Assembly: GCA_000720995.1 (NCBI GenBank)
Contig: JOEL01000001.1
Coordinates: forward strand, 371,686 to 435,685
Length of the DNA stretch: 64,000 bases
Direction of reading: 5' to 3'
Origin: Streptomyces celluloflavus
GTDB taxonomy: Bacteria; Actinomycetota; Actinomycetes; Streptomycetales; Streptomycetaceae
Positions 1-64,000 of this stretch are shown in pieces. A program made the position numbers and the translations under genes. Positions within the stretch are counted from its first letter, which is position 1. The number at the start of each line of letters is the position of its first letter. A model generated the notes under the pieces. It made no database searches. It was given only the letters and a program-made list of their open reading frames with translations, and was not told the DNA's origin.

Positions 1-1810
1 GCAGCAGCTCGATGTCCATGGCGGCCGCGAAGCGGAACACCCAGGGCACGTTGTAGGTGGGCGCACCGGGATTCCACTGGTCCAGGAACCACAGCCCGCG
101 CTGGTACTTCGACAGCGGCGCACGGGTGAGGTGCGTACGGACCGGGGCCGGGCGCTCGCTCGCGGCGCCGCCGGTCACCGCCGCGGCGAACTCGGCGAGC
201 GTCGGGGCCTCGAAGATGATGTGCGGCGAGACCATGCCGAAGGCGTCGACGATGCGGCCCACCACGCGCATCGCCGTGAGGGAGTCGCCGCCGAGGTGGA
301 AGAAGTTGTCGTGGGCGCCGACCCGGGGCACGCCGAGCACATCGGACCAGACGGCGGCGATCAGCTGTTCGGCCGGGGTGTGCGGCAGGCGCCCCCCGCC
401 GGTGCCCGCCGGCCGGGCGCCGGGCGCGGGGAGCGCGGCCCGGTCGACCTTTCCGCCGGGGGTGAGCGGCAGCGCGTCGAGCACGGTGAGACTGCCGGGC
501 ACCATGGGCTCGGGCAGCTCGGCGGCGAGGAACGCGCGGACCGCGTCGAACTGCGGGGCGCCGCCGGTGACATAGGCCGCCAGCCGCCCCTCGTGCACGG
601 TGACCGCGCACGAGGTCACCCCCGGGAAGCGGCCCAGGGCCTCCTCGACCTCGCCGAGCTCGACCCGGAAACCGCGGATCTTCACCTGGTGGTCGACGCG
701 TCCGACGAACTCCAGGGGCGCGTCCGGCGCCGCCCGTCGGACGGTGTCCCCGGTGCGGTACAGACGGGCGCCGGGCACGTCGGAGAAGGGGTCCGCCACG
801 AAGCGCTCCGCCGTGAGCGCGGGCCGCCCCCAGTAGCCGGACGCGAGGGCGCCGCCGCCGAGGTACAGCTCGCCCGCGGTCCCCGGCGGGCAGGGCCGGA
901 GCCGGTCGTCCAGGACGTGCGCGCTGCGCTGCCCCAGTGCCCGGCCGATCGGGACCGTGTCGCCGGCGGTCTCCCGCGCGGCGTCGTGGGCGGTGGCGGT
1001 GATCACCGTCTCGGTCGGGCCGTAGGCGTTGACGAGCGGTATGCCGGTGCGCGCGTACCAGGTGGCGGCGGTGCCGGGGTGGAGCCGGTCGCTGCCGGAG
1101 ATCATCAGGCGCAGTCCCGCGGGCGGGCGCGCCCCGTCCCGGACCGCCGCGGCCACCTCGTGGAAGTGCCCCGCGGACAGGTTGGCGACCGTCACGCCCT
1201 CGGTGTCGAGCAGGCCGAGCAGCTCCGCCGGTGCCATCAGCTGCCGCTCCGGTATCACCAGGCGGGCACCGCTGGTCAGCGCCGTGAGGACCTGCTCGAT
1301 CGCCACGTCGACATGCGGCCGGGCGGCGTGCAGCACGACGTCCTCGTCCGTGATCTTGAACCGGTCGGCCGCCGCGGCGATATGCGCGGCCAGCACGCCC
1401 TCGGCGACGTGCACGCCCTTCGGGCGACCGGTGGTTCCCGAGGTGTAGAGGACGTATCCGCCGCCGCCCGGCGGGTGGTCGCGCCCAGGTCTCGTCGTGA
1501 GGACCCCGTCGGCCAGGACCGCGTTCGCGCCGGCGTCGTCGAGGATGAACGCGGTGCGCTCGTCGGGCGCCTCGGCGTCCAGCGGCAGATAGGTGGCGCC
1601 CGCCCTGAGCACGCCCAGCAGTGCGACGACGTGGTCGAGCCGGTCACGGCAGGTCACCGCGACGACGTGGCCGGGCGTGAGCTGTGCGGCGAGCGCGTCG
1701 GCCAGCTCGTCCAGTTCTTGGCAGGTGACGGTCCGGTCGCCCCTGCGCACCGCGGGGCGCCGGGGCGCGTGAAGCGCGGCCGCTGGGAATCGGATACCGC
1801 ATGAGGACAT
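1..1810 (-). CDS. Non-ribosomal peptide synthetase (A-PCP-C start), 3' end outside window
   Basis: Activates an amino acid as adenylate and loads it on a carrier domain. From the ATG at 1810, about 603 residues are in the window and the frame runs off the left edge. Visible in order: adenylation core A3 (YTSGTTGRPKG), A5 (NAYGPTET), A7 (YRTGDT), A10 (PLTPGGKVDR), a carrier domain with the phosphopantetheine serine in LGGDSL, then the start of a condensation-like domain (SKYQRGLWFLDQ). By eye-alignment to GrsA the ten-residue code reads D-V-E-N-M-S-A-I-T-K. Asp235 suggests an alpha-amino acid; Glu at the Trp239 position is seen in modules for diamino acids such as ornithine, so a substrate with an extra amine is an inference. 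There is no N-terminal condensation domain, so this looks like a loading module. It lies about 100 bases after the FMN protein gene and is probably its operon partner. Confidence 0.93.
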   Translation of the reverse strand, partial: MSSCGIRFPAAALHAPRRPAVRRGDRTVTCQELDELADALAAQLTPGHVVAVTCRDRLDHVVALLGVLRAGATYLPLDAEAPDERTAFILDDAGANAVLADGVLTTRPGRDHPPGGGGYVLYTSGTTGRPKGVHVAEGVLAAHIAAAADRFKITDEDVVLHAARPHVDVAIEQVLTALTSGARLVIPERQLMAPAELLGLLDTEGVTVANLSAGHFHEVAAAVRDGARPPAGLRLMISGSDRLHPGTAATWYARTGIPLVNAYGPTETVITATAHDAARETAGDTVPIGRALGQRSAHVLDDRLRPCPPGTAGELYLGGGALASGYWGRPALTAERFVADPFSDVPGARLYRTGDTVRRAAPDAPLEFVGRVDHQVKIRGFRVELGEVEEALGRFPGVTSCAVTVHEGRLAAYVTGGAPQFDAVRAFLAAELPEPMVPGSLTVLDALPLTPGGKVDRAALPAPGARPAGTGGGRLPHTPAEQLIAAVWSDVLGVPRVGAHDNFFHLGGDSLTAMRVVGRIVDAFGMVSPHIIFEAPTLAEFAAAVTGGAASERPAPVRTHLTRAPLSKYQRGLWFLDQWNPGAPTYNVPWVFRFAAAMDIELL

Positions 1811-1909
1811 GGTTCAACCCCGGTGGATTGGCGTGACGATGCGATGCGCCGACGCTAGGCCGCGGGCGGGCGGCAGATCGGCAGGAGAGGGAGCAGAAAG
1901 GGGGCAGTA

Positions 1910-3142
1910 TCACCTGCCGTCGCCGGGGGCCCAGACGTCGTCCGGGCCGAGCGCGCCCGGGGTGTACTGCCCCAGGGCGCTGACGAGGAGCCGCATTTCC
2001 GTGGCCAGGCACTCCAGGAAGCGGATCAGGCCGTCGTGCGGGTCCTCCGCCGTGGCGAGCAGCGCCGCCCGGCCCAGGCCGACCGCCCGCGCCCCGAGGG
2101 CCAGGCTCTTGACGGCCCGGCCGCCTTCCCATATGCGGCCCGACACCAGCAGACACGGCGGGGGTTCGGGCAGCCGCCGCAGACACTCCGCCAGCGGCAG
2201 CCCGACCTGCGCGGGGAACACCGTCGGCGCCCAGCCGGTCCCGCCCTCGGCGCCGTCCACCGTCACGGCGTCGGCACCGGCCTCGACGGCGACCCGCACC
2301 GCCGCCGCCAGGTCCCGGCCGGGATAGAGCTTCACCCAGACCCGTGCCCGGGGGAAGTTGTTCCGCATCAGGCGGATCTGCTGCCGCAGGATCTCCGCCG
2401 TGAAGGTGCCGGGGCTGCTGGCGCGCAGTACCCGGTCGCCGAAGAGCGGGTCGATGCCGAACTGGTCCTCCAGCCCGGCCGCCGCCGCGGCGTCGAGCAC
2501 GGTCATCCCGCCCAGGCCCGGTTTGGCCCCCTGGCCGACCTTGAGCTCGAACGCGAGCCGTCCGGAGTCGAGCAGCGGCCGGGCGGTCGGGTCGCTGTAA
2601 ACGAGGTTCCACACCTCCGCGTCGGCGTCCTCGGTGCTCTGCTGGACGACCACACCGCCCAGTCCGTCGCCGACGTGCTCGGCGTAGGCGGTGAGACGGC
2701 CCAGCAGGGAACGCGAGGCGTCGCCGTCGAGCCGCCCGTATCCGTTCACCGGGACGATGTTCTCGCCGATGACCATCGGTACGCCGACCGCCGCGGCCTG
2801 GCGGCTGAGCGCGAGGCCCAGGTCACCGCCGGCCGCACGGGTGGAGCCCAGGGCGGACACATAGACCGGGAGCGTGGCGTGGAACCCGCCGATGTCCGTG
2901 GCGAGTTCGACGTCCTGGTACGTCGGTTCCCGGCCGAGGTCGATGAGTTTCGCGAGCCGCCGCTCCATGAAGACCGGCGGGACGAGCCGCATCGCGTCCA
3001 GGAGGTCGTGCGGCTCGCCGGGTTCCGCCCCGAACAGCACGCGCCCGTAGCCGTCCGCGGGCGGGAAGACGGCGGACGCGCCCCGCCGGGCCCGCCGGCG
3101 CACCTGCTTCTCCGGGAATCCCGGAGCCATCAGATCGCTCAC
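1910..3142 (-). CDS. Glutamate-synthase-type FMN-binding protein, stand-alone
   Basis: A 410-residue protein matching the FMN-binding (synthase) domain of large-subunit glutamate synthase. Visible signatures are KVGQGAKPGLGG and VDGAEGGTGWAP near the expected phosphate-binding positions. The glutaminase domain, the C-terminal helix domain and the clustered cysteines for a 3Fe-4S centre are all absent; the few cysteines are isolated. The GTG start overlaps the stop of the AsnRS-like gene by four bases (GTGA), so translation is probably coupled. In full-size enzymes this domain reduces 2-iminoglutarate made from channelled ammonia. Alone, it may act as an ammonia-using or imino-acid oxidoreductase on the glutamate-mutase product, which is inference. 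Family assignment is firm; reaction unknown. Confidence 0.85.
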   Translation of the reverse strand: MSDLMAPGFPEKQVRRRARRGASAVFPPADGYGRVLFGAEPGEPHDLLDAMRLVPPVFMERRLAKLIDLGREPTYQDVELATDIGGFHATLPVYVSALGSTRAAGGDLGLALSRQAAAVGVPMVIGENIVPVNGYGRLDGDASRSLLGRLTAYAEHVGDGLGGVVVQQSTEDADAEVWNLVYSDPTARPLLDSGRLAFELKVGQGAKPGLGGMTVLDAAAAAGLEDQFGIDPLFGDRVLRASSPGTFTAEILRQQIRLMRNNFPRARVWVKLYPGRDLAAAVRVAVEAGADAVTVDGAEGGTGWAPTVFPAQVGLPLAECLRRLPEPPPCLLVSGRIWEGGRAVKSLALGARAVGLGRAALLATAEDPHDGLIRFLECLATEMRLLVSALGQYTPGALGPDDVWAPGDGR

Positions 3143-4131
3143 GGCGACACCACCCCGGGCAGCTTGGGGAAGGCGTTCGCCTGCCATACCGCATCGAGGC
3201 CCGCCACATAGCGGGTGAAGCGCTCGACACCGAGGCCGAACCCCGCGCTCGCCGGGATGCCCTCCCGCATCAGGTCCAGGTACCAGCTGTACTTCCTGGG
3301 GTTCTCGCCGGTCTCCCGCATCCGCGTGACGGCCTCCGCGTACTCGAAGGTGCGCTCGCTGCCGCTGCACAGTTCCCCGAAGCCGTCCGACGCGATGAGG
3401 TCGAAGTTGCGCAGCATCCCGGGCGCGGTGGGGGATTCCCGGTCCGTGAAACCGCGCGACCCCTTCGGATAGTCGGTCACGAAGAACGGCCGGTCGGACT
3501 GGGCGGAGAGCAACGCCTCACCGTCCCAGTCGAGTTCGGCGTCGGGGCTCTGCCCGTGGCCGAGGGCGTGCAGCCGCTCGACGGCCTCGGCGTGGGTGAT
3601 CCTCGGGAACACCCCCTTGACCAGGCCCGCGAACATGCCGACGTCCCGGCCGAGTACCTCGAACTCCTGCGGGAGCTCCGCCACCGCGCGGCGCACCATC
3701 TGGGCCACCAGGTCCTCCGCGAGCTGGACGGCCTGCTCCTTGGAGGCACCCGCCCACTCCACGTCGAGCTGGTGGAACTCGGCGAGATGACGGCTGGTGT
3801 CGGCGGTCTCCAGCGGTTCGAGCCGCACGTTGGGAGCGATGCAGTAGATCTTGTCGAAGGCCAGCAGGGACGCCTGCTTGTACAGGATGGCGCTGGTCAT
3901 CAGCTTGTAGCGGTGGCCGTAGTAGTCGACGTCGACCTGCTTGGACCCGCGGCTGCACGGGTCGGTGACCGGCCCGATGACCGGCGGGTGGATCTCCGTG
4001 AAACCGGCCTCCGCGAGGTGGTCGCGGGCGGCGGCGAGCAGCTTGTTCTGGATGCGCAGAGTGGCGTGCAGGGCCGGGGAAGTCAGATGCGCGCGGGGAT
4101 TGGCGGGGCCGGTGAGGTGGTTCTCGGTCAT
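3139..4131 (-). CDS. Class II asparaginyl-tRNA-synthetase-like protein (AS-AR type asparagine synthetase homologue)
   Basis: A 330-residue class II synthetase catalytic core with no N-terminal anticodon-binding OB domain, so not a housekeeping AsnRS. Motif 2 is recognisable (VRLEPLETADTSRHLAEFHQ) and motif 3 as GFGLGVERFTRY; an FFVTDYPK segment and the FGELCSGSERT strand follow the Asp/Asn/Lys subgroup. Proteins of this shape in archaea (asparagine synthetase related to AsnRS) make Asn from Asp, ATP and ammonia without tRNA. Placed directly after a glutamate mutase that yields 3-methylaspartate, the simplest inference is amidation or adenylation of 3-methylaspartate for the neighbouring NRPS. 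The ATG has a GAGGAC ribosome site just upstream. Confidence 0.88.
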   Translation of the reverse strand: MTENHLTGPANPRAHLTSPALHATLRIQNKLLAAARDHLAEAGFTEIHPPVIGPVTDPCSRGSKQVDVDYYGHRYKLMTSAILYKQASLLAFDKIYCIAPNVRLEPLETADTSRHLAEFHQLDVEWAGASKEQAVQLAEDLVAQMVRRAVAELPQEFEVLGRDVGMFAGLVKGVFPRITHAEAVERLHALGHGQSPDAELDWDGEALLSAQSDRPFFVTDYPKGSRGFTDRESPTAPGMLRNFDLIASDGFGELCSGSERTFEYAEAVTRMRETGENPRKYSWYLDLMREGIPASAGFGLGVERFTRYVAGLDAVWQANAFPKLPGVVSP

Positions 4132-4164
4132 GAAGGTCCTCGTGTCGTGGGCGGCATGACGCAG

Positions 4165-4199
4165 TCAGGGAGATCAGAGAGTTCAGGGAGATCAGGGAG
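4165..4199. repeat. Imperfect 17-bp tandem repeat at the end of the mutase gene
   Basis: Two copies of TCAGGGAGATCAGRGAG at 4165-4181 and 4183-4199 differ at one base and overlap the glmE stop (4192-4194). They lie in the short gap before the AsnRS-like gene. No function is evident; slippage during replication is the likely origin. Confidence 0.75.
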
Positions 4200-5466
4200 A
4201 AAGGGGCAGGGGAGCGGCCACCGTCCGAAAGGCCCGCTCGTCGAAGGTCCTCTGCACATACGACAGGGCGTCCAGCAGTTCCCGGGAGCCGGTCGCGGAC
4301 CGTCCGGCTCCGGCGCGGCCCGCGACCGGCATCGCACCGGCGTCGGTCCAGTAGAGGCGGCCGGAGGAGTCGAGGCCGCTGCGGGCGCGCCCCGCGTTGT
4401 CCGGGTGCAGGCAGTACGGCACGTCCAGCCGTCCCTTGGCGAAGGAGCGGACGAGCGCCCGGCCGATGTCCGCATCGAGGTCGAGCACGGCGTCGATCAG
4501 CGCACACGCCTCCTCGTGGATCCCGGTGTCGGCGATGCCGGTGCGCGGTGCCCGGCCCTCCTCGCCCGCGACGACGGCCGCGGTCTCCAGGGCCCGGACG
4601 TTCTCCTCGACGGTGGGGATGCGGTGGGCCTCGGCCGTCGTTTTCACGATCAGCCGGGCCGCGCCGGTCCGCACCGAGAGGCGGGCCGCCTCGTCGAGCA
4701 GCAGCTGCGCCCCGCCGGGGGACTGCGGATACACCCCCATATAGGCGTAGATGACGATGTGCCAGTCGATGTCCGGCAGCCGGTCGGCGGCGATCCGGAT
4801 CAGCGCGGCCACCGACTCCTCGTCCTGGCCGGTGTGCGTCTGCTGCGCGTAGCTGAGCGAGATGCTGCGCAGTCCGTGCTGGCGGAAGAACATCCCTTCC
4901 AGCACGCTGAGCGCGATGAGGAGGGACGGCGGGCACAGCTGCCCCATCATGCAGCCGCCGAACGTCTCCAGATGCGGTTGCGCCCCCGCCTCCTGGGCGG
5001 CGGCCAGCAGTTCGCAGCACCGCTGCCAGCTGGTCACCGCCTCGCGCAGCGGGAGGCGGCTGTACGGCAGGCAGTACGAGACCGGTCCGCCCTCCGTCGC
5101 GTCCAGGCCCGCCGCGAGGAGCGCGGCGACGATCCGCTCCGGCCGGGCCGACCCGTGCCGGACCTGGACCGGGAACTCCTCGTCCGCGATCCCGCGCAGC
5201 AGCGACCGGGTCACGTCCGGCGGGTAGGAGGCGATGGGGTAGCCGTTGAGCGCCGTCCCGTCGTCGATGGCCCGGCGCGCCTCGTCGAGCGCGCCCGTTC
5301 TCGTATAGCTGTCCACCGTGAGGGTGCCGACCGTGGTCGCCGCGGCGTTCCTGGTGGCGTACAGGCCGAGCCGCATCTCGTCGAGGCGGCTCATCCCCAT
5401 GCGCGGCTGTACGACCAGGCGGCCCTGGCTCCGGGCACGGGCGACGAAGGCGCCGAACGCCGTCAC
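4192..5466 (-). CDS. glmE: Glutamate mutase (methylaspartate mutase), large E subunit
   Basis: A 424-residue catalytic subunit of adenosylcobalamin-dependent glutamate mutase, which interconverts L-glutamate and L-threo-3-methylaspartate. The barrel signature regions are clear: a substrate-binding segment RTGALDEARRAI with GYPIASYP, the HLETFGGCMMGQLCPPSL stretch, SLSYAQQTHTGQDE, and the KTTAEAHRIPT strand. It starts at GTG overlapping the S-subunit stop by four bases (GTGA), ensuring stoichiometric production. It is somewhat shorter than clostridial GlmE (about 480). In actinomycetes such mutases usually feed secondary metabolism, including methylaspartate-containing lipopeptides and the vicenistatin and nikkomycin pathways, and here it sits with an NRPS. 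Confidence 0.95.
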   Translation of the reverse strand: MTAFGAFVARARSQGRLVVQPRMGMSRLDEMRLGLYATRNAAATTVGTLTVDSYTRTGALDEARRAIDDGTALNGYPIASYPPDVTRSLLRGIADEEFPVQVRHGSARPERIVAALLAAGLDATEGGPVSYCLPYSRLPLREAVTSWQRCCELLAAAQEAGAQPHLETFGGCMMGQLCPPSLLIALSVLEGMFFRQHGLRSISLSYAQQTHTGQDEESVAALIRIAADRLPDIDWHIVIYAYMGVYPQSPGGAQLLLDEAARLSVRTGAARLIVKTTAEAHRIPTVEENVRALETAAVVAGEEGRAPRTGIADTGIHEEACALIDAVLDLDADIGRALVRSFAKGRLDVPYCLHPDNAGRARSGLDSSGRLYWTDAGAMPVAGRAGAGRSATGSRELLDALSYVQRTFDERAFRTVAAPLPLSP

Positions 5467-5912
5467 GCCGGTACTCCCGCCGCCAGTCTCTGGACGAAGA
5501 CCTTGAACGCGTCGACCGCCCCCACGTCCGTGAAGACCCCGTCGAAGCCGGCGGCGAGCAGACCGCGCGCCGCCGTGTCGTCGCCGTCGGCCGCGCCCGT
5601 GATGCCGAGCTTGCCGCCGATCACGACGGGCGTCTCCAGGAGTTCGGGGCAGGCGCGCAGCGCCGGGAGCACCCGTCTGCCGTCGTGGTGGCCGTGGCCG
5701 TTGACACTGCTGAGCACGATCAAATCCGGCTGACGGCGCCGGCACTCCTCGACGAGGACGTCATCGGGGACACAGGCCCCGAGATTGGTCACCCGGTGGC
5801 CGAGCTCCTCCAGCAGCAGCTGGAGGAAGACCAGGTTCCAGGTGTGTGAGTCCGACGCCATGGTCGTCACGACGATGTCCAGGCCGCTGGGCTCGGCCGC
5901 GGTGTGCTCCAC
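5463..5912 (-). CDS. glmS: Glutamate mutase, small B12-binding S subunit
   Basis: A 149-residue cobalamin-binding Rossmann-like protein that carries the B12 cofactor for the E subunit encoded next. The base-off B12 signature is present as D21-S-H23-T-W-N26, where His23 should ligate cobalt; the glycine usual in DxHxxG is Asn26. Further markers are LSSVNGHGH (SxL-type loop) and VIGGK (GG loop). The start is GTG with AGAGGA eight bases upstream. The gene symbol refers to glutamate mutase, not glucosamine-6-phosphate synthase. It is the first mutase gene after the XRE-ATPase regulator (57-base gap). Confidence 0.95.
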   Translation of the reverse strand: MEHTAAEPSGLDIVVTTMASDSHTWNLVFLQLLLEELGHRVTNLGACVPDDVLVEECRRRQPDLIVLSSVNGHGHHDGRRVLPALRACPELLETPVVIGGKLGITGAADGDDTAARGLLAAGFDGVFTDVGAVDAFKVFVQRLAAGVPA

Positions 5913-5969
5913 TGCAAGTCCTCTGCGTTCAAAAGGGGAAGGAGAGTCGGGTGGGACGGGACGGCGCGC

Positions 5970-7295
5970 TCACCTGGCCAGCGCTTCGAGCACGGGGAGG
6001 CCGGCCGCGGCCGGTTCCCCGGCGCCGTCCGGCCGCCGGGTGTCGCGGGCCTCGCGCCACAGCACGCGGAAGAGGTTCAGGGCGGCGAAGCGGACACCGT
6101 CGTCGGCGGCCACGGAACGGATCACTCCGCGGCACAGCAGTTCGTGCACGGTCTGCAGGCACTCCGGCAGGGGCCGGCCGCTCTCCGCGGCGATCTCCTC
6201 CACGGACCGGTCGCCCTCCTCGGCCGTCAGCTGGTCCAGCACCAGCAACTGGTGCGGCGTCAGTTCCCCCAGGGCCGTGCGCAGCGACTGGTGGACGTCC
6301 CCGCGCGGGCGGGGGACCACCGGGGGAGCGGGCAGGGTGAAGGGCGTGTCCGTGAGCTGCCGCAGGATCTGGCGCGGCGACTGGACCAGGCTCCAGCCGG
6401 CCACGTACTCCAGCGCACGGGGCAGCCCGTCCAGATAGCGGCACAGTTCGGCGAGTACGGGGGCGTCCTCGGGCAACGGCGCGTATCCGGGCCTCAGCCG
6501 GCGCAGCCGCGACGCCAGCAGGCGCACCGCCGCGGACTCGGACAGGGCCTGCGGAGGGTGCTCGGGGCCGGGCGCCGGGGTCGGGAGGGGGGCCAGCGGA
6601 ACGACCTGCTCACCGGTGAGTCCCCGGGGTGTCCGGGCGGTGACCAGGACGCGCAACTCGCGGCAGCCGCGCAGGAGGTCGTCGAGCGCCGCCGCCTCGA
6701 CGCCGTCGTCGGCCCCGTCGAGCACCAGCAGCGCGGGCCGGTCGCCGACCTGCTCGGCCAGCCCGTCGAACCGGCCGCAGGGGGTCAGGGCCCGCAGCGC
6801 GCCGGAGTGGGCGGGCCGGCCCGCGGACCGGCGCTCGTCGCAGGCCACCCAGTGCACCGACCAGGAGGCCCCGAGGTAGATACGCCACGCCACTTCCAGG
6901 GCCAGCCGGGACTTGCCCACGCCGCTCAGGCCGACGAGGGAGACCAGCCGGTCGCCGTGCTCGGTCAGGGCCCGGGTCAGGGCCTCGGTCTCCGCCTCGC
7001 GCCCGACCAGCGCCGTGTGCGCGGTCGGCGGGGCGACGGGTTCCGCCTCGAACTCCCGCTGCCTGGCGGCGGCTTCGAAGGCGGCCCGCGTCCGGCCTTC
7101 GAGCCGGAGGGCGTCGGCGATCAGCCGTACCGTCTCGTGCCGCGGGCGGCGCACGCGACCCGCTTCCATATCGCGCAGCGCGCGCACGCTGAGGGTGGCG
7201 TGGTCGGCCAGGCCCTGCTGCGTCAGGCCGATGCGTTCGCGCTGCGCCTTGAGCAGTTCCCCGAAACGCGGTACCAGGCGTCCGCCGCCGTCCAT
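5970..7295 (-). CDS. XRE-type HTH regulator with STAND/AAA ATPase domain
   Basis: A 441-residue protein. Residues about 8-65 form a Cro/C1 helix-turn-helix (FGELLKAQRERIGLTQQGLA, then LSVRALRDMEAGRVRRP). A P-loop ATPase follows with Walker A GLSGVGKS and Walker B ALLVLDGADD, then a C-terminal helical region resembling the winged-helix part of STAND regulators. There are no TPR repeats. It is the first gene of the minus-strand run leading into glmS-glmE, so a cluster-situated regulator of the mutase/NRPS genes is likely. The ATG has a GGTGAGGG site directly upstream. Confidence 0.87.
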   Translation of the reverse strand: MDGGGRLVPRFGELLKAQRERIGLTQQGLADHATLSVRALRDMEAGRVRRPRHETVRLIADALRLEGRTRAAFEAAARQREFEAEPVAPPTAHTALVGREAETEALTRALTEHGDRLVSLVGLSGVGKSRLALEVAWRIYLGASWSVHWVACDERRSAGRPAHSGALRALTPCGRFDGLAEQVGDRPALLVLDGADDGVEAAALDDLLRGCRELRVLVTARTPRGLTGEQVVPLAPLPTPAPGPEHPPQALSESAAVRLLASRLRRLRPGYAPLPEDAPVLAELCRYLDGLPRALEYVAGWSLVQSPRQILRQLTDTPFTLPAPPVVPRPRGDVHQSLRTALGELTPHQLLVLDQLTAEEGDRSVEEIAAESGRPLPECLQTVHELLCRGVIRSVAADDGVRFAALNLFRVLWREARDTRRPDGAGEPAAAGLPVLEALAR

Positions 7296-7521
7296 GCCCT
7301 CACCCCTACTCCCTCACCGTTCTCCGACGGCGCCCGATGGCAGCCGGTCCGGTTTCCCGCTGGTGGCGATGGTTCATGAGGCGGATATACGTGCGATCCG
7401 CGAACGCCGAATACCGGCCGTCAGGTTGGCAATCCACCATCTATCGGCCGTAGATCAGTTCGGAGAAGACTTCGGGCCGACAGCGAAACCACCTGAACCA
7501 TCCGAAGGAATGGCACTCCTC

Positions 7522-7743
7522 ATGAAGAGATCTCTCCCGTCCCTCTCCGCGCGCGCCGTCCCGGCTCTGATCACGGTCGGCTGCACCTCCGCCCTGCTGG
7601 CGGGCCTCATCGCCTCGGCCGTCCCCTCCTCCGGCCTGCGGGCGGCGGACCGGTGGGCGGCCGGCGTGGTGTCGACCGCCACGCCGCTCGCCCTGGGCAA
7701 CGGGAGGGACTCCGGCACTTCCGAGTGGAACAGCAAGGGCTGA
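7522..7743 (+). CDS. Small exported or membrane peptide, unknown function
   Basis: Encodes 73 residues. The ATG at 7522 is preceded by GAAGGA at 7504-7509; an in-frame ATG at 7510 has no room for a ribosome site. The N-terminus is basic (MKRSLPSLSAR), then comes a hydrophobic helix (about residues 12-35, VPALITVGCTSALLAGLIAS) and a short polar tail ending DSGTSEWNSKG. This fits a secreted pro-peptide or a single-pass membrane peptide. It lies alone on the plus strand between two large regulators on the minus strand. I do not recognise the family; a signalling or modified-peptide precursor is possible but unproven. Confidence 0.55.
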   Translation: MKRSLPSLSARAVPALITVGCTSALLAGLIASAVPSSGLRAADRWAAGVVSTATPLALGNGRDSGTSEWNSKG

Positions 7744-7790
7744 CACCCCGTGCCGCGCAGCGGGCCGGGACCGGGCCGGGCGGGGCGGGA

Positions 7791-10784
7791 TCAGCCGTGC
7801 GCGACCGCCGTGAGGCGGCCGGCCAGGTCCCGCGCCTCCCGTACGTCGGGCAGTCCCAGCCCCGCGAAGACGGCGTCCGCCTGACGGGCGCGGGTCAACG
7901 CCCCCCGGGCGTCGCCCAGGCCCGCCAGCACGCGGGCCAGGATGAGCAGCGCGTACCCGCGGTCGTGTTCCGCGCCGCGCTCCTCGCACATGACCAGTGA
8001 GCGCTCCGCCTCGGACCGCGCCTCGTCGAACCGCCCCAGGACGCGCAGGGTCTCCGCCAGCCGGAACCGGGCCTGCGCTTCCTGGCCCCTGATCCCCGCG
8101 GCGGCGCAGACGTCCAGGCATTCCCGGTACCGGGCGACGGCCGCGGCGTGCGACTTCAGTTCGTGCAGCGCCTGGCCGTGCACGAAGAGGGCGTACGCGA
8201 TGCAGTGCTGTTCCGCGGCGCCGTGCAGCGCCCCGAGCGCCTGCTCGCAGATCCGCGCGGCCTCCTCGGCGCCGCCACTGCGCAGCCGGGCCTGCGCGGC
8301 GTTCAGGATGGCCGTCAACTCGCCCGACCGGTGGCCCAGTTCACGGGCCAGGCCGATCGCCTGCTCGTAGCAGCGCACGGCGTCCCCGTACCGCTGCTGG
8401 AACTGGGCGATCAGACCGCGGTCGTTGAGGGTCTGCTGCAGGATGACCCGGTCGTCGGCGCGGTGGCACGCCTTCGACGCCAGGGCGGTGTGGCGGGCCG
8501 CCTCGTCCAGCCGGGCGTTCTGCAGGGCGGCGTTCCCGCAGACGAACCTCGCGCGCCCCGTGGTGTAGTCGTCACCCTGCGCCGCGGCCACCTCCGCGAC
8601 CTCCCTGGCGGCCTCGGCCAGCCGGCCGTACGGGATGCTCTTGCCGAACGGGCTGAGGGCGACCAGCAGATCGGCGGCCATGCGCAGCGTGCGCGCGGGG
8701 ACCGGCGCCGGTCCGCGGGCGGCCACCAGGACGGCGTTGACGATGCAGTCGAACTCGGTGCTCACCCAGTCCTGTGCCTCGGACAGCCCGGGGAACCGGG
8801 GGCCGGGCACGGAACTCGCGGTCAGGATGACCTCGGCCGGGTCACCCGGCACCATGTGCTGGAAGGCCGAGCAGCCGCCGGCCAGCAGGTGGCCGAGCAG
8901 CCGGGCCAGCGTCGCGGCATCGTCCTCGCCGGAGTCCTTGGACGCGGTGGTGAGCTGGAGGGCGAAGGCCCGCACCAGATCGTGGAACCGGTACCGCTCC
9001 GGGAGCGGCGCTTCCAGCATGGCGGCGTCGACGAGGGCCTCCAGCAGATCCTCGGCTTCGTGCTCACCGAGACCCAGCGCGGCCGCCGCGCAGGCCAGGG
9101 AGATGCTCGGCCGGGCCACCGGGGCGAGCCTGCGGAACGCTCGCGCCTGACTCTCGGTCAGTTGCCGGTAGCCCAGTTCGAAGGCCGCGGCCACCGCCAG
9201 GTCGCCGGCCCGCAACTCGCCGATGCGGCGGCGCTCGTCGGCCAGCCGGCCGACCATCGTCGCGATCTGCCACTGCGGCCGGGCGGCCAGCCGCGCCGCC
9301 ACGATCCGTACGGCCAGCGGGAGATGACCGCAGGCCGTGACCAGTTCGAGGGCGGCCCCGGGTTCGTCGCTGACGCGCCGGGCCCCGGCGGTCGACGCCA
9401 GCAGTTCGAGCGAGTCATCGGTGCCGAAGACGTCCAGGGCGGTCTGGAGCGTGGTGGGCAGGCCGGTGAGCCGGACCCGGCTGGTGACGACCACCGCGCA
9501 GTCGGCCGATCCGGGCAGCAACGGTCTGACCTGGGCCGGGTCACGGGCGTTGTCCAGGAGGAGCAGGATGTGGCGGCCGTCGAGCGTGCTGCGGAAGAGC
9601 CGCGCGCGGTCCTCCAGCAGGGCCGGCAGGGTGTGTCCGGAGACTCCCAGGGCGGTCAGGAAGCTGTCGAGGACGATTCCCGGATCGGCGGGTTCCAGCC
9701 CGTTGCCGCCGAGGTCCGCGTAGAGCTGGCCGTCGACGAAGTGCTGCTTGGCCTGGTGGGCCAGGCGCAGGGCCAGCGTCGTCTTGCCGATGCCGCCCAT
9801 CCCGGTGATGGAGACCACGGGCATGGCGGTGCCCCCGGCGTCGGTGAGCACCTGGCACATCTCGCGCATCTCGTGCGCCCGCCCGATGAAGTCGGCGGTG
9901 TCGGCGGGCAGCTGGGCGGGACGGAAGAGAGCGGGCTGCGCCGGCCGCGCCTCGTCGGGCGCCGCCGGGCCCGGCGGCGCCGCCAGGTGTACCGGCGCGC
10001 GTTGGGGCGCCCGTCCGGGCGCCGGGGGCAGCGGCTCACCGGCGAGCACCTGGGCCTGCAGGGCGGTCAGCTCCGGGCCGGGGTCGACGCCCAGCTCCTC
10101 GGCCAGGAGGCGCCGGGCCCGGGTGAACACCGCGAGGGCGTCCGCCTGTCTTCCGCAGGCGTACAGCGCGCGCATCTGAAAGCCGTAAACCCGCTCTCGT
10201 AACGGATATTCCTCGGCGAAGGCGGCGAGTTCCGGTATGACGAAGCTGTGCCGCCCCAGCCGCAGATCGCTGTCGAAACGTTCCTCCAGCAGGGCGAGGC
10301 GCAGCTCGCCGAGGCGCGAGCGCTGCTGTTCGGCGAACGGGCCGGGGAGACCGGCGAGGGGCTCGCCCCGCCACAGCTCCAGCGCCTGCGTCAGCAGCCG
10401 CCGGCACTCCTCGTCCAGGCCCGCCTCCCGGGCCTGCACCGCGTCGGCGGCCAGTTTCTCGGCCAGATGGGCGTCCACACTCACCGGCAGCACCACCAGC
10501 TGATAGCCGTCGCGCAGCGAGACGAGGAGCCTGGGCTCGGCCCGGTCCTCCTCCAGCATCTGCCGCAGCCGCCAGGCGTACGTCCGCAGACTGGCGAGGG
10601 CGGAACCCGGGGCGTCCTCCCCCCAGATGGCGCCGATGAGTTCATGCGCGGAGGCCCCCCGGCCGGCGCGGAGCAGCAGAGCGGCGAGCAGGGCCTGTTG
10701 CTGCGGAGGGCCGGCGGTGAGGTCCTTCCCGCCCCGGCATACGCGCACGGCTCCGAGCACCGAGAACCATATGTCGTACCGCAT
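7791..10784 (-). CDS. AfsR-type SARP regulator (winged helix, BTA, NB-ARC, TPR)
   Basis: A 997-residue Streptomyces antibiotic regulatory protein of the large AfsR class. Order: OmpR-like winged helix (about 1-95; LLRAGRGASAHELIGAIWG), bacterial transcriptional activation domain (about 98-245, ending ELGVDPGPELTALQAQVL), a Pro/Ala linker, NB-ARC ATPase with Walker A TGMGGIGKTT and Walker B ILLLLDNARDP, then C-terminal TPR repeats (about 760-990; AARICEQAL, AVARYRECLDVC). The ATG at 10784 follows an AGGGCAGGA site. Such proteins bind heptameric direct repeats and activate biosynthetic genes. It lies next to the NRPS/mutase genes and is their likely activator. The gap to the small peptide gene is GC-rich with no clear terminator. 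Confidence 0.93.
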   Translation of the reverse strand: MRYDIWFSVLGAVRVCRGGKDLTAGPPQQQALLAALLLRAGRGASAHELIGAIWGEDAPGSALASLRTYAWRLRQMLEEDRAEPRLLVSLRDGYQLVVLPVSVDAHLAEKLAADAVQAREAGLDEECRRLLTQALELWRGEPLAGLPGPFAEQQRSRLGELRLALLEERFDSDLRLGRHSFVIPELAAFAEEYPLRERVYGFQMRALYACGRQADALAVFTRARRLLAEELGVDPGPELTALQAQVLAGEPLPPAPGRAPQRAPVHLAAPPGPAAPDEARPAQPALFRPAQLPADTADFIGRAHEMREMCQVLTDAGGTAMPVVSITGMGGIGKTTLALRLAHQAKQHFVDGQLYADLGGNGLEPADPGIVLDSFLTALGVSGHTLPALLEDRARLFRSTLDGRHILLLLDNARDPAQVRPLLPGSADCAVVVTSRVRLTGLPTTLQTALDVFGTDDSLELLASTAGARRVSDEPGAALELVTACGHLPLAVRIVAARLAARPQWQIATMVGRLADERRRIGELRAGDLAVAAAFELGYRQLTESQARAFRRLAPVARPSISLACAAAALGLGEHEAEDLLEALVDAAMLEAPLPERYRFHDLVRAFALQLTTASKDSGEDDAATLARLLGHLLAGGCSAFQHMVPGDPAEVILTASSVPGPRFPGLSEAQDWVSTEFDCIVNAVLVAARGPAPVPARTLRMAADLLVALSPFGKSIPYGRLAEAAREVAEVAAAQGDDYTTGRARFVCGNAALQNARLDEAARHTALASKACHRADDRVILQQTLNDRGLIAQFQQRYGDAVRCYEQAIGLARELGHRSGELTAILNAAQARLRSGGAEEAARICEQALGALHGAAEQHCIAYALFVHGQALHELKSHAAAVARYRECLDVCAAAGIRGQEAQARFRLAETLRVLGRFDEARSEAERSLVMCEERGAEHDRGYALLILARVLAGLGDARGALTRARQADAVFAGLGLPDVREARDLAGRLTAVAHG

Positions 10785-11245
10785 CAATGTCCTGCCCTCT
10801 TTCCGCCCCCGGCACCCTGACTTCGTGGGTCGGTACGGGGGGCGACAATTCATTGATCACTGCGCCAACCGGACTCTACGCTCGGGGCTGGTCGCTGGCA
10901 TAGATCCCGCTCGCCCGACTTCAGGGCGATTGGGCGAACGCCATATCCGGTCGGCGACCGCCGGAGAGCTCGCGTTCCGCGGCGCTCGCGACGGCCGCTC
11001 GGGCGGACGGCCGGCGTCCGCCCGGGTCCGCGCGCCCGCCCGGGACGGGTAACTCACCGCGTCCGCCGCGGTGTTCCGGCAGCGGCCCGGCGGCCGCGCT
11101 CCGCACCGTCGCGAAACCGCCCGCTCCCGGGTGCGGGTGCCGGTTCGGGTGCGCGCTGCCCGCGGTATGAGGCGTCGTCGCGGCCGACGCCCGCGCACCG
11201 GCCGCCCCGGACGGGGCCGACGGCGACCGGCGGCGCCCTCGCCCC
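10785..11245. other. Gene-free spacer between SARP gene and yhf operon
   Basis: About 460 bases separate the divergently transcribed SARP and yhfZ genes. No reading frame with a convincing protein, no strong hairpin and no recognisable RNA was seen. It must contain the SARP promoter near 10800-10850. It marks the boundary between the natural-product genes and the yhf operon. Confidence 0.5.
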
Positions 11246-11275
11246 TTGTCAGTATCCAGAATCCTGGTTACTGTC
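11246..11275 (+). promoter_or_regulatory. yhfZ promoter with predicted YhfZ operator in the spacer
   Basis: A -35 TTGTCA (11246-11251), a 17-base spacer and a -10-like TACTGT (11269-11274) fit a main-sigma promoter. The block CCAGAATCCTGGTTACTGT recurs almost unchanged before yhfY (12303-12321), with only one base different over 22 positions. It contains the small palindrome CCAGaatcCTGG. Transcription starting seven or eight bases after the -10 would begin at the GTG of yhfZ, giving a leaderless mRNA. Confidence 0.72.
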
Positions 11276-11281
11276 TGGTTT

Positions 11282-12223
11282 GTGAACGGTTTCGACGATC
11301 GCTTCCTGACCCGCAACGGGCTCGCCGCCCGGCAGCTCGCCGTGCTCCTGCTCCACCACGAGCCCGACACCCGGCTGCCCCGCGTCCGCGACTTCGCCCA
11401 GGAGCTGGGGTACGGCAACGGCACGATCCAGGCGGCGCTCGCCCTGCTCGAAGAGGCCGGCGCGATCGAGACCACCGCCCGCGGCCACCTCGGCACGTTC
11501 CTGGTCAGCTCCGACCGCGCCATACTCTGGCGCCTGTCCGGGCTCGGCACCCTGCTCGCCGCGATGCCGCTCCCGTACTCCCGCCGCTACGAGGGCCTGG
11601 CCACCGGTCTGCGCGCCGCCTTCGAGGAGGCCGGTACGCCGTTCGCGATCACGTTCATGCGGGGCGCCGGCACCCGGACCGCGGCCCTGCTGGAGGGCAA
11701 GACCGATCTGGTCGTCCTGTCGCGCTTCGCGGCCGACCGGCTGATCGAGGAGCACCCGGGCCGGCTGACCCTGGTCGCCGACCTCGGCCCCGCCACCTAT
11801 GTGGGCGCGCACGGGCTGCTGCTGCGCGAGGGCGCCTCGCTCGACATGCCCGGTCTGCGGGTGGCGGTCGACCACGCCTCCGAGGACCAGTGGATGCTCG
11901 CCGAGCGGGCGTTCGCCGGGCGCTCGGACATCGAGTGGGTGGAGTCGTCGTACATGCAGATGGGGGATCTGCTCGCGCAGAACCAGGCCGACGCCACCGT
12001 CTGGAACCTCGACGAGGTGCAGGGCCGGAGCGCGGGGGTGGACGTCCTGCCGCTGGGCGACGAGGTCACCCGCGAGCTGGCGCTGCGCAACTCCAGCGCG
12101 GCGATCATCGGCAGGTCCGAGGGTGCGAAGGCGCTGACCGCGGTGCGGGACGCGCTGGACCTCTCCCGGGTCACCTCCCTCCAGGCCGAGGTGCTGCGGG
12201 GGGAGCGCATCCCCTCGTACTGA
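11282..12223 (+). CDS. yhfZ: YhfZ-family regulator (HTH plus periplasmic-binding-like sensor)
   Basis: A 313-residue regulator from the GTG at 11282. An upstream in-frame start at 11246 would lie inside the promoter, so the internal GTG was chosen. Residues about 1-85 form a GntR-like winged helix (TRLPRVRDFAQELGYGNGTI, then LLEEAGAIETTARGHLGTFL). Residues about 95-310 resemble a type 2 periplasmic-binding-protein fold that would bind the inducer (MPLPYSRRYEGLATGLRAAF, TDLVVLSRFAAD, VDHASEDQW). This architecture and the genes that follow match E. coli YhfZ. It probably controls its own promoter and that of yhfY onward through the shared operator. Confidence 0.88.
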   Translation: MNGFDDRFLTRNGLAARQLAVLLLHHEPDTRLPRVRDFAQELGYGNGTIQAALALLEEAGAIETTARGHLGTFLVSSDRAILWRLSGLGTLLAAMPLPYSRRYEGLATGLRAAFEEAGTPFAITFMRGAGTRTAALLEGKTDLVVLSRFAADRLIEEHPGRLTLVADLGPATYVGAHGLLLREGASLDMPGLRVAVDHASEDQWMLAERAFAGRSDIEWVESSYMQMGDLLAQNQADATVWNLDEVQGRSAGVDVLPLGDEVTRELALRNSSAAIIGRSEGAKALTAVRDALDLSRVTSLQAEVLRGERIPSY

Positions 12224-12292
12224 CCCGGGCCGGACCCCCGGTCCCAGGCTTTATCCGGAACTTACGACCCTCCCGCGAAGGACCTTTGGCCC

Positions 12293-12322
12293 ACGTCAAA
12301 ATCCAGAATCCTGATTACTGTC
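12293..12322 (+). promoter_or_regulatory. yhfY operon promoter with second predicted YhfZ operator
   Basis: A -35-like ACGTCA (12293-12298), a 17-base spacer and TACTGT (12316-12321). The 22-base element at 12301-12322 matches the one before yhfZ in 21 positions, at the same place relative to the -10. The gene itself has a GAGGAAGGG ribosome site before its ATG, so unlike yhfZ its transcript has a leader. Confidence 0.75.
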
Positions 12323-12342
12323 GAATTGAGGAAGGGATCACC

Positions 12343-12720
12343 ATGGACGATCAACTGGCACTGCGCATCCAGCTCTTCCGCGAAGGCGGCCAGGTCAGGC
12401 CCGAGGTCGCCGACTTCGTGACCGCCGAGCTGACCGCCCTCGCCGCAGCGGGCAGCACCGTCACCGAGGACAGCGCCGGCATGCTCACCAGCCATCTGAT
12501 GATGGCGCTCACCCGGCTCCTCGACGGTGAACCGATCGAGCAGTTCCTCACCGACGAGCAGGTGGCCGCCGAACTGGCCGGACACCCCGACGCCGTCGCA
12601 CGGGCCCACCGCGTCGCCGACCGGGCCCGCGAGGAACTCGGCGCGCAACTGCCCGACTCCGAGATCAACTTTCTCGCCATGCACCTCGCCGTACTGGCGT
12701 CGCAGCCCACCCGCCACTGA
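12343..12720 (+). CDS. yhfY: YhfY-like PRD-domain protein
   Basis: A 125-residue stand-alone PTS regulation domain. Two conserved histidine contexts are visible: TSHLMMALTR (about residue 50) and NFLAMHLAV (about residue 116), the latter with the ExNFLAxHL signature of PRDs. There is no DNA-binding domain, so it probably works by protein contact, perhaps with YhfZ. PRDs are normally phosphorylated by HPr or EIIB, yet no PTS genes are in this window. It is the first gene of the yhfY-W run. Confidence 0.85.
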   Translation: MDDQLALRIQLFREGGQVRPEVADFVTAELTALAAAGSTVTEDSAGMLTSHLMMALTRLLDGEPIEQFLTDEQVAAELAGHPDAVARAHRVADRAREELGAQLPDSEINFLAMHLAVLASQPTRH

Positions 12721-12754
12721 CCCCGCGCGCTTCGCACAGAAAAGGAATCCAGCC

Positions 12755-13111
12755 ATGACGAAGATCCTCACCGGCGGTGTCGCCAAGGTCGAGACCGCCG
12801 ACGCGGTGCGCAAGCTCGACCGGCCCGGCATCGAGGTCACCGTCTCCTCCGACATGGACGCGGCGATGAAGCTCCGGATGAACCAGGCCGACTACTACTT
12901 CGGCACCTGCCACACCGGCGCCGGCGCCTCCCTCGGCGTCCTGGTCGGGCTGATGGGCAGCGCCGCGTGCCACACCTTCGGCCGCTCGATCCCCACCGAA
13001 GAGCAGATCACCGCGCTCCTCGACGACGGCAAGAAGGTCTTCGGCTTCTCCATGGACCAGGTCGACGCCGTGGTCCCGCTCCTCGTCTCCGCCCTCGCCG
13101 CCCGCGGCTGA
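12755..13111 (+). CDS. yhfU: YhfU-like protein (DUF2620)
   Basis: A 118-residue protein with a glycine-rich start (KILTGGVAKVETADAV) and the segment DYYFGTCHTGAGASLGVLVGLMG typical of the YhfU family. It resembles a PTS EIIB/glycine-reductase-like small Rossmann domain, but its function is not established. The ATG has AAAGGA upstream. It sits between PRD protein and transporter, as in enteric yhf operons, so it is probably a partner of YhfT. Confidence 0.85.
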   Translation: MTKILTGGVAKVETADAVRKLDRPGIEVTVSSDMDAAMKLRMNQADYYFGTCHTGAGASLGVLVGLMGSAACHTFGRSIPTEEQITALLDDGKKVFGFSMDQVDAVVPLLVSALAARG

Positions 13112-13148
13112 CCCGTTCACCCTCCGGGCACAAAGGAGTGACCCCCCT

Positions 13149-14486
13149 GTGAGCACCACCCTCGCCGCCGGCGCCTCGCTGGAGCTGTCGACGGTCCAGC
13201 AGATCTTCGTCATAGCCCTGTGCGCGCTGACCGCGTTCATCTCGCACATGGCCCTGGCCGTCTTCAACGACGGCGTCCGCCCCTTCCTGCTGGACTTCAT
13301 CCAGGGGCGCTCCAAGCGCAGCTCCGTCACGGCCGTCTCGTTCGGCCTGTCGGCGGGCTTCATCTTCGGCCTGGGCGCGCCGATGGCGCTGTCCACCGGT
13401 GTGCTCAACCCGTGGCTGCTGTTCCTGCCGACCGACATCCTCGGTCTGCTCGCCCCCAAGAAGTGGCTCGCGCCGATCCTCGGCGGCGCCTGGGGCGCGC
13501 TCGTGGTCTTCGGCCTCAACGGCGCCAACAGCGTCGCGCACGACCTGCCCGTCGACTTCCTGACGGCGATGCAGCAGATGTCGACGCCGATCCTCTTCCT
13601 GTTCACGCTGTTCCCGGTCCTCGCGATCACCAAGCAGTTCGGCAGGATGTGGGGCGGTATCGCGGGCCTGGTCGAGGTCGTCCTCGTCGTCGCCACGATG
13701 AAGCTGTGGCCGAACATGTTCGCCGGCGCGCTCGCCATGGCCGTGGGCGTCCTGCTGCTGATCGGTCTGGCCGTCGCCAAGGACCTGCGCCGGCGCAAGG
13801 CAGACCGGGCGGCCGGGGTCACCGAGCCGGTGATCGAGGGCGAGGACCCGATGGCCTCGCTCTTCTCCGCCAGCGCCGCACGGCTGCGCAAGTACCTGCC
13901 GCTCTTCATGGTTCTCGGCGCGGGCGTCTGCGTCCTCGCCCAGATGCACGTCTTCGGCGGCGGCGAGGCGAGCAGCTTCCTGATAGCCAAGGGGCAGTAC
14001 GCCGAGGCCGCACAGCTCGACTTCTACCGGGTCTTCGGCTTCATCCCGCTGATCGCGACCACGGCGCTGGCCTCGGGCGCGTACGGCATCGCGGGCTTCA
14101 CGCTCGTGTACCCGATCGGCTACCTGATGCCGAACCCGTTCCTCGCGGCCGTCGTCGGCGCGGCGGTCTTCGCCGTCGAGGTCCTGCTCCTGTCGTACAT
14201 CGGCAAGCTCCTGGGCAAGCTGCCCAGCGTCCGCGACTCCTCGGAGCACCTGCGCAACGCGATCACCGACACCCTCCAGCTGGCCATCCTGTTCGGTTCG
14301 CTGATGGCGGCCAACGCCATGGGCGGCGGCCTCGGCATCCTCATCGTCGGCGGGCTCTACCTGCTCAACGAGGCGATGAACCGGCCGGTCGTCCGGATGG
14401 CCGCGGCGCCCACCGCGGTGATCATCGGCGGCGTCGTGCTCAACGTCCTGTACTGGCTCGACCTGTTCACCCCGCTCAAGGGCTGA
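13149..14486 (+). CDS. yhfT: YhfT-like integral membrane transporter
   Basis: A 445-residue polytopic membrane protein with roughly ten to twelve hydrophobic segments (for example FVIALCALTAFISHMALAVF near the start and AVIIGGVVLNVLYWL near the end). The GTG start has AAAGGAG about ten bases upstream. It matches YhfT, the presumed permease of the operon; its substrate is unknown. Charged loop residues about 195-235 probably form the main cytoplasmic loop. Uptake of a substrate processed by the php-S-X-W enzymes is the natural inference. Confidence 0.87.
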   Translation: MSTTLAAGASLELSTVQQIFVIALCALTAFISHMALAVFNDGVRPFLLDFIQGRSKRSSVTAVSFGLSAGFIFGLGAPMALSTGVLNPWLLFLPTDILGLLAPKKWLAPILGGAWGALVVFGLNGANSVAHDLPVDFLTAMQQMSTPILFLFTLFPVLAITKQFGRMWGGIAGLVEVVLVVATMKLWPNMFAGALAMAVGVLLLIGLAVAKDLRRRKADRAAGVTEPVIEGEDPMASLFSASAARLRKYLPLFMVLGAGVCVLAQMHVFGGGEASSFLIAKGQYAEAAQLDFYRVFGFIPLIATTALASGAYGIAGFTLVYPIGYLMPNPFLAAVVGAAVFAVEVLLLSYIGKLLGKLPSVRDSSEHLRNAITDTLQLAILFGSLMAANAMGGGLGILIVGGLYLLNEAMNRPVVRMAAAPTAVIIGGVVLNVLYWLDLFTPLKG

Positions 14487-14577
14487 ACCGGCACCCCGCG
14501 CAGGGGCCGGGCCCGCTCCGCCGACACCCGGGGCCGAGACCGGCGACGTACGCCGGCAGCGAGGAAGGAACACCCTC

Positions 14578-15546
14578 ATGAGCACCACCACCCCCCACGG
14601 AACACCGCACACCCTCCGCACCGTCACCGGCCCGCTCGCCGTCGAGGCCGTACAGGGCCCCGTCCTCTCCCATGAGCACCTGGTCCTCGACCTCGACAAG
14701 AAGGGCGACCGCGCGGCCGTCCTGGAAGCCGGGACGCACGGCGCCGCGGTCACCGCCGAACTGGCCGCACTGCGCGAGGAGTTCGGGCTCTCCGTGGTCA
14801 TCGAGCTGACCTGCCGGGGCATGGGCCGCGACGCCGGCGCGCTGCGCCGCATCTCCCGGGAAGCGAACGTCGCCGTCGTCGCCGCCACCGGCTGGTACTA
14901 CGAACCGTTCCACCCGCACGACCTGGACGGCGCCGGCGTCGAGCAGCTCACCGAAACCCTCGTCCGCGAGATCGACGGCGGCATCGGCGCCACCGGCATC
15001 ACACCGGGCGTGCTCGGTGAGGTCGGCAGCCACGGCGACACCCCCAGCGAGCCGGAGACGCGCGTACTGCGGGCCGCCGCGCGGGCCGCCGTCACCACCG
15101 GCCTGTCCGTCTCCACGCACGCCCAGCTCGGACACGGCGGACCGGCCCAGCTGGCGCTGCTGACCGGCGAGGGCCTGCCCCCGCACCGCATCGCGATCGG
15201 CCACCAGGATCTCCTCGACGACCCGGCCGTCCACCGGGACCTGGCCGCGGCCGGGGCGTACGTGGCCTTCGACACGGTCGGCAAGGAGAGCTACCAGTCC
15301 GACGACGTACGGCTGCGGCTGCTGCTCGCGCTGATCGAGGCCGGGCACGCCGACCGGGCTCTGCTGAGCTGCGACATCTCGCGCCACGGCTACCTGGCGA
15401 CCGAGGGCGGCCAGGGCTACGGCCACCTGCTGAGGTCCTTCCTGCCCAAGGTGCGGGCGGCGGGCGTGGACGAGGACCTGATCGACCTGATGACGCGCCG
15501 CAACCCGCTGCGCTTCCTGACCGGCGCGAGCGTGGAGGAGATCTGA
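14578..15546 (+). CDS. php: Phosphotriesterase-homology protein (amidohydrolase superfamily)
   Basis: A 322-residue TIM-barrel metal-dependent hydrolase of the PTE family. Metal-site residues are visible: H32-x-H34 in LSHEHLVLD, a glutamate in VLGEVGS that would bridge the two metals in place of the carboxylated lysine of true phosphotriesterase, His in STHAQLGH, His in AIGHQDL and Asp in SCDISRHGYL. The true substrate of Php proteins is not settled; they belong with lactonases and promiscuous esterases. AGGAAGGA precedes the ATG. It is followed two bases later by yhfS. Confidence 0.9.
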   Translation: MSTTTPHGTPHTLRTVTGPLAVEAVQGPVLSHEHLVLDLDKKGDRAAVLEAGTHGAAVTAELAALREEFGLSVVIELTCRGMGRDAGALRRISREANVAVVAATGWYYEPFHPHDLDGAGVEQLTETLVREIDGGIGATGITPGVLGEVGSHGDTPSEPETRVLRAAARAAVTTGLSVSTHAQLGHGGPAQLALLTGEGLPPHRIAIGHQDLLDDPAVHRDLAAAGAYVAFDTVGKESYQSDDVRLRLLLALIEAGHADRALLSCDISRHGYLATEGGQGYGHLLRSFLPKVRAAGVDEDLIDLMTRRNPLRFLTGASVEEI

Positions 15547-15548
15547 TC

Positions 15549-16682
15549 ATGACCGCCGAAGGACCCGCCCTCCCCGAGACCTTCCCGCTCGCCACCGTCC
15601 CGGTGGACGACGCCGTCGCCACGCAGTTCCGGCTGCTGGAGCACGTCGCCGCGCACTTCGAGGGCGACGAACTGTTCACCGCCGACGCCGGTGTCGTCCC
15701 CGGCCTCGGCCGGCCGCGGACGACCGCCAAGGTCGAGGCCGTGCTCGCCGACTTCTTCGGCGCCGAGGACGCCGCGCTCGTCCAGGGCGCCGGCACCGGG
15801 GCGATCCGCGCCGCCCTCAACGCCGCCGTCGGCGCCGGCGACCCGCTGCTCATCCACCGGGCACCCGTCTACCGCACCACCGACGTCACCCTGCGCGGTA
15901 TCGGCGTCGAGACCATCGAGGCCGACTTCAACGACCCGGCGGCCCTGACCGAAGCCCTGGGCTCCGGCCGGTTCCGCTGGGCCTATGTGCAGCACACCCG
16001 GCAGCGGCTCGGCGACTCCTACGACCCGGGCGCGGTCCTCGCGGCCTGCGCCGAGGCCGGGGTGCGCACCCTCGTCGACGACAACTACGCCGTACTGCGG
16101 GTACCCGCCGCCGGCGTCGAACTCGGCGCGGACGCCTCCTGCTTCTCCCTGTTCAAACTGCACGGGCCCGAGGGCGTCGGGGCCGTCGTCGGCGCCCGCG
16201 ACCTCGTCGCACGCGTCCGCGAGGACAACTACTCGGGCGGCGGCCAGGTCCAGGGCCACCAGGCGCTCGACGCGCTGCGCGCCCTCACCCACGTGCCCGT
16301 CATGTGGGCCGTGCAGTCCCGCGTCGGCGCGGAGGTCGCCGAACGGCTCACCGCCGGCGAGGTGCCGGGCGTGGCCGAGGTGCGGCTCGCCAACGCGCAG
16401 GACCGCTGCCTCCTCGTCCGCCTCGACCGCCCCGTGGCCCGCGAACTGCCCGCCACGGCCAAGAAGTTCGGCGCGGCGCCCTACCCCGTGGGTTCCAACT
16501 CCCGGTACGAGATCGCGCCGCTCTTCTACCGCATGTCCAGCTCGTCCCTCGACGATTCCCCCGGACTCGCCGACTGGACGGTTCGGATCAACCCGATGCG
16601 CGCGGGCGCGGACCTCGTGATCGACATCCTGCGCCGCTCGCTCGACGCGACGGCCGCGGACCCGGCACCAGTGAAGGACTGA
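15549..16682 (+). CDS. yhfS: YhfS-like PLP-dependent (fold type I) enzyme
   Basis: A 377-residue aminotransferase-fold protein. Visible signatures are the glycine loop VQGAGTGAIRAAL, an Asp binding the pyridine nitrogen in RTLVDDNYAV, and the Schiff-base lysine near residue 203 in FSLFKLHGPEGVG. The ATG is two bases after the php stop with GAGGAG upstream. YhfS is annotated in enteric bacteria as a putative aminotransferase or cysteine-desulfurase-like protein without proven activity. Side-by-side production with the YhfX PLP protein suggests two PLP steps on one amino-containing substrate. Confidence 0.87.
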   Translation: MTAEGPALPETFPLATVPVDDAVATQFRLLEHVAAHFEGDELFTADAGVVPGLGRPRTTAKVEAVLADFFGAEDAALVQGAGTGAIRAALNAAVGAGDPLLIHRAPVYRTTDVTLRGIGVETIEADFNDPAALTEALGSGRFRWAYVQHTRQRLGDSYDPGAVLAACAEAGVRTLVDDNYAVLRVPAAGVELGADASCFSLFKLHGPEGVGAVVGARDLVARVREDNYSGGGQVQGHQALDALRALTHVPVMWAVQSRVGAEVAERLTAGEVPGVAEVRLANAQDRCLLVRLDRPVARELPATAKKFGAAPYPVGSNSRYEIAPLFYRMSSSSLDDSPGLADWTVRINPMRAGADLVIDILRRSLDATAADPAPVKD

Positions 16683-16688
16683 CCGACC

Positions 16689-17852
16689 GTGTTCCTCGAC
16701 AGCCTGCTCACCCGCAACCCCGAGCTGGCCGACGCCGCGGCCGACCTCCACCGGCGCGGCGCGATCCCGCCCGACACCTACGTCATGGACCTCGACGCCA
16801 TCGAGTCCAACGCCCGGCTGCTCGCGGCCGAGGCCGACCGGCTCGGCCTGACCCTGTGGTTCGTCGTCAAGCAGCTCGGCCGCAATCCCGAGCTGATCAA
16901 GGCCATCGCCCGGCACATCCCGCGGTACGCCGCCATCGACGCGCCCGAGGCCCGCACCCTGCACACGGCGGGCGCCCGCGCGGGCAACCTCGGCCACCTC
17001 GTGCAGATCCCGCACCGCGACCTGCCCGAGATGCTCGCCTGGCGGCCGGAGACGGTCACCGTCTACGACCTGGCCAACGCCCGCGCGGTCTCCGCCGCCG
17101 CCCAGGACCTCGGCTTCAGGCAGGACATCCTCATCCGCCTCGAAGGCGCGCCCGGATCGGTCTACCCGGGCCAGGAAGGCGGGATTCCGATGGCCGGGCT
17201 CGACGGGTTCGCGGCGGCGGTGGAGCAGCTGCCGGGCGTACGCATCGCGGGTGTCACGGCCTTCCCCTGCGTCCTGTGCGATCCGCACACCGGGGTGCCG
17301 CGGCCCACGCCCACCTTCGAACTGGTCCTCAAGGCCCGCGCGCTGCTGGCAGGGCGCGGGCACCAGGACCTGAAGCTGAGCGCCCCGAGCGCGACCTCGG
17401 TGGCCTCGCTGCCGCTCCTCGCCGAACTGGGCGCCACCCACGGGGAGCCGGGCCACTCCCTCACCGGCACCACACCGCTGCACGCCCACGACCTCACCCA
17501 GCCCGAGAAGCCCGCGTACGTCTACGTCACCGAGGTCGCGCACACCCTCGCGGACGGCCGCCCGGCAGTGTTCGGCGGCGGCTTCTACCCCCGCGCGCAC
17601 ATCCGGAGCGCACTGCTGCCGCGCACCGGCCTGCGCCTGCCGGTGCAGGACTCGCCCGCCGAGAACATCGACTACTACCGCCTCCTCGACGCGCCCGCGC
17701 CGGGGCAGGACGTGCGGGCGGGCGACACCGCCCTGCTCGCCTTCCGCACGCAGATCTTCGTCACCCGCGCCAAGGTCGCCGTCGTCGCCGGCCTGTTCAC
17801 CGGCGAGCCGCGCCTGGCCGGTCTGTACGACGCCCAGGGAAGGGAGTACTGA
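16689..17852 (+). CDS. yhfX: YhfX-like alanine-racemase-fold PLP protein
   Basis: A 387-residue protein with the alanine racemase N-terminal barrel. The PLP lysine is near residue 60 in WFVVKQLGRNP, and SAPSATSVASLP and GEPGHSLTGTTPLH are family segments. The C-terminal beta domain is present (AYVYVTEVAHTLADG). The GTG start lies six bases after the yhfS stop. The family is related to amino-acid and ornithine racemases, but the substrate of YhfX is not known. The lysine and phosphate-binding region look intact, so it is probably active. Confidence 0.87.
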   Translation: MFLDSLLTRNPELADAAADLHRRGAIPPDTYVMDLDAIESNARLLAAEADRLGLTLWFVVKQLGRNPELIKAIARHIPRYAAIDAPEARTLHTAGARAGNLGHLVQIPHRDLPEMLAWRPETVTVYDLANARAVSAAAQDLGFRQDILIRLEGAPGSVYPGQEGGIPMAGLDGFAAAVEQLPGVRIAGVTAFPCVLCDPHTGVPRPTPTFELVLKARALLAGRGHQDLKLSAPSATSVASLPLLAELGATHGEPGHSLTGTTPLHAHDLTQPEKPAYVYVTEVAHTLADGRPAVFGGGFYPRAHIRSALLPRTGLRLPVQDSPAENIDYYRLLDAPAPGQDVRAGDTALLAFRTQIFVTRAKVAVVAGLFTGEPRLAGLYDAQGREY

Positions 17853-17854
17853 TC

Positions 17855-19090
17855 ATGGCCAAGACCGTCATCGTCGTCATCGACGGATTCGGCATCGGCG
17901 CGATGCCGGACGCGGGGGCCCTGCGCCCCGGCGACCTGGCCGCCGACACCTGCGGGCACGTCCTGGACCGGTGCCGCGAGGCGTTCGGCCGTCCGCTCCG
18001 GCTGCCCGCGCTGGGCGCGCTCGGCCTGGGCCTGGTCCACCCCCACCCGGACCTGGCCCGGCACACCCGCCTCCCGGTCGCCGTGGGCCGGGCCGCGCTC
18101 GGCTACCCCGGCGCGGACACCTTCGCGGGCCATCAGACGATGATGGGCGCCGACTTCAGCAAGGTGACGGTGGCGCGGCTCGCCGCCCACCTGGACGAGG
18201 TCACCCAGACCCTGGAGGACGCCGGCCACCGGGTCGAACTCCTCGGCGGAAAGCCCCTGTTGATCGTCGACGGCGCCGTCCTCGTGCACGACAACCTGGA
18301 GGCCGACCCGGGCATCAACTGGAACGCCTCGGCCCGGCTGGAGGACATCGGCTTCGACGGGCTGCTCTCCATCGCCCGCACGGTGCGGTCCGTGGCGCCC
18401 GTCGCCCGGGTCATCGCGGTGGGCGGGCACGCGGAGCGGCCGCTGTCGGAGTCCGTCCGCGAAGGGGACACCGGCACGATCGGGCTGGACACCCCGGCGA
18501 CCGGCTTCTACCGCAACGGCGGGCTCCAGGTGCAGCATCTGGGCGCCGCCCTCGACCACGCCCGGCAACTGCCCGACCTCGCCGCGCGGGCCGGGATTCC
18601 GGTGACGCTGGTCGGCAAGGCGGCGGACATCCTGGCCTGTGACGAGGCGGTGCGGCGGCCCGCGGTGCCCACCGCGGACGTCCTCGCCCACACCCTGGAG
18701 GCCGTCCGCGCCGAGGGCGACGCCCTGGTCGTGGCCAACGTCCAGGAGAGCGACCTGGCGGGACACCAGCAGGACGCCGAGCGCTACGGACGGATACTGG
18801 AGCAGACCGACGCGGGCCTGACGGCGCTGACCGCGCTGCTCGCCGCCCCGGGCGACCGGCTCATCGTCACCGGCGACCACGGCAACGACCCGACGATCGG
18901 GCACGCCTACCACACGCGCGAGTACGTCCCCGTGCTCATCCACCGCCCCGGCATCCCCGGAGTGGAACTGCTGCCGGACGCGGGAAGCCTCGCGGACGTG
19001 GGGGCGACGGCGGCGGTTTCGCTGGGCCTGGACCCGGCCGGACTGGCGAACGGGGCGGAGATCGGACGGGCCCCGGCGACGGAGGCGTGA
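17855..19090 (+). CDS. yhfW: YhfW-like phosphopentomutase homologue
   Basis: A 411-residue alkaline-phosphatase-superfamily protein like phosphopentomutase DeoB. Metal and nucleophile motifs are visible: VVIDGFGIGAMPDAG at the start, the threonine nucleophile in AGHQTMMGAD, and TGDHGNDPTIGHAYHTRE near the end. The ATG is two bases after yhfX with AGGGAG upstream. A phosphosugar or phosphopentose-type mutase step is implied by family, which fits a pathway joining a sugar phosphate with amino chemistry. It is the last gene of the operon; no strong hairpin was seen directly downstream. Confidence 0.88.
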   Translation: MAKTVIVVIDGFGIGAMPDAGALRPGDLAADTCGHVLDRCREAFGRPLRLPALGALGLGLVHPHPDLARHTRLPVAVGRAALGYPGADTFAGHQTMMGADFSKVTVARLAAHLDEVTQTLEDAGHRVELLGGKPLLIVDGAVLVHDNLEADPGINWNASARLEDIGFDGLLSIARTVRSVAPVARVIAVGGHAERPLSESVREGDTGTIGLDTPATGFYRNGGLQVQHLGAALDHARQLPDLAARAGIPVTLVGKAADILACDEAVRRPAVPTADVLAHTLEAVRAEGDALVVANVQESDLAGHQQDAERYGRILEQTDAGLTALTALLAAPGDRLIVTGDHGNDPTIGHAYHTREYVPVLIHRPGIPGVELLPDAGSLADVGATAAVSLGLDPAGLANGAEIGRAPATEA

Positions 19091-19390
19091 GCGGCAGGGG
19101 TCCGGCGACCTGATCGGGCGGGCGCGCCTGCGCATCCGGCGCGGGGAAGCACCGGGAGGCGACCACCGTCCGCGCCGGACATGCCGCCGAGCGCCTGGCC
19201 GTTCCGAGGGCCGGGCGCCGCGAGAAGTCCCGAAGAGGTGGCCTCGCGACGGGTGACGGTCAGGTTGTGCACCGGGGCTCCCCTCCATCTCCCGTACGAC
19301 AACGGGAGGTTGAGGGTCTGCGTGGATGCCGTGGCCCCTCGGCCTCCCCGCCGGTGGCCTCCCGGCCCTCGCCCGCTCCGTACCGCCCGC
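19091..19390. other. Spacer after yhf operon with an inverted repeat at 19289-19308
   Basis: No gene is supported here. The inverted repeat CTCCCGT-6-ACGGGAG (19289-19308) resembles a regulator binding site of MerR style on the minus strand, but no matching regulator gene follows. It may be a relic of the decayed permease locus beside it. Confidence 0.4.
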
Positions 19391-20165
19391 TCACCCGCCG
19401 GGAATCGTCCAGGTGAGAACGGTGGATTGCAGAAAGGCGAGGACGCAGAAGACCGCGAGCAGGGCGAGGCTCCAGCCGATGACCTTGCGCAGGATGTCGC
19501 CCTCCCTTCCGGGAAGTCCCACGGCGCCGGCGGCGATGGCGAGATTCTGCATCGCGGCGGCCTTTCCCTGGACCCCGCCCGTGCTGTTGGTGGCGGCCAT
19601 GAGGAGGGGGGAAATCCCGATGCGGTGCGCCGCGGCGATCTGCATTCCTCCGAAGAGCGCGTTCGAGGAGGTGTCGGATCCGGTGAGGGCCACGCCGAAC
19701 CAGCCGAGGAATCCGGAGAGCAGGGCGAATACGCTGCCCAGCCCGGCGAGCCAAGTGCCGAGCGAAACGGCCATACCGGAGAGGTTCATGACGTAGGAGA
19801 GCGCGAGGACGCAGCTGATGGTCAGTACGGCCCAGCGGATCTGCCGGAACGCCTGGCCGTAGCAGCGCAGGGCGGTGGCGCCGGTCGCGGTGGTGGCGGC
19901 GACCAGGTCGGTGAGCTGCTCCGCGAAGAAGTTGGAGCAGACGAACTGGCCGGCCCCGAAGCCCAGTCCCGCCACGAGCGCGGCCGGCCACACCTGGCGC
20001 AGCCCGCGCCTGCCGTCGAGGATCATCAGCAGGGCGAAGGGGGACGAGGAACGCGATGACCGCCGACTGGCGGCCGACCATGGCCCCCAGTTCGCCGGCC
20101 GGCAGCGAGGTGGCCTTCGCCAGGGCCTCGATGGGGTTGCCCACCGAACCGAACGCCGCCGGGGC
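19391..20165 (-). pseudogene. lldP: L-lactate permease (LldP) remnant, frameshifted and 5'-truncated
   Basis: Translation gives C-terminal LldP sequence: GLGFGAGQFVCSNFFAEQLTD, LTGSDTSSNALFGGMQ, ISPLLMAATNSTGGVQGK, then a final helix (WSLALLAVFCVLAFLQSTVL). The upstream part (AAFGSVGNPIEALAKATSLP, GAMVGRQSAVIAFLVP) is in another frame. The shift falls in a run of five C near 20040, where one extra base breaks the frame. Everything before about residue 170 of a normal 550-residue permease is missing. An ATG-started frame covers the second part from 20497, but its first half does not look like permease. Either a true pseudogene or partly a sequencing error; the missing N-terminus argues for decay. 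Confidence 0.82.
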
Positions 20166-20282
20166 GCGCGGCAGACTCCGGCACCGTGCTCGTGGCCACC
20201 GGCGTCTCCTGCCGCCAGCAGGTCTCCCACGGAACGCAACGCCTGGCGCCCGGTCCAGCTGCTGCGCGAAGCAGTGCTGTGA

Positions 20283-20317
20283 GGCGATGCGGTCCTGTGC
20301 GGCGATGCGGTCCTGTG
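20283..20317. repeat. 18-bp direct repeat beside lldP remnant
   Basis: GGCGATGCGGTCCTGTG occurs at 20283-20299 and again at 20301-20317, with a related piece before and after. No function was recognised. It lies in non-coding debris between the lldP and IS remnants. Confidence 0.7.
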
Positions 20318-20499
20318 AGGGGACGCGATCATGGCTCCGGCCGCTGTCGCGGCGGTCTTCGGGGGTAGGTGGCGGGGCGGTGCGGCGGTCGGCGGGCAGG
20401 CAGGCGAGGGAGACCTCGGCCTTTCCGACGAGGAATCCCCGAGGAACCCCGTCTCCTCAGGCAGTTCGGCCGTCAGTGCGGTGCCGTCGGCGGCCACAT

Positions 20500-20960
20500 G
20501 GAGGGGTTTCTGATCTGGTCGCGAACCGGGGTAAACCGGGTTTGAAAAATCATGTCCTGTCGGACGCGAATGGACTGCCTCCGGTCGTCGACCTCTCCGC
20601 TGCCCACGCCCGACAGCGAAGGCTTGAAGCCGATAGTCGAGGGGCGTCTAACGAGACATGACTCGCGGCAGGTGTGCCAAACCCCGATGCCTGCCCGCGG
20701 ACAAGGCTTACGACGTTTCTCACCTGCGGAAATGGCTCTGTGGTATGCGGATTGATGTCCGCATCGCATGCGAGGGCATTGCTTCCGGCGAACGACCGGG
20801 ACGGCGCCCTTGGGTGATCGAGCGCACCATCTCCTGACGGACCGGCTACCGAAGACCCGATCCCCGCTATGCACGTGATCCCCATAACTACCTGGCCTTC
20901 CTCGGACTCACTGCTGCTGTCTGCCGCTACAAGCACCTGATCCGTCTCACCGCACAGGAC
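20500..20960 (+). pseudogene. IS5-family transposase remnant
   Basis: Plus-strand translation gives IS5-type transposase pieces in different frames: RGKPGLKNHVLSDANGLPPV (about 20525-20585), then ADKAYDVSHLRKWLCG (about 20700-20745), RRPWVIERTIS followed by an in-frame stop, and NYLAFLGLTAAVCRYKHL. The DDE residues would lie in these segments. The N-terminal third is absent and the frame is broken at least twice, so it cannot encode an active enzyme. The C-terminus runs into the inverted repeats at 20944-20995. Confidence 0.85.
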
Positions 20961-20995
20961 ACGTTTTTCTTGGAGCGTGTCCTATGCGGTGAGAC
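20944..20995. repeat. 20-bp inverted repeat pair, probable IS end
   Basis: GTCTCACCGCACAGGACACG (20944-20963) and CGTGTCCTATGCGGTGAGAC (20976-20995) are inverted copies with one mismatch and a 12-base loop. A third copy lies at 23195-23214, inverted relative to the second. Position right after the transposase C-terminus suggests an IS terminal or subterminal repeat. Confidence 0.7.
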
Positions 20996-21171
20996 AGATT
21001 GATGGGCAGCGCACGCTCTGGCCGGATGTGGTTCTGTAATCGGAAAGATCTGCATGTCAATGCCGCTTTGCCATTCAGCCCTGGTGCGGTGTCGCATATC
21101 GTGCGTGGGTGCGTCCCATCGGACCCGAGTGGTCTGAGGTGGAGAGATGAGTAGAGTGCGATGGGGGGACC

Positions 21172-21489
21172 ATGGGCGACATTCGTCTGGACACGACCAA
21201 AGTTCGCAATACCGGCGAGGATATGAAGGCCCTGTCGAATGACACCCAGCGAAGGCTGGGGCACACACTCGACACCACGTACGACGTCTACCGCGACCAC
21301 ATGTTCTGGCAGTGCGGGAGCTCCTTGCTGGCGTGCCGTGACGCCTGGCAGGGCCACATGATCGAGCTTGCACGGCAGATGGGGGATTTGGGGCAACGGC
21401 TACAGGACTCCGCCGATGGCTACGACGCTGCGGACCAGGATGCCGTCGCGCGACTGCGGGCAGGAATGAAGGACTTGGGGAGTGGCTGA
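21172..21489 (+). CDS. WXG100-like (Esx) small secreted protein
   Basis: A 105-residue, helical-hairpin protein with a W-Q-G turn (DAWQGHM, about residues 58-63) and no signal peptide, typical of type VII secretion substrates. It ends DAVARLRAGMKDLGSG. Start ATG has GGGGGA upstream. It is followed after one base by the amidase-domain gene, whose N-terminus is also Esx-like, so the two products probably form a heterodimeric secretion pair. No secretion machinery genes are in the window; it would use an Ecc system elsewhere. Confidence 0.82.
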   Translation: MGDIRLDTTKVRNTGEDMKALSNDTQRRLGHTLDTTYDVYRDHMFWQCGSSLLACRDAWQGHMIELARQMGDLGQRLQDSADGYDAADQDAVARLRAGMKDLGSG

Positions 21490-21490
21490 C

Positions 21491-22750
21491 ATGGTTACCT
21501 ACGCAGAGCTCATCAGCGCCCATCCCCGGAAGTGGAAGGATGCCGCCGGCGACTGGGCGGCACTGGCGAAATACGCGCTGAACGCGGCGAACGACGTACG
21601 CGAGCAGGGCGCCAAGCCTCTCGCTGAGAACTGGGCCGACGAGGTCGGCGCCGCGGCAGCCGCAGATTTCGTGAAACTGGCCAATCAACTGGAGTCCGCT
21701 TACGATCTGCTGCTCAGCGTCAAGATGGTGATGGAAGGGATGTACACCAGCCTCGACTTGGCGATGAGTACAGCCCACCAGCTCACCGATCTCGCCAGGG
21801 CGCATGACCTTGCGCTGGGTGAGGATGGTCTGCCGCTCGAATGCCCCGCGCCGAGCGCAGAGGCTGGCAAGCAGCAGGCGTACGCCGAGATCGTTTGCCT
21901 GCGCGATCAGGCGTTGAGACAGGCCACCGAGGCGGACGAGCGCACGAAATCCGAGTTGGATCGGTTGGCCGCCGCGGTCGGCATCAGCGACCCAGGGGAG
22001 GCCCTGAAAGAGCAGAACAGGGCCTCCCACACCGAAATGGAGATGCTGGCCGCTGACATCCCGAAGGAAGGCACCAACCCAGCAGCTGTGCGGGCCTGGT
22101 GGAACGGGCTGAGTCAGGAGCAACAGCACGTCCTGATGCGAGCCGAGCCAGTGGAACTTGCCGGCCTTGACGGAATCCCCGAGAACGTCAAACGAGAGAT
22201 GCGCGGCACGGATGGGAAATTCGACCGTGTGAAGATGGTGCAGTATGCGCTGGAACATTGGGACAAGAAAGATCCGATCCAGTTCGACAACAACTGCACC
22301 AACTTCGTCTCTCAGGCGCTTGACCACGCCGGGATGCAGCACAAGATCGCCCCCTGGGCAGGTGCCCGGGGCGATGACACGTGGGGAAACACCGGAGGCA
22401 TCGGCATCGACACGATCGACGCAAGCATGTACTACTCCAAGACGTGGGCCGGAGCCGAGAATCAGCAGAATTTCATGCTCAAGCACGGAGGGGAGGAAGT
22501 TCCGGCGTCCCAGGCCCGTCCCGGCGACATCATCTACTACGAGCAGCAGGGCCCCAACGAAGAAATCGAGCACGGCAACACGCATCACGCTGCCGTGGTC
22601 ACCGCAGTGATGCCGGATGGCGAGATCAAGTACACCCAGCATCAGGACTCGTATCAGAACGTGAGTCTTCAAGGCCGGCTCCCGGCGACGGAAAGGGCTG
22701 AGGGCCAACAGAGGATTCGCGTTGTCCGTCCGCACCCGGATTGGTACTGA
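21491..22750 (+). CDS. Esx-type effector with C-terminal amidase_6 / papain-fold hydrolase domain
   Basis: A 419-residue protein from the ATG at 21491 (GGGGAG eight bases upstream; a GTG nine bases earlier overlaps the previous gene). The N-terminal ~180 residues are helical and WXG-like (DWAALAKYALNAANDVREQG, NWADEVGAAAAADFVKLANQ). The C-terminal ~190 residues match the putative amidase domain: catalytic cysteine about residue 269 in NNCTNFVSQAL, a following Trp/Gly-rich segment, and the histidine in THHAAVVTAV. Related domains cleave peptidoglycan cross-links or amides. With an Esx partner and a membrane protein gene beside it, a secreted antibacterial effector or wall-remodelling enzyme is the best reading. 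Confidence 0.83.
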   Translation: MVTYAELISAHPRKWKDAAGDWAALAKYALNAANDVREQGAKPLAENWADEVGAAAAADFVKLANQLESAYDLLLSVKMVMEGMYTSLDLAMSTAHQLTDLARAHDLALGEDGLPLECPAPSAEAGKQQAYAEIVCLRDQALRQATEADERTKSELDRLAAAVGISDPGEALKEQNRASHTEMEMLAADIPKEGTNPAAVRAWWNGLSQEQQHVLMRAEPVELAGLDGIPENVKREMRGTDGKFDRVKMVQYALEHWDKKDPIQFDNNCTNFVSQALDHAGMQHKIAPWAGARGDDTWGNTGGIGIDTIDASMYYSKTWAGAENQQNFMLKHGGEEVPASQARPGDIIYYEQQGPNEEIEHGNTHHAAVVTAVMPDGEIKYTQHQDSYQNVSLQGRLPATERAEGQQRIRVVRPHPDWY

Positions 22751-22752
22751 TC

Positions 22753-23190
22753 ATGTCGACCGAATTCGTGTCGCAGCCTCGAAACGTCAGTCAGTATCCC
22801 TCAGTGCGATGGAAAGCGGCGATCCTCTCCGTGCCGCTACTCGCAGCTGGATCCATCGTCAGTTTCGGCGCCTCGATTTCGCTGTCCAACGGACACCATG
22901 AATTCCAGTCGACGCACTGTCGTTACACGTTGGTGCCGTGGACGCACTTCGCGGTGTCGTACGCAGGTCTGGCAGCTGCCGGACTGGCCGTGGCTGTTCG
23001 GTTCCTGATGTTCCGATCAGTTCGGCGATCGGGTAGGCACCCGCAGCGTGGATGGCAGAGCGCGCTCGCCAACCTTTTCTCCGTCGTTGCCTGCGTAATA
23101 GTCCTCTTTGCGGCGGCCATGGTCGTGGTAGCCCACGTGGACGCAGCTCATTCCGCTGCGAATATAGGGAAGCCCATCTGCGAAGGATGA
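22753..23190 (+). CDS. Small membrane protein, predicted partner or immunity of the amidase effector
   Basis: A 145-residue protein with three predicted membrane helices (about 22-44, 63-87 and 105-130) and a basic loop RSVRRSGRHPQRG between the last two. The segment between helices 1 and 2 contains a cysteine (THCRYTLVPW). The ATG is two bases after the amidase gene stop, so the two are co-translated. No family was recognised. Topology and gene order fit a membrane-located immunity protein guarding against a wall-acting toxin, which is inference. Confidence 0.7.
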   Translation: MSTEFVSQPRNVSQYPSVRWKAAILSVPLLAAGSIVSFGASISLSNGHHEFQSTHCRYTLVPWTHFAVSYAGLAAAGLAVAVRFLMFRSVRRSGRHPQRGWQSALANLFSVVACVIVLFAAAMVVVAHVDAAHSAANIGKPICEG

Positions 23191-23194
23191 GATC

Positions 23195-23214
23195 GTCTCA
23201 CCACATAGGGCACG
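23195..23214. repeat. Right-hand inverted copy of the IS-type end
   Basis: GTCTCACCACATAGGGCACG is the reverse complement of the repeat at 20976-20995 in 18 of 20 positions. The two copies bracket the three-gene Esx cassette exactly (first gene 177 bases in, last stop five bases before this copy). Confidence 0.6.
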
Positions 23215-23242
23215 GTCTGAACGGTATGGTCAAGACGGTAGT

Positions 23243-23280
23243 CGGAAGCCGGATTCAGGATATCCTGAATCCGGCTTCCG
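23243..23280. terminator. Perfect 38-bp palindrome, likely bidirectional terminator
   Basis: A perfect palindrome with no mismatches, centred on GGATATCC (23258-23265), with each arm reading CGGAAGCCGGATTCAGGAT. It is followed by an AT-rich GTATTATTGATC. Lying between the Esx cassette and the next gene, it would end transcription from the left; a protein-binding role is not excluded. Confidence 0.65.
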
Positions 23281-23309
23281 GTATTATTGATCGAAAACAA
23301 GGGGGCGGT

Positions 23310-23666
23310 ATGTGGTCAGGTGGGCATAACGGCTACTTAGAGCAAACCGGACGGATGATCGCCGAGGAGTTGCAGCGAAACCGCTCCCGACAGCGCGCCA
23401 AGGCCACCAAGTACAGCAGAGAACTGGTGGAGCAGAGCCGCAAGATCGCCCATGAAACCGAAGCGGTCGAACTGGAGCGCCTGGCAGTCCTCGGGCAGAT
23501 CCCGCAGGCCGAATACAAGGCCCGCATGGCCGCACTGGAAGAAGAGGCCGACGAAGACGCGCCGAATGCTCGGCCTCAACGTGGCGGGCATCAGCACGGC
23601 TGTCCGTGTGAGGGGGGCGACGAATCGAACCCCATGTCGCCTTGGTCTCGTTGGCCTGCGGACTGA
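23310..23666 (+). CDS. Hypothetical coiled-coil protein with SHOCT-like motif
   Basis: A 118-residue hydrophilic protein. Residues about 10-60 are charged and helical (EELQRNRSRQRAKATKYSRE). Residues about 55-82 (LERLAVLGQIPQAEYKARMA) resemble the SHOCT motif of a short helix, a G-x-I/L turn and a second helix. The C-terminus is disordered with H-x-C-x-C. The ATG has AAGGGGGC upstream. No function is known; SHOCT-like tails often occur with membrane or oligomeric partners. Confidence 0.6.
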   Translation: MWSGGHNGYLEQTGRMIAEELQRNRSRQRAKATKYSRELVEQSRKIAHETEAVELERLAVLGQIPQAEYKARMAALEEEADEDAPNARPQRGGHQHGCPCEGGDESNPMSPWSRWPAD

Positions 23667-23750
23667 TCTGCCGGTGCCGCCTCAGGAACGCCGACTCGTG
23701 GCCGTGGTGCGAACGTGTAGGCCGCGTAGGCCGTCGGCCCTGCCCTGAAA

Positions 23751-24112
23751 TCACAGCCAGGTCGTCGCCAGCCAGATGGTTACGGCCGCAGTGAGCATGA
23801 GTGTGATGTTGAGGGCTATCTGACGGTCCGCGCGGCTCAGGTGAACCCCGGTCGCGCCGATCTGCAGGACCACGAACCCGGTGGACGCGGCCAGGGCCAA
23901 CCAGGGCGCGATACCGGTCAGCGGCGGGAGGATCAGCCCGATCGCGCCGAGCACTTCGATCACCCCGATGGCTCTGACAACCGGCATCGGTGTGCTCTCC
24001 ACCCAGGCCATCATCGGGCGGAGCTGCTGGCGGCTCCGGACCATCTTCATCCCGCCCCGTAGAGATAGAACAGAGCGAGCAGGCCGGCAGCGATCCAATA
24101 AGCGACGTTCAC
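23751..24112 (-). pseudogene. DoxX-family membrane protein, frameshifted near its N-terminus
   Basis: The start GTG at 24112 opens VNVAYWIAAGLLALFYLYG, the normal first membrane helix of a small DoxX-like protein, but the frame hits TGA after about 21 codons. The remainder continues in another frame from GGMKMVRSRQQLRPMMAWVE through VIEVLGAIGLILPPLTGIAP and two more helices. A single base missing from the G-run at about 24051-24058 explains it. An intact protein would be about 120 residues with four helices. Either a recent null mutation or a sequencing error; an internal ATG at 24050 could give a version lacking helix 1. Confidence 0.78.
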
Positions 24113-24295
24113 GATTCCCCTCCACGCAGCCAGAGACAGGTGGCCCCGTCGTCACCAGGGGCACAGCGAAAGGCGCAGGCGCAGGCGCGTGCGCGAGTGT
24201 GTAAGTGGTCCGGACCCTCAGGGGCAGGAGCGCCCTCGGCCGATACGGATCCGGCACGGGCAGCCAGGCGGGGTTGTCCTCCTCCTGGCCTTTCT

Positions 24296-24790
24296 TCAGC
24301 TGACGTCGGTGGCGGGCTCGGTGGCGTAACGGCTCATCACTCGGATGTGCGCCTGGGGGGTCAATGCCTGGCCGCCGGCGATCATGTCCTGGAGGTCGCG
24401 GAAGTACTGCACGTACAGGTCCGGTGTGAAAGTGCTGAGCATGACGGCCGGTTGATCGGTCACGTTGGCGAAGGTGTGCGGTGCGCCGGGCGGGACCATC
24501 ACGAGCGTGCCCGCAGTCGCGTCGTAGTCCTTCTCTCCGACCGTGAACCGCACCATGCCCGAGATCACGTAGAAACCCTCGTCGTGCTGGGCGTGGCGGT
24601 GCTGCGGCGGTCCGGGTGTGTGCGGTGCGAGGACGGACTCGGCGAGCCCGATGCGGTGCCCGGTGTTGCTGCCGTCTTCGAGTACACGGAGTCGCGTGGT
24701 GCCCAGGACGATCGTCTCACCGTCGCCCGGACCGACCACCGATACGGCGGGCTCGGCGATTGGCTCACTGGTCTTCAGCTCGTTGTTCAT
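24296..24790 (-). CDS. Single-domain cupin protein
   Basis: A 164-residue cupin_2 protein. Cupin motif 1 is PQHRHAQHDEGFYVISGMV with two histidines and a glutamate as metal ligands, and motif 2 is VPPGAPHTFAN with the third histidine. It was started at MNNELKTS because the upstream in-frame region covers the divergent regulator's operator. It is transcribed away from a LysR gene, the usual arrangement of a LysR regulator and its target. Function could be a small isomerase, dioxygenase or storage-type cupin; substrate unknown. Confidence 0.85.
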   Translation of the reverse strand: MNNELKTSEPIAEPAVSVVGPGDGETIVLGTTRLRVLEDGSNTGHRIGLAESVLAPHTPGPPQHRHAQHDEGFYVISGMVRFTVGEKDYDATAGTLVMVPPGAPHTFANVTDQPAVMLSTFTPDLYVQYFRDLQDMIAGGQALTPQAHIRVMSRYATEPATDVS

Positions 24791-24844
24791 GCCTCGATTC
24801 CACCGCCGGGGCACTGCGACTGTCCAAGACCTGTTCCATGACCT

Positions 24845-24863
24845 CGATACCGTCCGGGTATCG
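24845..24863. promoter_or_regulatory. LysR-type operator
   Basis: Perfect inverted repeat CGATACC-gtccg-GGTATCG in the 80-base gap between the cupin and LysR genes, just eight bases before the LysR start. It contains the T-N11-A pattern typical of LysR binding boxes, so it would serve autoregulation and control of the cupin gene. Confidence 0.78.
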
Positions 24864-24870
24864 TTGCAGC

Positions 24871-25722
24871 ATGGAGCTACGCACATTGCGCTATTTCGTG
24901 GCGGTCGCCGAAGAGCTCCACTTCGGCCGCGCGGCCGCCCGGCTGCATATGAGCCAGCCGCCGCTGAGCCGGGCGATCAAGCAGCTGGAGACGGAGATCG
25001 GCGCCACGCTGTTCGACCGGTCTTCCGCCGGTGTCACGCTCACTCCGGTGGGGGCGGTGCTGCTCGATGAGGCGCGCTCCCTGCTCGACCAGGCCGACCG
25101 CGTACGGGTACGCGTGGCCGCGGCGGCCGGTGCCGCGACCCTCACCGTCGGCATCCTGGGAGACAGCACCGACCCGGGCGTGACCCGGCTGGCCGGTGCC
25201 TACCGCCGGCGGCACCCGCATGTTGAGGTCCGCATCCGCGAGACCGACCTGACCGACCCCACCTGCGGCTTGCACGCCGGACTGGTCGACGTCGCCCTGA
25301 CCCGCGCGCCGTTCGACGAGACCGCCCTGACCGTGCACGAGCTGCGCGCCGACCCGGTGGGAGCGCTACTGCGCGCCGACGATCCGCTGGCCCGCCGCGA
25401 CGGTCTGAGGCTGGCCGACCTGGCCGACCGTCGCTGGTTCGTCTTCCCGGAGGGCACCGACTCCCTCTGGCAGTCGTACTGGAGCGGCGGAGAATCCCGT
25501 AAGGGGCCGGTGGTGCGCGCCGTCGTGGAATGTCAGCAAGCCGTTCTCTGGAACGGCACGGTCGGCGTGACACTCCTGGACCACCGGCCGGCAGCGGGGC
25601 TCACTGTGGTGCCGCTGACCGACATGGAGCCGAGCCGCGTGGTGGCGGCATGGAACGAGGGCGACACGAATCCACTGATCCGCTCGTTCGTCCAGATCGC
25701 GAGCACCGCCTACCGGCACTGA
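24871..25722 (+). CDS. LysR-family transcriptional regulator
   Basis: A 283-residue protein. The first 60 residues form the LysR winged helix (MELRTLRYFVAVAEELHFGR, HMSQPPLSRAIKQLE, GATLFDR). The rest is a two-lobed effector-binding domain (TLTVGILGDSTDPGVTRLAG onward). It starts at ATG 24871; longer upstream frames overlap the operator. It is divergent from the cupin gene, its probable target. The effector is not known. Confidence 0.93.
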   Translation: MELRTLRYFVAVAEELHFGRAAARLHMSQPPLSRAIKQLETEIGATLFDRSSAGVTLTPVGAVLLDEARSLLDQADRVRVRVAAAAGAATLTVGILGDSTDPGVTRLAGAYRRRHPHVEVRIRETDLTDPTCGLHAGLVDVALTRAPFDETALTVHELRADPVGALLRADDPLARRDGLRLADLADRRWFVFPEGTDSLWQSYWSGGESRKGPVVRAVVECQQAVLWNGTVGVTLLDHRPAAGLTVVPLTDMEPSRVVAAWNEGDTNPLIRSFVQIASTAYRH

Positions 25723-25880
25723 GCGCCTCACCGGTGGCACGCCGGCACGAACAGCACAATCGTCATACCGTGCACCGCCATCGTCGGTCTCGATCCACGA
25801 GATGGTGCTGCGGCCCCTATTCGCGGCCACGCCACGGGGGTGCTCTCCCAACGCGGCCTGCTCGCATTCGGCTTGGGAAT

Positions 25881-25894
25881 GCCCCGTAAGGGGC
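25881..25894. terminator. Short hairpin after benzoylformate decarboxylase gene
   Basis: GCCCC-gtaa-GGGGC forms a 5-bp stem 27 bases past the mdlC stop. The stem is short and no T-run follows, so it is only a weak terminator candidate. Confidence 0.3.
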
Positions 25895-25920
25895 GCCTCC
25901 GCAGGCTGGGCGCTTCCCGT

Positions 25921-27531
25921 TTACAACATCGCTTTCTGGGGTTGCGTGGGTACCACGATGACGGTGGTGGTGCCGGCGGTCAGGGCCGCCTTGAACTCCC
26001 TTTCCAGGTCCTGAGCGGTCTCCACGTCGACCGCGCGGCATCCGAAGCCGCGGGCCACGGAGGCGATGTCGAGCCCCGGCAGGTCGAGCCCTGGGACGCC
26101 CGGTGTCTCCTCCAGCACCGCGAACGATTTGAGGATGGAGTACTCGTGGTTGCGCATGACCACGTAGACGATCGGGAGGCTGTGCTGCGCCGCCGTCCAG
26201 ATGGCCTGTACGGAGTACTGGAAGGAACCGTCGCCGATCAGGCCGATCACCGGCCGTTCGACGCCCCGGTCCCGGTCGCCGAGTGCGACGCCCACCGCGG
26301 CGGGGGTGCCCCAGCCGATCCCGCCGCTGGCCGTGGCGAAGAACGATCCGGTGCTGACCGTCGGGAGCCATTCGACCTGCTGCGCCATCGTGGAGGTCGA
26401 TTCGTTGACGATGACGGCGTCGGGTGGCCGGACTCTGCTCAGGGCGGCAAAGACCTCCGGTGGGGTGAGCGTGCTGTTCGGCACCCGCGGCAGCTCACGG
26501 GGCCGCACCATCGGCTCCGGAGCGGTCCGCGCCGATCCCTCGGCGACCATGTCCAGGAGCAGCTCGATCGCCATCCGGGGATCGCCCAGGAGGCTGTCGC
26601 CCACCCGCGCCGCCGCGGCAACCTCCGGATCGCCGGTGAGGTGCAGGAGCTCCGTGCCCTCGGGGAGGTAGTCGCCGGGCACGTAGGGGTAGTACCGGAA
26701 CACCTCCGCGCCGATCACGGCCACCAAGTCGTGCCCCGCCAGCCGGTCGCCGATGGTCTTCACCGACATGCCGAGCGGGCCGCCGAAGAGGGGGTGGTTC
26801 TCGGGGAAGGATGCGCGGTCCAGCAGCGGGGCGCCGTAGACGGAAGCGCGCAGCTTCTCCGCCAGTGCGACGGCCGCGTCCCAGCCGCCGCTGCGGTCGA
26901 CCTCCGGCCCGAAGACCAGTGCCGGACGACGGCTTGCGGAGAGGCGATCGGCGAAGCCGCGCAGCCGCTCCGGGTCGGGGGCGAAGCGGTCGCTCACCGT
27001 TCGCACCCGGGCAAAACCGGACAGGGGCCGCTTCCAGTCGTCCATGGGAATCGACAGGTAGACCGGTCCCGCCGGCGGCTGCAACGCCTCCGCGTAGGCC
27101 CGCATGAATGCCTCGGGGACGTCTTCGGCGCGGGCCGGCTCATAGGACCATTTCACCCACGGCTTCGGCAGCGTGGTGGCCTCCCGGTTGCCGAGATACG
27201 GCTCACCGATCACCAGTTCCCGATGCTGCTGTCCCGAGGTGATGATCAGGGGTGTGTTTCCGTGGTGGGCCGCCACCAGGTTGCCCACGGCGTTGCCCAG
27301 CCCGGCCGAGGAGTGCACGTTGACCAGTGCGGGGCGCCGGGTCACCTGGGCGAAGGCGTCGGCCATCGCGATGACGGACGCCTCCTGGAGTGCCAGGACG
27401 TAGGCGAAGTCCTCGGGGAAATCCTGGAGGAAGGGCTGTTCGGTGGAGCCGGGATTACCGAAAACCGTGGTGAGTTTCAGGATGCGCAGCAGGTCGAAGG
27501 TCACGCTGCGGACGGTGGAGTTCTCAGTCAT
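25921..27531 (-). CDS. mdlC: Benzoylformate decarboxylase (ThDP-dependent)
   Basis: A 536-residue thiamine-diphosphate enzyme. It follows Pseudomonas MdlC closely: FGNPGSTEQPFLQDFPEDF with the active-site serine, ALQEAS with the ThDP glutamate, NVHSSAGLGN with a catalytic histidine near 73, VKWSYEPA, FPENHPLFGG with the second catalytic histidine near 284, and the ThDP motif GDGSFQYSVQAIWTAAQH. The reaction would be benzoylformate to benzaldehyde plus CO2 in mandelate-type catabolism. No mandelate dehydrogenase or benzaldehyde dehydrogenase gene is in the window, so it may act on a related 2-oxo acid. It starts at ATG 27531. Confidence 0.9.
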   Translation of the reverse strand: MTENSTVRSVTFDLLRILKLTTVFGNPGSTEQPFLQDFPEDFAYVLALQEASVIAMADAFAQVTRRPALVNVHSSAGLGNAVGNLVAAHHGNTPLIITSGQQHRELVIGEPYLGNREATTLPKPWVKWSYEPARAEDVPEAFMRAYAEALQPPAGPVYLSIPMDDWKRPLSGFARVRTVSDRFAPDPERLRGFADRLSASRRPALVFGPEVDRSGGWDAAVALAEKLRASVYGAPLLDRASFPENHPLFGGPLGMSVKTIGDRLAGHDLVAVIGAEVFRYYPYVPGDYLPEGTELLHLTGDPEVAAAARVGDSLLGDPRMAIELLLDMVAEGSARTAPEPMVRPRELPRVPNSTLTPPEVFAALSRVRPPDAVIVNESTSTMAQQVEWLPTVSTGSFFATASGGIGWGTPAAVGVALGDRDRGVERPVIGLIGDGSFQYSVQAIWTAAQHSLPIVYVVMRNHEYSILKSFAVLEETPGVPGLDLPGLDIASVARGFGCRAVDVETAQDLEREFKAALTAGTTTVIVVPTQPQKAML

Positions 27532-27729
27532 CGTTGCCGCCGACTTTCGTGCTGGGGCCGGGCATCGGGTGAGCGGCTCCGCCAGTGGCGGCGAGCGCTG
27601 CTCGGCGCGGGCTCGGGCGCCTACCTCGGCGTCGCGGGACGCCGGAAACGGTGCGACAGTCCGATCCTGCTCGACGGAGGCGTTTTCGTCGCGAATTGCG
27701 GTCCGTTCGGTGACGACGATTCGTTTGAT

Positions 27730-27774
27730 GGCAGTGACGGCAATGACGGCAATGACGGCAGTGACGGCTGCCAC
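27730..27774. repeat. 9-bp tandem repeats upstream of mdlC
   Basis: Four units GGCARTGAC (GGCAGTGAC, GGCAATGAC twice, GGCAGTGAC at 27730-27765) plus a degenerate fifth. They lie about 200 bases before the mdlC start in sequence with no supported gene. Likely replication slippage; copy number may vary between strains. Confidence 0.75.
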
Positions 27775-27899
27775 GGCTGCGATCTGCGGCGGTTGCCACG
27801 GCCGGCACGCCGGCACGCGCCAGGTGACCTGGACCGGCGTGGGCGTGCGGATCCGGCCCTGGCCGGTTGGCGGTGTCAGGTGCGGCGGCGGAGGGCGTC

Positions 27900-28045
27900 G
27901 GCGGTGAGGTCGGCGAGGGGGTGGCCGTCGACGGCTCGGTGTTCACCCGCTACAAGACACCGGCCTTCGTCGCCCCCGGCTACACCCCGACGTTCACACC
28001 GGTACCGCTGCGCAAGGACTTCGACCTCGACCCGCCGAAGGCCAG
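27900..28045 (+). pseudogene. Possible fragment of a beta-hydroxyacid dehydrogenase
   Basis: The plus frame reads VFTRYKTPAFVAPGYTPTFT then PVPLRKDFDL, resembling the region before the C-terminal helix of 3-hydroxyisobutyrate-dehydrogenase-like enzymes (RYK...F, x-KD-x-x-L). No start or stop of a whole gene exists and the frame runs antisense into the response regulator. Probably a gene relic; the family call is tentative. The rest of 27532-28087 shows no gene. Confidence 0.3.
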
Positions 28046-28087
28046 GCCAGGCACCGGCCGAGGCGGAGGCGGGCCCGCGCGTCTCCC

Positions 28088-28780
28088 TCAGCTGGCCTGT
28101 GCCCAGGCATACAGGTGCTCGGGCCGCCCCGTGTCGCCGTACTTGAGGGTCAGCCGGATACGGCCGGTACGTTCGAGGTGCTTGAGGTAGCGCTGGGCGG
28201 TGGAGCGGCTGACCCCGGCGCGTTCGGCGACCTCGTGGGCGGAGAGCGGGAGCCCGGCCTCGTCCAGGATCCGGCGGATCAGGTCGACGGTCGCCGCCGA
28301 GTGGCCCTTGGGCAGCTCGGAGTGCGGGGAACCGGGGGTCCGGAGGGCCGCGAAGATCCGGTCCACCTGCTCCTGCCCGGCCTCACCGCGCCCGCTGACG
28401 CCCTCGACGGTACGGCGCAGCGCGGCATAGCCGTCCAGCTTGGCGCGCAGCCCCGCGAACCCGAACGGCTTGACCAGGTATTGCAGCGCGCCGTACCGCA
28501 TCGCGGCCTGGACGGTGGCCACGTCGCGGGCCGCCGTCACCATGATCACGTCGGCGTGGTGGCCGAGCTGCCGCAGCCGTCGCACCAGGGTCAGGCCCGT
28601 CTCGTCCGGCAGGTAGTGGTCGAGCAGCACCAGATCGACCGGGGTGCGCTGCAACGTCGCCAGCGCCTGGGCCGCCGTATGGGCCCGGCCGGCGACGCGG
28701 AAGCCGGGCACCTGGGACACATACGCGGCATTGATCTCCGCGACGCGGAAGTCGTCGTCCACGACAAGGACATCGATCAC
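28088..28780 (-). CDS. CitB/DcuR-type response regulator
   Basis: A 230-residue response regulator. The receiver domain has VLVVDDDFRVAE at the start, the phosphorylated aspartate near residue 54 in LVLLDHYLPDETG, and the KPF lysine at about 104. The C-terminal part carries a helix-turn-helix (SAHEVAERAGVSRSTAQRYL) as in CitB/DcuR proteins. The GTG start overlaps the sensor stop by four bases (GTGA) with AGGAG upstream. The pair probably senses a small carboxylate or similar ligand and may control the divergent ABC transporter. Confidence 0.93.
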   Translation of the reverse strand: MIDVLVVDDDFRVAEINAAYVSQVPGFRVAGRAHTAAQALATLQRTPVDLVLLDHYLPDETGLTLVRRLRQLGHHADVIMVTAARDVATVQAAMRYGALQYLVKPFGFAGLRAKLDGYAALRRTVEGVSGRGEAGQEQVDRIFAALRTPGSPHSELPKGHSAATVDLIRRILDEAGLPLSAHEVAERAGVSRSTAQRYLKHLERTGRIRLTLKYGDTGRPEHLYAWAQAS

Positions 28781-30492
28781 GGTGACTCTCCTGCGGTCGT
28801 GAGCTGACGAAGGGGAAGACCGGCGTGGAGCGCCGTCTTCCGGGGGTGGAGGCCGGGTGACGGGAGGGCGGGGAAGGGGGCGTCGTCCCGGGCCAGCCGC
28901 TCGGGCGCGAGCGCCTCGGGCAGCACGACGGTGAAGACCGCCCCGCCGCCCGCGCGGGCGGTCACCCGGGCCATCCCGCCGTAGCGCTCGGAGAGCCGCC
29001 GCACCAGGGCGAGGCCGATACCCCGGCCCCGGGGGGAGCCGGTGGCGCTCTTCGTGGACCAGCCCTCGGCGAAGATCCGCTCGCGCGTCTCGGGCGGCAC
29101 CCCGGGCCCGGTGTCGCTGACCCGTACGACCGCGGTGGTGTCTTCCGCGCGGAGCTCCACCTCGACGAAGGGCTCGGCGCAGCGGCGCTCCGCGGTGGCG
29201 TCCAGTGCGTTGTCGATCAGATTGCCCAGGACGGTCACCAGGTCGCGGGGGTCGACCACCGCGTCGGGCAGCAGCGTCGCCGGGGAGATCCGCAGTGCGA
29301 CACCGCGCTCGGCGGCGATGGCCGCCTTGCCGACCAGCAGCGCGGACAGCAGCGGGTCGTGCACCCGCTCGGCGATCTGCTCCGCGGACGCCCGGTGGGC
29401 GCTGGCGACCTCCGCGACGAACTCCACCGCCATGTCGTACCGGCCCAGTTCGAGCAGTCCGCGGACCGTGTGCAGTTGGTTGGCGTGCTCGTGGTCCTGG
29501 GCCCGCAGGGCGTCCAGCAGGCCCTGGGTGCTGTCGAGTTCCCGGCCCAGTAGCTCCAGCTCGGTGCGGTCGCGCAGGGTCACCACGGCCCCGCCGTCGC
29601 TGGTCGCCACACGGTTGGCGACCAGCACCCGCCCGCCGCTGACGGCCAGCAGATCGCTGCCGTCCACCCGTCCCGCCAGGACGTCCGTGGTGCGGCCCGG
29701 CGGCAGCACCTCGTCCAGGGCGCGGCCCGCGGCGCCCGCGTCGAGCCCGAGCAGTCGCCCGGCCTCGTCGTTGACCAGCCGGATCCGGCCCTTCCGGTCG
29801 AAGGCGACCACCCCCTCCCGGATGCCGTGCAGCATCGCCTCGCGCTCGTCCAGCAGCGCGGAGATGTCGGCGGTGGCGACCCCGTGCGTACGGCGGCGCA
29901 GACTGCGGGCGACCCCCACCGCGGCCAGTACGCCGACCGCGAGCGCGGCGCCCGCGTACCGCAGCAGCCCGGGGATGGCGTTCAGTAGCAGCCCGTGCAC
30001 GCTGTCGTAGGCGATCCCGACCGAGACCGCGCCGACGATATCGCCGCCGGGGTCGCGCAGCGGCACCTTCGCACGGGCCGAGCGGCCCAGCGTGCCGGTG
30101 TCGATCTGCCGGACCTCCCGGCCGGCCAGGGTCCGGCCGGGGTCGGTGGAGACATGGCGGCCGATCTCGGCGGTGTTGGTGTGCGACCAGCGCACCCCGC
30201 GGGTGTCCATCACCACGATGTACAGCGCCCCGGTGGACCGGCGGATCTGCTCCGCCGCGGACTGGACCGGGCCGCGCGGCGTGGGCGCGGAGGCGGCCAG
30301 CTCGCGCGCCAGATCCGGGTCCGCGGCGGCGGTCTGGGCGATGGACAGCGCCCGGCGCATCGCCTGGTCGTCCAGCGCATGGCTGAACGGGGCGAGGAAC
30401 AGGCCGGTGGCCAGCACCATCACCCCCGTCGTGATCGCCACCTGCGCGATCAGGACCTGTGCGAAGACGCGACGGGGCCAGTGGATCCGCAT
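28777..30492 (-). CDS. CitA/DcuS-type sensor histidine kinase
   Basis: A 571-residue membrane sensor. It has a first membrane helix (about 12-34), an extracytoplasmic sensor domain (about 35-175, containing DTRGVRWSHTNTAEIGRHVS, typical of CitA/DcuS PAS sensors), a second helix (about 177-197), a cytoplasmic PAS (about 220-320), a dimerisation helix with the phospho-histidine near 334 in DHEHANQLHTVRGLLEL, and a HATPase domain (NLIDNALDA, SDTGPGVP, GRGIGLALV). It starts at ATG 30492. It is divergent from the ABC transporter operon, with both starts in the 30493-30719 gap. Confidence 0.93.
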   Translation of the reverse strand: MRIHWPRRVFAQVLIAQVAITTGVMVLATGLFLAPFSHALDDQAMRRALSIAQTAAADPDLARELAASAPTPRGPVQSAAEQIRRSTGALYIVVMDTRGVRWSHTNTAEIGRHVSTDPGRTLAGREVRQIDTGTLGRSARAKVPLRDPGGDIVGAVSVGIAYDSVHGLLLNAIPGLLRYAGAALAVGVLAAVGVARSLRRRTHGVATADISALLDEREAMLHGIREGVVAFDRKGRIRLVNDEAGRLLGLDAGAAGRALDEVLPPGRTTDVLAGRVDGSDLLAVSGGRVLVANRVATSDGGAVVTLRDRTELELLGRELDSTQGLLDALRAQDHEHANQLHTVRGLLELGRYDMAVEFVAEVASAHRASAEQIAERVHDPLLSALLVGKAAIAAERGVALRISPATLLPDAVVDPRDLVTVLGNLIDNALDATAERRCAEPFVEVELRAEDTTAVVRVSDTGPGVPPETRERIFAEGWSTKSATGSPRGRGIGLALVRRLSERYGGMARVTARAGGGAVFTVVLPEALAPERLARDDAPFPALPSPGLHPRKTALHAGLPLRQLTTAGESP

Positions 30493-30719
30493 GCGGTCCC
30501 CCTTGTCTCGGCGGCCCGGCGCAGCTTTGCGGAACCGACTCTTTCTGTTGGCCTCGGATCAACGCAACGTAAGCCGCCGCGGCCCGGCTGCCCAGCCCCC
30601 GTCGAACTTTTGTTGTTCTAGCGTGAGCAAAATGGGCACAACAGGGTTTGCGCGCAGAAAGACGGCTTGCGCCCACAAGGCTGCCGCTGTGGCCCCGCTC
30701 ACTCCTAGCCTCCCGCTCC
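30493..30719. promoter_or_regulatory. Divergent control region, sensor kinase / ABC transporter
   Basis: The 227-base gap should hold both promoters. A direct repeat TTGCGCgCA / TTGCGCcCA at 30648-30656 and 30667-30675 has a 19-base period, and TTTTGTTGTTCTAG (30607-30620) with GCACAACAGG (30636-30645) forms a weak inverted pair. Either could bind the response regulator; no assignment is firm. Confidence 0.4.
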
Positions 30720-31535
30720 ATGAACAGCCACACGAGCCCCGCCATCGAGCTACGGGGAGCGAGCAAGACCTTCCGCACCCCCTCGGGCGGACTGCACACC
30801 GCCGTCCGGGACCTGGACCTGACCGTCGGCCGCGGCGAGTTCGTCGCCGTGGTCGGCCCCACCGGATGCGGTAAGTCGACGACCCTGACCCTGGTCAGCG
30901 GCCTGGAGGAGCCCACCGAGGGCGACGTCCTGGTCGCCGGTGAACCGGTCCGCGGCATCGGCGACAAGGTCGGCTTCGTCTTCCAGCAGGACGCCGTCTT
31001 CCCCTGGCGCACCGTGCTGTCCAACGTGATGGCCGGCCCGCGCTTCCGCGGCGTACCCAAGGCCGAGGCCAGGGAACGGGCCCGTGAATGGCTCGCCCGG
31101 GTCGGTCTCGGCGCCTTCGAGGACCGCTACCCGCACCAGCTCTCCGGCGGCCAGCGCAAGCGCGTCGCCCTCGCCGCGACGTTCGTCAACGACCCCGAGA
31201 TCCTGCTCATGGACGAGCCGTTCTCCGCGCTCGACGTCCAGACCCGGGCCCTGATGTCGGACGAGCTGCTGGACCTGTGGTCCGGAACCGGCGCGTCCGT
31301 CGTCTTCGTCACCCATGACCTTGAAGAGTCCATCGCGCTCGCCGACAAGGTCGTCGTCATGACCGCCGGCCCGGCGACCGTCAAGGAGGTCTTCGCCATC
31401 GACCTGCCGCGGCCCCGCCGGGTCGAGTCGGTGCGGCTGGAGCCGCGGTTCCTGGAGATCTACCGGGAGATCTGGTCCTCGCTCGGCGAAGAGGTCCGCA
31501 TCACCCGCGAAAGGGGCGCCGCCCATGCCGCCTGA
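30720..31535 (+). CDS. NitT/TauT-type ABC transporter ATP-binding protein
   Basis: A 271-residue ATPase. Walker A is GPTGCGKST, Q-loop FQQDAVFPWRTVL, signature QLSGGQRKRVALA (K rather than M/Q at the QRxR position), Walker B ILLMDEPFSALD, and the switch histidine in FVTHDLEES. Such subunits energise import of nitrate, taurine, alkanesulfonates, pyrimidines or thiamine precursors. Its start at ATG 30720 follows a short leader. The permease gene overlaps its end by 11 bases. Regulation by the neighbouring two-component system is likely. Confidence 0.93.
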   Translation: MNSHTSPAIELRGASKTFRTPSGGLHTAVRDLDLTVGRGEFVAVVGPTGCGKSTTLTLVSGLEEPTEGDVLVAGEPVRGIGDKVGFVFQQDAVFPWRTVLSNVMAGPRFRGVPKAEARERAREWLARVGLGAFEDRYPHQLSGGQRKRVALAATFVNDPEILLMDEPFSALDVQTRALMSDELLDLWSGTGASVVFVTHDLEESIALADKVVVMTAGPATVKEVFAIDLPRPRRVESVRLEPRFLEIYREIWSSLGEEVRITRERGAAHAA

Positions 31536-32400
31536 GACCGCCATCGCACCGGCCGGCGCAGCCAAGCCCGACCCCGCCGGATCCCGTACGCAGGCCAGGG
31601 CCCGAGCCGCCCGGAACCACAAGCTCCTTGTCTACGGCGCCCGGATCCTGCTCCTCGTCGGACTGCTCGGCCTCTGGGAAGGGCTGGCCCGCGCCGACGT
31701 CATCGACCCCTTCAACTTCTCGATGCCGTCGAAGATCTGGGACCAGATCACCCAGTGGGCGCTCAACGGCACCCCGCAGGGCACCCTCGTGGAACAGATC
31801 TGGTACACGCTCTACGAGGCACTGCTCGGCTGGGTCATCGGCGTCCTCGCCGGTGTCGTCCTCGGCATCGCGCTCGGCCGGATCCGCTTCCTGGCCGATG
31901 TGCTCGGCCCCTACATCAAGGTCCTCAACGCCCTGCCGCGGATCGTCCTCGCCCCCATCTTCCTCATCTGGTTCGGCCTCGGACCGGCCTCGAAGGTCGC
32001 CTCCGCCGTGGTCCTGGTCTTCTTCCCGGTGTTCTTCAACGCCTTCCAGGGCGCCCGCGAGGTCGACCGCAACCTCGTCGCCAACTCCCGGATCCTCGGC
32101 GCCAGCAACCGCCAGGTCACCCTCCAGGTCGTCATCCCCTCCGCCACCTCCTGGATCTTCACCAGCCTGCACGTCAGCTTCGGCTTCGCCTTGATCGGCG
32201 CCATCGTCGGCGAGTACATCGGCGCGACGAAGGGCCTGGGCCTGCTGGTCTCCGCTTCCCAGGGCACCTTCAACGCCGCCGGCGTCTACGCGGCCATGGT
32301 CATCCTCGCCGTCGTCGCCCTGCTCGCCGAAGGGCTGCTGGCCTTCCTCGAAAAGCGGCTCTTCCGCTGGAAGCCGGACGACACCGGCGAAGCCCGCTGA
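31525..32400 (+). CDS. NitT/TauT-type ABC transporter permease
   Basis: A 291-residue membrane protein with about six helices and the EAA loop region (LGASNRQVTLQVVIPSATSW). The N-terminal ~35 residues are a hydrophilic extension, and helix 1 follows (LLVYGARILLLVGLLGLWEG). Its ATG lies inside the ATPase gene (11-base overlap), so the two are coupled. It would form the homodimeric channel for the substrate delivered by the lipoprotein below. Confidence 0.93.
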   Translation: MPPETAIAPAGAAKPDPAGSRTQARARAARNHKLLVYGARILLLVGLLGLWEGLARADVIDPFNFSMPSKIWDQITQWALNGTPQGTLVEQIWYTLYEALLGWVIGVLAGVVLGIALGRIRFLADVLGPYIKVLNALPRIVLAPIFLIWFGLGPASKVASAVVLVFFPVFFNAFQGAREVDRNLVANSRILGASNRQVTLQVVIPSATSWIFTSLHVSFGFALIGAIVGEYIGATKGLGLLVSASQGTFNAAGVYAAMVILAVVALLAEGLLAFLEKRLFRWKPDDTGEAR

Positions 32401-32437
32401 GCCCCCTTCCCCTCCGCCCCCTCACAAGGACGTGACC

Positions 32438-33460
32438 ATGCGCACCCAGCTCAAGATCTCCGCCGCCGTGGCCGCCGCGGCGCTCGCCCTCACCGGCCTG
32501 ACCGCCTGCGGCGGCTCCTCCTCGAACGCGGCCGCGGACGGCAAGGTCAAGATCATGGTGGGCGGCCTCGACAAGGTCATCTACCTCCCCGCCCGGCTCA
32601 CCCAGCAGCTCGGCTACTTCAAGGCCGAGGGCCTCGACGTCACCCTGCTCACCGAACCGGCCGGCGTCCAGGCCACCACCTCCCTGCTCTCCGGTGACGT
32701 CCAGGGCGTCGTCGGCTTCTACGACCACACCCTCGACCTCCAGGCGAAGAACAAGCAGGTCGAATCGGTGGTCCAACTGGCGCGGACCCCCGGCGAGGTC
32801 GAGGTGGTCTCCACCAAGGCCGCCGACGACATCAAGTCCCCCAAGGACTTCAAGGGCAAGACGCTCGGCGTCACCGGCCTCGGCTCGTCCACCGACTTCC
32901 TCACCAAGTACCTGGCGGTCAAGAACGGCGTCAAGACGGAGGAGTTCCACTCGGTCGCGGTCGGCGCCGGGCAGACCTTCCTCTCCGCCCTCCAACAGGG
33001 CTCCATCCAGGGCGGGATGACCACCGACCCGACCGTGGCCCAGGTCGTCGACAAGAAGCTCGGCAAGGTGCTCATCGACATGCGCACCCCCGAGGGCTCC
33101 CAGCAGGCACTCGGCGGCCTCTACCCCTCCTCCAGCCTCTACATGAACACGGACTGGGTGAACAGCCACAAGGACACCGTCCAGAAGCTCGCCAACGCCT
33201 TCGTCAAGACCCTCAAGTGGATGTCCGCCCACACGCCCGAGGAGATCGCCGCGAAGATGCCCGCCGACTACGCGCAGGGCGGCAAGGAGCTCTACGTCAA
33301 GGCCATCAAGGACACCCTCCCGATGTTCACCAAGGACGGTGTGATGCCCGCCGACGGCCCCGCGACCGTCGAGCGCGTCCTGAAGTCCTTCAACCCCAAC
33401 CTCAAGGACGCCACGATCGACCTGAAGAAGACCTACACCACCGAATTCGTCAAGAAATGA
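32438..33460 (+). CDS. NitT/TauT-type substrate-binding lipoprotein
   Basis: A 340-residue lipoprotein. The signal peptide ends in a lipobox LTAC followed by GGSSSN. The mature part is a type 2 periplasmic-binding fold of the NMT1/SsuA class (VMVGGLDKVIYLPARLTQQL region, LGVTGLGSSTDFLTKYL, GGMTTDPTVAQVV). The ATG at 32438 has AAGGA nine bases upstream; a GTG six bases earlier was rejected. It is the third gene of the transporter operon. The ligand cannot be read from sequence; NMT1-like members bind pyrimidines, amines or sulfonates. Confidence 0.92.
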   Translation: MRTQLKISAAVAAAALALTGLTACGGSSSNAAADGKVKIMVGGLDKVIYLPARLTQQLGYFKAEGLDVTLLTEPAGVQATTSLLSGDVQGVVGFYDHTLDLQAKNKQVESVVQLARTPGEVEVVSTKAADDIKSPKDFKGKTLGVTGLGSSTDFLTKYLAVKNGVKTEEFHSVAVGAGQTFLSALQQGSIQGGMTTDPTVAQVVDKKLGKVLIDMRTPEGSQQALGGLYPSSSLYMNTDWVNSHKDTVQKLANAFVKTLKWMSAHTPEEIAAKMPADYAQGGKELYVKAIKDTLPMFTKDGVMPADGPATVERVLKSFNPNLKDATIDLKKTYTTEFVKK

Positions 33461-33738
33461 GGACCGGTCAGGGAGCTGTGGCGCGGACGCGGTGACACTC
33501 CTGGCGGGCTTGGGCGGGTTGGGACAGCCGGGGGTATGCCGCGGTGGCGGGTAGGGGCGGGCGCCGGTCCGGACGGCGAGGAGTGACCGCATCGCGCGGA
33601 CGACCTGGGCAGATCGGCTGGTTCCGCCGAAACCGCCTGGCCCCGTTCCCGAGGCCGCCACGATCGCCACGCTCGCCGAGTTCAACGCGGTGACCGAGCG
33701 GTGGGGCGAGGCGGACGACGCCCGCCGCACCCGGTCCC

Positions 33739-33836
33739 GGCCCTGTTCTCGTACAGCTATGGCGCAAGGCCGGGAGAACAGGGCCTCCTCGGTGCTCGTG
33801 GGTCGCCACCCCGAGCTACCGAGGGGCCCTGTTCTC
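33739..33836. repeat. Three copies of a 12-bp element in alternating orientation
   Basis: GGCCCTGTTCTC occurs at 33739-33750 and 33825-33836, and its exact reverse complement at 33774-33785. The first pair makes a hairpin with a 23-base loop downstream of the transporter operon. The stretch 33461-33907 shows no supported gene, only a coding-like fragment (TLAEFNAVTERWGEADDA) near 33670-33720. Confidence 0.65.
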
Positions 33837-33907
33837 ATGCCTCTGCCCGGTCAGGATCACCCGGCCAGGGATCCTGTTCGATCAGAACCCGAGAGAAATA
33901 CGTCCTC

Positions 33908-34090
33908 TCAGGTTTTCAGGCCCCACAGCATGTCCCGGCCGAACACCCACTTCCGAAGCGGACTCCAGCCGGTTACCGGACGTTCGGCTTCCGGCCGATG
34001 GGGCCCGTCTTCGATTCCGATGCACGTGAAGTCCATCGCGCCGCCCTCGCGCTCGTAGCCCTGGCCCGCAGCAACGCACTTGTCGAGCAT
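33908..34090 (-). CDS. Small hypothetical protein
   Basis: A 60-residue frame with strong G/C at third codon positions, suggesting real coding. The sequence is hydrophilic with GYEREGGAMDFTCIGIEDGP and ends VFGRDMLWGLKT. No signal peptide, no recognised domain and no clear ribosome site. It lies downstream of the methyltransferase gene on the same strand, separated by a hairpin. It may be a gene fragment. Confidence 0.35.
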   Translation of the reverse strand: MLDKCVAAGQGYEREGGAMDFTCIGIEDGPHRPEAERPVTGWSPLRKWVFGRDMLWGLKT

Positions 34091-34121
34091 GTCGAAAGCC
34101 TCGACAGGTGCGTACCGGCAC

Positions 34122-34156
34122 CGGGGTCTTCCTCAGGCATGTCGGGGAAGACCCCG
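34122..34156. terminator. Hairpin downstream of methyltransferase gene
   Basis: CGGGGTCTTCC (34122-34132) pairs perfectly with GGAAGACCCCG (34146-34156) around a 13-base loop, 19 bases past the methyltransferase stop on the minus strand. A strong stem without a T-run, as is usual for Streptomyces terminators. Confidence 0.7.
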
Positions 34157-34174
34157 CCGCTCGTCCGTAGCCGA

Positions 34175-34924
34175 TCAGGCCAGTTCGGCGGTGATCTGCC
34201 AGAACGGCAGCAGAACTCGGCCGTGTTGGTCGACGGACACGCTGTCGTCCCGCTCCGGGGATCCTGACGCGGCGGGCACCAAGTCCTCCCATGCCTGCCG
34301 GGTCAATCCGGTGGTGTAGTCGCGGGACTCCATGCGTCGGATCGTCCAGCCGTCGCGGAAAGCCTCGCGCAGGCTGCGTTCGTCCGTCTCGGCCGGCATC
34401 TTCAGGCGAGCGGCCAACTCGCCGCGGAAGCACAGGGCATGAAGCCTCGCACCGGGCGCGCACACCCGACGCAGTCCGGCGAGGTACGTCCGCCGCTGAT
34501 CGGTGTCCAGGCAGTGCAGCATGGCGCTGTCGACAACCGTGCGGAAGCCTCCGGGGATGCCGTGCAGTTCCGTCGCGTCGGCGACCATGAAGGTCACCGC
34601 GCTGCCGGCGGCGTCGGCCTTGGCCCGGCTGCGCTCGATCGCGGAGGGTGCGGCGTCGAAGGCGGTCACCTCATAGCCGCGGCCCGCCAGGAACAAGGCG
34701 TTGTCCCCGAGCCCGCAGCCGCACTCCAGAACCGGGCCGGTGATCTCGCCTGCCGCCTCCAGCTCGACGAGCAGCGGCTGGGGGGCGTCCAGTTCCCACG
34801 GGATCAGTCCCGACCGGCGGTCGTCCGCTCCGTAGGAGATCTCGCGCCCCTGGTACACCGCCTCGAAATCTATTCCCGGCTCCCTGCTGTCCTGGCGGTC
34901 GTGCGCGGGATGCAGATCGGCCAT
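34175..34924 (-). CDS. SAM-dependent methyltransferase (class I)
   Basis: A 249-residue methyltransferase with SAM motif I VLECGCGLGDNALFLAGRG (about residue 67), the acidic post-I residue in AFDAAP, and motif IV-like TVVDSAMLHCLD. The N-terminus has the YGxxx...W-E lead (SGLIPWELDAPQP) seen in TPMT-like/TehB-like methyltransferases, so a thiol or small-molecule target is plausible. It starts at ATG 34924 with GAGGTGAGGG upstream. It is divergent from a TetR gene that probably represses it. Confidence 0.88.
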   Translation of the reverse strand: MADLHPAHDRQDSREPGIDFEAVYQGREISYGADDRRSGLIPWELDAPQPLLVELEAAGEITGPVLECGCGLGDNALFLAGRGYEVTAFDAAPSAIERSRAKADAAGSAVTFMVADATELHGIPGGFRTVVDSAMLHCLDTDQRRTYLAGLRRVCAPGARLHALCFRGELAARLKMPAETDERSLREAFRDGWTIRRMESRDYTTGLTRQAWEDLVPAASGSPERDDSVSVDQHGRVLLPFWQITAELA

Positions 34925-34941
34925 CAACCCTCACCTCTTCT

Positions 34942-34999
34942 AGTAGACGGGGTCGTTCTCTAATAGGAGTGTAGGCAGGAAGGAACGCTAGCGTCTACT
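34942..34999. promoter_or_regulatory. Paired TetR operators between methyltransferase and tetR
   Basis: AGTAGACGGGGTCGTTC (34942-34958) and GAACGCTAGCGTCTACT (34983-34999) are inverted copies matching in 13 of 17 positions; the conserved cores are AGTAGACG and CGTTC. They flank both start regions in the 84-base gap, which fits control of both genes by the TetR product. Confidence 0.7.
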
Positions 35000-35008
35000 G
35001 TTGAACCC

Positions 35009-35686
35009 ATGGCAGAGAGCACGACACCCGGCCGCCGCCGCCGAGGTGCGGAACTGGAGCACGCGATCTACGTCGCGACGCTCGACGAACTGGCCGCGAA
35101 CGGCTACGGACGGCTCACCATGGAGGGCATCGCCGCCCGCGCCGGCACGGGCAAGGCCGCCCTCTACCGACGCTGGCCCGGCAAACAGCCCCTGGTTCTG
35201 GACGCCCTGCGCTACGCCCTGCCCCTGCTGCCCGAGCCGGACCCGGAGCATTCGACCCGGGAAAACCTCGCCGGCGCCCTCGCCGCCTTCAGCGCCGTGC
35301 TGGCCGGCAGAACTCTCGTACCGGGCATCGGGTTCATCGTCGACCTGCTGCGCGAACCGGACCTGCGCGCCCTGTTCGCCGACATGATCATCGCGCCGCG
35401 CCTCGAGCGCATCGAAGCCATCCTGCACGAGGGCGTGCGCACCGGCGAGTACGGCCCCGAGGCCCTGCACCCGCTGGCCGCCCGCACCGGCCCCGCCCTG
35501 ATAATGCAAACCTTCCTGCTCACCGGCGAGCCACCGAACCCGCGGGAGATCGACCTCATCATCGACACCATGCTCCACCGGACGGCCACGCCACGGGAGC
35601 AGGGCGGACGCGGGGGAACTCACGAGCCCACCCAGACGCGGGCTGCGACGGCCCGGCAACGGGACAGCTCGGCAAGCCCCGCATAG
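35009..35686 (+). CDS. TetR-family repressor
   Basis: A 225-residue regulator. Residues about 15-60 form the TetR helix-turn-helix (AIYVATLDELAANGYGRLTM, IAARAGTGKAALYRRWPGK), and the remainder is a helical ligand-binding domain with the TetR_C_11-type sequence LVPGIGFIVDLLREPDLRAL. A low-complexity tail of about 25 residues follows. It is divergent from the methyltransferase gene and presumably responds to a compound that the methyltransferase modifies. Confidence 0.92.
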   Translation: MAESTTPGRRRRGAELEHAIYVATLDELAANGYGRLTMEGIAARAGTGKAALYRRWPGKQPLVLDALRYALPLLPEPDPEHSTRENLAGALAAFSAVLAGRTLVPGIGFIVDLLREPDLRALFADMIIAPRLERIEAILHEGVRTGEYGPEALHPLAARTGPALIMQTFLLTGEPPNPREIDLIIDTMLHRTATPREQGGRGGTHEPTQTRAATARQRDSSASPA

Positions 35687-35838
35687 GACGCGGTCTACGC
35701 ACTCCGGCACACCGGAATTACGGGCTGGGCCCGGATACGGACCGGAAATTGACGGAACAGTTGGTCAGGAGTGGGGCAGCGGCGAGGAGAGCTGGGGGTT
35801 ACCGCGTATTCAGGACTCGGCTCTCAGCGGATCCAGCG

Positions 35839-35878
35839 AAAGGCGCCTGACGGGCAGAAGCCCAGGCCAGGCGCCTTT
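35839..35878. terminator. Strong GC hairpin with T-tail
   Basis: AAAGGCGCCTG (35839-35849) pairs perfectly with CAGGCGCCTTT (35868-35878), and the sequence continues TTCTC. It lies 150 bases past tetR and looks like a rho-independent terminator. The rest of 35687-36227 has no supported gene. Confidence 0.8.
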
Positions 35879-36227
35879 TCTCGGGCCTTTGGAAGAAGCC
35901 GAGCTTCTTCGGGGAATGCGAGGCGAGGAGGTTCTTCGCCTGCTGGTGGTACTGCGCTCGCAGTGGTGCTGAGCGGCTGAGCAGCTGAGCTAATGAAACG
36001 GCGGACGGGGCCGGCATCGGCGGGGTGTTGGTCCGTGTATGGCCCGGATCTCCGGGAACTGGGGCACCCGGATGCGAAGACCTTTCCGGTGTTGCAGACG
36101 ATGGGGGAGAAGGCCGACGACGACGGAATGGAGCCCGTAGTCGGTGGAGGTGGGGGCGCTTGGCGAAGCAGAACAGCGTGGGCCGCCTCCGGTCGCAGAG
36201 ACGCCGGCTCTCGCGGCTGTTGCCGTG

Positions 36228-36995
36228 TCACAGACGTTCGCGGACGTGGCGCGCGAACGCCTCCGGGGTAAGAAACCTGCCCCCGCTTTCACGGAGCGGA
36301 AGAGCGGCGCCGTCGAGTTCAGCGGCGGGCAGCTCTTCGCGGGAAGCGCGATGAGCGCGGTCGACCTTGACCGACCAGGGAAGATAGGTGAGCTCTTGAA
36401 CGGCTCTGTCAAACGCGGGAGTGCGCAGCCCCTCGACCTTGTCGGCGAGAGCGAGCAACCGGTCGTCCGACGCGGACTGTTCACCGAGCAGCAGCCCAAG
36501 ATATCCGTTGAACTTTCCCGCCTTGCCGGCCTCCGTTTCCGCGTCGGCGTTGGCTGCCGCGCCCAGGGCGTTGATGGCGTGGAGGGCGGACTCGTCTCCC
36601 GCTGTGCCGTCCAGGGTGGCGGCCACTCGGTACTCGATGCGGTACGCGCCCTGGTCTGCCAGTGCGCGCATGGCCGGGCCGAGAGCTTGCTCCAACTTGT
36701 GGCATTCCGTGCAGTTCAGCGCGGTGTGGACGGTGAGGGTGCGCCGGGCGTCCGGCTTGCCGTGGACCACCGAAGTCCGTTGATCCCCTGCGGTGTTGGC
36801 GGGCACCACCAGCGGCTTGTCCACGGCCTCGTCCGCCGGGTCGCCGCTGGTGAGATAGACCCCGCCCAGTGAAAGGACGGCCACCACCATGGCGACGAGG
36901 AGGAGCCGACGGCGGAGCCTGGTGCGTTTGGCCGCGGTTGCCCGCTCGGCCCGCAGCCGCTCCCTTGCGCTGAGCCCGTGCGCACCCTCACTCAC
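36228..36995 (-). CDS. Membrane-anchored DsbA/thioredoxin-like protein
   Basis: A 255-residue protein from a GTG two bases after the lipoprotein stop. A basic N-terminus (SARERLRAERATAAKRTRLR) precedes one membrane helix (LLLVAMVVAVLSLGGVYL, about 30-50), and an extracytoplasmic thioredoxin-like domain carries the redox motif C-T-E-C in TALNCTECHKLEQAL. The order of strands and the later YLPWSVKVDRAHR segment fit DsbA-like thioredoxins. Likely exported-protein disulfide chemistry. It forms a two-gene unit with the lipoprotein. Confidence 0.8.
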   Translation of the reverse strand: MSEGAHGLSARERLRAERATAAKRTRLRRRLLLVAMVVAVLSLGGVYLTSGDPADEAVDKPLVVPANTAGDQRTSVVHGKPDARRTLTVHTALNCTECHKLEQALGPAMRALADQGAYRIEYRVAATLDGTAGDESALHAINALGAAANADAETEAGKAGKFNGYLGLLLGEQSASDDRLLALADKVEGLRTPAFDRAVQELTYLPWSVKVDRAHRASREELPAAELDGAALPLRESGGRFLTPEAFARHVRERL

Positions 36996-36997
36996 GA

Positions 36998-37411
36998 CTA
37001 CGAGTCCTTGCCGGCAGGCGAGACCGCCACGCACGTGGCTGTGCCGAACTCACCCTTGGCGGTGGACCGCTTCGCCTCCTTGCCGTTGATATAGATCACG
37101 CAGTCTGCCTGGCCTCCTTTCTCGCCCAGGATCAGACTGACGCTGGGGGAGGTGGCTATGCCCTTCATCGTGGCCTTCTTCTTCCATGGCAGTTTGGGCG
37201 CCTCGACATCCTTCGAGGAGACTTCCCCCTTGGCGCCGTCCTCGTAGGTGACGGTCTGCACGCCGCTACCGGTCACCTCGTAGACGACTTCGAACTCCTT
37301 GGCGTCCAGCTTGTCGAATTCTGTCTTGACGTCACCGGCGCATCCGGTGAGCCACGTTGTCGCCAGCCCGGTGGCAGCGGCGATCGAAACGACCTTCATT
37401 GCGCGGCGCAT
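36998..37411 (-). CDS. Small lipoprotein of unknown function
   Basis: A 137-residue protein with signal peptide and lipobox LTGC (ATGLATTWLTGCAGDV). The mature part resembles MmpS-like or other small exported beta-sandwich proteins of actinobacteria (FEVVYEVTGSGVQTVTYEDG, then a strand with LPWKKKATM and an ending with two cysteines DCVIYINGKEA / TATCVAVSPAG). AAGGA precedes the ATG. The two cysteines could be substrates of the DsbA-like protein encoded next. Confidence 0.82.
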   Translation of the reverse strand: MRRAMKVVSIAAATGLATTWLTGCAGDVKTEFDKLDAKEFEVVYEVTGSGVQTVTYEDGAKGEVSSKDVEAPKLPWKKKATMKGIATSPSVSLILGEKGGQADCVIYINGKEAKRSTAKGEFGTATCVAVSPAGKDS

Positions 37412-37543
37412 TATTTTTCCTTGATGGATAACGGGATATCTGTGTGAGGGCGGCCCGATGGGCCGAGGAAGGCCGGTGCGGCGGGGGGACTCCCCGCCGC
37501 ACCGACGGCAACAATGGCGTCCGACCTGGACTACTCGGACGGC

Positions 37544-38110
37544 CTAAGTAGCCTGGATCAGCTCAGCCAGTAGCGCCTTCGAGTGTTCCCGGGACCTGTC
37601 TCTGAGCGCCTGCCGGAGGGAGTCGTCGAACGCCCTGGGGGCGGATGACAGGTCGGAGATGTCAGCCAGCTGGCGTGTGCACTCCACCTCGTAGCGGTCG
37701 ACGCCGTCACCGATTTCATCCGAGATGAATTCCGCTGCGTTCAATACGTGATTACAGCAGGACTCAATGTGCGTGGTGTCGTGCGTCTCCCGGTACTTGC
37801 ATGCGTAGTGCAGGGCACCAGCGGCCTCGTAGGCGTAGGAGTACAGCCCGTCGGGTACTTCTTCCCCGGCCAGCTCCGGCAGCCGGAGCAGTCGATCGGC
37901 CAGTTCCTCCCATGGATGGGTGGCAGCGGTCGACCACAGCCGATCGAGGCAGTCCACGACCAACTCGACATCCGCGGCGCGCGCCGGGTCGGTTCCGACC
38001 ACGCCAGTGAAGAGTTGTGCCATGCGCTCGGCGCAGGAAGCCGCGAACAGTCCTGCTCGTTCGACGTCGCCGCTGCTCAGGAAGTGCCGCAGCGTTGTTT
38101 CGTAACTCAC
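37544..38110 (-). CDS. Predicted immunity protein for the HINT-deaminase toxin
   Basis: A 188-residue, all-helical acidic protein (YETTLRHFLSSGDVERAGLF, HYACKYRETHDTTHIESCCN). The GTG start overlaps the toxin stop by four bases (GTGA). It resembles DUF416/YjaG-like helical proteins at a distance, though I am not certain. Immediate downstream position, acidic nature and coupled translation are the standard traits of polymorphic-toxin immunity proteins. No membrane helix or signal peptide, so it would act in the cytoplasm against a nucleic-acid-deaminating toxin. Confidence 0.65.
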   Translation of the reverse strand: MSYETTLRHFLSSGDVERAGLFAASCAERMAQLFTGVVGTDPARAADVELVVDCLDRLWSTAATHPWEELADRLLRLPELAGEEVPDGLYSYAYEAAGALHYACKYRETHDTTHIESCCNHVLNAAEFISDEIGDGVDRYEVECTRQLADISDLSSAPRAFDDSLRQALRDRSREHSKALLAELIQAT

Positions 38111-39126
38111 CAGTGGAACGTCCTTATCTGTGTGCCTTTTTCCCTTGGGTACACGCGGCCCGATATTTTGCCGCCACTGGATCTGATCAGTGGTGCGCAT
38201 ACATTGCTGCACACGCTCCGCGACGCGCCGCCGGCAATCGGAGACCATCCCATTCTATTGATGAACAAGAGGGCGTTCTGCTCGGCATGCGTGCCCTTGA
38301 TGTTGTCGGCAAGAATCTCGCCCCGGCGGAGCATCCCCTTCTGGGTTCTGTTCAGGCCGTTGCCGCTGCCGGCGACGACGTCCACGCTCCCCAGCGGGGA
38401 GCGGGCGCGCACCACGGCGACCGTGGAATGTCCCCTGGCAATGTCGCTACCGGCCTGGGCATGGATTTGCGAGGCCCGGTCGGAAAGCTGCTGGGACGGT
38501 GAGCAGTTTGTGTTGTGTACCAGGACGGGGGCGTTCCCCGCCGCCACGTGGTACGTATACGTGCTCTCGACCGTCAGGTTGTGAACGGTCGCGTTCTGCG
38601 TCCACGCCTGGACCGCACTTATCTGCACCCAGGTGCCGGAGCTGGTCTGGAGCCACATGCCGGGTTTCAGGTCGCCGGCGTCGAGCCACTTCTTGAGGTC
38701 GGGGACCCAGAAGGGGTGGCCGTCGGTGGCGATCAGGGCGCCGCTGTCGGCCTGTTCTCCGCCCTTGTCACCGTCCGCACGAACGGTGATCTTGACGAGG
38801 TCCTTGCTGCCGTTGCCGATGATCGTGGCGACGACCGGTTCGGCCTTGGCCTTACCCGTTTCCGGGTCGGTGGCCAGGACCTTGTCGCCGGTCTTGATCT
38901 CCTCGATCGGCTTGTGGGTGCCGTCGGCCATCAGGACGGTGGTCCCGGGCACGAAGCTGTTGGGGGTCGGGCAGCCCTGCGGCTGTGCCGCCTCCCGGAC
39001 CTGTTCCTTGGCCTGTTCCTTGACCTCCTGCTTCACCTCGTGCTTGATCTGCTGCTTGACCTGGCGCGAGCCCTGCGGTTTCGCATGCTTGGGCTTCGGC
39101 GTCTGCTTCGGATGCCTCGGCCGCAC
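38107..39126 (-). CDS. Polymorphic toxin C-terminal part: HINT peptidase plus zinc deaminase domain
   Basis: A 339-residue open frame. Residues about 1-50 are Lys/Pro-rich, then a charged repeat (KQQIKHEVKQEVKEQAKEQV). A HINT autoprotease follows, starting C52-PTPNSFVPGTTVLMADG and ending near VLVHN (about 207). The last ~130 residues carry the zinc deaminase signature H-A-E (THAEQNALLF, about 279) and C-x-x-C (CSNVC, about 310), so the toxin probably deaminates nucleic acid. A stop codon at 39130-39132 precedes the frame and no ribosome site is visible, so the export and repeat regions are missing. It is either a silent cassette or a truncated gene. The immunity gene overlaps its end. Confidence 0.85.
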   Translation of the reverse strand: MRPRHPKQTPKPKHAKPQGSRQVKQQIKHEVKQEVKEQAKEQVREAAQPQGCPTPNSFVPGTTVLMADGTHKPIEEIKTGDKVLATDPETGKAKAEPVVATIIGNGSKDLVKITVRADGDKGGEQADSGALIATDGHPFWVPDLKKWLDAGDLKPGMWLQTSSGTWVQISAVQAWTQNATVHNLTVESTYTYHVAAGNAPVLVHNTNCSPSQQLSDRASQIHAQAGSDIARGHSTVAVVRARSPLGSVDVVAGSGNGLNRTQKGMLRRGEILADNIKGTHAEQNALLFINRMGWSPIAGGASRSVCSNVCAPLIRSSGGKISGRVYPREKGTQIRTFHW

Positions 39127-39917
39127 TGCTCACCGCGGAACATCGTGTCCTCGCCGTCGACCTTCCCGGGCACGGCCGTTCCCCCGGGATTTCCCCATGG
39201 ACGATCCCCGCCGTGGTACTGGACGTCGCGGACACGATGGACGCGTGTGGCATGCCGGCGGCTGTTGTGGTGGGGCATTCCCTCGGCGGGCTGGTCGCGG
39301 TCGAGTACGCGCGGGCGTATGCGGGTGCTGTCCTTGCCGCCGTGAATCTGGACGGTTTCTGGTGGGGACGGCCCGGTGAGTACCCCGGTGCCGAGCGGGT
39401 GGGGGAGCTGCTGCGGTCGTCGGACGGTGCAATCGCGCCACCCGGGTACATCGAGCGGCAAGTTGTCCACGCCGCTCGGTACGGGATTCCCTCCGGGCGT
39501 GCGGAGGCCGCCGCCCGCGCTGCCGTGTGCCCCTTACCCGGCGGCGGGTGGCAGACGCTACCGGAGCGCAGGGCCGCGCTGGAGATGTACGGCGAACTCG
39601 ACAGACTCGGCGCGTTGGGTGCCACCGCCTGGCTGAAGGGGGTGGAGTGCCCCCTGTTGCTGGTGCAGGCCGGCCGGCCGCAACCGCCGAGCCCCGCGAT
39701 GGAATGGTTCGACGACCTCTCCGCCCGGTTCGCACGGGGGCTCTCCGCGGAGCTGGCCGAGCTCTCCCGCAACCGGCCGACGATCACCGTCACCCAGATC
39801 GACGCCAGCCATCCCATGGTCCTGGAAGCCCCGGAAGCAGTGGCGACACTGATCGCCGGGTTCGTCCGGAGCCTGCCCGGGACCTCGGCCGGGGCAGACC
39901 TACGGCGAATGGACTGA
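39121..39917 (+). pseudogene. Alpha/beta hydrolase, 5'-truncated
   Basis: The plus frame opens mid-domain at about LLTAEHRVLAVDLPGHGRSP and continues with the nucleophile elbow VVGHSLGG and C-terminal DASHPMVLEAPEA with the catalytic histidine. About 40 N-terminal residues of a normal hydrolase, including the first strands, are missing, and there is no in-frame start before the GTG at 39213, which would already cut off the conserved strand. It abuts the toxin fragment head to head. The remaining part is intact to the stop at 39917, indicating a recent event. Confidence 0.8.
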
Positions 39918-39979
39918 AGCGCCGCTGGACGGGTTTCCCCTGTTCTCTGAACCACCAGTTGAGGCAGTACGTTGGTCCG

Positions 39980-40621
39980 ATGACCGATTCTGTGCCGCCC
40001 GGTGGCGCTGTTCTCGATGCGGACGAACTGGATGCCCGGTGGGCGGATGCCTGGCAGCCGGGAGAGGTCGCGGAGCGGTTGGCCGGGGTCAGCGTGCCCT
40101 GGTGCGTCGTGGCGGGGTGGGCGCTGGACCTGTTCCGCGGAGGGCAGTCGCGACCTCACGGTGATCTGGAGATTGCGGTGCCCGCGGCGGGGTTCGCGGA
40201 GATTCGTGACCGCTTCCCCGAGTACGTGTTTGACGCGGTGGGTTCGGGACGGGTCTGGGTGGGGGCCGGGGCAGAGGCGCTCGCGGCCACGCACCAGACC
40301 TGGCTGCGGGATCCGGTGAGCGGCCAGTTCCTGTTCGACGTCTTCCGGGAGCCGCACGAGGGCGGGACATGGATCTGCAGGCGGGACGGGAGTCTGCGGC
40401 TGCCGTACGACACGATCATCGAGCGGACCGCGGACGGCATCCCCTATCTGGTGCCGGAGCTGGTGCTGTTGTTCAAGGCGAAGGCGGCTCGTCCGAAGGA
40501 TCATGCGGACTTCGACGGGGTCCTGCCGCTGCTGAGCCAGGCACGGCGCGACGTTCTCAGCGGGTGGCTGACGCGTGTGCATCCCGAACACCCCTGGCTG
40601 GCGAAACTGGCGAGGAGGTGA
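39980..40621 (+). CDS. Nucleotidyltransferase of the ANT(2'')/LinB-like family
   Basis: A 213-residue protein with the signature VVAGWALDLFRGGQSRPHGD, similar to GGWALD...R-x-H-x-D of aminoglycoside 2''-adenylyltransferase-like enzymes. The final acidic residue of the metal pair is Asp in HGDLEIAV. The C-terminal half has KAKAARPKDHADFDGVLPLL, typical for this group. Function as drug resistance is possible but many members are of unknown target. ATG 39980. It follows the hydrolase fragment by 60 bases. Confidence 0.85.
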   Translation: MTDSVPPGGAVLDADELDARWADAWQPGEVAERLAGVSVPWCVVAGWALDLFRGGQSRPHGDLEIAVPAAGFAEIRDRFPEYVFDAVGSGRVWVGAGAEALAATHQTWLRDPVSGQFLFDVFREPHEGGTWICRRDGSLRLPYDTIIERTADGIPYLVPELVLLFKAKAARPKDHADFDGVLPLLSQARRDVLSGWLTRVHPEHPWLAKLARR

Positions 40622-41169
40622 GGCAGGCCCTGCCGTCAGCACTGCCCACTGGCGGCTTCAGGACGGCATCGTGACGAGCCTGCCGTGACCGTTCGGCGAA
40701 CTGGTCCGCAGGGCCCGGCTCACCGCTGAGCAGGGCGAGGAGATACATCAACCAGCCATGCGTACCGCGGACGTGACCACTCACCATCGGTGAGGGCGAC
40801 CACCGGTCGGGAAGATGCCCCGGTCTCTCGGTTGCCGAGGGTCCGGCGGTTTATGAGCTGGCTGGCCGGCTGCACCCTCACCAGCCTCCTCACGTCCCCG
40901 GCTCTTCCCGCCGCGAGCCGTTCGCCGGGACCAGCACACGCACCGCCGCGAAGCTCAGTCTTCGCACCGGGGTTACGCCGCTCTACGAACGTTTCCAGTG
41001 GAAACGACCGTGCCGTATGGGCAGGGCGGACGTCGGCGTCGTCGCGCTGAGGTGGGCCGGCCGCTGGCCGCCCCTGTACGGGTGGCCAGCGGGGGCGGGG
41101 GCGGGGTCAGGCTTGGCAGTACGTCAGGCGCAGGGCATCGTCGTGATGGGCGAGGGCTACCCGGTCGGC
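40622..41169. other. Spacer with a 17-bp palindrome at 40990-41006
   Basis: No gene was supported. CGTTTCCA-G-TGGAAACG (40990-41006) is a perfect odd palindrome that could be an operator, but no regulator is next to it. Confidence 0.4.
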
Positions 41170-41859
41170 TCAGTTGTCCCGCTCGCGCCATTGCGCGCGG
41201 TTGCCCTCAACCTCGGCGATGCTCGGGTGTCGCACGGCGTCCAGCCGCTCATCAGCGAGAAGGTCGGCGATCAAGGCCGGGGGTCCGAAGACCTCGGTCG
41301 CGCTGAGGTCCCAGTTGGTGAGGACGAACCAGGAGCCCTCCAGGGGCCACCAGTGCGCGGGGAACTGGGTTGTGACGGCCCGGTTCGGCCACGCGCAGGC
41401 GTCATGGTGAGCGAGTGCCTCATCCAGCCGGCCCCGACGGGCCGGGATCGGGCAGCCGATGTCCTCGATCGTGGCCTGAGCCCAGTAGCACTCCGTGCGC
41501 AACCCGTTGGGGCTGTGGCGGGCGAGGATCTCCACCAGGCGGGCCAGACTGTCGCGGTCGATCTCGCCCACGTCCGGGCCTTTAAAGCCTTCGGGCCGGT
41601 CCAGCTCTCCGAAGACCCGGAAGGAGGGGGTGTACGACCAGTCCTCCAGGCGCTTGCCGGCCTGCGTCAGCACGTCGTCCCACCTGACTCGCTTCCCTCC
41701 CACCGTGATGGTGTGCAGAACCCAGCAACGATCAGGGAAACCCTCCTGGGGCTCGTAGCCCAAGATGGCCCCGTCCTCGTCCAGAAGCGGGCGCATACCG
41801 CCCAGCGAATCATCGTCCGACACAAGCTCCAACACGGAATCCCTCGGCACTTCGATCAT
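41170..41859 (-). CDS. Hypothetical protein, 229 residues
   Basis: A cytoplasmic, acidic protein starting [17 protein letters not shown] and containing Trp-rich [20 protein letters not shown]. No signal peptide, membrane helix or recognised catalytic motif. Codon use fits the neighbours. It is isolated between two spacers on the minus strand. The order of W- and D-rich segments looks like a small globular Streptomyces protein seen near toxin loci, but the family was not identified. Confidence 0.7.
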
Positions 41860-41879
41860 GCATCTGACGTTCTGTAACC

Positions 41880-42495
41880 GATGGAGCTTAAACGACAGGT
41901 TGGGAAGCGACAGGCTGAGAGGGGAACCAACACGTGGTCCAGGGCGCCACTGGCAAGATCGCGGCAGGTCCTCATCGCCCTGAGAGGGGTACCCCGGTCC
42001 CAGATTTCGTCAGGGCGCCGACCACTGCCGAGGACAGCGTGGCGACCGAGCCGAAGACCCCTACCTCGGTCTGCGACTCGGGCCGCGCCGGTCCGTCCTC
42101 ATCGGGCAACACCGTCGGTCCGTCCGCTGACCTGGCGCAAGGAGGAGCGAGGCGGCCCGGCGGCCGTGACGGATCAGAAGGAATGCCGCATCGGATTGGC
42201 GCCGTGACGAGCGGCCCGAGAGCTCCCCGCAGCCGACAGAGGGCTGGGCGGCCGGTGAGCCCCGGACCGCGACGGACACGACACATCGCGGCAGTCCGAT
42301 ACAACACGGACGCCCGCTATCTGACGCCGCGTCTGGCATCAATCGAAGTTCCTGGCAACAGTCGAATGTGGCGCGGTAGCCGATGCCGAAGGTCCGGCTG
42401 ATCCGGGCCCGGCCCTCTGGTGCGGCGTGTGACCGCCTTGCCCTCGTCGGATGTCCTGTGCCGCGGGCCGGGAGCGATCCCCGAGCCATCCCGCT
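41880..42495. other. Gene-free stretch
   Basis: About 600 bases with only short, non-convincing frames. No hairpin, repeat or RNA was recognised. Lower coding-like bias than the flanks suggests relict sequence. Confidence 0.4.
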
Positions 42496-43521
42496 TCAGC
42501 GCACGGTGATGACCAGCTTGCCCGTGGTGCGGCCCGTCTCGCCCAGGATGTGGGCTCGGGTGCCTTCGGCGAGGGGGAAGGTGCCGGAGACGTGAGCGCG
42601 GAGCCTGCCCCGGTCGACGAGCTCGGCGATGGCGCGCATCCCGGCCTGGTCGTGCTCCACGAGCAGGGTGACAGCGCGGACCTGCGCCTTCTCCGCCGCG
42701 GCCTGGGTTTCCTCGGTGCTCGGCAGCAGCGAGACGAGGACGCCGCCGGGGCGGAGCACGCTCACGGAACGGGTGGCGGTCTCCCCGCCGAGGGCGTCAA
42801 GGACGACGTCGTAGCGCTCCTCGGTGTCGGCGAAGTCCTCGGAGCGGTGGTCGATGCAGGCATCCGCGCCGAGTTCGCGCAGGAAGTCGTGCTTGGGGGC
42901 GCTCGCCGTCCCGGTGATGTGCGCGCCGCGCTCCTTGGCGATCTGTACGGCGAGATGGCCGACACCGCCGGCCGCGGCGTGGATCAGCACCCGCTGCCCG
43001 GCCCGGAGGCCCGCGGTTTCGACGAGGGCTTGCCAAGCGGTGAGCGCGGCCAGCGGCAGAGCGGCCGCCTGCACATGGTCGATTCCGGCGGGCTTGGCGG
43101 TGAAGGCGCGGGTGGGGCCGGTCACGTACTCGGCGTGGGAGCCGGCCCCGTACGGGTAGGGCAGCATGCCGAACACCTCGTCACCGGGCCGGAAGAGGGT
43201 GACGCCGAAGCCGGTCTCCACCACGGTGCCGGAGACGTCCCAACCGAGGGTCAGCGGCGGGGGCGGCAGGAACATGTTCAGGGCACGGTGCTTGAAGTCC
43301 GTGGGGTTGAGCCCGGCCGCGTGCACGGCGACGAGGATCTCCCCGGGGCCGGGCGCGGGCCGCGGAAGCTCCGTCAGCCGGAGGACCTCGGGACCGCCGA
43401 GGGCCGTCTGGTGCAGGGCGAGCATCACGGGGGAGTCGTCGGGAGCGGTGGGGTTCGGGGCGTCCGTGGCGGCCGCCGGATGCGGTGAGTTGAGGTTCTC
43501 AGGGGTGTCCGTCGAAGTCAT
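42496..43521 (-). CDS. Zinc-independent quinone oxidoreductase (MDR superfamily)
   Basis: A 341-residue NADPH-dependent reductase. The GroES-like N-domain is clear (GEILVAVHAAGLNPTDFKHR, LGWDVSGTVVETG), followed by the Rossmann signature VLIHAAAGGVGHLAVQIAKE and the C-terminal GKLVITV end. It lacks the zinc ligands of alcohol dehydrogenases. A 35-residue Pro/Ala/Asp-rich leader precedes the domain from ATG 43521. It is divergent from a GlxA-type regulator over a 69-base gap, its probable controller. Confidence 0.9.
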   Translation of the reverse strand: MTSTDTPENLNSPHPAAATDAPNPTAPDDSPVMLALHQTALGGPEVLRLTELPRPAPGPGEILVAVHAAGLNPTDFKHRALNMFLPPPPLTLGWDVSGTVVETGFGVTLFRPGDEVFGMLPYPYGAGSHAEYVTGPTRAFTAKPAGIDHVQAAALPLAALTAWQALVETAGLRAGQRVLIHAAAGGVGHLAVQIAKERGAHITGTASAPKHDFLRELGADACIDHRSEDFADTEERYDVVLDALGGETATRSVSVLRPGGVLVSLLPSTEETQAAAEKAQVRAVTLLVEHDQAGMRAIAELVDRGRLRAHVSGTFPLAEGTRAHILGETGRTTGKLVITVR

Positions 43522-43590
43522 GCCTCGATCCTGGCCGTACGGTCCGCCCCGGACGATGGCAAGAAGGTCATCCTCCGATACATTCCTGCC

Positions 43591-44712
43591 ATGCCCGTCG
43601 ACCCTGCCGCCCGCCACGTCCCCGGCGCCTGCGGTACTCCCGCTGCCCGCCCCGCGTCCGCCGCGCCTTCCCGGGCCCGTGACCTCGCCGCCCGCGCGGC
43701 GGAACTGGACCGCCAGATGCGCCCGGACCCGCGACCCGAAGCCCACAAGGTCGCCGTCCTCGCCCTCGACGGCGTCTACCCCTTCGAACTCGGCATCCCG
43801 CACCGGGTCCTGGGTTCCGCCGATGGCCGCTACGAGGTGCTGTCCGCGAGCGCGGACGGGCAGCCCGTGCGTACCGACTCGGACCTGACCGTCATCCCCG
43901 GGCACGGTCCGGAGGTGCTGGCCGAGGCGGACACCGTGGTCATCCCGCCGTACGCGATCTCCCGGGCCCCGGCCCCGCAAGCTCTGGCCGCCCTGTCCCG
44001 CGTCCGCCCCGGCACCCGTCTGGTGTCCATCTGCACCGGCGCTTTCCTGCTGGCCGCCGCCGGTCTGCTGGACGGGCGCCGGGCCACCACCCACTGGGCG
44101 CTTGCGGACCACTTCCAGGAGCTGTTCCCCCGGGTCGAGCTCGACGCCGGCGTGCTCTTCGTCGACCACGGTGACGTGCTGACCTCGGCGGGCGCGGCGA
44201 GCGGTGTCGACGTCTGTCTGCACCTGGTGCGCCAGGACCACGGCAGCGAGGTGGCCAACCAGGTCGCCCGCCGCTGCGTCGTGCCCCCGTACCGGGACGG
44301 CGGGCAGGCGCAGTACATCGAGCGGCCGCTGCCGCCGGTGAGCGGAACCGGCACCGGGCCGACCCGCGACTGGGCGTTGCAGCGGCTGGAACTGCCGCTG
44401 TCGCTGGACGAGATGGCCGTGCACGCGGCGATGAGCACCCGCACCTTCGCCCGGCGCTTCCGGGAGGAGACCGGTCTGAGCCCCGGCCGCTGGCTGACCC
44501 AGCAGCGGCTGCGGCAGGCGCGGCACCTGCTGGAGTCCAGCGACCTGCCGGTGGAACGGGTCGCCCACGAGGTCGGCTTCGCCACCGCCACCTCGCTGCG
44601 GCGGCACCTGGCGGCGGAGGCGGGGGTCGCCCCGTCGGAGTACCGGCGCACTTTCCGTGCCTCGGGTCCAGCCGCGGGCGGCGTCAGGGAAGCATCAGGA
44701 CCTGGCGGCTGA
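43591..44712 (+). CDS. GlxA-type regulator (DJ-1/PfpI domain plus AraC HTH)
   Basis: A 373-residue transcription factor. A leader of about 45 residues is followed by the DJ-1/PfpI domain (KVAVLALDGVYPFELGIPHR, cysteine in LVSICTGAFLLAAAGLLDGR) and a C-terminal AraC helix-turn-helix pair (LSLDEMAVHAAMSTRTFARR, TGLSPGRWLTQQRLRQARHL, VAHEVGFATATSLRRHL). It is divergent from the quinone oxidoreductase gene. GlxA homologues control secondary metabolism or detoxification; the target here is inferred from position. Confidence 0.92.
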   Translation: MPVDPAARHVPGACGTPAARPASAAPSRARDLAARAAELDRQMRPDPRPEAHKVAVLALDGVYPFELGIPHRVLGSADGRYEVLSASADGQPVRTDSDLTVIPGHGPEVLAEADTVVIPPYAISRAPAPQALAALSRVRPGTRLVSICTGAFLLAAAGLLDGRRATTHWALADHFQELFPRVELDAGVLFVDHGDVLTSAGAASGVDVCLHLVRQDHGSEVANQVARRCVVPPYRDGGQAQYIERPLPPVSGTGTGPTRDWALQRLELPLSLDEMAVHAAMSTRTFARRFREETGLSPGRWLTQQRLRQARHLLESSDLPVERVAHEVGFATATSLRRHLAAEAGVAPSEYRRTFRASGPAAGGVREASGPGG

Positions 44713-44739
44713 GCCGGATCCCGCCACACACCTCAGCCG
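44706..44739. terminator. Bidirectional terminator between convergent genes
   Basis: CGGCTGAG (44706-44713) pairs with CTCAGCCG (44732-44739). The stem includes the stop of the GlxA gene and the stop of the DUF6801 gene, so both converge on it. Confidence 0.6.
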
Positions 44740-45587
44740 TCGTCACCGGCATGGCGACGGCGCTTCGCCCGCGAGCTGAGGAGAAAGAGGCCGCCGCCCG
44801 CGACAAGGGCGCCTACGGCCAGCAGTGTCAGGTCCGTGGCGCCCTGGCCGGTGTTCGCGATGGTGCCCCGCCCCGTACCGTTGCCCATGGACGCCGGCAG
44901 AGCCGACGCCCCGGCGGAGGCCGCGCCCGAAGTGGCGGAGGCGGGCGAACCGGCCGCCTTCCCCGCCCCCACGACCTTGAACGATGCCACGACGGGCCGC
45001 GGATGGGCATTGAGCTTGCACCCTACGTTGATCGGGCCCAGGGTTTCGCCGTTCGCTTTCTGCCCGGCGAGTTTCAGGGTGAGGTCGCCAACGGCGATCT
45101 GTACGTTGCCCGGCTTGTGGAACGTGCGAGAGGGGGTGGTGCCCGTCGCCTTGACGGCAAAGGCACGGTCGGAATCGGGAAGGGTGACCTTGTTGATGTC
45201 GAAGTGCACAGGGACGCTGAAGTCGCCGTCCGGAGAGTGCAGTTCTGCGTTCGCGTCCACCGTGCCCTCAATGGACTTCAGGTCCCCAATGGCGGTGTGG
45301 ATCAGGTGTGTGTCCTCCTTGCTCACCGTCGTCGTCGCGTCGAGGGGGAATTTCGGGGTGGACTTGCCGGCCGTGACCGAATCCGGAATATCCGAGTGGA
45401 TCTCCATCGGGACGGACTTGCTGAACAGAGGAACTGAACATGTGTAGTTCAGTGTGCGCGAAACCGGGTGCGCGAAGGCGGCGCCAGCTCCGGAAACTCC
45501 CACGGCTCCGGCGATGATTCCCGCTGCCGTCGCTACCCGGAGCACCACCCTCGTTTTTGACCTTGCTGCGTTGCGCCTGCCATTCAT
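44733..45587 (-). CDS. DUF6801-type secreted, wall-anchored protein
   Basis: A 284-residue exported protein. Signal peptide (VLRVATAAGIIAGAVGVSGA, cleavage after AFA), then a DUF6801-like beta domain (LNYTCSVPLFSKSVPMEIHS), an Ala/Ser/Gly linker and a sortase-type end: IANTG, one hydrophobic helix and RAKRRRH. The IANTG pentapeptide is close to the LAxTG class E sorting motif of Streptomyces. It ends convergently with the GlxA gene. Confidence 0.85.
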   Translation of the reverse strand: MNGRRNAARSKTRVVLRVATAAGIIAGAVGVSGAGAAFAHPVSRTLNYTCSVPLFSKSVPMEIHSDIPDSVTAGKSTPKFPLDATTTVSKEDTHLIHTAIGDLKSIEGTVDANAELHSPDGDFSVPVHFDINKVTLPDSDRAFAVKATGTTPSRTFHKPGNVQIAVGDLTLKLAGQKANGETLGPINVGCKLNAHPRPVVASFKVVGAGKAAGSPASATSGAASAGASALPASMGNGTGRGTIANTGQGATDLTLLAVGALVAGGGLFLLSSRAKRRRHAGDDG

Positions 45588-45654
45588 GAGCTGTCCCCAA
45601 TCGGTCGATCAGCGGTGATTCTCATCGGTCAGCGCCTGTCACGTTTCTTCGTGT

Positions 45655-48534
45655 TCAAGGCGACGCGCTTCCGGTCGCCAATGGTTCCCGCTCGGCCATA
45701 ATCGGTGAACTCGGCCGGCGGGAGGCATGGTGCGTCTGGAAGGTGTGAGCCAGGTGGGCTTCGAGTTGTGCGTGACGGAATTGGTAGACCGCGCCGGCCC
45801 TGCGCAACACCCCTCGTTCGTGGGCGTCGTCCAGGAAAGCGACCACCGCCCAGGGCAGCCGCCCGGTCAGCGGCAACCATATGCGCGACAAGGCCACCCA
45901 CTGACCCCAAGCGGTGAAACTCAGTCCGTATCCGAGCCCGCCCCCGAACGCGCCCTCGATCCCGAAGGTGAGCCCGGCCAGCAGCCCGAGAACGGGTCCG
46001 GTCGCGAACTCACCTAGGTACCCGGGCGCGCCCCCGATGGCGATTCCGGCCGGGAGCCCGAGCACGAGCAACCACACGAGCATATAGACGAACGCGTTCT
46101 TGCGGTTCGTCCTCAACAGGTCCGAAGCGCTGATAGCGGATGTGGTGTCAATAGGGGTTTCCAACCAGGCCATGATCGCCAGCGCGAACCCGGCGCCCAA
46201 CCCCAGCTCCGCCGGGAACAGCAATGCGCCTCGGAGCCCGCCACTGAGTCCGTCGTCGAACCCCAACGGCCCGATGACAAACCTGTCCAAGAGCTCCAGC
46301 GCAATCGCAGCCGGCACCCCGAAAGAGAACCCCAGCACGAACCTGCGGATGATCTCGGCGGCATTCCGTCGGATCCCGCCGAAGAGCTGGATGTGCAGCG
46401 TCGATGGCTCGGACGCCGGGCCCCTGCGTGCGAATCCGTACACCAACCCGAAGACCAAACCGGCCACCAGCCCGTGCAGGAGCCAGACCAGGAGCCCACG
46501 CTCGATCGCGAACCCGAGCGGATGCGTCGTCCCGACCAAGTCCACGGGCAGGTTCCCGATCCCGGTCGGCACTCCCAAAGCCATCCCGGCCAGGAACCCG
46601 ACCACGAGCATGCGTGTCGAACGGCTTACCGCGGCGCCCAGTTGCCACCACGCGAGGTCATGGGTACGGAGTTCGGCAAGGTGTGCGGCGAGGTAGCCGA
46701 GCCAGTGCTGGGCATGTTCGGGAGTCCAGTGACGGCGGCGTCGGCGGGGACGGTCCGCGTCGCGATCGTCCGTGGGCGCGAGTTTGTAGACGGCGGGGAT
46801 GAACGCGGCCAGGAGATGCTTTTGCAGGGCTTCCGGCGTGGGGAAGTCCAGCAGCTCCCGGGGGTCTTGTCCGGGAGCGTCGCTGTAGATGGTGCGGGCC
46901 AGGGAGACCATCAGCGGGGTGGAGAGAACCTCGGCGAGGTTCGCCGTGCACGGGGTGAACGGCGTTTCGCGTAACCGTGCCAGGACGGTGTCCCAGACGG
47001 TACTGTCCGGGCCGCCGCCTCTGACCGGCCGGCTGGCTCGGGTCAGGTAGTCGCCGTAGTCCTCTACGGTGAGACCCTCCAATTCGATGACCGCGGCGGC
47101 GGTCAGCACGTCGGATTCTTTGGAGTCGTTGACGGCCCTGCTGTATTCGTCCGGGCGGCTGGTGAGCAGCAGCGGCATGGTGGTGGCCTTGTTGAGCGCT
47201 TCGAGCGCCTTGCCGTGCAGGCCGCTGGGGATCTCGTCGAAACCGTCCAGAACGGGAAGGATCTTGCCCGTGTCGAGCAGGGCGCGGGCAAAACTGCCGC
47301 CGTGCGCGGCCGGAGCCGCGAGGAAGGGGTGGTCGCGCACCAGTTGGGCGCACATCCAGTCGCGCAGTGAAGTGGCGGCCGGATCCCAGGAACCCAGGCC
47401 GAAGATCACCGGTACCCGGTCGCCGGGGACGCGGGCATCGAGCCAGTCGACGAGGAAGCGCAGGGTGAGGATCGACTTGCCCGCCCCGGCCTCACCCAGC
47501 ACCACCAGCCGAGAGGAGGGGACGGAGAGGTACGCCTCCACGATCTGGTCGAGTTCACCGTCCAGCGGGAGGGGATGTGCGGCTGCCCCGCGCGGGAGCT
47601 TGCGGATGTTGGCCCAGTGATCGAAGACATTCCGGTCGGTGCACCGGAAACGCAGGGGGAGCGGGAACGGGTCGTGCACCCGCCGCTGCTCCTCCTCCTT
47701 GCGCCATTGTCTGGACACCTCGCGGGCCAGCGCTTCGGCCGGGTCGTCATCAGCCAGCTGTAGCTGTGCGGATGGCGGTGGGAGCCGCGTGAGGTGGGCG
47801 GCACGGGTCGGCAAGCCGATCAGTTCGCTCAGTTCATCGATCTGATCTCGACTGAGACTCTTGTACCAGCGTTGTACCCGGCTTGCCGTGAGTCTGCCTG
47901 GACCGTCGGTGGCGTGATGCAGGCTGACCACTCCGATCAGGTACCCGCTGCTCCACACCGCGGCTCCCGACATCCCTTCCCATGGGGAGCGGCCCTCCGG
48001 ATCGGCCCCCGGAGCGCTTACGGAGATCTCCAGGGTGCCTTTGCGCAGGTCCGCCCATGGCGTGGTGCTGCCCAGCGCATGGTGGGAATCCCGGTACTGC
48101 GTGGTCCTATTGAGCTCCGATGATGCAATGTCGATACGCAGCTTGAATTTGGGGAACCCCAGCGATTCGCAATCCACGGGCTGGGTGATGCGGCCGAACC
48201 GCACCGGCGGGACCTCTAGGGCGTACATCCCTCTGCTGCCCGCGTCCTGCGCGATCTTGAGCACCGCGATATCGACTCCGGAGTCCTCCCACAACGGATC
48301 CGGCTCGGCCGGCACATCCGTGACGACACCGTCCTCGGTGAGGAAACGCAGCGTGACCGAGATCGCGTCCCGCACGACATGCGCGGCTGTGAGCACCGTA
48401 TTCCCACTCACGCGGTAGCCCGATCCGCGCCACCTCTCGCCTCCGCGCCCGATGACGAGGACCTGGACCACTCGCCGTACATCGAACCCGTCCGGCTCGG
48501 ACGCCTCGGTCGCGCCGCCGTCCGCGGCACTCAT
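45655..48534 (-). CDS. Trypsin-like protease - NACHT ATPase - membrane domain protein
   Basis: A 959-residue three-part protein. Residues 1-220 are a trypsin/HtrA-like protease with catalytic His52 (LTAAHVV), Asp88 (DIAVLK) and Ser189 (GMSGAAVW). Residues about 310-560 form a NACHT-type STAND ATPase with Walker A LGEAGAGKS (about 345), Walker B LPVLDGFDEIP (about 425) and a sensor TSRPDEYSR. Residues about 640-870 contain paired hydrophobic helices. It ends in a short hydrophilic tail. The ATG overlaps the trypco2 gene stop (ATGA). STAND protease fusions of this type are predicted bacterial conflict/defence proteins: invader sensing would drive NTP-dependent assembly and activate the protease. 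The membrane domain is an unusual third part. Confidence 0.9.
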   Translation of the reverse strand: MSAADGGATEASEPDGFDVRRVVQVLVIGRGGERWRGSGYRVSGNTVLTAAHVVRDAISVTLRFLTEDGVVTDVPAEPDPLWEDSGVDIAVLKIAQDAGSRGMYALEVPPVRFGRITQPVDCESLGFPKFKLRIDIASSELNRTTQYRDSHHALGSTTPWADLRKGTLEISVSAPGADPEGRSPWEGMSGAAVWSSGYLIGVVSLHHATDGPGRLTASRVQRWYKSLSRDQIDELSELIGLPTRAAHLTRLPPPSAQLQLADDDPAEALAREVSRQWRKEEEQRRVHDPFPLPLRFRCTDRNVFDHWANIRKLPRGAAAHPLPLDGELDQIVEAYLSVPSSRLVVLGEAGAGKSILTLRFLVDWLDARVPGDRVPVIFGLGSWDPAATSLRDWMCAQLVRDHPFLAAPAAHGGSFARALLDTGKILPVLDGFDEIPSGLHGKALEALNKATTMPLLLTSRPDEYSRAVNDSKESDVLTAAAVIELEGLTVEDYGDYLTRASRPVRGGGPDSTVWDTVLARLRETPFTPCTANLAEVLSTPLMVSLARTIYSDAPGQDPRELLDFPTPEALQKHLLAAFIPAVYKLAPTDDRDADRPRRRRRHWTPEHAQHWLGYLAAHLAELRTHDLAWWQLGAAVSRSTRMLVVGFLAGMALGVPTGIGNLPVDLVGTTHPLGFAIERGLLVWLLHGLVAGLVFGLVYGFARRGPASEPSTLHIQLFGGIRRNAAEIIRRFVLGFSFGVPAAIALELLDRFVIGPLGFDDGLSGGLRGALLFPAELGLGAGFALAIMAWLETPIDTTSAISASDLLRTNRKNAFVYMLVWLLVLGLPAGIAIGGAPGYLGEFATGPVLGLLAGLTFGIEGAFGGGLGYGLSFTAWGQWVALSRIWLPLTGRLPWAVVAFLDDAHERGVLRRAGAVYQFRHAQLEAHLAHTFQTHHASRRPSSPIMAEREPLATGSASP

Positions 48535-48830
48535 TGCTCGTCCCGGCCGGCGCGGCCGGAGACGAACGGCGGATTGTGCGACCCGTTGAGGGTGGGCTGC
48601 AATGTCAGTTTGATCAGCTGCGTCGAGGTGCGGTTCGCCGTCGCCTCCACATCGGACTCCACCACCCAGAACCGTACCTTCGCTCCCGCGCGCCCGGTCC
48701 GCTCCACCGCGACCGACAATTCCAGTTCGATCGCCCCCAGTTCAAAGCGCAGCGTTTCACCTTCCGCCGCGTCGACCGCCTGTTCCAATTCCTCCCGCAG
48801 ATTCCTGATCACACTGGCCAACTCGATCAT
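48531..48830 (-). CDS. Trypco2-domain protein
   Basis: A 99-residue protein. Residues 1-80 match the trypsin-co-occurring domain 2: IELASVIRNLREELEQAVDA, LRFELGAIELELSVAVERTG, KVRFWVVESDVEA and TSTQLIKLTLQP. The stop overlaps the start of the trypsin-NACHT gene by four bases. This domain is known mainly from operons with trypsin-like effectors in predicted conflict systems and probably recruits or regulates the protease. The tail is short and polar. Confidence 0.85.
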   Translation of the reverse strand: MIELASVIRNLREELEQAVDAAEGETLRFELGAIELELSVAVERTGRAGAKVRFWVVESDVEATANRTSTQLIKLTLQPTLNGSHNPPFVSGRAGRDEQ

Positions 48831-49049
48831 CCGTGCCCCCTACGCCGGTGCCAGTCGGTCACGAAAAACTCTAACCGCGTGGAAGCCTCAACACGTCGAT
48901 TTTGCAAGGCAGTTGACACCAATGGGGGACATCGGGTGGCGCGAGCCGCTGCTGCCGGTGAGGCGTACCCGATGCTCGCGGACGTAGAGGTGGACGCATG
49001 CGGCAGATGGCTGACTTTCGCAAGCTTTGCTGGAGGCCCTGCCGGTAGG

Positions 49050-49260
49050 CCCCCTGCTGCCGAGCCCTTTCATTCCTCAGATCGGTCAGGACGGCGTCGG
49101 TGAACTCGACTCGCAGCGGCAGCATCCACTCGCCGAACTTCCGGTCGGTGAGGGCGACACAGCCCGCCCCCGCATCGGGGTTGACCCACAGGAAGTGTCC
49201 ATCGACGAGAAGTCCGCGGCCCAGGCCCGCGAGCGACGTCACCCCGCCCGGCCTGCCGGG
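49050..49260 (-). pseudogene. Possible C-terminal fragment of a beta-lactamase-like serine hydrolase
   Basis: The minus frame reads FLWVNPDAGAGCVALTDRKF then GEWMLPLRVEFTDAVL, much like the last strand and helix of beta-lactamase/esterase EstB proteins (LWVDP...GVGCVALTDR-FG-W). The N-terminal part with SxxK and YxN motifs is absent. Remaining bases of 48831-49384 show no supported gene. Confidence 0.45.
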
Positions 49261-49384
49261 CTGGGACAACCCGTCCGGCCTGAGTTCGAGTGCCGCCGCG
49301 ACGGCACCGCTTCGATCACCGCCGCACTTCCGGCGCTCTTGGGCCGCAGCCGGCCGGACAGTGCCGTTCGGCCGGGCGGCGCCT

Positions 49385-50680
49385 TCACCGGCGTGTGAAG
49401 GCGCCCCGGGCGTCGTCCTGGTCGTGCGCAGCCGCGGTCGGGTCTTGGCTCCGTCGGTGCCGGCCGGCCCATTGGGGGAGCGAGAATCCGTCGGCGGCTG
49501 TCTCCTCGCGGCAGAGGGGCTTGCCGAAGGCGAGGAGGCGGCGGGCCGCGATGTGGTCTGCCGGTGCGTTGACGGACTCGACGCCCGCGAGGAGTCCGTC
49601 TTTGAACAGCAGAACGGAGAACGATCCGGTCGCCGGGTCGCCGAGGACCGTGCTCTCGTCGTGGCCTTGTCCGAGGCCGGCGATCTGGAGCTTCGTCGAG
49701 AACTGTTCGGTCCAGAACCAGGGGACGGCGGTGTAGGCGGCGGGGGTTCCCGTCAGGCGGGCGGCGAGGCAGCGGGCCTGGTCGACGGCGTTCTGGATCG
49801 ATTCGAGCCGGGTCCGGGTCCCGGTGTGGGCGTTGGGGAATTCGGCGCAGTCGCCGATGGCGGAGATGCGCGGGTCGCTGGTGCTCAGGAAGGCGTTGAC
49901 CCGGATGCCGTCTCCGACGTCGATTCCGGCATCGGCCGCGAGTTCGACGGCGGGTGCCACGCCGACTCCGACGACCACGAGGTCCGCCGGAACGCGGCTG
50001 CCGTCGTGGAGCCGGACGCCGGTGACGGCGCCGGTGTGGTCGCCGTCGAGGCGTACGACCGTACGGCCCAGGTACAGCGTGGTGCCCTGTGCCCGGTGCA
50101 GGTCGGCGACGTGTGTCGAGGTCGCGATGGATACCGCCCGCGCCATCGGGCGGTGGAGCGCCTCGATGACGGTGGTCGTGATGCCCGTCTTCGCCGCGGC
50201 GGCCGCCACCTCCATGCCGATGAACCCGGCACCGATGATCGCCAGGTGTGAGGCGGTTGGCAGTCGGGTGCGCAGCCGTTCGGCGTCGTCCTGGGTGCGG
50301 AGCTGGACGATCCCGTCCAGGGTGATGCCCTCGATCGGTGGGATGCGGTTGCGGGCTCCCGTGGCCAGGACGAGATGGTCGTACGCCAGGGTGTTTCCGT
50401 CGGTCAGGTGGACCCGCCGGGTGGACCGGTCGATGGAGGCGACTCGGGTGTGCCGGAGTGCGATGTGGCGGCGCTCGTAGAAGGAGTGGGGGCGCAGCTC
50501 GATCTGTGTCTCGGGGTGCAGCAGGAAGCTTTTCGACAGGGGTGGCCGTTGGTAGGGCAGGCCCGGTTCGTCGCCGACGAGGATGACGGGCCCGGCGTGT
50601 CCTCGTTCCCGCAGCGAGGTCGCGACCTGGAAGCCGCCCTGCCCCGCGCCGACGATCACGACGGTTGCGCCGGGCTTCAT
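49385..50680 (-). CDS. Ferredoxin reductase of the P450 operon (FAD/NAD)
   Basis: A 431-residue flavoprotein of the putidaredoxin-reductase type. FAD motif VVIVGAGQGGFQVATSLRER, active segment LPYQRPPLSKSFL, NAD motif AIIGAGFIGMEVAAAAAK, and the second FAD motif ISAIGDCAEFP. It passes electrons from NADH to the [2Fe-2S] ferredoxin for the P450. ATG overlaps the ferredoxin stop (ATGA). About 25 extra disordered residues at the C-terminus. Confidence 0.95.
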   Translation of the reverse strand: MKPGATVVIVGAGQGGFQVATSLRERGHAGPVILVGDEPGLPYQRPPLSKSFLLHPETQIELRPHSFYERRHIALRHTRVASIDRSTRRVHLTDGNTLAYDHLVLATGARNRIPPIEGITLDGIVQLRTQDDAERLRTRLPTASHLAIIGAGFIGMEVAAAAAKTGITTTVIEALHRPMARAVSIATSTHVADLHRAQGTTLYLGRTVVRLDGDHTGAVTGVRLHDGSRVPADLVVVGVGVAPAVELAADAGIDVGDGIRVNAFLSTSDPRISAIGDCAEFPNAHTGTRTRLESIQNAVDQARCLAARLTGTPAAYTAVPWFWTEQFSTKLQIAGLGQGHDESTVLGDPATGSFSVLLFKDGLLAGVESVNAPADHIAARRLLAFGKPLCREETAADGFSLPQWAGRHRRSQDPTAAAHDQDDARGAFTRR

Positions 50681-51000
50681 GTCCGGCTCCCCGGTACGGT
50701 CACGACCATCGTGTCGATCGTGTCGCCGGCCGGGAGTTGGCAGCTCAGCCGGCTGGCGGTGGTTCGTGGCGCGTCGGTGCAGGCGAGCATCTGGTCCTCG
50801 TCGTCGGTCATGGCCGGGAGCTGGCCGGCTCCCGGGTCCTCGACGTAGACGTGGCAGGTCGCGCACATCATGTTGCCGCCGCATTCGCCGACGATTCCGT
50901 CCACGTCGGCGGCGAGGGCGGCCGACATGACCGAGTCGCCGGGGGCGGCGTTGATGGTGACGCGGGTGCCGTCGGGCTGTCTGTAGATGATCTTCGTCAT
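50677..51000 (-). CDS. [2Fe-2S] ferredoxin (putidaredoxin type)
   Basis: A 107-residue ferredoxin. Cluster ligands are the cysteines in GECGGNMMCATCH (C-x5-C-x2-C) and the late one in MLACTDAP, the adrenodoxin/putidaredoxin pattern. It starts at ATG 51000 overlapping the FAH-family gene stop, and its stop overlaps the reductase start. It would shuttle single electrons from the reductase to the P450 encoded upstream. Confidence 0.96.
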   Translation of the reverse strand: MTKIIYRQPDGTRVTINAAPGDSVMSAALAADVDGIVGECGGNMMCATCHVYVEDPGAGQLPAMTDDEDQMLACTDAPRTTASRLSCQLPAGDTIDTMVVTVPGSRT

Positions 51001-51947
51001 GGCAACGTCCGAGTGGTGGTTGTGGTGGTCCCGTACAGGGCGGTGTCTTCGTCCGTGACCCGTTGGCGCAGCTCGCCGAGGCCGGTGATGCTGCCGCGGA
51101 TCTCGTCGCCTTCGACGAGGTAGGCCGGCGGGTCGAGCTCGAATCCGCAGCCGCTCGGGGTGCCGGTGAGGATCACGTCGCCGGGGAGCAGGTCCATGGT
51201 GTTGCTGATCGACGCGATCAGGGCCGGTACGTCGAAGAGCATGTCGCTGCTCCAGCCGTCCTGGCGGGCTTGTCCGTTGACCGACAGCCGCAGGTTCAGC
51301 GGCTCGGAGTCCGGCCGTTCGTCGTGCTCGTCGCGCATGAGCAGCCAGGGTCCGGTAGCGCAGAACGACGGGAAGCCCTTGCCCCGGACGAGTTGCATCT
51401 GCAAGGGCGAGTGGAGTCCGGCGCCCAGGGCCACGTCCCGCGCGGTGACATCGTTGGCGATCATGTGGCCGGCGACGTGGGCGAGGGCGTCGGCGGGGGC
51501 TATCCGCCGTCCCGCCCGGCCGATCACGACGGCCAGTTCGAGTTCGTAATCGAGGGCCGTCGTCTCGGGCGGTTTGATCAGCGGGTCGTAGGGCCCGCAC
51601 ACGCTGCCCGGCGGCTTGAGGAACAGGACGGGCTCGGTGGGCGCGGTCTGATGCCCGAGCACGGCGTCGGAGTGCATCGGGTAGTTGAACCCGACGGCGA
51701 TCACCTTGCCGGGACGCGGTACCGGCGGCCCCAGGCGCACGTTGGCGCGTGCGATGTGGTGCCGGGTGTCGTGCAGTGCCGCTGCCACGAGGGGGCGGAC
51801 CGTCGGCCACAGCGCGAGGAGGTGTGTGGTGTCCGTGCCGGGGAGCCCGAGGGGCGCGAGAACTGGTGCGAGGGGCAGAATCGTGTGGTCGTCGACCAGC
51901 ACGCCCGGCTGTTCGCCGCCGGGTCCGCCGAAACTGACGATACGCAT
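50997..51947 (-). CDS. Fumarylacetoacetate hydrolase family protein
   Basis: A 316-residue metal-dependent C-C hydrolase or decarboxylase. Family motifs: VIAVGFNYPMHSD, LFLKPPGSVCGPYDP, the metal-ligand DYELELAVVIGRAG, AHVAGHMIANDVTARDV, and GDVILTGTPSGCGF. The glutamates in DYELE and the aspartate in NDVTARD are the likely metal ligands. It is part of the P450 operon and probably cleaves or hydrates a 2-oxo acid formed later in the same catabolic route. ATG 51947. Confidence 0.93.
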   Translation of the reverse strand: MRIVSFGGPGGEQPGVLVDDHTILPLAPVLAPLGLPGTDTTHLLALWPTVRPLVAAALHDTRHHIARANVRLGPPVPRPGKVIAVGFNYPMHSDAVLGHQTAPTEPVLFLKPPGSVCGPYDPLIKPPETTALDYELELAVVIGRAGRRIAPADALAHVAGHMIANDVTARDVALGAGLHSPLQMQLVRGKGFPSFCATGPWLLMRDEHDERPDSEPLNLRLSVNGQARQDGWSSDMLFDVPALIASISNTMDLLPGDVILTGTPSGCGFELDPPAYLVEGDEIRGSITGLGELRQRVTDEDTALYGTTTTTTRTLP

Positions 51948-51985
51948 GTCGTCTCCAGGAGAAGGGGTGTCGGCAGAGGGCGGCG

Positions 51986-52828
51986 TCACCACGCGGGGTG
52001 TGCGTCGACATGTGTGACTCCCGCGAAGTGTTCGGGGTGCGCGCGCATCCACCGCGCGATCTCGGCCGACCGGGCGTGCCAGACGCGGTCGTCGGCGTCG
52101 AGTCGGTCCATCAGGGTGGCGATGGCGGCGACCTTGTCCGGGGTGTCCTGCCAGAGCACGTGGAACACGTACGACGCGAAGCCGCCGGCCTCGACGGTCT
52201 CTTCGAGGAACCGCTGGTGCGCGCGGAGCAGGACGTCCGGGCCGACCGGATGGTCGCCCGGGTCCTCCTCGCGCAGCCGCGTGAAACCGGGGATGTAGTA
52301 GGCGCCGTCGACGCCCGTCCACGGGTAGGGCAGCAGTGCCAGCCCGTCCTGAACGCCGTGGACGTCGCCGGCCAGTGAGGCGAGCTCGAACCCGTACTCG
52401 CGCAGCAGCGCCGGCGAGTGGTCGCCGAGCAGGCCGGCGGGAGGGCGGGCCGCGACCGGCCGGATGCCCAGCCGGTCGTACCGCTCGAAACTGCGGTCCA
52501 GGGCCGTGCGCGATGCGGGGCCGTCCGTCCGGGCCCACGGTTCGTGCAACCAGCCGTGCCACCCGATGTCGTGGCCGGCCTCCGCGATGGACAGCACGGC
52601 GTCCGGGTAGGTGTCGACGTTCCACGCCTCCAGGTAGAAGGTCGACCGCACCGGCCGCTCGCGCAACATCTCCAGAAGGTTCGGGAGCTCGTCGGACACA
52701 CTGTGGTGCCTCCCGACCGGGACGTGGCCGGGCCAGGACCCCATCTGGAGCTCGGCGGCCTCGCCGAGGTGGTCGAACGTGACACACGCCGCGGCCCGCC
52801 GCCCGCCGGGCCACCTTCCTGCGGTCAC
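51986..52828 (-). CDS. NodB-fold (polysaccharide deacetylase-like) hydrolase
   Basis: A 280-residue NodB-homology protein with motif 1 CVTFDHLGE (TFD but with H where the second D is usual), the metal histidines WHGWLHEP (H-x3-H) and a catalytic-arginine-like RPPAGLLG segment. There is no signal peptide, so it acts inside the cell, like the PuuE/allantoinase-type subgroup on small amides rather than polysaccharides. GTG start three bases after the P450 stop, so coupled. Confidence 0.85.
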   Translation of the reverse strand: MTAGRWPGGRRAAACVTFDHLGEAAELQMGSWPGHVPVGRHHSVSDELPNLLEMLRERPVRSTFYLEAWNVDTYPDAVLSIAEAGHDIGWHGWLHEPWARTDGPASRTALDRSFERYDRLGIRPVAARPPAGLLGDHSPALLREYGFELASLAGDVHGVQDGLALLPYPWTGVDGAYYIPGFTRLREEDPGDHPVGPDVLLRAHQRFLEETVEAGGFASYVFHVLWQDTPDKVAAIATLMDRLDADDRVWHARSAEIARWMRAHPEHFAGVTHVDAHPAW

Positions 52829-52831
52829 CGC

Positions 52832-54052
52832 CTACACCCCGTTCGGCGCGACCGTCAGCGCCGTCATCGCGCGGAACACGAGGTCGTCGGTCCACGGGGG
52901 GTTCGGGTCGGTGAGCGTCATCGCGGGCAGGCGCTGCGGCAGGACCCGGAGCAGGACGTCGCCCTCCAACCGGGACAGCGGGGCACCCATGCAGTAGTGA
53001 CCGCCCGCGGTGAAGGCCAGGTGGCGGTTGCCAGTGCGCCGGATGTCGAACGTGTCCGGGTCGGCGAAGCGGCGTTCGTCGCGATTGGCCGACGCGATCC
53101 CGAGCAGCAGTTGCGTGCCCTCGGCGACGGTCTCGCCGTGGAGCTCGAACTCGTAGCCGGCGTACCGGGTGATGAAGTGCACCGGTGACTGCCAGCGCAG
53201 CACCTCCTCCCACGCCGCCGGCGCCAGGTCCGGGTCGGCGGCGAGCAGCCGCATCTGGTCGGGATGGGACAGCAACGCGTGGACGGCACTGGTCATCGCC
53301 GTCATCGTGGTGTGGTAGCTGGCGATGAAGAATCCGACGAGCGTCACGATCAGCTCGTCCCGGCTGACTCGGCCGCCGGCCTCCTCGGCCAGCATCAGCG
53401 CGCCGACCGGGTCCTCGGGGCCGAGCTTTCCACGCTGCGAGTCGACGATCTCGCCGATGTAGTCGAAGTAGAACTGCGCGGCCTGATCGGCCTCGGCCAG
53501 TTCGTCCGGCGTGAGGGGAGCGTGGGTCAACAGGCGGTTGAGCGCGGGCATCCGTCGCAGTACCGTCCCCGCGTCGGCGGCGGGGGCGTGCAGCAGTCGG
53601 CACGCGATCTCCGCAGGCACGCGCATGCCGAAGTGCTCGACGAAGTCGACCTCGCCATCGACCGTGGCGAGCGCCTCGACGTTGTCGATGATGATCCGCT
53701 CGACCCACGACCGCATGTGGGCCAGCGCCCGCGGCGCGAACGCAGGCGAGGCGAGCTTGCGCAGCCGGGTGTGCGTCGGGGCGTCCAGGTCCGGCAGCGA
53801 CAGTTTGTGGAAGGTGGCGCCGGGGCCGGGGCCGGTGCCGATGCCGGCCGGGAACTCGCCGGCCTTCGGCTGCACCCGCATCAGCGGATCCTTGAAGATC
53901 CGCTCGATGTCGGCGTAGCGGGTCAGGACGGCTCTCGTGCCGTCGGGTCCGACCCGGGCGACGGGGGTGTGGTCGCGCAGCCGCCGGTAGGCCGGGAATC
54001 GATCGGTGCGGAACGTGGGATCACCGAGGCTCAGATACGCCAAGGCGGACAT
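52832..54052 (-). CDS. Cytochrome P450, first gene of catabolic operon
   Basis: A 406-residue soluble bacterial P450. ExxR in WEEVLRW, the haem-binding loop FTAGGHYCMGAPLSRLE, and a meander PDTFDIRR. The I-helix reads GFFIASYHTTMTAM: where most P450s have A-G-x-D/E-T-T this one has A-S-Y-H-T-T, so the usual acid is a histidine. A GAGGAG site precedes ATG 54052. With its own ferredoxin and reductase downstream it forms a complete class I system. Substrate not determined; hydroxylation is expected to open the catabolic pathway. Confidence 0.93.
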   Translation of the reverse strand: MSALAYLSLGDPTFRTDRFPAYRRLRDHTPVARVGPDGTRAVLTRYADIERIFKDPLMRVQPKAGEFPAGIGTGPGPGATFHKLSLPDLDAPTHTRLRKLASPAFAPRALAHMRSWVERIIIDNVEALATVDGEVDFVEHFGMRVPAEIACRLLHAPAADAGTVLRRMPALNRLLTHAPLTPDELAEADQAAQFYFDYIGEIVDSQRGKLGPEDPVGALMLAEEAGGRVSRDELIVTLVGFFIASYHTTMTAMTSAVHALLSHPDQMRLLAADPDLAPAAWEEVLRWQSPVHFITRYAGYEFELHGETVAEGTQLLLGIASANRDERRFADPDTFDIRRTGNRHLAFTAGGHYCMGAPLSRLEGDVLLRVLPQRLPAMTLTDPNPPWTDDLVFRAMTALTVAPNGV

Positions 54053-54219
54053 GGGTCTCCTCGTCGAGTCGTTGTCGTCGTGGTAGCGCCGCTGCTTGCT
54101 TCCGCCGACGGTACGGTTGGCCGAACGAGCGTGTCTTTGGGAAGAACACGAGGCCAAGCGTGGGTTTCCTGTGCTTTACACAGGCACCCGACGCGCTGCT
54201 CCTCGACGGCGCCGGTCCT

Positions 54220-55359
54220 CTACCGCGGTGTCGACCGGCACCCGATCACCGACCGGGCCAGCCCGGCGAACGTCCGCGGATCGGCGCCGGTGAGTTCCTG
54301 CCATCTGCTCAGCCGGTAGCCCATGGTGTTGGGATGCACGTTGAGCCGCCTGGCGGCGTCGGAGAGGGAGAATCCGCAGTCGGCGAAGGCCAGGACGGCG
54401 GCGGCGAGGTCGGGATGGTCCCGCTGCGTCTGCTGAATGCCGGCGAGGATCGGCGCCAACCGGGGCTGACTGTCGAGCAGCGTCGCCTCCAGCCAGGAAT
54501 CCGCGAAATGCACGGACGGCTCGTTCCACAGCTGCGCCGTCCGCAACGCGCGCTCGGCGCCGACGGTGCTCAGATGTGCGCCGATCAGGCCCTGACGCGG
54601 CAGCCCGATCCCGATGGCGGACCGGTCGCCGGCGATCCCATGGACGGTCCGGACCACGAGCACCGGGTCGCAGTCCTGCGCGATGGCGATCATGACGTCG
54701 CCGCGGACTCCGCACTGCATGACACCGGACAGTCGCCGGGTCGCCCGTTGCAGGTTCTCCACCTCGGGCCGGGGCCACGACGCGCGGGGCGCGCAGAACG
54801 CCTGGAACCGCCCCTCCACGTCGAACGCCAGGGCACGCGCGGTCTCGGCGACCTGCTCCCCGAGGGAACGATCGCCCAGCTCGCTCAGGAACCGCTGCCG
54901 CAATTCGGCGTGCTGCACGGCGGTGCCCGGCGATTCCGCGACGAAGGCGTCGACGACCGACGCGCTCATCGTCTCCGTCCACCGGCCGATGGGTTCGACC
55001 AGTTCCAGGAGCAGGTCGTCGGTCGCCTCGGGCGCGGACTGCATGGCGGCCCACAACTCACGACGCACGATGTGGAACGAACTCAGCACGTCGTAGGCGG
55101 ACACGCCCAACTGCGTCCGCCGCAGGGCGGAGCGCCGCGTGAACTGGAGATGCTCGGCTATCGGCCCCCGCCCGGACGCGATGCTGGAGAGCATGCGGCG
55201 GACGAGATCGCGCACCGTGCGCCGGTGTTCGAGTTCCGGCAGGTGTTCGTACGAGGGCAACTCGGCGCGGATCCGGGCCGTCAGGTCGGGATCCGCGCGT
55301 TCGAGTCGCAGGGCGACCGCGTCACACAGCGTGCTCATCGCGGCGGAGTCCGATGTCAT
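54220..55359 (-). CDS. PucR/CdaR-type transcriptional regulator
   Basis: A 379-residue regulator. The N-terminal half is helical, a GGDEF-like middle domain follows, and the C-terminal PucR helix-turn-helix is clear (GFSLSDAARRLNVHPNTMGY then RLSRWQELTGADPRTF). It lies upstream of the P450 gene on the same strand (167-base gap) and is the likely regulator of that operon. ATG 55359. Confidence 0.92.
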   Translation of the reverse strand: MTSDSAAMSTLCDAVALRLERADPDLTARIRAELPSYEHLPELEHRRTVRDLVRRMLSSIASGRGPIAEHLQFTRRSALRRTQLGVSAYDVLSSFHIVRRELWAAMQSAPEATDDLLLELVEPIGRWTETMSASVVDAFVAESPGTAVQHAELRQRFLSELGDRSLGEQVAETARALAFDVEGRFQAFCAPRASWPRPEVENLQRATRRLSGVMQCGVRGDVMIAIAQDCDPVLVVRTVHGIAGDRSAIGIGLPRQGLIGAHLSTVGAERALRTAQLWNEPSVHFADSWLEATLLDSQPRLAPILAGIQQTQRDHPDLAAAVLAFADCGFSLSDAARRLNVHPNTMGYRLSRWQELTGADPRTFAGLARSVIGCRSTPR

Positions 55360-56379
55360 GCTCCCCAGCGTATTCCGGGAACCGGGCCTGGCTCCTGGAG
55401 CGCCGGGCGGAGGTCCTTCCCAGGCACACGGGCATTCACGCCTTCACCAGCCTGGTGGCTGGCGAAGGACGCTACCGCGTCGACACACGTCCAGGGTCGG
55501 CGCTACCGTCGATAACTCCTGGCGCGCCGCCGTCCTGAGGCACACCGTCATCCGCCTGCACCCCCTGTCCGTCCGCAACGCCCTGTTCGGCGCCGGTCTG
55601 GTTGTGGCGTATATGGACGCCGTCGGCGATGGCAGTGACGCGCCCTACGGCATGCTGATCGACTTGGCCCGCGGCATCGACGCCGGCCGCTGCGGCACGT
55701 ACGACGCGGCCGACCGCATCCGTTCCTGGCGGATCTGACCATCACCTCGTGGTCCCGGAATCCGCTGGAATGGCGAGGGCCGTCTGCGGGCTCTGTCTCC
55801 AGAACGATCAACCACCGGATGGTGCCACTGGGCGAGCCCTCGCCGAGGTAGTCATCAACGCGCGCTGGCAGGTCCGCCGACACCTCGACTCCCTTCCCGA
55901 CCGAGCGGGGGAGGGGGACGGAGGGTCGCGGGAGGCCGGAGGGTACTGGCGCAGCGCGGCAAGTTCCAGCGATCTGCCGCGCCTTGCGTGGGGCGATCGC
56001 CGCAGGCGACGACCCTGAGTGGCTGAGCGTTGCCCAGCTGGCAGACGCTCTGGGCGACGCGGACCCGGCGACGTTGGTACGGATGCAATGACCGGACCCA
56101 GATGTTCGGCCGACCCTGCACGCCGAATCCGCCAGGGCCCACGTCACGATCTTGAGGACGCGGATGGAGTCCGTCCTGGGCCGGCCCGCCGTCTGTCGAC
56201 TGGTCGGTGTCGTCTCTGCGGCTCCCACGCCTTCTGGCAGCAGGCCGCCGCACTCCCTCGCGGGTGAGTCGCCCCTCGAACGGGTTGCTCAGCCGACGCC
56301 GCGCCGAACGTGACTGCCGCGCGGGCGGAGTCCGATCCCCGCGGCGGGCGGGGATCGCGCGGCGCAGGCCGACGGGTTG
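55360..56379. other. Relict stretch with coding fragments
   Basis: No intact gene. A fragment near 55530-55738 reads NALFGAGLVVAYMDAVGDGS with a stop at 55736. A second near 55970-56091 ends DDPEWLSVAQLADALGDADP then TLVRMQ and a stop, similar in style to C-termini of Streptomyces DNA-translocase/transfer proteins. Family assignments are weak. The region looks like leftovers of a mobile element. Confidence 0.35.
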
Positions 56380-57078
56380 TCAGAAGTTGTACGGCTTTTC
56401 GGTGTTCCAGTTGAGTACGTCGGCTTCGTTCCAGCTGAACTGGGGCTTGTTGCCCTTGAGGTCGACGGAGTAGGAGGGGCCGTCCTGGCCGCCCGTGCCG
56501 CGCAGTGCGAGGGCGAAGGAGGTGGCGGTGTGGTTGTTGGAGCCGTAGTCGAAGAGGTTGACGGCGCTGTAGACCTTGGCGCCGGGCTGGAGGGTGATGT
56601 GCTTGCCGCCGCCCGGGTTGTCCTTCTTGGAGTGCGCCAGTGCGGGGCCGTCGACGTTGTCGCCGAGCTTGACGGAGGGGTAGGAGGTCACCCAGCAGGG
56701 CTTGCCGCCCTCGTTCGAGGCGGTGATCAGCAGGTGGTCGCCCTGCTGCCCGGCGAAGCGGTGCACCGCGGTGAGCAGCATCTCGTCGCCGCGGCACTGC
56801 TGGGCGCCGGCCGTGGTGCCCTTGCCCGCGACCTCGTGCGTCCCGCCCGAGGCGCTCGTCGAGCGCGGGCCTTCCTTGGCGTGGCCGCCGCTGTTGACCT
56901 GCTCCGCACCGTCCTTGCCGTCCGTGGTGGAGGCGGTCCGGCTCTGGGCGGTGCCGGCGGCGTTGTCGCCGCCCGCCGCCTTCGAGCCGTTGTCGGCGCC
57001 GCCGCAGGCGGTCAGGCCCAGTGCCAGTGCGGCGGTGACGGCGGCCAGGGTGGCGGTGCGGATCCGGGAAGTGCGCAT
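56380..57078 (-). CDS. DUF4232 lipoprotein
   Basis: A 232-residue lipoprotein: signal peptide ending LGLTAC (lipobox LTAC) then GGADNGSK, a long Ser/Gly/Ala linker, and a DUF4232 beta domain (LLTAVHRFAGQQGDHLLITA, SNEGGKPCWVTSYPSVKLG) ending NTEKPYNF. These are common exported actinobacterial proteins of unknown role. The ATG lies at 57078. Confidence 0.88.
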   Translation of the reverse strand: MRTSRIRTATLAAVTAALALGLTACGGADNGSKAAGGDNAAGTAQSRTASTTDGKDGAEQVNSGGHAKEGPRSTSASGGTHEVAGKGTTAGAQQCRGDEMLLTAVHRFAGQQGDHLLITASNEGGKPCWVTSYPSVKLGDNVDGPALAHSKKDNPGGGKHITLQPGAKVYSAVNLFDYGSNNHTATSFALALRGTGGQDGPSYSVDLKGNKPQFSWNEADVLNWNTEKPYNF

Positions 57079-57224
57079 GATCAGGTTCCCCCTGCGGTTG
57101 ATGCGGGACTTCCTTGGGTCGTTCCCGCGGTGTGAACACCACTCTTCCCGGGTGCGCTGACGTCCTGGCAACGCCTCACTCACGTCCCGCAAACAGACCG
57201 CGCGCGAACGGGTGAGGCCGAGCC

Positions 57225-57341
57225 GTGGCCCGCTCCCGACACGCCTCCGTACGCTCCCTGGAGCGACATGCCCGTCCCGGCGTCAACGCGGTCGCCCAGC
57301 ACGTCGCCGAGCACTACCCCGCCGTTCGGTGGAACCGCTGA
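57225..57341 (+). pseudogene. Possible tyrosine-recombinase C-terminal remnant
   Basis: A short plus frame reads RHASVRSLERHARPGVNAVA followed by QHVAEHYPAVRWNR and a stop. It resembles the end of Streptomyces integrases, where LERYARPG holds the catalytic tyrosine; here that residue is His. No upstream domain remains, so it is a dead fragment. Confidence 0.4.
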
Positions 57342-57470
57342 CGGGCTACAAGGTCATTCCGCGGCGGGCTTTACAGCCACCTTGGTTGGACCCCAAGAAG
57401 AATGATCAACCCCAGGCTGTTCCTCACGACCGGCCGGGGTCGCCACCGGCACCGCAGGTCAACGACAAGC

Positions 57471-58319
57471 TCAGCGGAAGTCGTCGGAGTGGTCGACGGC
57501 CCACCGGGCGTAGGTGTGAGCCGGCGTGCCGGTGATCTTTTCGGCGATGACGGAGGTCAGGACCGGGATGCCGTTGGCGGCGGCCCACTGGCTCACGATT
57601 GCCTCGGCCACGACCGGATGCATTGTTCTGCCCACTTCCGCGCGAGCCTGCTCGTCGGAGACGTGTTCGATCCTGATGCGGCGACCGAGGGCCTCGCCGA
57701 TGTACTCGACCTGCCGTTGCAGGGTCAGGGACTCGGCTCCGTAGATGGTGTATGCCTGGTGCGAGTGGCCCGGTTCGGTCAGGGCGGTCACCGCAAGCGC
57801 AGCGATGTCCTTCTCGTGCACCGGTGCCGACTGTGCGAGCGGATAGGGCAGGCGGACGAGGTTGTCGGTGCGAATCGATTCGGCCCACCAGGTGCGGGTG
57901 TTGGTCGCGAATGTCCCCGGCCTGAGGAACGTCCAGTCCATGCCGGACCGTTGGATGACCTGCTCGATCGTGCGGTTCAGGCGGGGGACCGGGTGGTCGG
58001 CGTCGGGGTTCAGGACCGACACCGACGAGAGCAGAACCACCTGCCGGATCCCCGCGGCTGTGGCCGCCGCAGCGACCTTCTCGATGTCGTAGGGCTTCTG
58101 GGGGTTGAGCATTCCGTAGAGGAACATCTTGTCGGCACCGTCGAGCGCTGCGGGCAGCGTCTCGGGACGATCCAGGTCGGCGGCGACTGCTTCCCACCCG
58201 GGCGTCAAGCCCGCGGCTGGGGTTCTGCTGACTGCTCTGACCTGCTCACCGGCGGCCAGCAGGCCATCGGCCACGTGACGACCGACGTTGCCGCGAGCGC
58301 CGAAGACAACTGTCACCAT
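57471..58319 (-). CDS. NmrA/atypical SDR-family NAD(P)-binding protein
   Basis: A 282-residue Rossmann protein with VTVVFGARGNVGRHVADGLL (G-x-x-G-x-x-G), AVSRTP (basic residue after strand 2, favouring NADP), and the region IRQVVLLSSVSVLNPDADHP. No Y-x3-K catalytic pair is obvious, as in NmrA-like and QOR2-like redox sensors. ATG 58319. No clear operon partner; the next gene is another SDR 300 bases upstream. Confidence 0.88.
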   Translation of the reverse strand: MVTVVFGARGNVGRHVADGLLAAGEQVRAVSRTPAAGLTPGWEAVAADLDRPETLPAALDGADKMFLYGMLNPQKPYDIEKVAAAATAAGIRQVVLLSSVSVLNPDADHPVPRLNRTIEQVIQRSGMDWTFLRPGTFATNTRTWWAESIRTDNLVRLPYPLAQSAPVHEKDIAALAVTALTEPGHSHQAYTIYGAESLTLQRQVEYIGEALGRRIRIEHVSDEQARAEVGRTMHPVVAEAIVSQWAAANGIPVLTSVIAEKITGTPAHTYARWAVDHSDDFR

Positions 58320-58620
58320 GACGGGATCTCCTGTTGGTTGTGGACGTGAATGGCTGCACAGCCGGCTATGCCGTGGAGACCCACTTTCGCCACGGACATG
58401 TCGACAGTGCGGGACGTGTTGCTGTCACGCGGGTGGCGGTCCGGCGTCAACGGGCGTGGCCGTCGGCGATGTTGTGGGGATCAAGTCGAGAGCCGGAGCC
58501 GCGTGGACCGGGTGGGCGGGCGCGGGACATCGCTGCGCCGAGACGGTCGACCGCGAGTGACGCCGCTGAGGGTCTGCGGTTGTCGGCGTGAGCGCCATAG
58601 GCGGGCCTCCCGGTCTCCGG
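58320..58620. other. Gene-free stretch between two SDR genes
   Basis: No convincing reading frame, repeat or hairpin was seen in these 300 bases. It should hold the promoter for the NmrA-like gene. Confidence 0.4.
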
Positions 58621-59502
58621 TCAGGGCTGGATGTTTTCCAGGTCCTCCAGGAGGCTGGGGTGCTTCGGCTCCCAGTCGAGGGTCTGTTGGGTGTGGGTGC
58701 TGGACGAGGGCTGGTCGGTCGCGAAGATCGGGCCGAGCGGGCCGTACGTCTGCGACGGCACCGATTCGACCGGCAGGCCCAGCCGTCGGCCGATGACCGC
58801 GGCGATGTCCCGCACTCGGTCTCCCTCGTCGGCCACGGCGTGCCAGACGCTGCCGGCATCGGCCTGTTCCAGGGCGAGCCGGAGGAGGACCGCCGCGTCG
58901 AGCGCGTGGACCGCCGGCCAGCGCTGTGTGCCGTCGCCCGGGTAGCCGGACACCCCGGTCCGGCGTGCGATGCCGGTCAGCAGGCCGGCGAACCCGCCCG
59001 CGCCCTGGTTGTGGACCGTGCGCGGCAGGCGTACGGCCGTACTCCGGACCCCGCGCGCGGCAAGGCCCAGGACCGCTGTGACCGTGCGGCCGCGACCGCC
59101 GACCGGTCCGTCCGTCGGCACCGGGTCGGCCTCGGTGGAGACACGGCCCGGGGCCTGGGGCGTACCCGAGACGGTCACGAAGGGGCGGTCGCTGCCGACG
59201 AGTTCCTCGCCGAGGGCCGCGAGGGCGGCGCTCTCCTCGACGACGTTCTTCGCGAGGGCCTCGGGGCTGCTGAAGTCATTGCCGAATGCCAGGTGGATGA
59301 CCCCGTCGGCCTGAGTGACGCCGGCCCGGAGGGCGTCCAGATCGGCGAGGGCTCCCCGGAGCGGCTCGGCGCCGGCCGCCTCGGCGGCGAGCGCGGACGC
59401 GTCGGAACGGGCGAGTGCGAGGACGGTGTGGCCGTTGCCGAGCAGTTCGGCGACGACGGTGGACCCGATCAGACCGGTGGCGCCGGTGACGAAGACGCGC
59501 AT
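58621..59502 (-). CDS. Extended SDR (NAD-dependent epimerase/dehydratase family)
   Basis: A 293-residue protein with the Rossmann motif VFVTGATGLIGSTVVAELLG and HLAFGNDFSSPEALAKNVVE in place of a full YxxxK. The C-terminal part (VWHAVADEGDRVRDIAAVIG) matches the subgroup often called NAD-dependent epimerases of Streptomyces that sit beside TetR repressors. ATG 59502 follows a GGAGGAAG site. It is divergent from the TetR gene and shares its operator. Confidence 0.9.
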   Translation of the reverse strand: MRVFVTGATGLIGSTVVAELLGNGHTVLALARSDASALAAEAAGAEPLRGALADLDALRAGVTQADGVIHLAFGNDFSSPEALAKNVVEESAALAALGEELVGSDRPFVTVSGTPQAPGRVSTEADPVPTDGPVGGRGRTVTAVLGLAARGVRSTAVRLPRTVHNQGAGGFAGLLTGIARRTGVSGYPGDGTQRWPAVHALDAAVLLRLALEQADAGSVWHAVADEGDRVRDIAAVIGRRLGLPVESVPSQTYGPLGPIFATDQPSSSTHTQQTLDWEPKHPSLLEDLENIQP

Positions 59503-59520
59503 GGAAATCTTCCTCCAAGT

Positions 59521-59574
59521 GATGGGACTCTTGTCCCGTCACACGCTACCAGGTGACGGGACAAGAGTCCCATC
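59521..59574. promoter_or_regulatory. Perfect palindromic TetR operator
   Basis: Two perfectly inverted 22-base arms (59521-59542 and 59553-59574) separated by 10 bases. Each arm contains the smaller palindrome GGGACTCTTGTCCC or its inverse GGGACAAGAGTCCC. Thus there are two tandem dimer sites midway between the divergent SDR and tetR starts, a clear repressor operator for both. Confidence 0.85.
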
Positions 59575-59589
59575 GCATATGCTGGCCCC

Positions 59590-60168
59590 ATGGGTAGGTG
59601 GGAACCAGGCGCACGCGAACGCCTCGTCGTGGCCGCAGTCGATCTGTTTACCGAGCAGGGGTACGACGCCACGACGGTCGCGCAGATCGCCGAGCGTGCC
59701 GGGGTCACCAAGAGCACCTTCTTCCGGCACTTCCCCGACAAGCGCGAGCTGCTGGTGGCCGGACAGGAGACGCTGAGCCGGCTGCTGACCGAGGGGATCG
59801 CCGAGGCCCCCGGCTGCGCCACCCCGCTGGAGGCGGTCGCCGCCGGTCTTGTTCGCGCGTCGAGCGCGATGGGCCCCGTGAACCGCGAGCTCGCCCCGCG
59901 CGTGAAGGCGGCCGTCGCCGCCAGCGCCGAGCTGCAAGAGCGTGACACCCTCAAGACCGTCAGCCTCGCCGCCGCGATGACGGACGCCCTGGCCGCCCGC
60001 GGCCTGCCCGACCCCACCGCGGCCCTCGCGAGCGAGCTGGGCGTCCTCGCCTTCAAGCGGGGGTTCGCCCAATGGTCCGAGGGCGACCGCGACGGCAAGG
60101 ACGAACTCGCCGGACACGTCCTGGCGTCCCTGGACGAGCTGCGCGCAGTGAGCGCATCGCTGGGTTGA
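59590..60168 (+). CDS. TetR-family repressor
   Basis: A 192-residue TetR regulator with HTH TVAQIAERAGVTKSTFFRHF following ARERLVVAAVDLFTEQGYDA. The C-terminal domain is the TetR_C_18-like helical type. It starts 15 bases after the palindromic operator, so it certainly represses itself and probably the divergent SDR gene. Confidence 0.93.
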   Translation: MGRWEPGARERLVVAAVDLFTEQGYDATTVAQIAERAGVTKSTFFRHFPDKRELLVAGQETLSRLLTEGIAEAPGCATPLEAVAAGLVRASSAMGPVNRELAPRVKAAVAASAELQERDTLKTVSLAAAMTDALAARGLPDPTAALASELGVLAFKRGFAQWSEGDRDGKDELAGHVLASLDELRAVSASLG

Positions 60169-60172
60169 GCGG

Positions 60173-60467
60173 ACGGATCCCCCCGCTCATCGGCTGGTTT
60201 CGCATCGGCCGCTACCTGCGGCGCCGACAGATCAAGCACACCATCCCCGAGCCGAGGAATCAGCGGGCCAATCGCGTGCGCTGTGGGAGCCGAGGCGGCC
60301 GGCCCACCAGCTTCGAGAAGGCCCGCAACGTTCGCAGGAACGAAGTGGAGCGGTTGATCGGAAAGTTGAAGATAAACCGGGAGGTTGCCACGAGCTTCGA
60401 CAAGCGGGCCTATGTCTTCTACGGCACTGTGACCGTTGCGGCCATACGCCTGTGGCTTCGTGCATGA
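60173..60467 (+). pseudogene. IS5-family transposase C-terminal remnant
   Basis: Reads RYLRRRQIKHTIPEPRNQRA, RNEVERLIGKLKINREVATS and FDKRAYVFYGTVTVAAIRLW, the C-terminal third of a second IS5-type transposase, including the conserved glutamate in NEVER. The catalytic aspartates and start are missing. It is a different lineage from the remnant at 20.5 kb. Confidence 0.85.
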
Positions 60468-60494
60468 CCCGTCAGACGGAACCTAGCCGGCCCA

Positions 60495-60530
60495 GGGCCT
60501 CCCTCCCCAGGTGCCCGGGGAGGGAGGCCC
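60495..60530. terminator. Strong hairpin terminator
   Basis: GGGCCTCCCTCCCC (60495-60508) pairs perfectly with GGGGAGGGAGGCCC (60517-60530) around an 8-base loop. It lies six bases past the NucA/NucB-type gene stop on the minus strand. Confidence 0.88.
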
Positions 60531-60535
60531 GCCGC

Positions 60536-61753
60536 CTAAGGGGCGATGATCACCTCGTACCACTCCATCTCAAGGATGCGGTCCGCGACGACGGCTCGGC
60601 CGAGTTCGCCCCCTGCCCCCCTGTTCTCGGGCAGGGGCACATGAGCCCGGATACAGGGCGCGTTATTACCGTGGGGGCTGTCCCGTACGACATCGACGTG
60701 CCACACCCCGGCGGTCTTCCTGGGGATGATCTCCGTGCACTCGGAGCCGTTCGTGCCGCCCTGCACGGAGCTGGCGAAGGGAAACTCGTCGCAGGAGTCG
60801 TCCGTGACGCTGGGGTCCTTCTTGAACGGGTCCGGGGCCGCCGTGCACGACTGCCTGCGCTTCCTGGCCGCCTCCGTCTTCCCACCGGAATTACGCTGCA
60901 GCGGCTTCGTCTCGGTGCCGAAGTTGCCGCCCTTGAGGTTGCTCTGCGCCCACCCGTAGGCGATGGCGGCGGCCCCGTAGGCGGATTCGCGGATGGTCAC
61001 GTTGGCCAGGTGTCCCATCACGATGCAGCCGGGGTACTGGCCGACCTGCGCATCACAGCGCAGATCGTGACCGTTCCAGGTCACCGGGTTCGCAGGACCG
61101 CCGCCCGCCTCAAGGATGTCCCCGACCGATGTATAGGTGGGGGAGATGAACGAGTAATTGCCCTTGGTGACAGTGGAGGTGAAGGACAGGTTCCCGGTCC
61201 TCTCATCGCCCAGCTCCAGTTCGACGGGTGCGCCGCCCCAGGCCGGTGCGTCCACGGTGCACAGGCCGCTGCAGGTGGCGGACAGGTCCATCGACACGGT
61301 CTTCGCCTTGCCCTCCATCTTGGTGGCCTTGACGGCGATGTTCTCCGTCCACTTCCCGCTGGAGGAGCTCAGGCGAGCGAAGCTCACGGCCTCGACGACG
61401 GAGCGGCCTGTCTCCTTGCCCTTGGTGTCGAAGGCCCGGTTCGTGAGCGTCTCGCCCCAGCAGTAGTTGTGCCGGTCGGAGTCCCGGCCGTTGGCGCACG
61501 CACCATCCGAGACGCCGCGCACGATGCGTTCGGTGACAGTGTCAGGGGCGGCGAAGGGCACCGCCTCGGCGCAGGTCCAGCCGGTGCCCTGGCGGCGCGC
61601 CGGGGAGCCCGGGGCGGTGGCCTTGCATGTGCCGTAGCCCTTGGGGGCGGCCTTGGCGGGTGCGGCGGCGGCCGGTGAGGTGCCCAGGGCGAGGAGGGTC
61701 GCGGTGAGGGCGAGTGCAGCTATGGCCGCGAGCAGGTGTCTGACGCGTTTCAA
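60536..61753 (-). CDS. Secreted NucA/NucB-type deoxyribonuclease domain protein
   Basis: A 405-residue exported protein from TTG 61753 (GAGGGGAA upstream). Signal peptide (HLLAAIAALALTATLLALG, cleavage near AAAAP), a Cys-rich beta-type middle region, and a C-terminal domain with DDSCDEFPFASSVQGGTNGS, the hallmark of NucA/NucB DNases (CDEYPFAS). The EFPFAS variant keeps the Asp-Glu pair. Likely an extracellular DNase or a toxin-like secreted nuclease. It is divergent from the lectin-tailed protein gene. Confidence 0.82.
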   Translation of the reverse strand: MKRVRHLLAAIAALALTATLLALGTSPAAAAPAKAAPKGYGTCKATAPGSPARRQGTGWTCAEAVPFAAPDTVTERIVRGVSDGACANGRDSDRHNYCWGETLTNRAFDTKGKETGRSVVEAVSFARLSSSSGKWTENIAVKATKMEGKAKTVSMDLSATCSGLCTVDAPAWGGAPVELELGDERTGNLSFTSTVTKGNYSFISPTYTSVGDILEAGGGPANPVTWNGHDLRCDAQVGQYPGCIVMGHLANVTIRESAYGAAAIAYGWAQSNLKGGNFGTETKPLQRNSGGKTEAARKRRQSCTAAPDPFKKDPSVTDDSCDEFPFASSVQGGTNGSECTEIIPRKTAGVWHVDVVRDSPHGNNAPCIRAHVPLPENRGAGGELGRAVVADRILEMEWYEVIIAP

Positions 61754-61943
61754 AGGGTGGTTCCCCTCAATCGGTGGTGTAAGGGTCCATCAGGGATGGA
61801 ACCGGCCCAACGTCTGCGCGCACAGGGGCGGAATAAGTCCCTCCATGACCATTTTTGGCCCGTTGCGGGCTCACACCGCCACCCTCGTGGTCGCTACGTT
61901 CACCCCTTGACCGAACACACACAACCAGGGGGAAAGGGCAACG

Positions 61944-63209
61944 ATGCGCCCCACAAGACCCGTCAGCCGCATAGGCAGAACACTCATGGCCTGTGCCGCC
62001 TCGGCCGCTGTGGCCACCGTGGGACTTGCCGTCTCACCGGCCGCCGCCGCACCCGCCACCACCACGCAGGCCGAGCCCGGCGGCGCCTGCACGGCGGCCG
62101 ACCTCGGCACCCGGCACCCGTACATCAAGTCCTCCGAAGTGACCCCGACGATCACCCACTTCAAAGGCTGGTACGTCACCGAAGGCTCGACCGGTACCCA
62201 GTCCGTCAACACCAGCGTTCAGACGACCATCTCGGTGTCCGTCGGCCTCACCGGCAACGTCGAAGGCAGCTTCGAATTCGAGACCCTCGGCAAAGTCGGC
62301 GCGAGCCTGGGCCTGAACGTGCAGGTGAACTACACCTCCACCAGCAGCACGTCGACGTCCGTCACGTGGAACTTCCGCAATCCCGGCTATTACGGCCTCT
62401 ACAAGGGCACCAAGAAGGTCACCGGTACGTACGGCAGCCTCAATTGCAACCGCGTCCAACAGGGCGACGGCAGTTGGGCGCTGAAGTGGATCGAAGGGGC
62501 CGACACCGGCAGTTACACCACCTTCACCACCCTCGAAGAAGGCGCGGTGCGCTGCGAGGACAAGGTCCCCGCCAACAGCATCATGCGCAAGGCACAGGAC
62601 CTCCTCGACTGTGGCTCCGCCACCGCCACCGCGAAGCACCCGGCCGGGCCGGTCCCCTCGGCGAAAGCCGCCAAGGCCGGACACGAAGCCGAGAAAGCCG
62701 CCAAGGCTGAGAAGAGCGTGAAGGCCACCAGGAGCCAGGCCCCCGCCACGCGGGCCGCCCTGGACTGCCAACCTGCCGTCTACAAGATCGACGTCCCCGG
62801 CAAGCCTCTGAACTGGAGCGCACCGCTCCTGGCCAACGACGGCATCCGCCTGCGCGAATCCAACTGGACCAGCGCCCACCTGGACAACTGGCGGCTGTGC
62901 AACGTGACGGAGCGCAACGGGGTCATCGAGGCGTCCCTGTGGAACTGGGGCAACGGCGGATGCGCGACCGTCCCGGCGGACATCGCCAACCAGGAGCAGG
63001 CATACCTGACGACGGCCACCTGCGGGGAGGACGACCTTCAGCGGTTCTACATCTACCGCGACGTACCCGGCAGCTCGAAGATCGGTGTGCAGAACAAGTA
63101 CACCGGCTTCATGATGGGCCACGACCGGTACGCGGACGGGGAGTTGATCCGCCAGTACTCCAGCGGCAGGCAGGACGGTACGGGTACGTACACCCTGACC
63201 GGAGTCTGA
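61944..63209 (+). CDS. Secreted two-domain protein: beta-rich pore-like region and ricin-like C-terminus
   Basis: A 421-residue exported protein. Signal peptide (residues 1-36, ending SPAAAAP). Residues about 60-200 are Ser/Thr-rich beta strands (QSVNTSVQTTISVSVGLTGN, NVQVNYTSTSSTSTSVTWNF) like aerolysin or related beta-pore proteins, though the match is only by style. A Lys/Ala helical linker (about 235-275) joins a C-terminal ~150-residue domain ending in QNKYTGFMMGHDRYADG, similar to ricin-B beta-trefoil repeats. A GGGGAAAGGG site precedes ATG 61944. It is divergent from the NucA/NucB gene. Confidence 0.8.
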   Translation: MRPTRPVSRIGRTLMACAASAAVATVGLAVSPAAAAPATTTQAEPGGACTAADLGTRHPYIKSSEVTPTITHFKGWYVTEGSTGTQSVNTSVQTTISVSVGLTGNVEGSFEFETLGKVGASLGLNVQVNYTSTSSTSTSVTWNFRNPGYYGLYKGTKKVTGTYGSLNCNRVQQGDGSWALKWIEGADTGSYTTFTTLEEGAVRCEDKVPANSIMRKAQDLLDCGSATATAKHPAGPVPSAKAAKAGHEAEKAAKAEKSVKATRSQAPATRAALDCQPAVYKIDVPGKPLNWSAPLLANDGIRLRESNWTSAHLDNWRLCNVTERNGVIEASLWNWGNGGCATVPADIANQEQAYLTTATCGEDDLQRFYIYRDVPGSSKIGVQNKYTGFMMGHDRYADGELIRQYSSGRQDGTGTYTLTGV

Positions 63210-63499
63210 CAGCCCCCACCCCGTGAGCGCGGCCCCGCACGTGAACCCCCGGCCTCCCGGTTCCGTACGGGGCCTTCCGCCTCTCTACCCCGAGCCCAGC
63301 CTTGGGGACCGGCGCCCGTGGCCGAACGCCCTCTGTTGCATGCGGTAAACCCCGTCCTGGGCGGTTCGCGCTTCAACCCGACTAGAGAAGCGATGTCAAC
63401 GCATGTGCATGCGAGGCGTGTTGACGGTGGTCAACGAGTTCTCGTCTCGGTTCGTCACCGACCCGTCAGACAGGCCCTGGTGCCAGGGCCTGGGCCCGA
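63210..63499. other. Gene-free stretch
   Basis: No supported gene. A few short frames and GC-rich bases precede the truncated regulator fragment; no strong terminator was found for the lectin-tailed gene. Confidence 0.35.
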
Positions 63500-63835
63500 A
63501 TGGGGCGTACCCAAGGAGCACTTGCTGCCATTGAACGTTCGGACGACGTGTTCAGCCGGGCGAAGGCCGGCGAAGATGTCGCCTGGATGAGCTACTACGA
63601 CAACGCTCAGCACCATGGCGACACGGGCCACGCGTCCTTTGACCTAGCACTCTTGCCGGGACAGTCATCCGCCATGGCTACGTCGAGACTCCGTACCGCG
63701 ACCAACGAGCACGCCGACGATTACGAGCGCTCACGAGCTCTCTCCGGGACGAAGCCGGCCACCCTCATTATGGCCATGGCGGTTCTCAAGGAGGCCGTGT
63801 CGATCAGGCAGCGGGCTCTCGACGAAGTCGGCTGA
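63500..63835 (+). pseudogene. C-terminal fragment of an XRE-family, TPR-like regulator
   Basis: Reads AIERSDDVFSRAKAGEDVAW then MSYYDNAQHHGDTGHASFDL and ends VSIRQRALDEVG. This is the tail of the widespread Streptomyces XRE regulators that carry C-terminal helical repeats (WMxYYDxAQHxGDTGHAxFDLA). The HTH and most repeats are absent, and bases 63836-64000 contain no continuation or other gene. Confidence 0.65.
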
Positions 63836-64000
63836 CTCCGGTCGAAGAGGGCGATCGATGAAGTGACCAATCTTTCCGGGGCATCCGCGCGATACGCCGG
63901 CGACTGTGCGCCACGAACACAACGGGAGGTTTCGATGTAGACGAAGTCTTCCGACGTGGTGCTGCACTGGTGATGGAGGTAGGCCCTCCGAGACCGCCCA

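Follow-up and report, generated by a model that had tools for sequence, protein, structure and literature searches.

A trypsin-NACHT-membrane cassette with Trypco2 and DUF6801 partners in Streptomyces celluloflavus: a candidate NLR-like surveillance device

In most descriptions, NLR-like proteins are cytoplasmic receptors that carry a C-terminal sensor. Bacterial NACHT defence proteins are described as combining an N-terminal effector with a C-terminal sensor (PMC12169576), and in CARD-NLR systems STAND ATPases are paired with peptidases of the trypsin-like type (PMC13236601). The Trypco2 family took its name from genes that adjoin those for trypsin-like peptidases in the predicted VMAP ternary systems (PMC7159879), and systems linked to DGRs repeatedly contain Trypco domains as well (PMC10907252).

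The locus described here lies on a 64,000-nucleotide stretch of Streptomyces celluloflavus DNA (contig JOEL01000001.1; this whole stretch is referred to as the window) and consists of three co-directional genes on the minus strand that together form a cassette:

44724..49034, strand not applicable: cassette extent, judged by the DNA in common with the nearest relative (blastn)
48531..48830, minus strand: trypco2 gene, 99 aa, first in the cassette (Pfam PF19631, 3.1e-26)
45655..48534, minus strand: trypsin-NACHT-membrane gene, 959 aa
44733..45587, minus strand: DUF6801 gene, 284 aa, 67 bases downstream of the trypsin-NACHT-membrane gene

The coordinates, strand and 959-aa length given in a first-pass annotation of this DNA were confirmed, as was the coupling to trypco2 through an ATGA (48531-48534) in which the trypco2 and trypsin-NACHT-membrane genes overlap. 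Of the two-gene module that it had described, the trypco2 partner was retained, but a third gene had been missed, since DUF6801 belongs to the unit as well. The nearest relative of the cassette (L125, from Streptomyces sp. A 4/2) displayed 86.5% DNA identity over window positions 44979-49034 and 80% over 44724-44923, and no other alignment to it was detected within 36000-58000 of the window, its flanks thus being unrelated (blastn). Similar cassette limits were obtained with other relatives (blastn). The edges of the cassette carry no repeats apart from one 18-nt pair to its left, and promoter and terminator scans of the cassette revealed nothing informative.

The N-terminal and central parts of the 959-aa protein could be delineated as follows:

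47815..48483, minus strand: trypsin-like protease domain, residues ~18-240
48379-48381, minus strand: His52 of the protease triad
48271-48273, minus strand: Asp88 of the protease triad
47968-47970, minus strand: Ser189 of the protease triad
46804..47748, minus strand: NACHT nucleotide-binding and helical part, residues ~263-577 (Pfam NACHT; VIA-align)
47476-47496, minus strand: Walker A, residues 347-353

The Pfam family Trypsin_2 matched residues 37-202 (1.3e-07) above its curated cut-off, and His52, Asp88 and Ser189 were invariant in an alignment of trypsin-type proteins (9/9), upholding the full triad that had been claimed. Likewise, a NACHT ATPase had been proposed to be fused to this protease, and NACHT (PF05729) indeed matched residues 342-497 (5.8e-11; 42.9 bits versus a cut-off of 26.7), with G347, G350, G352, K353, D430, D433 and E434 invariant in all 50 aligned NACHT-membrane proteins. 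The stretch containing Ser189 was poorly modelled by AlphaFold2. At the level of sequence, the trypsin-NACHT-membrane feature is real and under constraint. By membership, the protein classifies as a NACHT-type STAND NTPase, because its Walker motifs exceed the Pfam cut-off and its domains are arranged as in NLRs, the predicted structure and VIA-align revealing the nucleotide-binding, helical and winged-helix arrangement of that type.

The first-pass annotation had furthermore placed an integral membrane domain third, after the NACHT part, and had proposed structure prediction of the C-terminal region. AlphaFold2 modelling supported a multi-helix membrane part, but located its six helices (638-873) inside the winged helix:

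46624..46803, minus strand: winged helix, first half, residues ~578-637 (AlphaFold2 helices 605-622 and 629-635; ranges from VIA-align)
45916..46623, minus strand: six-helix membrane insert, residues 638-873 (AlphaFold2 and hydropathy)
45706..45915, minus strand: winged helix, second half, residues ~874-943 (AlphaFold2 and VIA-align)

The modelled insert helices span residues 638-668, 673-702, 725-757, 766-791, 803-835 and 843-873, with best 19-residue hydropathy values of 1.37-2.33, and are followed by a second winged-helix half comprising a helix (897-906), two strands (910-913 and 916-919) and a further helix (922-939). VIA-align aligned the model with both NLRP3 and NLRC4 across the insert, matching residues 262-577 to NLRC4 94-368 and ending at model residues 937-943, which correspond to NLRP3 538 and NLRC4 465. 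Because model and NLR alignment both put the helices within the winged helix, a separate C-terminal membrane domain was dropped; instead, six membrane helices are predicted to be inserted inside the NACHT winged-helix domain, the second half of which would form the C-terminus. No sensor domain was seen after the winged helix in the AlphaFold2 model, which stops at 939-943 and gives way to a disordered, low-confidence tail. For the six-helix insert, no separate structural match appeared among the matches listed, which does not imply a novel fold. Of the loops, the three predicted to be outer are short (668-673, 757-766 and 833-845), and loop 788-806, which is inner in the proposed topology, shows no enrichment in K+R (mean 0.9), which was counted against the surveillance cassette proposed below.

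With regard to the partner genes, the Trypco2 protein scored 91.9 bits against PF19631 (cut-off 24.2) and is encoded next to the trypsin-like peptidase, a pairing that matches published predictions of conflict systems (PMC7159879), as the earlier annotation had recognised. PADLOC yielded no match for the Trypco2 protein. Among the best 80 named loci, taken from a scan with a capped hit list, trypco2 was found beside 15/16 trypsin-type loci and 0/64 others, the trypsin-type exception (L127) having no credible trypco2 match. Across 78 NACHT-membrane loci (window included), it was present at nine, all of them trypsin-type.

The DUF6801 protein (PF20611; 66.3 bits, cut-off 26) has a predicted surface-like fold and carries export and anchor signals that we read by eye, so that we take it to be exported and surface-anchored. 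In the window's genome (8.68 Mb), Trypco2 and DUF6801 each gave one match at E<=0.01, within the cassette. The search for co-varying partners that had been suggested earlier thus led to DUF6801, which adjoined 16/16 trypsin-type, 5/54 XRE-type and 6/10 other loci among the best 80 named ones. In all eight of eight unnamed trypsin-type relatives, trypco2 preceded and DUF6801 followed the NACHT gene; because the named and unnamed sets overlap in part, these counts are not independent. DUF6801 was present at 14 of the 78 NACHT-membrane loci (window included), and is located downstream, upstream or on the opposite strand, depending on the locus. It was furthermore found in 100 of 295 Streptomyces genomes at 123 places (summed from the table), at least 16 of which are within ~3 kb of a listed NACHT-membrane match.

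At 54 of the 80 best-scoring named NACHT-membrane loci the N-terminus was an XRE helix-turn-helix, indicating a transcriptional output in those relatives and counting against a purely death-type reading. In a Pfam scan of fifty members, 49 contained NACHT, 24 HTH_31, 9 Trypsin_2 and a single one a caspase domain; STAND/NLR logic with swappable N-termini is supported, this one of the fifty aligned relatives being caspase-fused. Phylogenetic relations were inspected in a membrane-segment tree of 90 proteins (the window, 80 named loci and 9 of 77 unnamed loci, the latter hand-picked as four of five DUF6801-linked non-trypsin-type loci and five unlinked ones, with the DUF6801-linked L090 left out), in which 29 of the 32 DUF6801-linked rows fell inside one 31-row clade (SH-aLRT 99). 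A tree of the NACHT and membrane region, built from these 31 members and five chosen outgroup rows, recovered the same clade at 100/100 against that outgroup. Within it, the N-terminus changes three times, its members comprising 17 trypsin, 7 amyloid-like (as we presumptively labelled them by eye), 6 XRE and 1 NTPase-like forms. Two clade members without DUF6801 (L176 and L067) lie ~360 and ~460 bases from the contig end on the relevant side. Three DUF6801-linked proteins (L080, L081 and L084) are outside the clade in the membrane-segment tree, the first two having N-termini other than XRE.

Since DUF6801 is constant while the N-terminus varies within the clade, the trees indicate that it goes with the NACHT-membrane core and not with the output domain. 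The DUF6801 label required 4 changes on the membrane-segment tree versus 6 on the NACHT-segment tree, so that inheritance of the core in its entirety accounts for it almost as well as a specific link to the membrane helices does; that this link is not separated from common descent was counted against the surveillance cassette proposed below. Neighbouring genes at the 78 NACHT-membrane loci, among the calls for which some antisense frames remain, were named by eye and presumably encode secreted esterases (15 loci), secreted beta-lactamase-like enzymes (11 loci) and cutinase-like hydrolases (14 loci), with what we take to be SARP-type regulator genes also near many of these loci.

Among the matches listed, the full-length trypsin form occurred in 9/295 Streptomyces genomes, the window's own included, and in 2/394 genomes of a class sample, both of the same genus. 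The NACHT-membrane core was detected in 146/295 Streptomyces genomes at E<=1e-30 and in 40/394 of the class sample at E<=1e-40, tallies that are tied to survey settings in which two candidates per genome were scored. This patchy occurrence of the trypsin form rules out a housekeeping locus conserved across all Streptomyces, the finding that the first-pass annotation had named as speaking against its interpretation. A phage or plasmid origin is unsupported as well: none of 50,697 phage records matched the cassette protein, and of the 16 plasmid records that did, none covered 80% of it, the 15 listed all starting at residue 232 or later.

No clean empty site was found among the relatives compared. 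The neighbouring gene pair to the left (42466-44704) was ~90% identical in one other genome (G003), in which the 40 kb around this pair aligned to no further part of the window, and the right flank gave partial, weaker matches and nothing more in 25 relatives. While 14/16 named trypsin-type loci matched none of six window flank genes, in one locus (L128) the left pair, of GlxA type and alcohol dehydrogenase type, adjoins the cassette on the same side as in the window, and in another (L139) a GlxA-type gene is on the other side. Apart from these two, flank DNA was common among the 16 loci for L136 with L137 alone. The matches in L128 and L139 argue against fully unrelated flanks, and some positions may therefore be common by descent. 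Overall, the cassette fits a discrete, patchy, accessory unit.

With a probability of roughly 0.5, we propose that this unit is a membrane-embedded, NLR-like (STAND/NACHT) surveillance cassette whose output can be exchanged while its membrane/surface sensor stays constant. This reading draws on the conserved protease and ATPase residues and the NLR-like fold interrupted by an insert, on the uniqueness of DUF6801 and Trypco2 to the cassette in its genome and the linkage of the partners across loci, on the three N-terminal changes within a 31-row clade that has DUF6801 in 29 rows, and on the patchy occurrence, the one caspase-fused relative and the surface-like DUF6801 fold. The six helices and DUF6801 would act as a sensor that keeps the NACHT in its off state at the inner membrane face. 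An envelope change, whether from phage adsorption, phage injection, damage to the wall or an altered DUF6801, might then shift the split winged helix and elicit nucleotide exchange and oligomerisation, which in turn would gather the N-terminal proteases. Regulated or assisted by Trypco2, the trypsin domain could subsequently cut a host or self target, leading to arrest or killing of the hypha or to the release of a further effector, and in XRE-type relatives the same sensor would drive transcription. A putative anti-phage or death function of the cassette is plausible.

More tentatively, the cassette might constitute an outside-in bacterial inflammasome: an NLR-like switch, its winged helix split by a six-helix membrane sensor, that is coupled to exported DUF6801 and can be fitted with one or another output in the cytoplasm (trypsin/Trypco2, caspase, DNA-binding or amyloid-like). 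If so, NLR-type receptors would include integral membrane sensors of envelope attack, and their outputs would be exchanged by domain replacement. A split-winged-helix NACHT with a surface partner would couple envelope events directly to a protease or promoter, and the ways in which hyphae of Streptomyces might perceive phage or damage to the wall from outside would become open to experiment. DUF6801 and Trypco2 would gain a common context, and the natural domain swaps would help to separate sensor from output.

The main rival, and a serious one, is envelope-stress or developmental signalling, in which the membrane NACHT would read the wall or surface via DUF6801 and the trypsin would perform regulated proteolysis of a regulator. 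The dominance of XRE N-termini among the relatives (54/80 named loci), many of them beside secreted hydrolases, suits such a regulatory role and was counted against the surveillance cassette, and what we presume by eye to be secreted-enzyme and SARP-type regulator genes near many of the 78 loci point in the same direction. However, N-termini of the trypsin, caspase and amyloid-like kinds, like Trypco2, are characteristic of conflict systems (PMC7159879), and the patchy occurrence is unlike that of a core stress regulator, leaving this explanation possible but somewhat doubtful. It appears improbable that DUF6801 is an adjacent gene inherited together with the others but outside the device, while the trypsin-NACHT-membrane protein and Trypco2 work alone: although DUF6801 is present in 100/295 Streptomyces genomes, in many cases apart from the NACHT-membrane genes listed, and its linked proteins belong mainly to one clade, it was kept through three N-terminus changes with position and strand varying by locus, and has its sole copy (E<=0.01) in the window's genome here. 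Its presence away from listed NACHT-membrane genes was also counted against the surveillance cassette, together with the poor model of the Ser189 stretch. Finally, the three short outer loops would suit membrane helices that are an anchor alone, with cytoplasmic sensing as in described bacterial NACHT proteins, but as the model shows no sensor domain C-terminal to the winged helix and an exported partner is kept, this is very unlikely.

Regarding known systems, no description of this architecture (a membrane insert in the winged helix, with a DUF6801 partner) nor the term DUF6801 was found in the literature searched, most subscription journals lying outside that search. PADLOC and NCBIfam gave partial matches at most, on the protease stretch or short NACHT pieces, with all NCBIfam matches far under their cut-offs, and this was likewise counted against the surveillance cassette. 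Avs1b (AVAST type 1) was rejected, as the protease stretch alone matched (PADLOC E 0.035; NCBIfam 0.14, with 9.2 bits versus a cut-off of 1500), and the protein was not assigned to HamA1 (1.7e-06), LmuA (1.7e-05) or RT-Protease_XI (5.4e-04), with partial PADLOC matches on the protease stretch, or to EruA, with an NCBIfam match over 24 residues that was far below the cut-off.

The cassette resembles the VMAP / MoxR-vWA ternary systems in that a Trypco2 gene adjoins the one for a trypsin-like peptidase (PMC7159879), but differs in that its peptidase is fused to the NACHT-membrane core; a Pfam scan of seven neighbouring ORFs, located from 41017 to 52011, found no MoxR or vWA genes. The CARD-NLR systems of L. 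enzymogenes and Caulobacter (LypABC) similarly employ a trypsin-like peptidase with a STAND ATPase (PMC13236601), whereas the cassette joins both in a single polypeptide with membrane helices and adds Trypco2 and DUF6801 partners, and no CARD was among the Pfam sequence-profile matches of the 959-aa protein up to E 1. The actinobacterial XRE-NACHT-membrane genes, for which we found no established name, share a homologous NACHT and membrane insert (~44-52% identity over residues ~250-945 of the window protein in the named set), but have a DNA-binding N-terminus in place of trypsin, lack Trypco2 and have DUF6801 beside 5/54. Compared with bNACHT/Avs and NLRs, the cassette stands apart by the six predicted membrane helices that interrupt its winged helix and by its apparently exported DUF6801 partner. 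Moreover, bNACHT proteins are described with a C-terminal sensor (PMC12169576), in contrast to the cassette protein, for which the model shows no sensor domain after the NACHT. This usual sensor is missing, and a placement among the bNACHT defence proteins would be tentative; the device would seem to work like an NLR, sharing with bNACHT/Avs, NLRP3 and NLRC4 the Walker motifs, an NLR-like fold and the N-terminal position of the effector.

The alcohol dehydrogenase/GlxA-type pair at window positions 42466-44704 was found to have a counterpart of about 90% identity in another genome (G003), in which no other DNA of the window could be aligned within 40 kb of this pair. The region around window positions 42466-44704 has a mosaic-like appearance, being made up of small units. 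On the other side of the cassette, which comprises the trypco2, trypsin-NACHT-membrane and DUF6801 genes, lies a cluster of which the first two members were named by Pfam and the others by eye:

49385-54052 of the window, right of the cassette: ferredoxin reductase, ferredoxin, fumarylacetoacetate-hydrolase-like and P450-like genes

The window's own genome encodes three more NACHT-membrane paralogs (L002, L003 and L004; 947, 865 and 706 codons, respectively), and inspection by eye revealed a trypsin N-terminus in none of these three. Among the 16 trypsin-type loci within the best-scoring 80 named relatives, L127 was the only one lacking a credible trypco2 match. Trypco2 together with a related trypsin, yet without the NACHT-membrane core, was observed at loci L044 and L045, where the trypsin is followed (by eye) by a single hydrophobic segment plus another domain in L044, and by a helical-looking domain in L045.

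In the Streptomyces loci with XRE-NACHT-membrane genes (L047-L079, L094 and L096), genes named by eye as secreted esterases (15 loci), cutinase-like hydrolases (14 loci) and secreted beta-lactamase-like enzymes (11 loci) were often located nearby, as were SARP-type regulator genes (by eye). At locus L046, the XRE-NACHT-membrane gene is linked to DUF6801 and has divergent genes upstream, whose products by eye resemble a vWA-type protein and, respectively, a phosphatase of the PP2C type.

At L080, L081 and L084, a small gene precedes the DUF6801-linked NACHT-membrane gene, and the C-terminus of its product resembles a short motif, judged amyloid-like by eye, that lies close to the beginning of the L080 and L081 NACHT proteins. 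A Pfam scan of fifty NACHT-membrane members yielded a best E-value of 2.6e-16 for Peptidase_C14, and the relative at L086:3296-6091 carries this caspase domain at its N-terminus.
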